The notes below the pieces were generated by a model, which was given only the letters and a program-made list of their open reading frames with translations, ran no database searches and had not been told where the DNA came from. From positions 1-30,140 of IMG/VR virus record IMGVR_UViG_3300042565_000370: 30,140 bases of DNA; one strand, 5' to 3'. This DNA comes from a virus. Below are positions 1 to 30,140 of this stretch, piece by piece; position 1 is the first letter of the stretch; each line of letters starts with the position of its first letter. The translations under genes were made by a program, and so were the position numbers.

Positions 1-1
1 T

Positions 2-334
2 GCTCGTTTAGTTCCCGGACAATATCGTGGAAGTCACGCAATCGGATTGCATCAAGGCAAATACGAAGCATTAAAACAAGCCAAACCCGTGAAGGTTTAT
101 CGTGATGCCAATAAGGATATGACCTACGACACCAAAATAATCACCGAAGGTATCTACGGAATCAACATCCACAAGGCTGGTGCTGATTCAACCTATGTTG
201 AGAATTGGAGTGAGGGTTGTCAGGTGTTCAAAAAGTCAGCAGATTTTGACGAGTTTATGGCTTTAGTCAAGAAGGCTGCCACCTTGCACGGCAATTCATT
301 CACTTACACACTATTAGAAAGCAAAGATTTATGA
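2..334 (+). CDS. Phage lysin, L,D-transpeptidase-like cysteine domain (5' partial)
   Basis: The reading frame is open from base 2, so the N-terminus lies outside the window. The visible 110 residues carry a GQYRGSHAIGLHQGKY segment, then GINIHKAG and, about 12 residues later, WSEGCQVF. The His ... Ser-x-Gly-Cys arrangement resembles the catalytic motif of L,D-transpeptidase/YkuD-type enzymes, and similar proteins serve as lysins in Bacteroidota phages. The likely role is cutting or remodelling host peptidoglycan at lysis. A TTG at 47 could be read as a start but falls inside the conserved GSHAIG-HQGKY segment, so it is not the start. The stop overlaps the next, holin-like gene by 4 bases, which supports a lysis cassette. 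By family recollection about 100 N-terminal residues are missing. The exact cleavage specificity cannot be told. Confidence 0.75.
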   Translation, partial: ARLVPGQYRGSHAIGLHQGKYEALKQAKPVKVYRDANKDMTYDTKIITEGIYGINIHKAGADSTYVENWSEGCQVFKKSADFDEFMALVKKAATLHGNSFTYTLLESKDL

Positions 335-555
335 AAAAATTAATGGAAATTTTCACGGGTGACAAAGGAGAGATGTCATCAAAACGATTCGTGGGCATTA
401 TCGGTGCTTTTGTTTTGTTTGCTACAATGGCTCATAATAGTTTGTCTCCTGCTGATATCGTACCTTCTCCAGAGTTGGTGACTGCGGTGGAATTCATCGT
501 GATTGCTTGTCTTGGGTTCACATCAATAGACAAGTTCTCAAACAAAAAAGATTGA
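331..555 (+). CDS. Holin-like small membrane protein
   Basis: This 74-residue protein has two hydrophobic segments (about residues 19-35 and 49-65) separated by a short polar loop, with charged N- and C-termini. It overlaps the lysin by 4 bases (ATGA), the usual arrangement of lysin and holin. The inferred role is permeabilising the inner membrane so that the lysin reaches peptidoglycan. No holin family can be assigned from sequence alone. A structural membrane protein is the alternative, and another holin candidate lies at 29122-29301. Confidence 0.55.
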   Translation: MKKLMEIFTGDKGEMSSKRFVGIIGAFVLFATMAHNSLSPADIVPSPELVTAVEFIVIACLGFTSIDKFSNKKD

Positions 556-571
556 TTGCTATTTGATAGAG

Positions 572-2311
572 ATGATATTCCAAAGAATAAACTTTCACGA
601 TAACAAGTTGCCAGTTTTTAAAGAGAACAAGGCAAAGGGATTCGTGACATTTGGGGCAGACAATCTCTATCCTGATTTTCTAATTGAACTATTTAACAAA
701 TCCCCAAAACACAATGCAATCGTTTCTGCAAAAGCTTCATATGTGGCTGGAATTGGTACTGAAGTTTACGGACAAAACACCACCGACATCGCCAAAATCC
801 AAAACAAACTCAAAAGCATCAACGCCTACGAGACCTACGAGGAACTCAAAGCAAAAGTAGCATACGATGCCGAGTTGTTCAATGGCTTTGCAGTTGAGGT
901 GATTTGGAACAAGGCAAAGACCGCACCTTCGGAATTCTATCACATCCCTTTCAAGAATGTCCGTAAAGGTCTTGAAGGTGATTATGTGTATTGTGCTGAC
1001 TGGACAGATAACAAAGCGGAGAAAATCCACTATCAACCATACAACCCAATCACAAGGGAATCCAAGCAAATTTACTATTGCCAATTTTACCGCCCCGGAC
1101 AAGGCGAATATCCCTTGCCCGATTATGTTGGTGCGTTGAAATACATTGAAGTTGACACCGAGATATCTAACTATTATTTGAATAGCATTAAAAACGGATT
1201 CACGGCACAAACACACATCCAGTTATTCAAAGGCATTCCAACACCTGAAGAAGCTCGTGCAACTGCAAGGAGATTCAAAGAAAACTATCAAGGCACGGAC
1301 AATGCCGGTGGGTTAATTATCCAATACAACGATCCGACAGAAAAGGAATCAGTCATCAACAATCTTCAGCCATCGGATTTTGACAAGCAATTTGACTTGT
1401 TAAATAAGACCGTACAACAAGAGATATTTGTTGCACACAAAGTGAACTCACCGATGTTGTTTGGGGTGCGTGTGGAGGGACAATTGGGAGGTCGTAGTGA
1501 GTTGATTGAAGCATATGAGATGTTTCATCACGCCTATATTGAACCCCGTCAACAAAAGATTGATGACACCTTTGCGTACTTGCTTGAACCTATCGCATCT
1601 GTTCGCTTGGAAACCATCAACAAACCACCAATCGGTCTTGACTATCAGGCGTTGTTTACCGCTGGAATCATTGACAGAAACGAAGCAAGAAAAGAGTTGG
1701 GATTTGATGAGATTGAAGAACCTTTGAATGTTGCCCTATCAAAACAAAATCCCTTTGGCTGGGATGATGAAAGAGACATCAAGGTCTTCCAACAATACGG
1801 TGAAAGTGCAGACAACTTTGAAGCGTACAAGTTTGAGTTCGTGGATGCCGTTGAAACTGCGATCTTGAATGTGTTGAAAGAGAACAAAGGTCTTCAAGTT
1901 GGAGACATTGTGAACATCACCAAGTTGGATGCGAAGGTTGTCGCTGATGCCATTGCTAAACTTGCCAAAGCGGAGTTGATCAAATCATACGAGGACGGAT
2001 TGGAAACAACCCCGAAAGGAGTTGAAGAGGTAGACAGATTGCAAACCGAGATTGTGGTTCGTTATGGCTACGCTTTAGCCGCTGGAATCAAAGGTACTTT
2101 GGTTATCCCAACCACTCGTGATTTCTGCCGTCAAATCGTGGAAAGTAATCGTGTGTATTCAAGGGAGGACATTAACGCAATGTCTGCACAACTTGGTTAC
2201 GATGTATGGAAGAGGAGAGGTGAATGGTATACCAACCCTGATACTGGAATCACCACACCACAATGCAGACACATTTGGCAACAACAACTTTTAAGGAGGA
2301 TCAAACGATGA
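572..2311 (+). CDS. Portal protein fused to winged-helix and MuF-like head domain
   Basis: This 579-residue protein forms the dodecameric portal ring through which DNA enters and leaves the capsid. Residues 1 to about 390 match the portal layout: an N-terminal FGADNLYPDFL segment, a long helical middle and a late segment with QQEIFVAHKV and GVRVEGQLGG. Residues about 422-490 look like a winged helix (AILNVLKENKGLQVGDIVNIT, then a hairpin ending ETTPKGVEEV). The last 75 residues carry the SPP1 gp7/Mu gpF-type end, with ESNRVYSREDINAM and TPQCRHIW. The ATG at 572 is preferred over a TTG at 563. No Shine-Dalgarno is visible, and the stop overlaps the next start (ATGA). Fusion of portal and minor head protein is known in Bacteroidota phages. 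The winged helix between them is the odd part. Confidence 0.87.
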   Translation: MIFQRINFHDNKLPVFKENKAKGFVTFGADNLYPDFLIELFNKSPKHNAIVSAKASYVAGIGTEVYGQNTTDIAKIQNKLKSINAYETYEELKAKVAYDAELFNGFAVEVIWNKAKTAPSEFYHIPFKNVRKGLEGDYVYCADWTDNKAEKIHYQPYNPITRESKQIYYCQFYRPGQGEYPLPDYVGALKYIEVDTEISNYYLNSIKNGFTAQTHIQLFKGIPTPEEARATARRFKENYQGTDNAGGLIIQYNDPTEKESVINNLQPSDFDKQFDLLNKTVQQEIFVAHKVNSPMLFGVRVEGQLGGRSELIEAYEMFHHAYIEPRQQKIDDTFAYLLEPIASVRLETINKPPIGLDYQALFTAGIIDRNEARKELGFDEIEEPLNVALSKQNPFGWDDERDIKVFQQYGESADNFEAYKFEFVDAVETAILNVLKENKGLQVGDIVNITKLDAKVVADAIAKLAKAELIKSYEDGLETTPKGVEEVDRLQTEIVVRYGYALAAGIKGTLVIPTTRDFCRQIVESNRVYSREDINAMSAQLGYDVWKRRGEWYTNPDTGITTPQCRHIWQQQLLRRIKR

Positions 2312-2868
2312 CCAATTTTGTATATTTCATTTCAACCACTTACTTGAAGGACAACACCCCTTTGAATGAAAATGTGGATGATAAATTGCTGAAGTCAGCA
2401 ATCAAAGAAGCTCAAGAGATTTACATCCGTGATGTGATTGGTTCAGGCATTTATAATGAGTTGCAAGTACAGGCATTCGCTGGAACATTAACCCAGTTGA
2501 ATACTACCCTTTTGGATTCATACATCGCACCTTGTTTGAAGTATTACACATTGACCGAAGCAATGCTTCCAATGACCTTTAAATTGATGAATAAATCGGT
2601 TGCATCTCGTGAGAGTGACAATGCGAGGGCGGTATCTGTTGAGGAAATGACAATGATTGAAGGTCGTTATCGTGATAAAGCGGAATACTATGCCAACAGA
2701 TTGAGGGATTATCTCCGCACATACACCAATGATTATCCTTTGTTCTTGAATCCCGGCAGTACATTTGATACAATCCGTCCAAAGAACACCGCTTTTGTCG
2801 GTGGTATTTATCTTCCAACTTCACAAGATTGCTTTTGGAATTATGACTTCCCCAACGAGGACAAATAA
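2308..2868 (+). CDS. Head-tail connector protein (DUF6712-like)
   Basis: This 186-residue protein starts with FISTTYLKDNTPLNENVDDK, followed by SAIKEAQEIYIRDVIGSGIYNEL and LLDSYIAPCLKYYTL, a pattern I recognise from the DUF6712 family of Bacteroidota phages. It is mostly helical and probably sits under the portal as an adaptor. ATG 2308 overlaps the portal stop by 4 bases. A perfect AAGGAGG lies at 2293-2299, nine bases upstream, which is unusual in this window, where Shine-Dalgarno sites are otherwise nearly absent. An upstream in-frame start at 2263 would sit inside the portal gene and is not needed. Confidence 0.7.
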   Translation: MTNFVYFISTTYLKDNTPLNENVDDKLLKSAIKEAQEIYIRDVIGSGIYNELQVQAFAGTLTQLNTTLLDSYIAPCLKYYTLTEAMLPMTFKLMNKSVASRESDNARAVSVEEMTMIEGRYRDKAEYYANRLRDYLRTYTNDYPLFLNPGSTFDTIRPKNTAFVGGIYLPTSQDCFWNYDFPNEDK

Positions 2869-2912
2869 GTGGCAAAAAAACAACGAAGCCAAACTTCTCA
2901 AATTTCTCAAGA

Positions 2913-3353
2913 ATGACACTAAACCAAATAATTCAAAAGATTCAAACGGCAGCCGAAAGCCATAAGATGGTTCACAAGTTTGGCGTTGGTCAGCAGTCAA
3001 ATATGACTGTTGAGAATGTTGAGTATTATCCGTTGGTTTGGTTGTATCCTGATGGATTCAATTTGCAGTCCGGTGGGAATCTTCAAACCTACAATTTCGC
3101 ATTGCTCGTGATGGATCGTGTATTTGAAAGCGAATCAAACACCATTGAGGTTCTTTCGGATACTGCTCAAATAATGACCGACATCTTTGCATTGATTGAA
3201 GACAACACCCAAAACGATGAGGATTTTGAGATTGTGATCAACGGCAACGCATCTCCTTTCTACGATTCAAAAACTGATATTCTCGCTGGTTATGCAATCA
3301 ACTTCCAAGTCCTCACTCCTTATCTACATAATACTTGCGTTGTTCCTGTTTAG
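2913..3353 (+). CDS. Putative head-tail joining / tail terminator-like protein
   Basis: This 146-residue protein has an N-terminal helix (TLNQIIQKIQTAAESHKMVHKFGVG) followed by a strand-rich part (YYPLVWLYPDGFNLQSGG ... YNFALLVMDRVFE) and a helix with IEVLSDTAQIMTDIFALIED. Its position between the connector and the gp10-like neck gene, and this alpha/beta layout, suggest a neck or tail-terminator subunit. No motif fixes the function, so the call rests on position and general shape. It follows the connector after a 44-base gap and overlaps the next gene by 62 bases in another frame. Confidence 0.5.
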   Translation: MTLNQIIQKIQTAAESHKMVHKFGVGQQSNMTVENVEYYPLVWLYPDGFNLQSGGNLQTYNFALLVMDRVFESESNTIEVLSDTAQIMTDIFALIEDNTQNDEDFEIVINGNASPFYDSKTDILAGYAINFQVLTPYLHNTCVVPV

Positions 3354-3582
3354 TTGGTTGTGGGCTTTCTTCAATTATGATGAACCAGTCCGCTATATCA
3401 AACCACTAAATGTTGAGATGCACGAAAGGATTATTGAAAAAGAGAAGATCAAACGAATCACACTTTTGAAAGAACTGAACCACTATGATACGATTTATCT
3501 TGATACTTTTGATGCTACATCTTCAGGGCTTGAAGGGGCAATCAATCTCCATAGATTCTGCGACTCTGCGAACTGCGAATAG
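3292..3582 (+). CDS. Small N-anchored membrane protein, overlapping pair member 1
   Basis: This 96-residue protein has one strong N-terminal membrane segment (about residues 9-28) followed by a charged helix (MHERIIEKEKIKRITLLKELN) and a C-terminus with two Cys. It begins 62 bases inside the previous gene, and its last 98 bases are overlapped by the next gene in another frame. An N-in anchor with an extracytoplasmic tail and a nested partner gene recalls Rz/Rz1 spanins, but the partner has no lipobox. It could also be an accessory membrane protein. Function unknown. Confidence 0.55.
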   Translation: MQSTSKSSLLIYIILALFLFSWLWAFFNYDEPVRYIKPLNVEMHERIIEKEKIKRITLLKELNHYDTIYLDTFDATSSGLEGAINLHRFCDSANCE

Positions 3583-3829
3583 TTATTTGGTCAAGGGTGC
3601 GATTGCACGGCAGAAAGTTAGCCAATTACTGAAGGTTGTTCACTCGGATTCTATCATAATTTCGCAACAAGATTCAGTCATCACCAAACAAAAGGTAAAC
3701 ATCGCATATCTCAATGCGGAGAATGATTCACTTGTGAAGCAAAATAAAGCCATTATAACAACTTTAAAGTTGTTTAAGAGTATAAGTATAGGGTTGGGAA
3801 TTTTAACGCTTGTGGGATGGCTACAATAG
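3485..3829 (+). CDS. Membrane coiled-coil protein, spanin-like topology, pair member 2
   Basis: This 114-residue protein has a hydrophobic N-terminus (about residues 2-17) that looks like a signal peptide, a long polar heptad-rich helix (ARQKVSQLLKVVHSDS ... QQDSVITKQKVNIAYLNAENDSLVKQNK) and a C-terminal membrane segment (about residues 97-113). Export signal, periplasmic coiled coil and C-terminal anchor is the topology of a unimolecular spanin, but the Cys expected for lipidation is missing. It starts inside the previous gene and overlaps the following neck gene by 13 bases. A structural or host-envelope role is equally possible. Confidence 0.5.
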   Translation: MIRFILILLMLHLQGLKGQSISIDSATLRTANSYLVKGAIARQKVSQLLKVVHSDSIIISQQDSVITKQKVNIAYLNAENDSLVKQNKAIITTLKLFKSISIGLGILTLVGWLQ

Positions 3830-4353
3830 ACCTTGATAAATTACCCGATGCCCTTGATACTTATTTAGGGGATGCATCCGAAGGCTCACTCCTTCAGCAA
3901 ATCATTATTGATTGGTGGAATAAGAAGGTGATTCCTCCGATTTGGGCAAATCTTGACAGTAAAAAGATAAACGCATCATCTTCGTTGAGACAATCTTTTG
4001 TCCCCGGACAGATAACCAAATCACCAACATCCATCAACACAATCCTTCTCGCTGAAGATTACTGGGAGTTCGTTGAATACGGAAGGAAGCCAACAAGAAA
4101 TGGTCACATTGAAGGCACTCCGTATCTATGGCAGTCAATCAGAGAATGGATGCAATTCAAAGCCGTCAAACCACCTGAAGATTTTACCTATGATTCCTAT
4201 GCAAAAGCCATTGCAAGAAAGATTCACAGAGTAGGTACAAAGCCAAAGCCATTCCTTGAAAGTGCGTTCACGGAATCAATACAGATGGAATTGGTGAATG
4301 AGTTGAATGCTCGTTTCGGAGATTTGATATTCTCGGAAGACATAAAATTGTAA
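3817..4353 (+). CDS. Neck / tail-completion protein (HK97 gp10-like)
   Basis: This 178-residue protein contains a segment typical of gp10-like neck proteins: LLAEDYWEFVEYGRKPTRNG, then PYLWQSIREWMQFK and, near the end, AKAIARKIHRVGTKPKPFLESAF. These proteins join the filled head to the tail. The gene ends the portal-neck block and is followed by a promoter and a change of functional module. ATG 3817 is the natural start. I am fairly sure of the general class but not of the exact position in the neck. Confidence 0.65.
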   Translation: MATIDLDKLPDALDTYLGDASEGSLLQQIIIDWWNKKVIPPIWANLDSKKINASSSLRQSFVPGQITKSPTSINTILLAEDYWEFVEYGRKPTRNGHIEGTPYLWQSIREWMQFKAVKPPEDFTYDSYAKAIARKIHRVGTKPKPFLESAFTESIQMELVNELNARFGDLIFSEDIKL

Positions 4354-4369
4354 CAAAAAGAAAAGTTTA

Positions 4370-4401
4370 TTTGCATTATTAGAAAGTTTATTTTACTTTT
4401 G
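4370..4401 (+). promoter_or_regulatory. Bacteroidota-type promoter, near-leaderless
   Basis: TTTG at 4370-4373 and TACTTTTG at 4394-4401 match the Bacteroidota -33/-7 elements (TTTG and TAnnTTTG), separated by exactly 20 bases. The start codon of the HTH gene lies at 4410, nine bases past the -7 element, so the mRNA would have almost no leader. It follows the end of the neck gene and opens the recombination module. Confidence 0.65.
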
Positions 4402-4409
4402 CTCTCGTT

Positions 4410-4595
4410 ATGGATTACACGAAAGCAATTGAAACAATTAAACTGAAACGCAGACAAGGACTATTTCAAATAGTCGCTCGTAAAACTGGGGTATCACTTC
4501 CAACCGTTCGCAAGTATTTGGTTGAGGGAAACATCGTTTCACCCAAAGCCAAAGCCGTCATTGAAATTGCATTGAGGGAGGTGAACAATGATTGA
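4410..4595 (+). CDS. Small helix-turn-helix regulator
   Basis: This 61-residue protein consists almost wholly of an HTH: GLFQIVARKTGVSLPTVRKYL fits helix-turn-recognition helix, and a second helical stretch (SPKAKAVIEIAL) could dimerise or close the domain. It is the first gene behind its own promoter, so it may control the early/recombination genes, perhaps including its own promoter. It overlaps the next gene by 8 bases. Whether it represses or activates cannot be read from sequence. Confidence 0.65.
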   Translation: MDYTKAIETIKLKRRQGLFQIVARKTGVSLPTVRKYLVEGNIVSPKAKAVIEIALREVNND

Positions 4596-4848
4596 GGCAA
4601 CAATCAACGGATGGATTCTTACACTTGGTAAGGATGATAGGTATGTTTACATTGACAAGCAAGTTGATGACTATTTACTTGAGCATCACTTTGATGAACT
4701 TGAACCGTACCTGATCAAGCGAGATGTGTACTTCGGTGGATGCGTTGAGACCAACTTGGTCGGCATTGAGACGGAGAGATTCTTTTTCCTTGAACCCGAC
4801 AAGTTTACTATTATTTTTATGTGCGGACACAAAACAAATTTCCTATGA
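4588..4848 (+). CDS. Hypothetical protein in recombination operon
   Basis: This 86-residue acidic protein has alternating short strands (INGWILTLGKDDRYVYIDKQ) and a charged middle (DDYLLEHHFDELEPYLIKRDVYFGG), and no recognisable motif. It is linked by overlaps to the HTH gene before and the ERF gene after (ATGA at 4845), so it is surely translated with them. It may be a small accessory of the recombination system, but this is positional inference only. Confidence 0.6.
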   Translation: MIEATINGWILTLGKDDRYVYIDKQVDDYLLEHHFDELEPYLIKRDVYFGGCVETNLVGIETERFFFLEPDKFTIIFMCGHKTNFL

Positions 4849-5381
4849 ATAAAAGCGAATCAATTAAGAACATCGCTGGTGCATTGGTAAAATTCCAAGC
4901 ATCGGTGAGCAAGGTAGCAAAGGAAGCCAACAATCCTTTCTTCAAATCCAAGTATGCAAGTTTGGCGAACATACTGGACACAATCCAAAAGCCATTGAGT
5001 GAAAGTGGTTTGGCAATCAGTCAATTCCCTGATGCCAATGCACTCACAACCATCATTCTTCACGCTGATTCAGGTGAGTGGATGGAATCATCCTATGTGA
5101 TGCCGGTTGCAAAGCAGAACGATCCACAAGCAATGGGAAGTGCAATGACCTACGCACGGAGGTATGCACTCGGTTCAATCCTAAACTTGAACATTGATGA
5201 TGATGATGATGGTGAGAAAGCAATGGGAAGACAGATTCCAAAGAAAGATGAACTCACACCAAAGCATCCATCGTGGACAAAAGCCGTTGAACACTTGAAG
5301 ACAGGTGGATTGATGACCGACATCACAAGCAAGTTTGAGGTATCTCCGGTGAATATGAAACTTTTAATCGGTGAGAAATGA
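4845..5381 (+). CDS. erf: ERF-family single-strand annealing protein
   Basis: This 178-residue protein matches the ERF recombinase superfamily: ALVKFQASVSKVAKEANNPFFKSKYASLANI, then the IQKPLSESGLAISQ segment and GSAMTYARRYALGSILNL, which is the family signature. It anneals complementary single strands during phage recombination and probably works with the exonuclease encoded next door. A run of five Asp (DDDDD, from GAT repeats at about 5197-5211) marks the linker to a short C-terminal tail. ATG 4845 overlaps the upstream stop by 4 bases and is chosen over an earlier GTG at 4821. Confidence 0.87.
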   Translation: MNKSESIKNIAGALVKFQASVSKVAKEANNPFFKSKYASLANILDTIQKPLSESGLAISQFPDANALTTIILHADSGEWMESSYVMPVAKQNDPQAMGSAMTYARRYALGSILNLNIDDDDDGEKAMGRQIPKKDELTPKHPSWTKAVEHLKTGGLMTDITSKFEVSPVNMKLLIGEK

Positions 5382-6025
5382 ATAACACACATCCAGTTAT
5401 TCACACTTCTTTGAACGAAGAAGATTGGCAAAGGTTGAGAAGTTCACGCTTCACCGCTTCCGAAATCCACAAACTGATGGGAACTCCGAAAAACAAATCG
5501 GAGTTCTTGTCGGAAACTGCGAAATCATTTGTCTTTGAGAAGGCAGCGGAATACCTAACCGGTGCGAAATCGGAGATCTATGGTCGTGCTTTGGATTGGG
5601 GCAAGGAACACGAGAAGGAAGCCTTCCACTATTTCTCCCAACAAACCGATGATTTCTTCACTTACTACGGTGCAGAGACATACACCTTTATCACTTATGG
5701 CGAATGGGGTGGGTATTCACCCGATGCACTCGGTCACCAGTTGGTAGAAATAAAATGCCCTTTTAATTCAGGCAATCACCTTCAAAACTTCTTCATTCAA
5801 AACAACGAGCAGTTGAAGAGCAAACGCACCGAGTATTTTTGGCAGATGCAAATGGGAATGATTGCAACCGGATTGGAAGAAGGTTTGTTTGTCAGTTATG
5901 ATCCCCGAATGCCCATCGGCAAGAAGCTCACAACCACTCTCATCACTTTGGAAGAGGACATACAAGAAATCATTGATGAGAAATTGACCTACGCTGGAGA
6001 ACTCTTTTTGTCAATCACAAAATAA
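5378..6025 (+). CDS. YqaJ/lambda-type exonuclease
   Basis: This 215-residue protein has the PD-(D/E)XK core of YqaJ-type viral recombination nucleases: WQRLRSSRFTASEIHKLMG at the start, GRALDWGKEHEKEA around residue 70, catalytic Asp116 in SPDAL, Glu124-x-Lys126 in EIKCP and Gln156 in YFWQMQMG. It resects double-stranded ends so that the ERF protein can load. Adjacent nuclease and annealase genes with an ATGA overlap are the standard pair. The catalytic residues are all present, so it should be active. Confidence 0.88.
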   Translation: MNNTHPVIHTSLNEEDWQRLRSSRFTASEIHKLMGTPKNKSEFLSETAKSFVFEKAAEYLTGAKSEIYGRALDWGKEHEKEAFHYFSQQTDDFFTYYGAETYTFITYGEWGGYSPDALGHQLVEIKCPFNSGNHLQNFFIQNNEQLKSKRTEYFWQMQMGMIATGLEEGLFVSYDPRMPIGKKLTTTLITLEEDIQEIIDEKLTYAGELFLSITK

Positions 6026-6058
6026 ATCGTTCATTCACAAAGCCAATTAGAAAATAAA

Positions 6059-6090
6059 TTTGCATAAGTGAAAGAAAGTATGTTGTTTTG
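6059..6090 (+). promoter_or_regulatory. Bacteroidota-type promoter, near-leaderless
   Basis: TTTG at 6059-6062 and TTGTTTTG at 6083-6090 (one mismatch to TAnnTTTG) are again 20 bases apart, with the ATG of the next gene 8 bases downstream at 6098. The layout and part of the sequence (TTTGCAT, then a GAAAG) copy the promoter at 4370-4401. A second perfect -7-like TAAATTTG overlaps at 6055-6062, so which element is used needs start-site mapping. Confidence 0.45.
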
Positions 6091-6097
6091 AATCACT

Positions 6098-6262
6098 ATG
6101 AAAGAGAATACATATAAAATCACATTTTTAGATGCCAATGGCAATCAAGTTCATTCAAAGGCAATTGAACGCAGACACATTGAAGAAGTTGAGGCGGTCG
6201 CTTTTTTTATTTTAAACTTTTCAATTCATCAAGCAACCACTTTCGTAATAACTGAACTATGA
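6098..6262 (+). CDS. Small hypothetical protein (54 aa)
   Basis: ATG 6098 opens a 54-residue frame (MKENTYKITFLDANGN ...) ending in TGA at 6260-6262. It overlaps the next gene by 4 bases (ATGA at 6259), which argues that it is real. Short strands at the N-terminus and an amphipathic helix (IERRHIEEVEAVAFFILNF) suggest a small alpha/beta fold. It lies directly behind a promoter. No function can be assigned. Confidence 0.6.
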   Translation: MKENTYKITFLDANGNQVHSKAIERRHIEEVEAVAFFILNFSIHQATTFVITEL

Positions 6263-6465
6263 GCTTAGACATCATCTACCCAATCATCTTGACACCCATC
6301 GTTTTTGCGGTGGGTTACTCTATCCATTGCATCAAGAAGGCAATGAACAAAGAACTTCCTGAAGCCAAACCTTACCAGTTTGAACGGGATCAGTACAATC
6401 CAGAGTTTGACCAATTCAGTCAAACCATCTTCAATCACAAATTCTATAAAGGAAAAGCAAAATGA
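6259..6465 (+). CDS. Small membrane protein
   Basis: This 68-residue protein has one N-terminal membrane segment (about residues 4-24) followed by a positively charged cytoplasmic tail with KKAMNKELPEAKPYQFERDQ. It overlaps its neighbours on both sides by 4 bases. It and the next gene both encode N-anchored proteins with cytoplasmic tails, so they may act together at the membrane. No family recognised. Confidence 0.6.
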   Translation: MSLDIIYPIILTPIVFAVGYSIHCIKKAMNKELPEAKPYQFERDQYNPEFDQFSQTIFNHKFYKGKAK

Positions 6466-6764
6466 TAACTTACTTAATCTTGGGCGGTGTAACTGTCCTT
6501 CTCGCTTACCGGTTGTGGCAAGTTGAGAGAAACGCAGAGGAATTGCAAGAATCAATTAACAAAAAGAATCGCAACATTTGGGATTTGGAAACAGAAATCT
6601 TGACGATCAGGTCAACCATCCAGCAAGGCAAAGATGATTTAAACCAAGCAAAGATGATGAGCGAGAAACGGATTGCAGAGTTGGAGGACAAGTTGCAAAC
6701 TTTCAAGAACCAATTTACAGATTTGAAAAATGTTAAAAGCGAGGGTAGTAAAGGCAACAATTAA
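6462..6764 (+). CDS. Membrane-anchored coiled-coil protein
   Basis: This 100-residue protein has a short N-terminal membrane segment (about residues 2-17) and then an almost continuous charged helix with heptad character (NAEELQESINKKNRNIWDLE ... SEKRIAELEDKLQTFKNQFTDLKNV). It probably oligomerises at the inner membrane. It is co-translated with the preceding small membrane protein. Function unknown. Confidence 0.6.
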   Translation: MITYLILGGVTVLLAYRLWQVERNAEELQESINKKNRNIWDLETEILTIRSTIQQGKDDLNQAKMMSEKRIAELEDKLQTFKNQFTDLKNVKSEGSKGNN

Positions 6765-6867
6765 TTCAATTGAGAAATGGCGGGTATACTTCGCTGGAGA
6801 ATTACTCGCCACATTTGAATGCGAAAAAGATGCACGAGATTACGCAGAATTTATAGACGGACAATGA
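6730..6867 (+). CDS. Small hypothetical protein (45 aa)
   Basis: ATG 6730 to TGA 6865-6867 encodes 45 residues (MLKARVVKATINSIEKW ... EFIDGQ). It starts inside the end of the coiled-coil gene in another frame and its stop overlaps the next ATG by 4 bases, closing what would otherwise be an unusual 100-base gap in a tightly packed operon. The strand-helix layout (WRVYFAGELLATFECEKDARDYAEFI) looks like a small folded domain. No function known. Confidence 0.55.
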   Translation: MLKARVVKATINSIEKWRVYFAGELLATFECEKDARDYAEFIDGQ

Positions 6868-7115
6868 AAACAGATATAACACCCAAAGAAAAAGCCGAAG
6901 AGCTTATCGCCAAATTTTACACCATCAATGCGGAAACGGTTGAATTGGTAGATGGAGATTTTGATATAATTCATTCACTATCGGAAGACGATGCAATCAA
7001 ATGTGCGAGAGTTGCAGTATATGAAATACTTGATCATTGCACAGAAGTCAGCAAATACTATTGGTTGAAAGTTCTTCAAGAGTTAATCCCAAACGGAAAT
7101 GAAGATCAGGGTTAA
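6864..7115 (+). CDS. Hypothetical phage protein, helical
   Basis: ATG 6864 overlaps the upstream stop by 4 bases and gives 83 residues (MKTDITPKEKAEELIAKFY ...). A more upstream in-frame start (6819) would add a basic stretch overlapping the 45-residue gene and is not preferred. The pattern PKEKAEELIAKFY followed by ALKCARVAVYEIL-like and SKYYWLKVLQELI helices is common in small proteins of Bacteroidota phages. Function unknown. Confidence 0.65.
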   Translation: MKTDITPKEKAEELIAKFYTINAETVELVDGDFDIIHSLSEDDAIKCARVAVYEILDHCTEVSKYYWLKVLQELIPNGNEDQG

Positions 7116-7248
7116 ACACAGAAACACAGATATAGAACTTGAGGACATTAAGACCATCAATCACAATCTTGATATCATCAGTTTAATCAAAGCCATCTCA
7201 CAACAGATTCAAGAAATAATCAAAGCAGAAAATGAAAACACCAATTGA
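7099..7248 (+). CDS. Small hypothetical protein (49 aa)
   Basis: ATG 7099 to TGA 7246-7248 encodes 49 residues, MKIRVKHRNTDIELEDI followed by a long helix (NHNLDIISLIKAISQQIQEI). It overlaps the preceding gene by 17 bases and the following one by 17 bases. Without it the operon would have an untranslated stretch of over 100 bases. No family recognised. Confidence 0.5.
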   Translation: MKIRVKHRNTDIELEDIKTINHNLDIISLIKAISQQIQEIIKAENENTN

Positions 7249-7405
7249 CCGCTTGGTTGAACACCTACGCACAGAATACCCGGATTTGGATATCAGTCCG
7301 CATATGGTGTTTAACTTCAAACAACTGGAAAAGATGGAGCAACAACTGGCATACAATGCCGGGTTTGCAAACGCTAAAAAAATCTATCAAAAAGAAGAGA
7401 TATGA
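7232..7405 (+). CDS. Small hypothetical phage protein (57 aa)
   Basis: ATG 7232 to TGA 7403-7405 encodes 57 residues: MKTPIDRLVEHLRTEYPDLD, then MVFNFKQLEKMEQQLAYNAGFANA. Small proteins with a KQLEKMEQQ...A...G helix are common in Bacteroidota phage early operons. Its stop overlaps the next ATG by 4 bases. Role unknown. Confidence 0.6.
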   Translation: MKTPIDRLVEHLRTEYPDLDISPHMVFNFKQLEKMEQQLAYNAGFANAKKIYQKEEI

Positions 7406-7677
7406 ATGTTACCAAAGAACTTGTGAGACAATTGCTTGAGCAATACCCACAGACAAGAGACAATGACAACCTTTTGATGTCAATGATTTGGCGAAGCGAA
7501 TCAAATCTGTTCAACTTCTTCCATCGTTTGGAATCAGGTAAGTTAACACCAGCGGAAACCATCCGCAGATGCCGTCAACGGTTGCAGTTAGATGATCCCG
7601 AATTGCGAGGTGAGACCTATGAGCTGCGACAAAAACACCAAGCAAAAGTGAAAAAAGAATTGGGATATAAAGTTTAG
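7402..7677 (+). CDS. Hypothetical phage protein with RDND-LL-S-IW motif
   Basis: This 91-residue protein begins MNVTKELVRQLLEQYPQTRDNDNLLMSMIWR and ends with a basic helix (ETIRRCRQRLQLDDPELRG ... KHQAKVKKELGYKV). The RDNDN-LL---IW segment and the TIRR-RR-LQ--DPELRG tail recur in small proteins of diverse phages, so this is a genuine conserved family, but its role is unknown. It is the last gene of the 6.1-7.7 kb operon, and a promoter element begins within its final codons. Confidence 0.65.
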   Translation: MNVTKELVRQLLEQYPQTRDNDNLLMSMIWRSESNLFNFFHRLESGKLTPAETIRRCRQRLQLDDPELRGETYELRQKHQAKVKKELGYKV

Positions 7678-7691
7678 TTGTAGTATATTTG
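7660..7691 (+). promoter_or_regulatory. Bacteroidota-type promoter for structured RNA / nuclease gene
   Basis: TTG at 7660-7662 and a perfect -7 element TATATTTG at 7684-7691 are 21 bases apart. Predicted transcription starts near 7696. Unlike the other promoters here, the next start codon is about 100 bases away (7794), so the transcript has a real leader, occupied by two hairpins. Confidence 0.55.
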
Positions 7692-7695
7692 TTGT

Positions 7696-7790
7696 GTTAA
7701 CGGAATGTCGCATATTCCAAAGTTACAAAGATTTTTACCCCATTAAGTTTGTGTGCAATGCGACTGCCACTTACTTTTTGGGGTTTTTTA
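7696..7790 (+). ncRNA. Structured RNA with two kissing hairpin loops
   Basis: Hairpin 1 has a 5-bp stem (7702-7706 with 7714-7718) closing a 7-base loop GTCGCAT (7707-7713). Hairpin 2 is a long imperfect stem: CCCCA 7738-7742 pairs with TGGGG 7779-7783, then AAGT with ACTT, GTG with CAC and GCA with TGC, broken by 2x2 internal loops and a bulge. It closes a 7-base loop ATGCGAC (7758-7764). The two loops are perfectly complementary over all 7 bases, as in a kissing complex. Hairpin 2 is followed at once by six T (7784-7789), so it can also act as a terminator. The element fills the gap between promoter and nuclease gene and may be a leader regulator or a separate small RNA. I do not recognise it as a known family. 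Confidence 0.6.
7738..7789 (+). terminator. Terminator-like hairpin plus T-tract ahead of nuclease gene
   Basis: The second hairpin of the leader RNA ends in a GC-rich base (CCCC/GGGG) directly followed by TTTTTT, the form of an intrinsic terminator. The inner stem is imperfect. It ends only 4 bases before the nuclease ATG at 7794, so full termination would silence the gene, and partial termination or regulated readthrough is the natural reading. Confidence 0.5.
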
Positions 7791-7793
7791 TTT

Positions 7794-8318
7794 ATGAAAT
7801 TTTTAGAAAAAGATTTGGAACAAATCATCTTTGAATCTGGAAGGGATTCATTAAGAGAAAAAGGCTTGTCAATTGAAGGCAAACTATTTAGACAATTAAG
7901 AATTGGCAATTATGGGATTGCTGATTTGGTGGAATTTACAAGACCAATGTATGACGGACCTAATCGAAAGTATTTTGTTCCTGGTCAAATTACAATTTAT
8001 GAATTAAAAAAAGAGCAAATCGGAATTGCTTCGTTTTTGCAATCCTTAAATTATGTTAAAGGAATTCAGCGGTATTTAGAAAAAAAAAGTAAGCAAGATA
8101 AATACGTTATAAATCTTGTAATTATTGGTAAGGAATTAGATACAACAGGTTCATTCTGTTTTATTAATAATTTGTTATCTATTAACAACGATTATTTTGA
8201 TTTAGAATCAAACCTTACTCAATCAGGTTCAATATGTTTTTTTACATATGAATATACTTTGGATGGTTTGAAGTTTAATTATGAAAGTGAATATGTTAAA
8301 ACTAATGAAGGTTTTTAA
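7794..8318 (+). CDS. Putative PD-(D/E)XK nuclease, accessory gene
   Basis: This 174-residue protein has the pattern of a PD-(D/E)XK nuclease: Asp44 in IADLVEF, then a strand ending in Glu70-x-Lys72 (ITIYELKKE), followed by a helix with Gln83 and Tyr (FLQSLNYVKGIQRYL). It could cut DNA or RNA, and the target is unknown. The start is ATG 7794 (a TTG at 7749 would lie inside the leader hairpin). The gene is clearly AT-richer than its neighbours, has its own promoter and a structured leader, and sits between two replication-related operons, which together suggest recent acquisition. A role in host DNA attack, competition with other phages, or toxin-like action is speculative. Confidence 0.6.
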   Translation: MKFLEKDLEQIIFESGRDSLREKGLSIEGKLFRQLRIGNYGIADLVEFTRPMYDGPNRKYFVPGQITIYELKKEQIGIASFLQSLNYVKGIQRYLEKKSKQDKYVINLVIIGKELDTTGSFCFINNLLSINNDYFDLESNLTQSGSICFFTYEYTLDGLKFNYESEYVKTNEGF

Positions 8319-8320
8319 CT

Positions 8321-8959
8321 ATGGCTATTTTTAGAAAAATACACACCTCATTTTGGAGTGATCCATTTATTCAGGATCTTGACAATGACCATCGTTTATT
8401 CTATTTGTACTTATTGACAAATGAACGCACAAAGCAATGTGGCATTTATGAAATCAGTAAAAAACAAATGTCATTTGAACTTGGATACAGTATAGATAAA
8501 GTATCTAAACTCCTTGCATACTTTATAAAAGTTGGGAAAGTTCTATATTCAGAAACAACAAAAGAGATTGCCTTAAAGAACTGGATGAAATACAACGGTT
8601 CAACATCGCCAAAAGTTGCAAGTTGCATAAAATCAGAACTTTGTCTTGTGAAGGATAGAGTATTGATAGAGTATGTAAACGGTATGTATACTGCATCGCA
8701 AGAAGAAGAAGAACAAGAAGAAGAACAAGAACAAGAAAAGAGATTCCAAAAACCGACCATTGAAGATGTTAAAACTTATATGAAAGAACAAGGAATGAAT
8801 GACATCTCCGAAAGATGGATGTCTCATTACGAATCAAACGGTTGGTTAGTTGGTAAAAACAAAATGAAAGATTGGAAAGCATCCGTGAGAACTTGGAAAT
8901 TAAATAATCTTCAAACCGAGGAAATCAAAACAAACAAACCTAAAATTGCAACCCTATGA
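8321..8959 (+). CDS. Replisome organiser / helicase loader-like protein
   Basis: This 212-residue protein starts FRKIHTSFWSDPFIQDLDNDHRLFYLYLLTN, with a winged-helix region (GIYEISKKQMSFELGYSIDKVSKLLAYF), as seen in phage replication initiators. It has a Glu/Gln-rich hinge (about residues 127-140) and a C-terminal segment GWLVGKNKMKDWKASVRTW that is shared by many phage replisome organisers of the DnaD-like type. It should bind origin DNA and bring in the helicase encoded next (ATGA overlap at 8956). The origin may lie in or near this gene, but I see no iterons. The Glu-rich hinge comes from a GAA/CAA-repeat tract. Confidence 0.72.
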   Translation: MAIFRKIHTSFWSDPFIQDLDNDHRLFYLYLLTNERTKQCGIYEISKKQMSFELGYSIDKVSKLLAYFIKVGKVLYSETTKEIALKNWMKYNGSTSPKVASCIKSELCLVKDRVLIEYVNGMYTASQEEEEQEEEQEQEKRFQKPTIEDVKTYMKEQGMNDISERWMSHYESNGWLVGKNKMKDWKASVRTWKLNNLQTEEIKTNKPKIATL

Positions 8960-10188
8960 ACACAGAAAGAATCATCCTATCCAATATGCTGTTTTACGAT
9001 GACGCAAAACACTTCTTACCAAGAATAAACAAGAACTGGTTTACGGATTCAATGTCAGCCAAATTGATTGAGGTTATGACAGAGATGTACTACAACAACG
9101 AAGCCATTGACTATGTGAGTTTATCCAAACACTTTGACCGAGTGCAAGTGATTGAGATTATCCAACTTCAACAACAGGCATCCGGCATCACGGACATCAA
9201 ACCACACTTGATGCAATTGGAACACGATTACATCAAAAAGCAAGTTGTTGAAGGTGTTTTGTCTTTGGATGTTACAAAGGAATTGAATGAGCTTGTTACC
9301 GACATACAGAATGTAGTTGAACGCACAACCTTCTCAACCCATAAAGAACCATCCAGTATTGTGAAGGTGACCAACAAGGTCGTTGATCAAATTGTATTCA
9401 ATGCACAGAACGGTGGAAACTTAACGGGTAAGCAAACCGGATGGAGATTCCTTGACAAGTACATTGGTGGATACAACGAAGGGGATTTGATTGTGGTTGC
9501 TGGTAGACCGGGAATGGGAAAGACGGCAATTGCTTTGACCTTGACAAAGGAGTTTGCACAGATTGGTGGGAAGGCTTTGTTCATTTCACTTGAGATGTCC
9601 AATGAGCAACTTGCAAAGAGATACATTTCTTTGATTGGAGACATTGCCAATTGGAAGATTCGCAACGGACAATTGAGAGAGAATGAAATCCTTCAGGTTT
9701 GTGACATTGCCAACAGACAAACGATTGAGTTCTTTATTGATGATGATGTAGATTCTCGCATCGGACAAATCAAAGCGAAAGCAAAACTTCACAAATCAAC
9801 GAAGGGATTGAACTTGCTTGTGATTGACTACATCCAGTTGATTAAAGGGACAAAGACAAACCGTGAACAAGAGATTGCAGAGATATCACGCACATTAAAA
9901 CTCCTTGCAAAGGAACTCAAAATCACGGTGATGATACTTGCACAATTATCACGCAAGAGTGAGGAGAGAGCAGACAAAAGACCGATGTTGAGTGACCTTC
10001 GGGAGTCAGGTGCAATTGAACAAGATGCCGACATCGTGATGTTTCCATTTCGTCCGATGTATTATGAGCAAGAGAAACCCGAAATGGAGGAAGCGGAGTT
10101 GATCATCGCAAAGAACCGCAACGGAGAGTGCGTCACAATACCGACATACTTTGAGGGAATGTATACCAGTTATAAGGAGAAGATATGA
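8956..10188 (+). CDS. dnaB: DnaB-type replicative helicase
   Basis: This 410-residue protein has a shortened N-terminal domain (about 130 residues) and a full RecA-like DnaB_C domain: Walker A GRPGMGKT at 183-190, FISLEMSNEQLAKR at 209-222, Walker B LLVIDYIQLI at 287-296, and late QLSRKSEERADKRPMLSDLRESG and DADIVMF segments. It unwinds DNA at the replication fork as a hexamer. It overlaps the loader gene before and the ABC-GNAT gene after by 4 bases each, so all three are co-translated. The first 180 residues are less typical, as usual in phage helicases. Confidence 0.92.
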   Translation: MNTERIILSNMLFYDDAKHFLPRINKNWFTDSMSAKLIEVMTEMYYNNEAIDYVSLSKHFDRVQVIEIIQLQQQASGITDIKPHLMQLEHDYIKKQVVEGVLSLDVTKELNELVTDIQNVVERTTFSTHKEPSSIVKVTNKVVDQIVFNAQNGGNLTGKQTGWRFLDKYIGGYNEGDLIVVAGRPGMGKTAIALTLTKEFAQIGGKALFISLEMSNEQLAKRYISLIGDIANWKIRNGQLRENEILQVCDIANRQTIEFFIDDDVDSRIGQIKAKAKLHKSTKGLNLLVIDYIQLIKGTKTNREQEIAEISRTLKLLAKELKITVMILAQLSRKSEERADKRPMLSDLRESGAIEQDADIVMFPFRPMYYEQEKPEMEEAELIIAKNRNGECVTIPTYFEGMYTSYKEKI

Positions 10189-11330
10189 GAAAGATTAAAT
10201 TATCAAATGCAATCATTGAAGATGAATACACAAAATATGTTTGTGAATCATTTGACATTCAAGACATAACAAAAACGCTTGTTGAAATTCCAATAAATTT
10301 AGATGAGTGCAAAAATTTTGATTGGCAGATTGGCGTTGTTTATGGTGGAAGTGGAAGTGGTAAAACAACGATACTCAAACATTTTGGCACAATCAAAGAA
10401 GTTGAATTTGATTCCAAAAAAGCATTGATTTCAAATTTTCATTGGTTATCTCCAAGTGATGCTTCAATACTTTTGGGTGCTATGGGATTGTCCAGTATTC
10501 CAACTTGGTTAAGACCATTTAAAGTGTTGTCAAATGGGGAACAATATCGTGCAAAATTGGCTTATTTGATAGGGAGTGCAAAAGAGAATGAAACAATTCT
10601 TGTTGATGAATTCACAAGTGTTGTTGATCGTGAGGTTGCAAAGGCAATGTCGTTTTCATTGCAAAAGTATATTCGCAAAACCAATAAAAAAATCATTGTC
10701 GCAAGTTGTCACTTTGATATAATGGAATGGTTGATGCCAGATTGGACATATTCACCATTGAAGGAGCGTGTTGAAAGACACGACTATCTTCGGCAAGGAA
10801 GACCAAAAATTAATTTACAAGTTAGTCGGTGCGAATCAAAAACTTATGACTTGTTCAAAAAGCATCACTATATGACAGAGGCAGTTAACAAAGCGTTTAA
10901 ATTTATTTTGTTTGAATGGAATGAAAAACCGATTGCAATAGCGGTGATTGGTATGCAAACATCCGGTGGCATATCAAATGCTTATAGAGATAGCCGGATT
11001 GTAGTTTTGCCAGATTATCAAGGGTTGGGTATTGGAACAAGTATCAGTAATTTTATTGGAGGTATTTGTAAAAACATTGGGTATCGTTATTTTACAAAAA
11101 CCATTCATCCAGCATTGGGAGAATATAGGAATATGAAAATATCACTTTGGAAGCCAACGATGTACAATGGTAAGCAACGAGAGAAAAAAAGAGAGGATAA
11201 AAAATATTTAAACTATCAATTTAGAAAATCATATTGCCACGAATACATTGGTGATGCAATAGATGGATATGATGAATTATTACAATCAATTGCAATTATG
11301 AGAGATTTAAAACAATACAAATTATTATGA
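10185..11330 (+). CDS. ABC-type ATPase fused to GNAT acetyltransferase-like domain
   Basis: This 381-residue protein joins two domains. Residues about 1-200 are an ABC ATPase: Walker A GGSGSGKT at 54-61, signature-like LSNGEQ at 115-120, Walker B TILVDEF at 137-143 and a switch His at 176 (ASCHF). Residues about 210-325 are a GNAT-like fold with the acyl-CoA-binding motif RIVVLPDYQGLGIG at 271-284, preceded by HHYMTEAVNKAFKFILFEW. The order ATPase then acetyltransferase is that described for COG2401. The GNAT half also resembles the Mom fold used to modify adenine in phage Mu, so DNA modification is one candidate role. There are no membrane segments, so it is not a transporter. The gene is AT-richer than the helicase gene it overlaps. 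Confidence 0.75.
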   Translation: MRKIKLSNAIIEDEYTKYVCESFDIQDITKTLVEIPINLDECKNFDWQIGVVYGGSGSGKTTILKHFGTIKEVEFDSKKALISNFHWLSPSDASILLGAMGLSSIPTWLRPFKVLSNGEQYRAKLAYLIGSAKENETILVDEFTSVVDREVAKAMSFSLQKYIRKTNKKIIVASCHFDIMEWLMPDWTYSPLKERVERHDYLRQGRPKINLQVSRCESKTYDLFKKHHYMTEAVNKAFKFILFEWNEKPIAIAVIGMQTSGGISNAYRDSRIVVLPDYQGLGIGTSISNFIGGICKNIGYRYFTKTIHPALGEYRNMKISLWKPTMYNGKQREKKREDKKYLNYQFRKSYCHEYIGDAIDGYDELLQSIAIMRDLKQYKLL

Positions 11331-11638
11331 AAATAATTGACTACCGCAGATTCAACCAACTGCGAACAAAAGCAAAAGAATTGCCAATGTACAAAGAATT
11401 CATCTCACTCGTTGAAAAGGACAAGAAGGTGCAATGCTATAACACTCTCCAAGATATGCTGTTAGATGCGTTCAAATGGGATAAAACGCCACAAGGTCAC
11501 GAGTATTGGCAATCCGTCTATGATTCAATTGTACTTGCGGAACATCCAAAATGCCCAAAGTGTAATCAACTTGGGAAGGTGTGGTTGCTGAAAACCGTAA
11601 ACAAGCACAAGTGTAACAAATGCAAAATAACATTCTAA
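11327..11638 (+). CDS. Zinc-ribbon protein next to ABC-GNAT gene
   Basis: This 103-residue protein has a helical N-terminal two thirds and a C-terminal zinc ribbon (CPKC ... CNKC, with 17 residues between the pairs). It overlaps the ABC-GNAT gene by 4 bases. Zinc ribbons of this kind bind DNA, RNA or protein. It may be an adaptor for the ABC-GNAT protein or for replication. No family name can be given. Confidence 0.6.
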   Translation: MKIIDYRRFNQLRTKAKELPMYKEFISLVEKDKKVQCYNTLQDMLLDAFKWDKTPQGHEYWQSVYDSIVLAEHPKCPKCNQLGKVWLLKTVNKHKCNKCKITF

Positions 11639-12111
11639 TGAACCCCTATCAAGAAACCCACAACCTAAAGCAAGAAATTCGCAGATTGCGTTTACAGATT
11701 GCAGACATAACCGTCAAGCACGACAAAGAGTTAAAACGATTGAAAAAAGAAATCATTCAACCCAAGTGCGATTTGAATAGCATTGATGCTGACTGGACAG
11801 ATGCAATGAGAGTTTGTTGTCAAGCCTACGATGTCACACCTGATCTCGTTATTTCATCATTGAGAAAACAATCCGTTGTGTATGCTCGTCATATGTTTTC
11901 CTTCCTTTGCCGTAAGCACTTGAAGATGACATTCTCATCAATTGGCTATATATTGGGGAGAGACCATTCCAGCGTGATGAATGCCATCAATGTCTTTGAT
12001 AATTTAGTTACACACGACAAAACAACAAGACAGACATATGAAACATCCGTTCAGTTATTGGGTGATTACTTGCACCAAAGGACTCTCCAGCACGATACAC
12101 ATCTTGTATGA
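11638..12111 (+). CDS. DnaA domain IV-like DNA-binding protein
   Basis: This 157-residue protein has an N-terminal coiled coil (LKQEIRRLRLQIADITVKHDKELKRLKKE) and a C-terminal domain matching DnaA domain IV: SLRKQSVVYARHMFSFLCRKHLK, then IGYILGRDHSSVMNAI, which is the DnaA-box-binding signature (RDH-S-V--A). The ATPase domains of DnaA are absent, so it can bind DnaA-box-like DNA but not open an origin alone. It may mark the phage origin or compete with host DnaA. ATG 11638 overlaps the upstream TAA (TAATG). An in-frame ATG at 11620 would add six residues and cannot be excluded. Confidence 0.8.
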   Translation: MNPYQETHNLKQEIRRLRLQIADITVKHDKELKRLKKEIIQPKCDLNSIDADWTDAMRVCCQAYDVTPDLVISSLRKQSVVYARHMFSFLCRKHLKMTFSSIGYILGRDHSSVMNAINVFDNLVTHDKTTRQTYETSVQLLGDYLHQRTLQHDTHLV

Positions 12112-12157
12112 GGAAGAGCAAGTTTTGAGATGTCAAAAAAAGTACGAAAAAGATGGT

Positions 12158-12165
12158 TATATTTG
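12158..12165 (+). promoter_or_regulatory. Promoter -7 element (TATATTTG)
   Basis: A perfect TAnnTTTG lies in the 72-base gap between the DnaA-like and sigma-like genes, 19 bases before the TTG start at 12184. No clear -33 TTTG is present at the usual distance, so the promoter is weak or factor-dependent. The 12 bases ATTTGCATTATT (12161-12172) also occur at 4369-4380 upstream of the HTH gene, and ATTTGCAT recurs at 6058. Confidence 0.4.
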
Positions 12166-12183
12166 CATTATTGAAAAGAAAAA

Positions 12184-12693
12184 TTGAATAAAGCCGAGAT
12201 CATATTGGAACTATCCAAAGCCGATTGGTTGAGGAAAGCAACCAAGAACATTGCAAAAAACAATGAGTTGGCAAGGGAGTTGTATCAATTTTACTTTTTA
12301 ACAATACTTGAGAAACCTGATGAACAAATCGAGAAAATATACAGAGACGGATACATCCAGTTTTGGTCAATCCGTCTTCTTTACCTTTGTATCAACGGCA
12401 ACCGGCATCCCTTTGGCGAATCAAGAATATATGATCAACACGATGTTTACGAGCTTGACTTCGCTGAAGAGATTGACTTATTGGATGAGAGAGAGCAAAC
12501 GGAAGGAATTGAACTTGAACGAATCAACAAAATAAACCAAGTGACAGAATCAGCATATTTTTATGAAAGGGAGTTATTTAAACTATGGTGTTCAGGAATG
12601 TCAGCAAGGGCAATCCATCGAAAGACCGACATCTCCGTTCGTGAAGTGTTGCGAGTAATTAAACTAATGAAAGAAAGATGCATACAGAAATAA
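12184..12693 (+). CDS. Sigma factor-like protein
   Basis: This 169-residue protein has an N-terminal helical part resembling sigma region 2 (ELYQFYFLTILEKPDEQIEKIYRDGYIQFWSIRLLYLCIN) and a C-terminal HTH (ELFKLWCSGMSARAIHRKTDISVREVLRVIKLMKE) in the place of region 4. Small sigma-like proteins of this layout are common in Bacteroidota phages and could direct host RNA polymerase to late promoters. A stop codon 10 bases upstream (12172-12174) leaves TTG 12184 as the only reasonable start. Sigma activity is likely but unproven. Confidence 0.55.
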   Translation: MNKAEIILELSKADWLRKATKNIAKNNELARELYQFYFLTILEKPDEQIEKIYRDGYIQFWSIRLLYLCINGNRHPFGESRIYDQHDVYELDFAEEIDLLDEREQTEGIELERINKINQVTESAYFYERELFKLWCSGMSARAIHRKTDISVREVLRVIKLMKERCIQK

Positions 12694-12932
12694 TTGGAAT
12701 TGCTTGTTTGGCAATCATCATCGTAAACTTTGGCAAACCAGCCGATCTATTAAAACGCTATCTCTACGGAAGCGATTATTCCAAATGGAAGCGAATGAAA
12801 CCCCTTGACTGTGCTTTCTGCTTGTCGTGGTGGTTGGGCTTGTCCTTTTTCCTATACACCTACGGTTGGGTGGGGATACTTTACGCATCCATCGCCACCG
12901 TGATTGTCGCACTATTAGAAACAAAACTATGA
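12678..12932 (+). CDS. Small membrane protein with CAFCLSWW motif
   Basis: This 84-residue protein has an N-terminal membrane segment (about residues 4-18), a basic loop (LLKRYLYGSDYSKWKRMKPL), the motif CAFCLSWWLG and two further hydrophobic stretches up to the C-terminus. The Cys-x-x-Cys followed by aromatic residues at a membrane entry recurs in small membrane proteins of Bacteroidota phages. It overlaps the sigma-like gene by 16 bases and the next gene by 4. Function unknown. Confidence 0.65.
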   Translation: MHTEIIGIACLAIIIVNFGKPADLLKRYLYGSDYSKWKRMKPLDCAFCLSWWLGLSFFLYTYGWVGILYASIATVIVALLETKL

Positions 12933-13201
12933 GCAACATTGAATTTATACTATCACTCCAACCCCTTTACGATGCTTGGAAGAAAACACAAGTATTCGCA
13001 CCATCACCAGAACAAGGGGCAATCCTTAACAATGTACACCGTGAAATCTTCGGAAGGAATTTACCAAATTGCAGTACTTGTGTGACCGAAGCATTGCACT
13101 CACTTTTGATATGGGCAAACCAACAACAAGAAGCCATCACCAAAGCACAACTTGCCGATGATGAGCAAAAACCAAAGAGAAGGAGAAAGAATGAGCAATG
13201 A
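12929..13201 (+). CDS. Hypothetical protein with NCSTCVTEAL segment
   Basis: ATG 12929 overlaps the upstream stop (ATGA) and gives 90 residues. A start at 12827 in the same frame would lie deep in the membrane-protein gene and is rejected. The sequence is helical (FILSLQPLYDAWKKT, then NCSTCVTEALHSLLIWANQQQ) and ends in a very basic tail (KPKRRRKNEQ), which points to nucleic acid or terminase contact. It precedes the HNH and TerS genes and may be a packaging accessory. Confidence 0.6.
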   Translation: MSNIEFILSLQPLYDAWKKTQVFAPSPEQGAILNNVHREIFGRNLPNCSTCVTEALHSLLIWANQQQEAITKAQLADDEQKPKRRRKNEQ

Positions 13202-13455
13202 AGAAACACACAATGACATACCTAAACCATTTCGGATATGACATAAGTGACTTCATCCCTTGTGAGGTGTGTGGAAAAACGGCAATTGACATCCATCACC
13301 TTGAGGCGAGAGGTTTAGGGGGAAGCAAGGAAGCGGACAACATTGAAAACCTGATGGCATTATGTCGTGAGGATCACATCAAGTTTGGAGATAAGAAACA
13401 ATACAAGGAGTGGTTGAAATCGATTCACGAACAAAGATTGTCAATGGTAAAATAA
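13198..13455 (+). CDS. HNH endonuclease
   Basis: This 85-residue protein has the HNH pattern: CEVC at 22-25, IDIHHLEARGLGG with His33-His34, NIENLMALC and REDHIKFG with His60. HNH proteins beside terminase genes help TerL to cut and package DNA in many phages, so that is the most likely job. It overlaps its upstream neighbour by 4 bases and is followed by a short spacer with a tandem repeat before the TerS-like gene. Confidence 0.8.
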   Translation: MKKHTMTYLNHFGYDISDFIPCEVCGKTAIDIHHLEARGLGGSKEADNIENLMALCREDHIKFGDKKQYKEWLKSIHEQRLSMVK

Positions 13456-13473
13456 ATTCGGGATAAATTCGGG
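13452..13473 (+). repeat. Perfect 11-bp tandem repeat at HNH-TerS junction
   Basis: ATAAATTCGGG occurs twice in a row (13452-13462 and 13463-13473) and spans the stop codon of the HNH gene and the short spacer before ATG 13477. Packaging proteins often bind repeated sites near or inside their own gene, so this could be a TerS-binding or cos/pac site. It could also only affect TerS translation. Confidence 0.6.
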
Positions 13474-13476
13474 AAT

Positions 13477-13866
13477 ATGGCAATACAAGAGAAGCAACCA
13501 CACGGAGGGAGTTTGACAAGACCGGAGAAAGGAGAAGTCCTAAATCCGCACGGCAGACCAAAGAAGTTGATCACCCAATTGAAAGAAATTGGATATCAAA
13601 AAAGCCAAGTTGAGGATACCGTCAATACAATGCTCACGATGTCACGCAAAGACCTTGAGAAGATAGACAAGGGTGATGAGTTCACTATACTGGAGAGAAT
13701 CATTGCCGGTGCATTATTGAAATCGCACGACAAAAACTCCTTGTTCAACTTGGAGATGTTGTTAACACGATCACAAGGCAAACCAAAAGAAACGATTGAC
13801 CAAACAATAGAAAGTAAGAATTTCACAATAACACTTAATTTAGATGAAAGCAAACTGGAGAGATGA
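13477..13866 (+). CDS. terS: Putative small terminase subunit
   Basis: This 129-residue protein begins with a flexible, GRPK-containing stretch (GSLTRPEKGEVLNPHGRPKK) as in DUF5681/TerS-like proteins, followed by helices (LITQLKEIGYQKSQVEDTVNTML, FTILERIIAGALLKSHDK) and the segment LLTRSQGKPKE. It should bind the packaging site and hand the DNA to TerL. It lies downstream of the HNH gene, but TerL is 2 kb away because two glycosyltransferase genes and two small genes lie between. The call is based on motif style and position. Confidence 0.65.
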   Translation: MAIQEKQPHGGSLTRPEKGEVLNPHGRPKKLITQLKEIGYQKSQVEDTVNTMLTMSRKDLEKIDKGDEFTILERIIAGALLKSHDKNSLFNLEMLLTRSQGKPKETIDQTIESKNFTITLNLDESKLER

Positions 13867-14029
13867 GAACATCCTACCACCTGAAGATGAACGCCTTTGT
13901 GTGGTGAGTGATAACCAAGAAATCAAACACCTTGCCCGTTACATTGAGGGTTATTGGATTGATGAATTCACAGGGAACTTTGTGGAGATGTTGTACTGGA
14001 TGCCCATCCCCTTACTGCCGTACGAATGA
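13844..14029 (+). CDS. DUF551-like small protein
   Basis: This 61-residue protein has the shape of DUF551 phage proteins: an early ILPPEDERLCVVSD, then an aromatic-rich middle (RYIEGYWIDEFTGN) and YWMPIPLLP at the end. It overlaps TerS by 23 bases in another frame and the following gene by 4. DUF551 proteins are frequent in phages, but their role is unknown. Confidence 0.65.
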   Translation: MKANWRDENILPPEDERLCVVSDNQEIKHLARYIEGYWIDEFTGNFVEMLYWMPIPLLPYE

Positions 14030-14205
14030 CATCACAAGACAAAGCACAAGAAATCAAAGAATCGTTCAACAACTCGTTGACGGTTAAGGATTGCTCATTG
14101 GTTGCAGTTGACCAAATCATTGAGGCGTTGTCTCATAAAACTTGGGAGAATCGCAATGAATTGATGTTTTATTTGGAGGTCAAACAAATACTGCAAGAAC
14201 TATGA
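14026..14205 (+). CDS. Small hypothetical helical protein (59 aa)
   Basis: ATG 14026 to TGA 14203-14205 encodes 59 residues, all helical (MTSQDKAQEIKESFNNSL, then DQIIEALSHKTWENRNELMF and a final LEVKQILQEL). It overlaps both neighbours by 4 bases (ATGA), filling exactly the space between the DUF551-like gene and the first glycosyltransferase. No family recognised. Confidence 0.6.
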   Translation: MTSQDKAQEIKESFNNSLTVKDCSLVAVDQIIEALSHKTWENRNELMFYLEVKQILQEL

Positions 14206-14945
14206 AAGTAATCCAATCCGGACATCTTGGTGATTTGATCTATTCACTTACGGCAACCAAGCGAGTTGCAGAGTTACACGGTGCGGTAGATTTTCACATC
14301 GGATTCCGTGAGCAGAATACTGTTGCCGGTCATCCAAGCGGAGGATACTGTATGAACTTAAACTCATACGAATACATCAAACCATTACTTGAGCATCAGT
14401 CGTACATCAAAGGCGTTCATATGCATACCCATAGTGATATGTGGTATGACTTTGATAAGTTCAGGCGTCACGGATTAAATCTTGCTGCTGGTGATTTGAG
14501 ACGGAATCACTTTCTTGTGTATCCTGAATTGATCACCGACCTTCACGAACCTTGCATTGAAGCGAATGAACCTATCCCATACTTTGCGGACAAGATTCTC
14601 TTGAACTTCTCTGCTCGTTATCGCAATCACGATATCAACTATTTCCCATTAAAGGAACACAAGTGCGTGTTCTTTGGGTACGAATCGGAATACATCGCAT
14701 TCACCGACAGATGGCAGTTGGATTGTGAACTATTGAAATGTCAGGATGCATTGATGTTGGCAACAATTGTCGGCAGTTGCAAGGCGTTCATTGGGAATCA
14801 GTCAAGCACCTACGCAATAGCAGAGCAAATGAAAGTAAAACGATTGCTTGAGGTATGCGTTCACTCACCAAATGTTATCCCTGTCAACAATGGCTTTGAC
14901 TATGTCACGAATCAAGGCTTTAACTTCTTACTTAATACCCTATGA
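14202..14945 (+). CDS. Glycosyltransferase family 9-like protein
   Basis: This 247-residue protein resembles GT9/heptosyltransferase-like GT-B enzymes: VIQSGHLGDLIYSLTATKR at the N-terminus and the C-terminal donor-site segment CKAFIGNQSSTYAIAEQMKVKRLLEV. It should transfer a sugar from an activated nucleotide to an unknown acceptor. It is shorter than bacterial heptosyltransferases (about 350 residues). It overlaps the next glycosyltransferase by 4 bases, so the two act together. The substrate could be modified phage DNA, a virion protein or host surface glycan. Confidence 0.7.
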   Translation: MKVIQSGHLGDLIYSLTATKRVAELHGAVDFHIGFREQNTVAGHPSGGYCMNLNSYEYIKPLLEHQSYIKGVHMHTHSDMWYDFDKFRRHGLNLAAGDLRRNHFLVYPELITDLHEPCIEANEPIPYFADKILLNFSARYRNHDINYFPLKEHKCVFFGYESEYIAFTDRWQLDCELLKCQDALMLATIVGSCKAFIGNQSSTYAIAEQMKVKRLLEVCVHSPNVIPVNNGFDYVTNQGFNFLLNTL

Positions 14946-15928
14946 AACTTTTAATACTAACAGACGGAATCAATGGCGTGGTTTACCATCGCATCTACGC
15001 ACCACATTTGAGAATGCAAATAAACGGAGAAGCGGTGGTTGATGTCTGTCAATCACAAGCCGAATGGATGAAGGTTGACCTTGCACCCTACGATGTGATT
15101 GTCTTCTCACGATGGCTTGGAAAGAACCAGTACGATGTCTTGAAACGAATCACGGATGCCGGGAAGCCTTATGTGATTGATGTGGATGATTATTGGGTAC
15201 TGCCAAAATACAATCCAGCATACTGGGCTTATCGCAAAGGGATAAAGAACTCCATCAAGGATGCCATTAACTATGCGGATGCGGTATTCTGCACCACTCA
15301 AAAACTCGCCAATGAAGTGAGGACAATCAATGAAAATGTCTACATTGTGCCAAACTGCCTGGATACATCTCACAACCAATGGAAGCAACCAAAGGAGAAG
15401 AACGAGAAAGTAAAAATAGGATGGGTTGGTGGAATCACACACGAGGAGGATTTGAAGCTCATTGCCGATGACATCAATTCAATGGATGTGGATTTCTACA
15501 TTTGCGGATACACACCGAGTGATCATTGGAACAACATCGTCAAACTGATTCCAAAAGCCAACATCGTTCAAGGCACTTCGGTATTTGAATACGGTGAGGT
15601 CTACAAGCATTTTGATTTCGTACTTGCACCGCTTCAGGACAACCACTTCAACAACTGCAAATCGGAGTTGAAGATTGTGGAAGCCGCTGCCTATTCTATC
15701 CCCATCATCTGTTCAGCAGTTTACCCATACTTATACCATACCGGGAATGATGGTGTGATCTTCGCAACTCAAAACAACTGGAAGGCATCCATTGAGAAAC
15801 TGATTGATGCTGGTCATTCTGTTAGACAATCAATGGGAGAATCAAATCGCATCTATTGTGAGACATACCACAACCTTGAACTGCACAACCTAACACGATT
15901 GAGTGTGTACCAAAGTTTATGCAAATAA
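14942..15928 (+). CDS. Glycosyltransferase family 4-like protein
   Basis: This 328-residue GT-B-type enzyme has an N-terminal acceptor half (LLILTDGINGVVYHRIYAPHL ... VIVFSRWLGK ... YVIDVDDYW) and a C-terminal donor half with KIGWVGGITHEEDL, FDFVLAPLQDNHFNNCKSELKIVEAAAYSIPIICS, the usual E-x7-E-like region of retaining transferases. Its catalytic segment looks intact. It sits between the GT9-like gene and TerL, overlapping each by 4-10 bases. Acceptor unknown; see findings. Confidence 0.8.
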   Translation: MKLLILTDGINGVVYHRIYAPHLRMQINGEAVVDVCQSQAEWMKVDLAPYDVIVFSRWLGKNQYDVLKRITDAGKPYVIDVDDYWVLPKYNPAYWAYRKGIKNSIKDAINYADAVFCTTQKLANEVRTINENVYIVPNCLDTSHNQWKQPKEKNEKVKIGWVGGITHEEDLKLIADDINSMDVDFYICGYTPSDHWNNIVKLIPKANIVQGTSVFEYGEVYKHFDFVLAPLQDNHFNNCKSELKIVEAAAYSIPIICSAVYPYLYHTGNDGVIFATQNNWKASIEKLIDAGHSVRQSMGESNRIYCETYHNLELHNLTRLSVYQSLCK

Positions 15929-17106
15929 CCTACCAAAGACCATATGTCACGAGTTACCAAAAAGACATCCTTGATTGTGATGCTCGTTTTACCATTACTG
16001 CTGCGAGTACAAAGACGGGCAAGACGGCAAGTCATATCATATGGTTATTTGAACAAGCGTTGAAGTGCAAGGACAATCAATCCGTGTGGTGGGTTGCTCC
16101 AGTATACCAACAAGCGGAGATTGCATTCCGAAGGATGAAGTCACAAGTCACGGACAAGAACTTCTTTATCAGCAACGAAACCAAACTTTTGCTCACTCTT
16201 CCAACGGGTGCAAGGATAGAATTCAAATCAGGTGAGAAGCCCGACAACTTGTATGGGGATGATGTGTACGCTGCGGTGATTGATGAGGCATCAAGGATGC
16301 GTGAGGAATCGTGGTATGCGATGCGTTCAACCCTAACTGCGACACAAGGCAAGTGCAAACTGATTGGGAATGTCAAAGGGAAAAAGAATTGGTTTTATAA
16401 GTTGGGCGAACGGGCGAGAAGCGGGGAGAATGAATATAAGTATTTCAAGATTACTGCATATGATGCGGTCAAGGAAGGGATTCTCAAACTTGAGGAGGTT
16501 GAACAAGCCAAACGAGATCTCCCACTTCACGTCTTCAATGAGTTGTATTTGGCAGAACCAGCGGATGACAAGACAAACCCATTCGGAATTGATGCGATTC
16601 GTAGTTGTTACAAGCCAGTAACTAACAAAAGTGTTGTTGCTTGGGGTGTGGATTTGGCAAAGTATTCGGATTATACGGTCATCATTGGCTTGGATGCAAT
16701 GAATTGTGTATCATATGTAGACCGATTCCAAGCGGATTGGTCGCAAACATTGGCAAGAATTACGACATTGATTGGGGTGATTCCTGCATTCTGTGATAGT
16801 ACCGGTGTTGGGGATCCTATCGTTGAGCAATTGCAACGAAGCCATCCCCGAATCAAAGGGTTTAAGTTCACATCACAGAGCAAACAACAACTGATTGAAG
16901 GGTTGGTAATCAGCGTACAAAATAGGGAGGTGTATTTCCCTGAAGAACCCATCGGAAGTGAGATGGAGAACTTTGAATTTGAATACACAAGAACGGGTGT
17001 GAGGTATACTGCACCACAAGGGTTGCACGATGATTGCGTGATGGCTTTGGCTTTGGCAGTTGACTGTAAGAAACACAACAGACCGGGAACTTTTTATTTC
17101 GCCTAA
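15919..17106 (+). CDS. terL: Terminase large subunit
   Basis: This 395-residue protein has the ATPase motor and nuclease of a phage terminase. Walker A is at about 29-37 (ASTKTGKTA), Walker B at 118-124 (AAVIDEA) and the coupling segment near LIGNVKGKKNW. The RNase H-like nuclease has Asp245 (GVDLAKYSDYT), Asp293 (CDSTGVGD) and Asp371/Asp372 (HDDCVMALALA). It pumps DNA into the prohead and cuts it at the end. The start at 15919 lies 10 bases inside the previous gene. All key residues are present. Confidence 0.93.
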   Translation: MQITYQRPYVTSYQKDILDCDARFTITAASTKTGKTASHIIWLFEQALKCKDNQSVWWVAPVYQQAEIAFRRMKSQVTDKNFFISNETKLLLTLPTGARIEFKSGEKPDNLYGDDVYAAVIDEASRMREESWYAMRSTLTATQGKCKLIGNVKGKKNWFYKLGERARSGENEYKYFKITAYDAVKEGILKLEEVEQAKRDLPLHVFNELYLAEPADDKTNPFGIDAIRSCYKPVTNKSVVAWGVDLAKYSDYTVIIGLDAMNCVSYVDRFQADWSQTLARITTLIGVIPAFCDSTGVGDPIVEQLQRSHPRIKGFKFTSQSKQQLIEGLVISVQNREVYFPEEPIGSEMENFEFEYTRTGVRYTAPQGLHDDCVMALALAVDCKKHNRPGTFYFA

Positions 17107-17107
17107 T

Positions 17108-17653
17108 ATGAACTGGAACAACATAACCATCCATCAACTTCAAGAGATACACTCTTGTCGTGATATGTCCAACATTGAACGGACAATGAACATCCTTGCC
17201 ATCGTGAACCATTGGTCAATGGACAAGGTAGAATCAATGCCGATTGATGACCTTACAAGAGAATTCAAAAAGTTGGAGTTCTTGAATGAGCTTCCAAACC
17301 GACCTGTGCAATTTATGTTCAAGCACAAAGGAAGATATTTCCGATTGGCAAAAACACCCAATGAGATTTGCGGTCACCACTTCATTGAACTTCAGCAAGT
17401 GTTCAACGGAGATACGATTGAAAGCCTTCACAAGATAATGGCTTTACTTGCATACGAGGTGGATTTCTTCGGCAAATCAAAGACCATCAAAGATGCTCAG
17501 GCACACTATCAAGACAAGTGCGATTTGTTTCTATCAATGGATGTTCCGTTGCCCTATTCCTATGCAGTTTTTTTTTCGGCAGCCTATCCAAAGTTATTGC
17601 AATGTATCCACTCCTTTTTGAAGGAGGAGATGAGCAAATTGGAGAAGCAGTAA
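17108..17653 (+). CDS. Tail assembly chaperone, short form
   Basis: This 181-residue protein (MNWNNITIHQLQEIHSC ...) starts right after TerL. A start at 17060 would overlap TerL by 47 bases and is not preferred. By position and length it matches the G-type tail chaperones that coat the tape measure during tail assembly. Near its end, nine T (17568-17576) form a U UUU UUU slippery heptamer in its frame, and the -1 frame after it stays open to 17862. A fraction of ribosomes should therefore make a longer form, as in lambda G/G-T. The final part of the short form is basic and helical (HSFLKEEMSKLEKQ). Confidence 0.6.
   Translation: MNWNNITIHQLQEIHSCRDMSNIERTMNILAIVNHWSMDKVESMPIDDLTREFKKLEFLNELPNRPVQFMFKHKGRYFRLAKTPNEICGHHFIELQQVFNGDTIESLHKIMALLAYEVDFFGKSKTIKDAQAHYQDKCDLFLSMDVPLPYSYAVFFSAAYPKLLQCIHSFLKEEMSKLEKQ
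17568..17576 (+). other. Probable programmed -1 frameshift site (T9 slippery run)
   Basis: Nine consecutive T contain U UUU UUU in the frame of the 17108 gene (codons GTT TTT TTT TCG). A -1 slip continues as TTC GGC AGC and joins the downstream frame. A perfect 6-bp hairpin (CTCCTT 17611-17616 with AAGGAG 17621-17626) lies about 35 bases downstream, further than typical stimulators. Confidence 0.55.
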
Positions 17654-17862
17654 GTCCATTCAATTGGCTGGAGATGGTGCATCATATGGCAAACAAAGAC
17701 CGCACAAAGTGGGATTTCTTTCTGCATATGCCATTGATTGAATTCCTCAATGCTATGGCTTTCTATAAGCAACAATCAAAAGAGAAGTTGAAACGATTAG
17801 ATCAGGCATCAACCAAAGGATTTGAGACCTATGTCATTGCTTGTTTGAATGAGATGTTGTAA
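17602..17862 (+). CDS. Tail chaperone T-like domain (-1 frame extension)
   Basis: This frame is open from well before the T9 run to 17862. Read by -1 frameshift it adds about 96 residues to give a product of about 251. Read from its own ATG at 17602 it makes 86 residues (MYPLLFEGGDEQIGEAVSP, then FNWLEMVHHMANKDRTKWDFF, LIEFLNAMAFYKQQSKEKLKRL). The helical -1 extension, with no clear start of its own ahead of the overlap, fits the T part of G-T chaperones. Independent translation from 17602 remains possible, helped by no obvious Shine-Dalgarno. Confidence 0.6.
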   Translation: MYPLLFEGGDEQIGEAVSPFNWLEMVHHMANKDRTKWDFFLHMPLIEFLNAMAFYKQQSKEKLKRLDQASTKGFETYVIACLNEML

Positions 17863-18153
17863 CAAATAGTAGTACAAATATGTTACGGCAGTATTTCAAA
17901 TTATTGCCAATTTATAGGATTACTGGCAAATGTTAGTTGTCAAATTTTTCCACTATACTCGGTGATTACCCGAATAAATGCATGAATTTTTCCAGTATAT
18001 TCATTCATAAAAGTCATTTGTTGCGATAAGTATTGGGAATCACTACTGATTGCAAAGTATTTATGTCTGATTTGTCCATCATAACTATATGCAATTGAGT
18101 ATAATGTGTTATATATCGGACAAATTATATGCTTTTGCGTACTATAAGGGACA
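17863..18153. other. Intergenic gap before tail operon
   Basis: This is the longest gap in the window (326 bases up to the tail start codon). It holds two overlapping hairpins that compete for the same strand (GGCAGTA 17887-17893 with TATTGCC 17902-17908, or TTGCCA 17904-17909 with TGGCAA 17924-17929), a near-repeat of about 18 bases (from 17943 and 17985, AATTTTTCCA plus TATA-like tail), a possible minus-strand ORF and, at its end, a promoter with a palindrome. No + strand gene was found. Confidence 0.6.
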
Positions 18154-18170
18154 TTTGGAACGCATTCCAA
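17940..18170 (-). CDS. Possible minus-strand small gene (low confidence)
   Basis: The minus strand is open for up to 76 residues, preceded by a stop just upstream of a TTG at 18170, the only possible long start. The product would be polar with aromatic residues (YSIAYSYDGQIRHKYFAISS) and a short duplicated segment (NEYTGKI, later TEYSGKI). There is no ATG near the start, no perfect minus-strand promoter and no recognisable family. It fills the gap almost exactly and would be the only gene on this strand. It could be chance in AT-rich DNA. Confidence 0.25.
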   Translation of the reverse strand: MECVPNVPYSTQKHIICPIYNTLYSIAYSYDGQIRHKYFAISSDSQYLSQQMTFMNEYTGKIHAFIRVITEYSGKI

Positions 18171-18185
18171 CGAGTGCTATTTTTG
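18154..18185 (+). promoter_or_regulatory. Promoter of tail operon with palindrome in spacer
   Basis: TTTG at 18154-18157 and TATTTTTG at 18178-18185 are exactly 20 bases apart. The start codon GTG lies at 18189, so the mRNA would be leaderless or nearly so. The spacer contains the perfect inverted repeat TTGGAA-CGCA-TTCCAA (18155-18170), which would place a bound protein on the polymerase site. Confidence 0.6.
18155..18170. promoter_or_regulatory. Candidate operator (6-4-6 palindrome)
   Basis: TTGGAA (18155-18160) and TTCCAA (18165-18170) are perfect inverted repeats separated by CGCA. The left half overlaps the -33 TTTG, the right half lies in the spacer. A repressor bound here would block the tail promoter. 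No second copy was seen in other promoters here, so the regulator, if any, is specific to this site. Confidence 0.45.
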
Positions 18186-18188
18186 TGT

Positions 18189-19316
18189 GTGGCATTATCT
18201 ATCACTCAACAACCAAACACATATGCACCCGGATACAACGATACCAATTTTGTGATATCGGAATCCAGCGGTGGTATCTATTCAAAAGACAATTTCAAGT
18301 TTATTGCAGAGGTCAAGCAAAACACGACATCACTTGCCAAACTGAAAGCACCGATTTACTATGGAAGCACCAACAAAGGGGTGTTCAACATTGGTCGCAT
18401 CCTTGAGAACTACATCTCTTTCGATTGGAACTACAATGATACACTTGCAAGTGGTTGTGTGAACTCCTCAATGGATTACAAAGTTGAATTCGGTTATGAG
18501 TATTCTGCATCAGCCACCGGTAGTGTAACTGAATACACGAACTTGACATCAGCAACTGGAACGGTTTGGAACGCTGCATTGAATCCATATGACTTGGTGA
18601 ACTATTCCGGTCAATACACAATGGATGGAGACGGTAAGTTCTTGACTCCGATTCGTTCAAAGACAATCCATCGCAGTCAAAAGGATTGGTTGTATGCGAT
18701 AAGAGATACTGCAACATCTGCGGTAATTACTTACTCCGATGCATCCACACAAACTTTGTCCTTGCCGTCTTCCAAGATAGTTCGGATTCCATCAGGAAGC
18801 CAATTATCAATTCCCGGTGCAGCGACATATTATGACATTCAGTTAAAACTTGGGGCAACGGTTCTATCCGAAACCTATCGTGTGAACCTAATTGAAGAGT
18901 GTAGCAAATACGATACAACCGATTTATTCTTCCTAAACTCATTGGGTGGATTTGATTCATTCCGATTCAACCGAGTGAGAAGAGATACCTACGACATTGC
19001 AAGACGGCAATTCTCTGCCAATCCTTACACATTGGGTGCGTCATATGGATATGAGACATCATCATTCAAGACCAAAACCTATGACACAAATATGATGCAC
19101 AAGGTCAAGTTGTTCAGTAATTGGATTACGGAAGCACAGTCACAATGGTTGCTTGATTTGATATCTTCTCCAGTCGTTTATGCTTATGATGGCACATTGG
19201 TTGCCGTCAACATAGATACAACAAACTACGAGGTGAAAAAGCACATTCAAGACAATGCGTTCTTGCTTGAGTTGGACATCACTTATTCTTTTGATACCAA
19301 GAGACAAAGAAGATGA
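18189..19316 (+). CDS. Tail protein (distal tail / minor tail)
   Basis: With GTG 18189 as start the product is 375 residues (MALSITQQPNTYAPGYNDTNFVISE ...), the normal beginning of this Bacteroidota phage tail family. An ATG at 18129 would prepend an unrelated hydrophobic stretch and put the start ahead of the promoter. The protein is rich in strands with repeated Tyr/Asn/Ser (SVTEYTNLTSATGTVWNAALNPYD) and a second half with GGFDSFRFNRVRRDTYDIARRQF and a VKLFSNWITEAQSQWLLDLISSP segment. It should be part of the tail tip. It overlaps the next gene by 4 bases. Confidence 0.7.
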   Translation: MALSITQQPNTYAPGYNDTNFVISESSGGIYSKDNFKFIAEVKQNTTSLAKLKAPIYYGSTNKGVFNIGRILENYISFDWNYNDTLASGCVNSSMDYKVEFGYEYSASATGSVTEYTNLTSATGTVWNAALNPYDLVNYSGQYTMDGDGKFLTPIRSKTIHRSQKDWLYAIRDTATSAVITYSDASTQTLSLPSSKIVRIPSGSQLSIPGAATYYDIQLKLGATVLSETYRVNLIEECSKYDTTDLFFLNSLGGFDSFRFNRVRRDTYDIARRQFSANPYTLGASYGYETSSFKTKTYDTNMMHKVKLFSNWITEAQSQWLLDLISSPVVYAYDGTLVAVNIDTTNYEVKKHIQDNAFLLELDITYSFDTKRQRR

Positions 19317-22024
19317 TAGAAATTTTAGTTGAAGGGCAACCTTTAGAATTGTTGCAAAATCCCGATGTGCTGATCACACGAAGCATTGCGGACATCCGTG
19401 AACCAGAATCACGAGAAAGTGAATGGTCAAAGACAATTGAGATTCCCGGTACTGCGACAAACAACAAAATCTTCTCTCATCTTTTTGAGGTTGAGCAGAC
19501 GGTCTACGGCACATCCTTCAATCCAAATATCAAAGCGGATTGCATTATCTACGAAGACGGGATTGAGCAGTTAAGAGGATTCTTGAGATTGCTCACCATT
19601 CGTGTGGATGATTCAACTCACATCGTGTATGAGGTAACTTGTCACGGACAATCTGCGGATTTGTTCACCAACATTGCAGACCTTAAACTGAACCAATTAG
19701 ATTTCACGGAATACAACCATACCTTGTCAAGTGGGAATGTCATTGATTCTTGGGATTCTCAAATCTACAAGAACGGAAGCCCACAAGCCTTCGCCTATGG
19801 TAGTGGGTATGTCTACGCAATGATTGACAAAGGTCATCCGTCAAACATCACTATTTGGGAGACAAATCAATTCACACCTTGCCTTTATGCAAAGACGGTT
19901 GTTGACAAGATATTCAACAATTCAGGGTTTACATACACAAACGATTCGTATTTTAACAACGACAAGTTCAAGAGATTAATCCTACCAAATCCATCCTCGT
20001 TGACTGCGGATGCAGCCATTTTGGAATCACGGAGGTTTAGAGCTTCTCGCACAACAACTGCTCAATCACTTGATTTGAACTCAATCTTGTTGTTTCAAAA
20101 CGATTCAACCGGTGGTAACTATGACAATGGTGGAAACTATAACAACACAACGGGACAATACACCTTGCCTGTGGGCGGTAACTTTGTTTTTGATGTTGAC
20201 TTGTCGTTAAATTACGCATCAACTGGCTATGCCCCTACATTCCAAGAGGACATTTGGCTTGTATTTGGATTGTATGCCAACGGAGTATTGAAGACAACTG
20301 CAACAGTCACCGTTGATTTTGGCTCTCCAGCGTTCAATGTGGCTTTGTATTTTCAACCGATAACATTGCTATCAGGTGAGGTAGTTGATATCCGTTTGGC
20401 TCAAGTATGGGATCAAGCAAATAACACGAATTTGACCAATTCACAATTCCAACTTGATATGGGAATTGGCTCATTTATGGAGAATGATCAAACATCATAC
20501 ACCTTTGGTTATGGTGAGACAGTTGATTTTGGTGTTTTCTTGAATTCGGAGATCAAGCAAAGTGATTTGCTGATGTCTTTCATCAAGATGTTCAACCTTT
20601 ATATTGAACCCAACAGAGACAATCCAAAGCAACTACGCATTGTTCCTCGTGATGAATTCTACAACGGCAGTCAAATTGATTGGACGGCAAAGTTGGATTA
20701 TTCACAAAGTGTGGAAATTGTGCCAATGGGAGAACTTGAAGCAAACCCATATGTGTTCACCTACAAGGAAGGAAAGGATGATGCGAATGTCACTTATCAA
20801 GAAAACTACCAATCAAACTACGGTTCACGAACATACAAGGTAGACAACCAATTCATCAAGAATGAAAAGAAGATTGAGATTGCATTCTCCCCAACTCAAG
20901 TAAGGTCATACAACTCGCAAAAGAATTTTGTCTTGTCGTATATGCCGAACAATCAGGATGGTGATTTGAGGATCCTGTACTATAGTGGTTTGGTTACTGG
21001 TGTGAATTGGAGGTTATGGTCTCAATATGCTGGTGTTGGTTTGAATTACGCAAACCGTTATTCATTGCCATTGACATTGCACTACGATTCAATCACCAAT
21101 CCAACTTTTGACATTCTCTTTGGGATGCCGAAAGAAATCGGAATCGGTGCTGGTTACAAATACACCAATTCAAACCTTGTCAATAATTTCTATTATCGGT
21201 TTTTGTCGGAGATAACTGGAAGCAATTCCAAGTTGTTTAGGGGATACTTTAGAATTACGCCAAAGGATTGGTTGAACTTGTCTTTTGCTGATGCTTACTT
21301 TTTTGAAGGTCAGTATTGGAGATTGAACAAAATTGAGGATTACAATCCAAGTGAAGATGGTGTGTATTTGTGTGAGTTCTTATTGGCTCAATTCATTCAA
21401 CCAGCAACTATTACACAAAAGACCATTGGTGCTGGAACTGGACAAGGTCAGCAAGGTGAAACCTATGGTGATACATATCCGGGTGGAAACAGACCATTCA
21501 AGCCGGGGATCAAAGGAGTGACTGTTGGTATTTCACAAGGTGGTGGAGGATTGGTTCAAGGAGATGGTGTAGTTCAAAACAACAATGCAAAGGATTCATT
21601 TTGCGTGGTATCTACAAACACGACATTCCAAGCAGGAACGGATGGGAGTGCTGCGATATTGTGTGAGGATTTTGCAGTCATCAAACCCAATACACTCTAT
21701 GTCGGTAACTACGAGATGTATCCATCCTTTTTGAGTGGTGGTTCGGTCAAGACGGTAACGGCAAACACAACGGCAACAAAAGACGATAGATTGTTTTTGG
21801 TTGATACCACAAGTGGAAACAAGACAATCACCTTGCCTGATCCAACGGGTTTAAGCGGTAAACAATTTGCAGTCAAAAAATTAACTTCCGCACATACCAT
21901 CACCGTTGATACAACTGGAACGGCAAAGATTGACGGTGCGGATACACATTCGATCAATCAACATTGGGCATCACACATCTTTGAAACGGATGGCGTGGAT
22001 TACTTTATAATAGCAGAAAAATAA
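19313..22024 (+). CDS. Large tail tip / baseplate-hub-like protein
   Basis: This 903-residue protein starts MIEILVEGQPLELLQNPDVLITRSIADIREPESRESEWSKTIEIPGT, then has long strand-rich regions (Asn/Thr/Tyr-rich), a section with MSFIKMFNLYIEPNRDNPKQLRIVPRDEFY, and a Gly-rich linker (about 710-745, GAGTGQGQQGETYG ...) leading to a C-terminal domain with LFLVDTTSGNKTITLPDPTG and HTITVDTTGTAKIDG. The layout (hub-like body, flexible Gly linker, small beta domain) suggests that the C-terminal domain is exposed and binds a surface. The TAATG junction at 22022-22026 links it to the tape measure. Confidence 0.65.
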   Translation: MIEILVEGQPLELLQNPDVLITRSIADIREPESRESEWSKTIEIPGTATNNKIFSHLFEVEQTVYGTSFNPNIKADCIIYEDGIEQLRGFLRLLTIRVDDSTHIVYEVTCHGQSADLFTNIADLKLNQLDFTEYNHTLSSGNVIDSWDSQIYKNGSPQAFAYGSGYVYAMIDKGHPSNITIWETNQFTPCLYAKTVVDKIFNNSGFTYTNDSYFNNDKFKRLILPNPSSLTADAAILESRRFRASRTTTAQSLDLNSILLFQNDSTGGNYDNGGNYNNTTGQYTLPVGGNFVFDVDLSLNYASTGYAPTFQEDIWLVFGLYANGVLKTTATVTVDFGSPAFNVALYFQPITLLSGEVVDIRLAQVWDQANNTNLTNSQFQLDMGIGSFMENDQTSYTFGYGETVDFGVFLNSEIKQSDLLMSFIKMFNLYIEPNRDNPKQLRIVPRDEFYNGSQIDWTAKLDYSQSVEIVPMGELEANPYVFTYKEGKDDANVTYQENYQSNYGSRTYKVDNQFIKNEKKIEIAFSPTQVRSYNSQKNFVLSYMPNNQDGDLRILYYSGLVTGVNWRLWSQYAGVGLNYANRYSLPLTLHYDSITNPTFDILFGMPKEIGIGAGYKYTNSNLVNNFYYRFLSEITGSNSKLFRGYFRITPKDWLNLSFADAYFFEGQYWRLNKIEDYNPSEDGVYLCEFLLAQFIQPATITQKTIGAGTGQGQQGETYGDTYPGGNRPFKPGIKGVTVGISQGGGGLVQGDGVVQNNNAKDSFCVVSTNTTFQAGTDGSAAILCEDFAVIKPNTLYVGNYEMYPSFLSGGSVKTVTANTTATKDDRLFLVDTTSGNKTITLPDPTGLSGKQFAVKKLTSAHTITVDTTGTAKIDGADTHSINQHWASHIFETDGVDYFIIAEK

Positions 22025-23721
22025 TGGCAATAACAGCAGCGATTGACTTAACGGTCAAAAAACCTTCATTTGGCTCTATCAAGTCAGAAATCAAACAACT
22101 ATCTCTTGAAGCACAAAGAGCAGTAAAGGAATTCGGTGCATTCTCACCTGAAGCGAGAAGGGCTGAACAAGCACTTGCTGAAGCACGAGATATGATGGAG
22201 GATTTCAATGATCGTGTGGCAGCATTAAACCCTGATAAGTTTGCACAAATCAACACGGTTGTTCAAGGTGTAGCTCGTGGATTCCAAGCAGCACAAGGTG
22301 CAGTTGCATTGTTTGGCAACCAATCCGAGGAACTGGAGAAGACATTGGTCAAGTTGCAAGGTGCAATGGCATTGGCTGAAGGCTTGGAAGGTCTTGGCAA
22401 GGTTCAACAACAATTTGGGGCGTTGGCAAGTACAATCAAAGGCAAGGTTGTAAACGCATTCACTACCTTAAGAGGTGCAATCACGGCAACTGGGATAGGT
22501 TTGTTGGCAGTTGCTTTGGGTTATGTTGTCGGAAACTTTGAGAAATTGAGTGCTGCAATAACCAATGCAATTCCCGGATTGAAAACCGTTTCCGCAATTG
22601 TAGGTAATTTGGTTCAGCAGTTTACAGATTTCATCGGAGTAACTTCACAAGCCGAAAGAAACTACAAAGCATTCAAGAAATCAATTGAAGTCACCAATGC
22701 TGAATTGCAAGGTCAAATTGATATTCTATCTGCACAAGGAGACAAGCAAACCGAGATTTTTGAACTCCGCAAAAAGATTGTAGAAAACGAATTGAATCTA
22801 ATTAAAAAACGCAGAAGTGAGGGAGTGAAATTGACTGAAGAAGAAGTTGCTGAAGAAGCTCGTTTGTATGCTGAATTGACCGTGAAGAAAAAAGTCATTG
22901 ATGCTGAAGAGAAAAAATACGAACAAGACAAACAGAAAGAAGCCGAAGAAAGACGCAAATCACACGCAAAGCGTTTGCAAGATTTGGACAATCAAATTAA
23001 TGATGAGAAATTAAAAAAGGATTTGCAAAATGCCGATGATGAATATAAGAGAATAGAAAAGGAATTACTGATTCAAATTTCAAACCTTTCAAATTGGTAT
23101 GCGGAACAAGTTGAAATGGCAAAAGGAAACAAAGAGGAGATTCAAAAGATTGACCAATTGTATGCAGCAAAGACACTTGCATTTGAACAAGAATACAACA
23201 AAAAACGAATTGCATTAAATCTCAAAGCCGATCAACAAATTAGAGATGCCAAATTATCAATTGCCAAAAGCACGGTTGATGGCTTGACTTCTTTGAATAC
23301 TATCTTGACCAACGAAGAGAAGAAGCGAGAGAACATTCAAAAGGGCATTGCATTGGTTGAAATTGCGATTGATAGTGCGATTGCTTTTTCAGGATTAAAT
23401 GCGGAATCTGCTCAAGCATCTGCAAAGGTCGCTGGTATTCTCGGACCTGCAACGCCTTTGTTCACCGCTGCATATTATGCTCAAGGTGTGGCAAGGATTT
23501 TGGCGAATGTAGCGAAGGCAAAACAAGTGCTTTCCGGTGGAAGCGGTCAAGGTGGTGTGAGTGCTTCCCCCATTGCAATCAATCCTCCTAATTTGACATC
23601 ATCTTCATTGCCTACGGAAACTGGTGCGGGATTTCCGCAGAAAGTATTTGTAACGGAAGGTGATATCAGCCGATCACAAGCAAGGGTTGGAAACACAAAA
23701 AGGGTATCTGTTGTACGATAA
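22024..23721 (+). CDS. Tail tape measure protein
   Basis: This 565-residue protein is largely helical, with an N-terminal coiled coil (SLEAQRAVKEFGAFSPEARRAEQALAEARDMMEDF), a hydrophobic middle (about residues 130-205, GLLAVALGYVVGNF and AITNAIPGLKTVSAIVGNLV), a long charged coiled coil (about 230-400) and another hydrophobic patch (ALVEIAIDSAIAFSG). This is the pattern of tape measures, which set tail length and enter the host with the DNA. By the usual 0.15 nm per residue the tail would be near 85 nm. It is short for a siphovirus. It is followed by the protease gene after a 15-base gap. Confidence 0.78.
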   Translation: MAITAAIDLTVKKPSFGSIKSEIKQLSLEAQRAVKEFGAFSPEARRAEQALAEARDMMEDFNDRVAALNPDKFAQINTVVQGVARGFQAAQGAVALFGNQSEELEKTLVKLQGAMALAEGLEGLGKVQQQFGALASTIKGKVVNAFTTLRGAITATGIGLLAVALGYVVGNFEKLSAAITNAIPGLKTVSAIVGNLVQQFTDFIGVTSQAERNYKAFKKSIEVTNAELQGQIDILSAQGDKQTEIFELRKKIVENELNLIKKRRSEGVKLTEEEVAEEARLYAELTVKKKVIDAEEKKYEQDKQKEAEERRKSHAKRLQDLDNQINDEKLKKDLQNADDEYKRIEKELLIQISNLSNWYAEQVEMAKGNKEEIQKIDQLYAAKTLAFEQEYNKKRIALNLKADQQIRDAKLSIAKSTVDGLTSLNTILTNEEKKRENIQKGIALVEIAIDSAIAFSGLNAESAQASAKVAGILGPATPLFTAAYYAQGVARILANVAKAKQVLSGGSGQGGVSASPIAINPPNLTSSSLPTETGAGFPQKVFVTEGDISRSQARVGNTKRVSVVR

Positions 23722-23736
23722 TGCTATTTGAATAAG

Positions 23737-24732
23737 ATGAAACTTCCAGTTTACAAATTAGACATCAACGAATTTGACGAGGAGACAGGCATTGACTTTG
23801 TTTCTCTCGTTGAAAACGCAGCCATTCAAAAGGATTTTCTCGCATTCAATGAGCAGTTTGTTGAACCCAATCCAAACGAGAGTGAAGAAGAGTTCGTTCA
23901 AAGATGCATTCCAATCTTGATTGGCGAAGGCAAGGATAGTGAACAAGCCGTTGCAATCTGTTATTCAATGTATCAGTCAAAGTTTGAGAGTTACACGGAT
24001 TATCCTGAAGGTGCGAAAGCCAATGCCGAAAGAGGTATCCGGTTGAACGAGGAGAACGGCAACAAGTGTGCAACACAAGTGGGCAAGGTGAGAGGTCAAC
24101 AATTGGCTCAAGGTGAACCGATAAGTGATGACACCGTTCAACGGATCTATTCATATCTATCACGAGCAAAGGAATACTACAACCCCGATGATGATACCGC
24201 TTGTGGAACAATCTCATATTTGTTGTGGGGCGGTGAAGAGATGTTGCGTTGGACAGAACGCAAATTGTCAGCAAGTAAATTTGCCATCCAAGACGAGGAA
24301 AAAAGAATCGTGACTGGGGCTGCGATGATTGCGGATTTACCCATCTATCGCAGAGATGAGATCCGTGGTGAATACTATGTGGTGTTTGACAAGGAATCCA
24401 TCTTCAAGATTGCCAAGAAATGGGCAAGGTCAAACCAGTACAACTCCGTGAACGCACACCACAAAACACCCATAATGAATGGCGTGAGTTTGTTTGAATC
24501 ATACATCATAGATCGTGAAAGAGGGGTGATGCCACCGAAGGGATTTGAAGAAGTTGCAGATGGAAGTTGGTTTGTTTCGTATCTCATTGACAACGATGAT
24601 GTGTGGGCAAAAGTGAAATCAGGTGAGTTCAAAGGATTCTCCGTTGAGGGTGTTTTTGATTTCCCCGAAGACAAAGAAGAACAACTCATTGAGCAGATGA
24701 AAGAGATTCTTTCCAAGTGGAATGGAAAGTAA
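23737..24732 (+). CDS. Prohead protease, XkdF-like
   Basis: ATG 23737 gives 331 residues (MKLPVYKLDINEFDEETGIDFVSLVENAAIQ); a TTG at 23728 is less likely. The C-terminal half fits XkdF-type serine proteases (GAAMIADLPIYRRDEIRGEYYVVFDKESI, VNAHHKTPIMNG with paired His, and GEFKGFSVEGVF with the Ser). Before it lies an inserted part (FVQRCIPILIGEGKDSEQAVAICYSMY, then AKANAERGIRLNEENGNKCATQVGKVR) also known in Bacteroidota prohead proteases. It cleaves scaffold and capsid during head maturation. It precedes scaffold and capsid as usual. Confidence 0.82.
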   Translation: MKLPVYKLDINEFDEETGIDFVSLVENAAIQKDFLAFNEQFVEPNPNESEEEFVQRCIPILIGEGKDSEQAVAICYSMYQSKFESYTDYPEGAKANAERGIRLNEENGNKCATQVGKVRGQQLAQGEPISDDTVQRIYSYLSRAKEYYNPDDDTACGTISYLLWGGEEMLRWTERKLSASKFAIQDEEKRIVTGAAMIADLPIYRRDEIRGEYYVVFDKESIFKIAKKWARSNQYNSVNAHHKTPIMNGVSLFESYIIDRERGVMPPKGFEEVADGSWFVSYLIDNDDVWAKVKSGEFKGFSVEGVFDFPEDKEEQLIEQMKEILSKWNGK

Positions 24733-24771
24733 AATTGCAACAAGTAAAAACAAAATCTAATTTATATCAAA

Positions 24772-25308
24772 ATGAACGCAAAAGAAACACTCAAGGAAAT
24801 CCGCACGATGCTGGGATTCTCCGAAGAAGAAATCAAAGTTGAGATGGCAACTGCCACTTTGACTGATGGAACAATCGTTGAATGGGAAGGTGAATTGGTT
24901 GTAGGAACTGCCATCTTTGTTCAAACTGCTGAAGGTTCAATCCCAGCACCTGATGCAACTCACGAAGTTGAAGGTGGTTTGTTGGTGACAACTGTTGACG
25001 GTATCGTTACTGAAATCGTTGAACCAGAAATTGAAATTGAGATTGAAGCCAAAGAAGAGTTTGCAACCGTATCTCATTTCAATGATGTTGTATCAAAGTT
25101 GGAAAGTGCAATCGCAGAATTGTCTGCAAAAGTTGTGGCTTTGTCTGCATCTAACACCCAGCACAAGGAAGCAATGAGCAAAGCAATTGATCTTATTGAG
25201 AAAGTTGCTGACTTACCAAGCGAAACCCCAATCAAAACTCCAGTTTCAAACAAAAAGAATGATCAGTTTGAAGCACTTAAAAAATTCAAAAACGCAATAA
25301 ACAAATAA
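24772..25308 (+). CDS. Scaffold-like protein
   Basis: This 178-residue acidic protein has strands in its first half (ATLTDGTIVEWEGELVVGTAIFVQT) and an EIEIEIEAKEE stretch, then a coiled coil (FNDVVSKLESAIAELSAKVVALSAS) and a basic tail (NKKNDQFEALKKFKNAINK). Position between protease and capsid, acidity and coiled coil with a basic end are features of capsid scaffolds. The basic tail could bind the capsid inner face. Before it lie 39 untranslated bases with a TTG ... TAATTTAT pair at promoter-like spacing (20 bases), a weak match only. Confidence 0.6.
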   Translation: MNAKETLKEIRTMLGFSEEEIKVEMATATLTDGTIVEWEGELVVGTAIFVQTAEGSIPAPDATHEVEGGLLVTTVDGIVTEIVEPEIEIEIEAKEEFATVSHFNDVVSKLESAIAELSAKVVALSASNTQHKEAMSKAIDLIEKVADLPSETPIKTPVSNKKNDQFEALKKFKNAINK

Positions 25309-25312
25309 AACT

Positions 25313-26242
25313 ATGTCATTTTCAGTAGGAACACTCGCTAATTACACCAACGAACAATCAACTGACTTGTTGGTAAAAGCTCTTTTCGGGAGCAAAACTG
25401 CAACCTTGTTGCAATCTTCTAACCAAGTTCAAGTAGGTGTTAAATCTGCATCTGCGTTGAACATCCTTGCTTCAACCGTTTTCTTCCAAGCCGATGGTTG
25501 TGGTTACAATCCAAGTGGTACAACTGCCTTCACTCAACGTAATATCACCGTTGGTGCAGTGAAAGTTGAAGAAACTCTTTGCCCAAAAACATTGGAAGCA
25601 AAGTGGATGCAAACACAAATCATGCCTGGTTCACCAACTATGATTCCTTTTGAAGAGCAAGTAGGTGCTGAAAAGGCTGCCGTTATTGCACAAACTTTGG
25701 AAGTTGCAATGTGGCAAGGTGATACCGCTTCTGGTAACCCTAACTTGAACCGTTTCGATGGTTTCAACAAAATCATTGCTGCCGCTTCTCCAGTATTGGC
25801 AAACTCTGCACCAACTACATTCGCTTCAATCACCGCTGCAAACATCGATGACATCTTGGATCAGGTTTACGCCAACATCCCTGCTGCCGTTGCTGAAAAA
25901 ACTGACTTGGTTTGTTTCTTGGGAATTGATGCCTACAAATTGATGTTGGTAAACTTGAAGAACGCTAACTTGTTTCACTATGTTGCCGATGCTGCCACTT
26001 CAATGGAAATGGTTTACCCCGGTACTAACATGAAGTTGATCGCTGTTGGTGGTTTGAACGGAACTAACAAGATTGTTGCTGGTTCTTTGAGCAACTTCTT
26101 TATGGGTACTGACTTGATTGACGAGCAAGAAGAAGTGAAAATGTGGTATTCACAGGACAACGATGAGGTTCGTGTTCGTTTCACTTTCAAGGCTGGTGTT
26201 CAGGTTGCATTCCCCGGAGAAATCGTTTACTTCACCCTTTAA
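25313..26242 (+). CDS. Major capsid protein (HK97-like fold)
   Basis: This 309-residue protein begins MSFSVGTLANYTNEQSTDLLVKALFGSK and contains typical capsid segments: TLCPKTLEAKWMQTQIMPGSPTMIPFEEQVGAEKA, LEVAMWQGDTAS, a spine-like helix (NIDDILDQVYANIPAAVAEK) and an A-domain (KLMLVNLKNANLF, MKLIAVGGLNG). It forms the shell. It is four bases after the scaffold gene. The codons appear biased towards frequent ones, with few rare runs, as expected for the most abundant virion protein. Confidence 0.82.
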   Translation: MSFSVGTLANYTNEQSTDLLVKALFGSKTATLLQSSNQVQVGVKSASALNILASTVFFQADGCGYNPSGTTAFTQRNITVGAVKVEETLCPKTLEAKWMQTQIMPGSPTMIPFEEQVGAEKAAVIAQTLEVAMWQGDTASGNPNLNRFDGFNKIIAAASPVLANSAPTTFASITAANIDDILDQVYANIPAAVAEKTDLVCFLGIDAYKLMLVNLKNANLFHYVADAATSMEMVYPGTNMKLIAVGGLNGTNKIVAGSLSNFFMGTDLIDEQEEVKMWYSQDNDEVRVRFTFKAGVQVAFPGEIVYFTL

Positions 26243-26254
26243 TCTTCATAAAAT

Positions 26255-26761
26255 ATGCCCTGTTTACTCACACAAGGATTCACTCTTGACTGCAAGGATG
26301 CAGTCGGAGGCATCAAATCAATCCACCTTATCACTTGGGTTGATTCAAAATTCACAATTGCAAGTGGTGAAGTAACTGGCACAACCGTTGCAAGTGGTGA
26401 TGTTTACGATTACGAGTTGCCGAAAGGTACTGGATCATTGACCATCACCACCAACGTATCTGTTGAGAACGGAACATCATTCAATCAATCGGATGTTGTT
26501 TTCAAACTTCGCAGATTGTCAACCACCAAGCGTAACGAAATGAAGCTCCTTGCTCAAGGTCGTTGCTATTGCATCGTTAAGAACAACAACGATGAGTATT
26601 GGTTGGTCGGCAAGGAGTACGGATGTGATGTGACTGCAATGGTTGCAAACACCGGTACTGCTATGGGCGATAGTAACGGTTATGAAGTTACTCTTTCCGC
26701 TATCGAAGCGGAAGCACCTTACAAATTGCAAAGTTCAGTTGTTACCGCTTTAGGTATCTAA
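26255..26761 (+). CDS. Putative major tail (tube) protein
   Basis: This 168-residue strand-rich protein (MPCLLTQGFTLDCKDAVGGIKSIHLITWVD, then EVTGTTVASGDVYDYELPKGTGSLTITTNV, KLRRLSTTKRNEMKLLAQGRCYCIVKNN) ends with a GYEVTLSAIEAEAPYKL segment. It matches a Bacteroidota phage family generally taken as tail tube or head decoration. Position right after the capsid and before a strong terminator shows that it ends the head block and is made in high amounts. Decoration protein is the alternative. Confidence 0.5.
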   Translation: MPCLLTQGFTLDCKDAVGGIKSIHLITWVDSKFTIASGEVTGTTVASGDVYDYELPKGTGSLTITTNVSVENGTSFNQSDVVFKLRRLSTTKRNEMKLLAQGRCYCIVKNNNDEYWLVGKEYGCDVTAMVANTGTAMGDSNGYEVTLSAIEAEAPYKLQSSVVTALGI

Positions 26762-26787
26762 TTGATTCTTGTTTCATAGGTCGAATG

Positions 26788-26814
26788 GGGAGGGCAATTG
26801 CTCTCCCTTTTTTT
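26788..26814 (+). terminator. Intrinsic terminator after head block
   Basis: GGGAGGGC (26788-26795) pairs with GCTCTCCC (26800-26807), with one G-T pair, around an AATT loop, followed by seven T (26808-26814). This is the clearest terminator in the window. It separates the capsid block from the fibre block. Confidence 0.85.
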
Positions 26815-26842
26815 GTTACATATTTTTACTCTCGCTATTTTG
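26812..26842 (+). promoter_or_regulatory. Promoter for fibre block, overlapping the terminator T-run
   Basis: The last T of the terminator and the following G form a TTTG -33 element (26812-26815). A -7-like TATTTTG follows 20 bases later at 26836-26842 (one base short of TAnnTTTG). ATG 26848 is 6 bases after its last base. Terminator and promoter share bases, so the units are tightly switched over. Confidence 0.5.
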
Positions 26843-26847
26843 TAGAG

Positions 26848-27192
26848 ATGTTGGTAATTGAAAAAGCGGAATCAAAGAATTGGTATTTGACCTTGACGGA
26901 AAAAGTCACGATTGCAAATCCATACTTCCTTTTCAACCTTACCCATCTATTGACTGATCAAGTGGTGAATGTAATCTTGACAGACATCTCAACTCACAAA
27001 GAAAGATACAATCAATTTGCAGTTGTTGAAGGCACGACATTCACTCTCTTAAATGGTGAGTACGAATACAAGGTTTATGCTCAAACATCGGCAATCAATA
27101 CCAATCCATTACTTGCCAATGAGCTTGTTGAAACTGGTATCTTGAAATGTCAGTTGGTCGAGCAACCTGAAGTGTTCTATTCCCCAGCGTGA
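26848..27192 (+). CDS. Fibre-region protein, strand-rich
   Basis: ATG 26848 gives 114 residues (MLVIEKAESKNWYLTLTEKVTI ...), strand-rich, with FLFNLTHLLTDQVVNVILTDISTHKERYNQF and NGEYEYKVYAQTS. A start at 26785 in the same frame would lie inside the terminator and is rejected. The upper half is a beta sandwich-like pattern often seen in small virion-associated proteins of Bacteroidota phages. GTGA overlap with the next gene. Confidence 0.6.
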   Translation: MLVIEKAESKNWYLTLTEKVTIANPYFLFNLTHLLTDQVVNVILTDISTHKERYNQFAVVEGTTFTLLNGEYEYKVYAQTSAINTNPLLANELVETGILKCQLVEQPEVFYSPA

Positions 27193-27731
27193 ACAAACAA
27201 CACGACATATTGCCAACATCACCCGTTGATGTCTTTGTTAAGTTGGCAACTCAAAATGCCGATATGTTCGTCACCCAAGATGGGGATTTTCTCGGATTTG
27301 AAGGTATTGCTTTCATTGATTCAAAAGAATACAAGCCTACGCTTGTACAGAAGCAATCTAATCGCACTTTATTAAGCAAAGTATATCAACCTACGCTGAA
27401 CAAGAAAAAGATTGATTACACGCTCAATTTGAAAACCTACAATTTTGTAGAATCAAAGAAGCAAAGGAACATTTCACAAAGCGTTAAAAGTTATGTTCCC
27501 AGTTTAACGGCAAAACAAAACAACATAACCGAGAGTGCGAAGAGTTACACCCCCGGGTTGAACGAGACAATCATTCAAGATACATTTGATTTTTTGATGA
27601 CTCAAGATTTACACTATTTGACAACTCAAGATGGTGACTATTTAGGATTTGACAAAATCTTTATTGGCTATTTACTTACAACAAACAACGAGTTTATGAG
27701 AACTCAAGACGGCAACTTTTTAGAATTATGA
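27189..27731 (+). CDS. Fibre-region repeat protein (18-residue repeats)
   Basis: GTG 27189 overlaps the previous stop and gives 180 residues. It has a TQDGDFLGF motif near residue 29, a five-copy array of 18-residue units in the middle (residues about 46-135, each with S/L/V/A-K-x-Y near the start, e.g. SKEYKPTL, SKVYQPTL, LKTYNFVE, VKSYVPSL, AKSYTPGL) and two more TQDGD/N motifs (LTTQDGDYLGF, MRTQDGNFLEL) at the end. Such short repeats form elongated structures, so a fibre stalk or adaptor is likely. I do not recognise a named family. Confidence 0.6.
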   Translation: MNKQHDILPTSPVDVFVKLATQNADMFVTQDGDFLGFEGIAFIDSKEYKPTLVQKQSNRTLLSKVYQPTLNKKKIDYTLNLKTYNFVESKKQRNISQSVKSYVPSLTAKQNNITESAKSYTPGLNETIIQDTFDFLMTQDLHYLTTQDGDYLGFDKIFIGYLLTTNNEFMRTQDGNFLEL

Positions 27732-28756
27732 GCAACAAGAGAATAACAGACCTAACCGAACTAACCAATCCCACAACGGATGATGTCTTTCCAGTTGTTG
27801 ACATAGCAACCAACACAACTACAAAGGTTCAATTAGGCAACTTGCCTGTTCCGAGTTCTGTGACAACTGCATTGGCTACCAAACAAGATTCACTTGTTTC
27901 GGGAACAAATATCAAGACCATCAATTCAACATCGGTTTTGGGTAGTGGGAACATCGCAGTTCAAGAAACTCTTGTAAGTGGAACGAATATCAAAACGCTG
28001 AACAACACATCTCTTTTGGGAAGTGGTAACATCGTTTTAACTGCAAACCCAAGCGGTGTGAGTGGTGCTATTCAGTTCAGCAATGGTAGTGCGTTTGCAA
28101 GTGATGCCGCTAACTTGTTTTGGGATGATACCAATAATAGGTTGGGGGTTGGGACGAATGCACCTGGACAAAGCATAGAGACAACAGGCGGTATAAGGTT
28201 AAGCGGTAGCGGAAGTCAAACTTTGGAATTTAGTAATGCTTCTTCTGCTCAATTTAGAGCGATTTTTGGTGGTTTTTCTTTTAGAAGTAGCACAGGAGTA
28301 TTTATTTCTAATGTAGACGGCACTCCCACTGCACGACTACACATTCAAGGCAGCGGCTCAACATCCGCCACTACATCGCTTTTGGTGCAGGATAGTGCGG
28401 GTACGGAAAGGTTAAAATTAACTGATGCAGGTACTTTAACTGTTGTTGGAATCAATACAAGCATAGTTCAATTAAATTATATCAATACTGTTGGTGGTGT
28501 ATATAGTATAATGCAAGGCAATAACGCCAATGGCAACGCAAAATTTTACCAATTTGTTTCTATTGGTACAAGTTCAGACCCTGTAGCAAGTGCAGCACTA
28601 GAAGTTGTTAGCACAACCAAAGGTTTCCTACCACCCCGAATGACAACAACCCAAAAGAACGCCATCGCATCACCCGCAGCGGGATTGGTTGTTTATGATT
28701 CCACAACTAACAAATTACAATGCTACAATGGTAGCACTTGGAACGATTTATTCTAA
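27728..28756 (+). CDS. Tail fibre protein
   Basis: This 342-residue protein begins MSNKRITDLTELTNPTTDDVFPVVDIATNTTTKVQLGNLPVP, as many fibre N-termini that bind the baseplate do. Two near-identical 26-residue repeats follow (LVSGTNIKTINSTSVLGSGNI and LVSGTNIKTLNNTSLLGSGNI), then Ser/Thr/Gly-rich strand repeats, and a C-terminal segment ALEVVSTTKGFLPPRMTTTQKNAI and VYDSTTNKLQCYNGSTWNDL found at the ends of many Bacteroidota fibres. It should bind the host surface. DNA of the repeats is also similar, so they could recombine. Confidence 0.78.
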   Translation: MSNKRITDLTELTNPTTDDVFPVVDIATNTTTKVQLGNLPVPSSVTTALATKQDSLVSGTNIKTINSTSVLGSGNIAVQETLVSGTNIKTLNNTSLLGSGNIVLTANPSGVSGAIQFSNGSAFASDAANLFWDDTNNRLGVGTNAPGQSIETTGGIRLSGSGSQTLEFSNASSAQFRAIFGGFSFRSSTGVFISNVDGTPTARLHIQGSGSTSATTSLLVQDSAGTERLKLTDAGTLTVVGINTSIVQLNYINTVGGVYSIMQGNNANGNAKFYQFVSIGTSSDPVASAALEVVSTTKGFLPPRMTTTQKNAIASPAAGLVVYDSTTNKLQCYNGSTWNDLF

Positions 28757-28761
28757 TTTTG
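28754..28761 (+). promoter_or_regulatory. Possible -7 element (TAATTTTG)
   Basis: A perfect TAnnTTTG overlaps the stop of the fibre gene, 15 bases before ATG 28777. No TTTG or TTG is found 20 bases upstream, so this is weak and may be chance in AT-rich spacer. Confidence 0.25.
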
Positions 28762-28776
28762 TAAAAAAATAAGACA

Positions 28777-29118
28777 ATGCAAGCAATAAAAATTTTAAGC
28801 CCCGTAAACCTAACAAGCGGTTTATCAATCCCATCGGGTTCAATCGTAGTAATCGCAGAAGGTTACGCTGATGTAAAAAGTCAAAAAGACGGAATCATCC
28901 CCGCCCAAATCGCAACCTTTGTTTTTGCAAGTGTACAAGCATTGACAGAAGGCAAAGCACCGATTCAAGGTATCGAAGATTTTAACACTACTTTTTCCGG
29001 CTTAGAGTTAACCGTTGCGAGTTATGAAAGTTTATCAGCAGAAGTTTTGTTAATTAATGCAGTTGAATCAGCACTTGAAAAGATTTACCCTAATCAAGTT
29101 GAAATAGTTAATTTGTAA
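28777..29118 (+). CDS. Fibre-associated hypothetical protein
   Basis: This 113-residue protein has an N-terminal strand-rich half (MQAIKILSPVNLTSGLSIPSGSIVVIAEGYADV) and a helical end (SLSAEVLLINAVESALEKIYPNQVEIVNL). Its place directly after the fibre gene suggests a fibre chaperone or a small virion protein. No motif known. Confidence 0.55.
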   Translation: MQAIKILSPVNLTSGLSIPSGSIVVIAEGYADVKSQKDGIIPAQIATFVFASVQALTEGKAPIQGIEDFNTTFSGLELTVASYESLSAEVLLINAVESALEKIYPNQVEIVNL

Positions 29119-29121
29119 ATA

Positions 29122-29301
29122 GTGAAAAACCTGAATGATACCACGGCATCCATCGCCACTGCGGTCAGCGGTTCAAGTGCTTTCATCACTTTTGCTCAAA
29201 TTTATCAGCCTTTGGTTACCTTTGGGGTGGGGATTCTTGGTATTATTTCGGGCGTTTTGGCTGTTATTTATTGGAGTAAAAAAATTAATCGCATCAAATG
29301 A
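29122..29301 (+). CDS. Small membrane protein, holin candidate
   Basis: GTG 29122 to TGA 29299-29301 encodes 59 residues with a polar N-terminus (VKNLNDTTASIATAVSGSS), one hydrophobic stretch of about 20 (VTFGVGILGIISGVLAVIYW) and a basic end (SKKINRIK). It overlaps the next gene by 4 bases (ATGA at 29298). This is the shape of a small pinholin/holin, and the next two genes also encode exported or anchored proteins, so a lysis role is reasonable. A 69-residue frame overlapping it in another phase is a shadow. Confidence 0.55.
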   Translation: MKNLNDTTASIATAVSGSSAFITFAQIYQPLVTFGVGILGIISGVLAVIYWSKKINRIK

Positions 29302-29579
29302 CCGTAAAAAAACCATCCGCAAATCCGCTACCAATTTCGTTTGATCAATTCCGAAAGAATCCCGTTGCTGGGGTTGCTTTCCTTGCATTGGTAGGTGTGA
29401 GCTATTTATACTATGATGTCAAGTCATCTTACACCGAGCAACTTGAGAACTCCAACAAGAAAATTGAAGCGTTGGATTTGAAGATTGATCGTCTTGGATA
29501 TGCTCTCAAGAAATCCGATTCCGCATTGGCTGCTGCCATCACAGAACTTCGCATCATCAACACCGTCAAAAAATTATGA
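29298..29579 (+). CDS. Membrane-anchored coiled-coil protein
   Basis: This 93-residue protein has one membrane segment (about residues 22-39, VAGVAFLALVGVSYLYYD) and then a coiled coil (SYTEQLENSNKKIEALDLKIDRLGYALKKSDSAL). A single N-terminal anchor with a coiled-coil tail resembles the inner-membrane partner of a spanin pair. Overlaps both neighbours by 4 bases. Confidence 0.55.
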   Translation: MTVKKPSANPLPISFDQFRKNPVAGVAFLALVGVSYLYYDVKSSYTEQLENSNKKIEALDLKIDRLGYALKKSDSALAAAITELRIINTVKKL

Positions 29580-30022
29580 GGTACTTTGTCATTTTGTTTT
29601 GTCTGTTCATCGCAGCCATTGAGATTGCCTTCCCAGTTGGTGCAGTTACAACACCCCCGATTGATGAGGTGGAAGCAATGTTGAAAAAGGTTGAATCAAA
29701 TCTTCGTCAAGCATCGGCAGTTGTCTCCGTAGCAAAAGCCAAAGGAGAAGAAATGGTTGAAGGCAAGGTGCAAGAGAAAGAGCAATTGAAAGAAGCGGTG
29801 GTTGTTGCTGAAAAGAAAGCCGAATCTGTGGTTCAACAGATGCAAGTTGTTCAAGACCAAATGGAGGTGTATGCCGTCAAGATGGTAGGTGCTGGATTGG
29901 ATACTACCACCACACCAATTGAGTTTAAAGGGAAGATCTATGATGCGTATTTGAACTATCTCTCCGAAGGTGGAAAAGAAGAGTTTGACTATTTTAGAAT
30001 GTACTTATGGGAGCAAAAGTAA
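29576..30022 (+). CDS. Exported coiled-coil protein
   Basis: This 148-residue protein has a hydrophobic N-terminus (FVILFCLFIAAIEIAFPVGA, likely cleaved or anchoring) and an extended helix (EAMLKKVESNLRQASAVVSVAKAKGEEMVEGKVQEKEQLKEA...) followed by a compact C-terminal part with GKIYDAYLNYLSEGGKEEFDYFRMYLW. It has no lipobox. Together with the previous gene it could span the envelope during lysis, or it could be a structural protein. Uncertain. Confidence 0.55.
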   Translation: MRYFVILFCLFIAAIEIAFPVGAVTTPPIDEVEAMLKKVESNLRQASAVVSVAKAKGEEMVEGKVQEKEQLKEAVVVAEKKAESVVQQMQVVQDQMEVYAVKMVGAGLDTTTTPIEFKGKIYDAYLNYLSEGGKEEFDYFRMYLWEQK

Positions 30023-30126
30023 ACATCACATCATTTCGGGCAAAACCCAAAAACAAATTGGGCAGACATACCAAGCACAAGAACAAGCATAAGAGTTCCA
30101 AACCATATAAAGGACAAGGCAAATGA
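30007..30126 (+). CDS. Tiny highly basic protein (39 aa)
   Basis: ATG 30007 to TGA 30124-30126 encodes 39 residues with many Lys and His (RHTKHKNKHKSSKPYKGQGK). It overlaps the preceding gene by 16 bases and the next ATG by 4 bases (ATGA), so it belongs to the lysis-region operon. Small basic proteins with this KHKNKHK-KPYKGQG ending are recurrent in Bacteroidota phages. Function unknown, nucleic acid or envelope binding possible. Confidence 0.6.
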   Translation: MGAKVNITSFRAKPKNKLGRHTKHKNKHKSSKPYKGQGK

Positions 30127-30140
30127 TAGACAAAATCAAA
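30123..30140 (+). CDS. Start of next gene, 3' partial (probably the lysin)
   Basis: ATG 30123 overlaps the previous TGA by 4 bases and reads MIDKIK before the window ends. On position it should be a lysis gene. If the genome is circular it would be the N-terminus of the lysin whose C-terminus begins this window, but simple joining of the ends shifts the frame, so some bases are missing between them. Confidence 0.45.

Follow-up and report, generated by a model that had tools for sequence, protein, structure and literature searches.

In ColE1, two RNAs made from opposite strands, RNA I and RNA II, control the replication primer, and their 7-nt loops are fully paired to each other. Plasmid pIP501 belongs with the pT181-type attenuators, in which the controlled gene is a plasmid replication gene; the pairing within the IncI-alpha repZ leader is loop-to-loop, and the complementary loops of phi29 pRNA covary. 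Attenuation in pT181 works by a terminator in the leader of the plasmid replication gene, and in systems of that type kissing hairpins start the RNA-RNA contact (PMC4878617). In the IncI-alpha plasmid ColIb-P9, long-range pairing within one leader controls the replication initiator repZ (PMC8383071). Loop contacts in the ROOL and GOLLD RNAs, first seen by covariation, proved to be intermolecular (PMC12286853). AbiF RCd22 and type III toxin-antitoxin systems have the order promoter, structured ncRNA (~100-130 nt), terminator and an ORF reached by readthrough (PMC12373285). The RNA described here appears to represent an undescribed family; many Bacteroidetes phages carry it, at the place where their replication genes start.

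The window, meaning the whole stretch of DNA analysed, is a virus record of 30,140 bases. Its replication genes lie on the plus strand in the order ERF-type annealing protein, YqaJ exonuclease, leader region, initiator and DnaB helicase. Coordinates of the leader region and the genes that follow it are given in Table 1.

Table 1. Features of the predicted leader RNA and the head of the replication operon in the window
Feature	Position	Strand	Basis or remark
Weak -33-like element, TTG	7660..7662	+	Bacteroidetes consensus TTTG/TANNTTTG (PMC6847099)
-7 promoter element TATATTTG	7684..7691	+	Bacteroidetes -7 type; predicted start 7696
Predicted leader RNA / small RNA, up to and including the T run	7696..7789	+	Fold, covariation, covariance model R1
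Hairpin 1	7696..7726	+	Lower stem 7696-7701/7722-7726, 3-nt bulge 7719-7721, upper stem 7702-7706/7714-7718
Loop 1, GTCGCAT	7707..7713	+	5′ strand of loop-loop helix P3
Hairpin 2, terminator-like, ~16-20 bp stem, bulge T7754	7737..7784	+	Fold and covariation
Loop 2, ATGCGAC	7758..7764	+	3′ strand of loop-loop helix P3
T run, predicted intrinsic terminator	7784..7789	+	Six T; kept in all class-A members (alignment A2)
First ORF of operon, small PD-(D/E)XK-like nuclease (E9, D44, E70-x-K72)	7794..8318	+	Replaceable in relatives
Replisome organizer / DnaD-like initiator	8321..8959	+	phrog_6251, 4e-45; constant neighbour of leader RNA
DnaB-like replicative helicase	8956..10188	+	Same operon as initiator

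The initial annotation had placed hairpin 1 at 7702-7718 with loop GTCGCAT. That location and loop stand (7702-GGAAT-(GTCGCAT)-ATTCC-7718), while the stem is longer than described, GTTAAC at 7696-7701 being imperfectly paired with GTTAC at 7722-7726 below a 3-nt bulge. Hairpin 2 is present at 7738-7783 with loop ATGCGAC as annotated (7738-CCCC...GGGG-7783, apex GCA-(ATGCGAC)-TGC), to which we add the 1-nt bulge T7754 in its upper stem. The two 7-nt loops are indeed exact reverse complements, and after hairpin 2 come six T, then ATTT, then the nuclease ATG at 7794, where the T run and the start codon had been placed. The fold of 7696-7795 as RNA has an energy of -28.1 kcal/mol (z = -4.35), a value equalled by none of 200 shuffles. 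In the minimum-energy fold of the window alone hairpin 1 closes to a 3-nt loop, so the support for an open 7-nt loop 1 comes from relatives.

Relatives are needed on statistical grounds also. A descriptor consisting of two hairpins, complementary loops (Watson-Crick loop pairs only) and a T run, applied to the one window with no promoter demanded, has about as many matches in shuffled sequence, and the evidence must therefore come from other loci. Nuclease relatives were collected by two scans of IMG/VR with ORF 7794-8318, and a third scan gave two bacterial contigs. The layout precedes the ATG in 58 of 63 non-redundant nuclease-related loci, with dozens of distinct, still complementary, loop pairs; it is absent in L109, L117, L123 and L125 and doubtful in L108. 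When the upstream part was scored for pairing with the hairpin-2 loop (59 loci), scores of at least 18 were reached in 68% of same-locus comparisons and in 3.9% of cross-locus comparisons. With the promoter added, the descriptor made 147 matches, 73 of them distinct, across the full 1.19 Mb of fetched loci, where shuffled sequence gave 7; the majority of the 147 head a replication operon, and the small remainder does not exceed the shuffle level.

A blind scan of IMG/VR used a DNA pattern that held the promoter edge and hairpin 1 only, with five loop letters left free. It returned 69 places, and in 68 of them an exact 7-nt complement of the loop lies 20-100 nt downstream, for which the chance expectation is about half a percent; the 69th runs off its contig. 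Among these places there are 35 distinct RNAs, which have six loop sequences between them. In each, an ORF begins shortly past the T run, and in 37 this is the initiator itself; by eye, the others are replication ORFs, small ORFs (several then followed by the initiator), a GIY-YIG-like ORF, or contig ends. Since the loop pairing is kept while its letters vary between phages, the pairing is real, and the comparison of sequences leaves hardly any doubt that the structured kissing-loop RNA is real too. The proposal of such an RNA between a Bacteroidetes promoter and a gene is thus backed by the blind scan as well as by covariation.

Covariation was counted in alignment A2 (22 sequences), which represents class A, the class of the window. 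Members of this class have, in order, a lower stem TTAAC/GTTAA with a bulge of ~3 nt on its 3′ side, an upper stem of 5-6 bp, a 7-nt loop and a linker of 8-10 nt, followed by a hairpin of ~20 bp with a 1-nt bulge three pairs under its 7-nt loop, the T run and the ATG. All 154 cells of the loop-loop helix P3 are Watson-Crick (100% paired), with 45 double changes distributed over six of the seven pairs, none one-sided and none broken. A change in one loop without the compensating change in the other, which the initial annotation had named as an observation that would count against it, is found in none of these 154 paired cells. The upper stem of hairpin 1 is 96.9% paired, with double changes at all six pairs, and its lower stem 83.5%; in hairpin 2, 97.2% of cells are paired and double changes fall at 14 of 20 pairs. 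As a control the partner was slid by 1-3 columns, which lowered the paired cells from 96% to 32-50%. P3 has no G-U pair, a property of that helix given a G-U share of 12% in the stems; the Watson-Crick-only descriptor does select against G-U in P3, and the A2 counts use fixed alignment columns. Structure, pairing and position are thus established by comparison, the structure itself to near certainty. Diversifying selection on the loops was considered but is not shown: change between close pairs is 0.34 in P3, 0.25-0.29 in the upper stem of hairpin 1 and 0.26-0.28 in the upper part of hairpin 2, so that the stems change almost as quickly, and a small number of loop sequences turn up repeatedly. 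In the middle of the class-A terminator stem, A2 columns 53-56/89-92 (window ~7741-7745/7775-7779) hold a conserved run of pairs rich in G-U, as though weakness at this point were favoured; the window itself is mismatched at this place.

In class B, of which L019 is an example, the loop-1 regions are longer and hairpin 2 contains an internal loop. Hairpin 1 is not a universal feature, since in some members (L062, L113, L160) the 5′ strand is not enclosed by any clear hairpin. The core common to the classes is a 5′-proximal strand, lying in most members in a loop closed by hairpin 1, that pairs with the loop at the tip of the terminator hairpin, over 6-10 Watson-Crick pairs across members; the T run is on the same strand in every member, and the median leader length is 98 nt. 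Covariance model R1, built without P3, finds the window copy once, at 77.6 bits, and weaker relatives at the right places. A search of Rfam 15 with the window and 20 loci gave no match at gathering score and none with a meaningful E-value, and nothing was found in a literature search, so the family is apparently undescribed. A leader peptide was also considered and rejected, as no conserved uORF is visible by eye and the ATG of hairpin 1 meets an immediate stop in several members (ATGTGA, ATGTAG).

The good promoter annotated just upstream corresponds to the -7 element at 7684-7691. In Flavobacterium johnsoniae the G of this element sits at -5 (PMC6847099), a spacing that predicts a start at 7696, which is the very base at which the annotated RNA had begun. 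In 46 of 58 loci the 45 nt upstream of the 5′ strand or loop 1 contain an exact TAnnTTTG, compared with 1 of 58 for the adjacent 45 nt, and several of the remaining loci have near matches such as TATATTGC. On the minus strand this promoter type is not enriched (6 of 63 regions vs 9.2 expected), and a separate antisense RNA was rejected on that ground. Bacteroidetes mRNAs are without Shine-Dalgarno sites (PMC6847099).

The tie to the nuclease, which formed part of the original proposal, turned out to be incidental, since the same RNA stands before many other first ORFs: small ORFs, HNH/NUMOD4 and GIY-YIG-like ORFs, or the initiator directly. A scan centred on the initiator, with the initiator protein as query, brought in many phages without the nuclease, and these still carry the RNA, before a small unknown ORF (L131-L152) or directly before the initiator ATG (L135, L162-L168, L169-L173). 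Elsewhere the first ORF is a NUMOD4/HNH endonuclease (L186, by Pfam; L189 and L193-L195 look alike) or an initiator with another N-terminal domain, namely DUF6291 (L174), DUF1376-like (L202) or Lin1244_N (L203). Whichever ORF comes first, the distance from the end of the RNA to the operon's first ATG is 4-30 nt; elsewhere in the fetched contigs it does not rise above shuffle level. We regard the RNA as very probably the leader of the phage replication operon. The initiators behind it are modular (window, L174, L202, L203), their C-terminal domain (KPTIEDVKTYMKEQGM...KMKDWKASVRTWK; window 8321-8959) being joined to varied N-terminal domains: DnaD-like, DUF6291, DUF1376-like or Lin1244_N. At L200:2350-2500, a related initiator is directly preceded by a terminator hairpin, with Firmicutes-like promoter signals and a possible upstream complement (CAACAC/GTGTTG); could this arrangement be a different attenuator?

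The RNA is spread across many Bacteroidetes tailed phages and was found in the named isolates Cellulophaga phage Nekkels_1, with its leader at about 8850-8990 of L126, and Tenacibaculum phage JQ, with a 10-bp pairing, AGCATCCTAC/GTAGGATGCT, upstream of its initiator operon. No such RNA was seen in the same-initiator phages of Vibrio and Geobacillus that were examined, nor in the Bacteroides and Porphyromonas phages examined. Occurrence in bacterial chromosomes was rejected, since R1 run against 395 genomes of the class gave a single match with E 0.014, treated as chance.

ORF 7794-8318, one of several ORFs able to occupy the interval between RNA and initiator, is a small PD-(D/E)XK-type protein, in which E9, D44, E70-x-K72 and Q83 are invariant in 28 relatives. 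Its AlphaFold model has pLDDT 83, and the closest PDB entry, EndoMS, is a weak match (E = 0.006). Its N-terminus, (M)KFLEKDLE (window 7794-7820), is nearly invariant even at 35% overall identity, with no residues preceding it. In other leader classes the motif ATACGGAAYGT / AATAACGGAATGTT abuts the nuclease ATG (29 of 62 non-redundant loci; e.g. L019:1210-1220 and L126:8990-9000), and all 35 of its exact occurrences in fetched loci directly precede that ATG; it is not a Shine-Dalgarno site and is possibly an operator for the nuclease itself. Farther along the window, 10185-11330 encodes a fusion of ABC-type ATPase and GNAT acetyltransferase parts (phrog_11143, of unknown function), and 11620-12111 encodes a small protein whose match is to DnaA, in the C-terminal (DNA-binding) part, alongside the DnaD-like initiator.

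As to function, we give about an even chance to the reading that the leader is a transcription attenuator of the replication operon; termination, readthrough control, the direction of the effect and trans action are all parts of it that we infer. Transcription would begin at the base of hairpin 1 and make a leader of ~97 nt. Hairpin 2 would serve as an intrinsic terminator at which most transcripts stop, at the T run, leaving a short RNA, while a minority would continue into the genes for the initiator and the helicase. The ratio of readthrough would be set by the loop-loop contact, which is able to form before the terminator stem closes, either in cis or between two copies of the RNA. The gap between the terminator and the operon is too short for another promoter, so transcripts from this promoter must cross it to reach the operon, and the leader is an attenuator if hairpin 2 does terminate. 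We count in favour of an attenuator leader the strand-specific signs of an RNA, namely the 12% G-U in the stems, the promoter at a set distance and the T run on the same strand. A non-systematic look revealed no alternative antiterminator stem, and in every model P3 stays clear of stem 2; there is thus no sign of a classical antiterminator, and termination and kissing are not plainly exclusive. In a crude A-form model the 9-nt linker reaches only if the stack bends by ~40-60 degrees. Pairing in cis would on this modelling be feasible but strained, and two RNA copies pairing with each other are an alternative to be taken seriously; the intermolecular contacts of ROOL and GOLLD are a warning that P3 may be intermolecular. 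The roles first suggested for the RNA (readthrough control, a small RNA, action in trans) still stand as possibilities.

Less probable is an independent small RNA that would act elsewhere, on host or phage RNAs or together with a protein. It would have its own promoter and terminator, it is compact (median 98 nt) and structured from first to last base, and the genes upstream run in the same direction in 59 of 61 loci, so that the operon could be read from upstream promoters. However, in every case the RNA is linked to the ATG with which the replication operon opens, occurring elsewhere only at shuffle level, and a trans-acting RNA need not stay ~30 nt from one operon while the first ORF swaps.

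The attenuator could, more doubtfully, be its own antisense. Both loops are on one RNA, so pairing of the short product with nascent copies is likewise possible; terminated copies would then kiss nascent ones in trans, and expression of the replication genes would be damped as genome copies rise. If this were true, phages with the same loop pair would interfere with each other, and tailed phages would have plasmid-style copy control and incompatibility.

An RNA of the replication origin, whose transcript or R-loop would prime or open a phage origin beside the initiator gene, seems improbable. The initiator gene is the constant neighbour across several initiator families, and ColE1 RNA II, a plasmid primer, also has kissing hairpin loops, but a terminator directly before an ATG better suits gene control. 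GC skew does not turn at the RNA, either in the window or in phage JQ, which says little, as all genes are on one strand.

Very improbable is an RNA partner or antitoxin of the nuclease, in the style of AbiF or type III toxin-antitoxin systems. The order of parts is as in AbiF RCd22 (PMC12373285), and the RNA is present at 58 of 63 nuclease loci, yet many phages have it without the nuclease, before the initiator or unrelated ORFs, and neither RF03085 (abiF) nor any other Rfam family matched; as a general function this partnership is refuted by the nuclease-free loci of the initiator-centred search. An ordinary terminator beside a chance hairpin, which the shuffle frequency of single-window layouts would allow, can practically be dismissed given the same-locus pairing scores and the blind scan, and is refuted by the covariation of P3.

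The leader looks like an undescribed switch for phage replication, with at its core a predicted terminator that has its loop caught by the 5′ part of its own RNA, through a pairing that varies freely while its complementarity stays perfect. It offers a concrete, testable handle on replication control in little-studied phages, and possibly a case of RNA-based copy or compatibility control outside plasmids.

Among known systems, phi29 pRNA and ROOL/GOLLD are likewise phage RNAs with covarying complementary loops; they differ in size, place and structure, and no Rfam model matched here. AbiF and type III toxin-antitoxin systems share the order promoter, ncRNA, terminator and ORF, but the phage leader occurs independently of the nuclease, so that the defining link to a toxin gene fails, and it is a single unit with no tandem repeats and no abiF motif (RF03085). 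The likeness to ColE1 RNA I/RNA II drawn by the initial annotation holds for loop geometry only; it does not extend to the strands, sense and antisense RNAs being paired there, whereas both loops here are on one RNA from one strand and antisense promoters are not enriched. With pT181 and pIP501 the leader shares kissing hairpins and an intrinsic terminator (here recognized by sequence) ahead of replication genes. Those plasmids, however, use a separate antisense RNA from the opposite strand and an antiterminator stem that competes with the terminator, whereas here both loops are on one RNA, a non-systematic look showed no such stem, and antisense TAnnTTTG promoters are not enriched. The IncI-alpha repZ leader has the same long-range pairing within a leader ahead of an initiator gene, but controls translation, its pseudoknot freeing the ribosome site of the initiator, involves an antisense RNA (Inc) and has no terminator at that place. 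The phage leader does not appear to be a member of either group; in its proposed working it resembles these plasmid replication-gene leaders, pT181 and IncI-alpha repZ.
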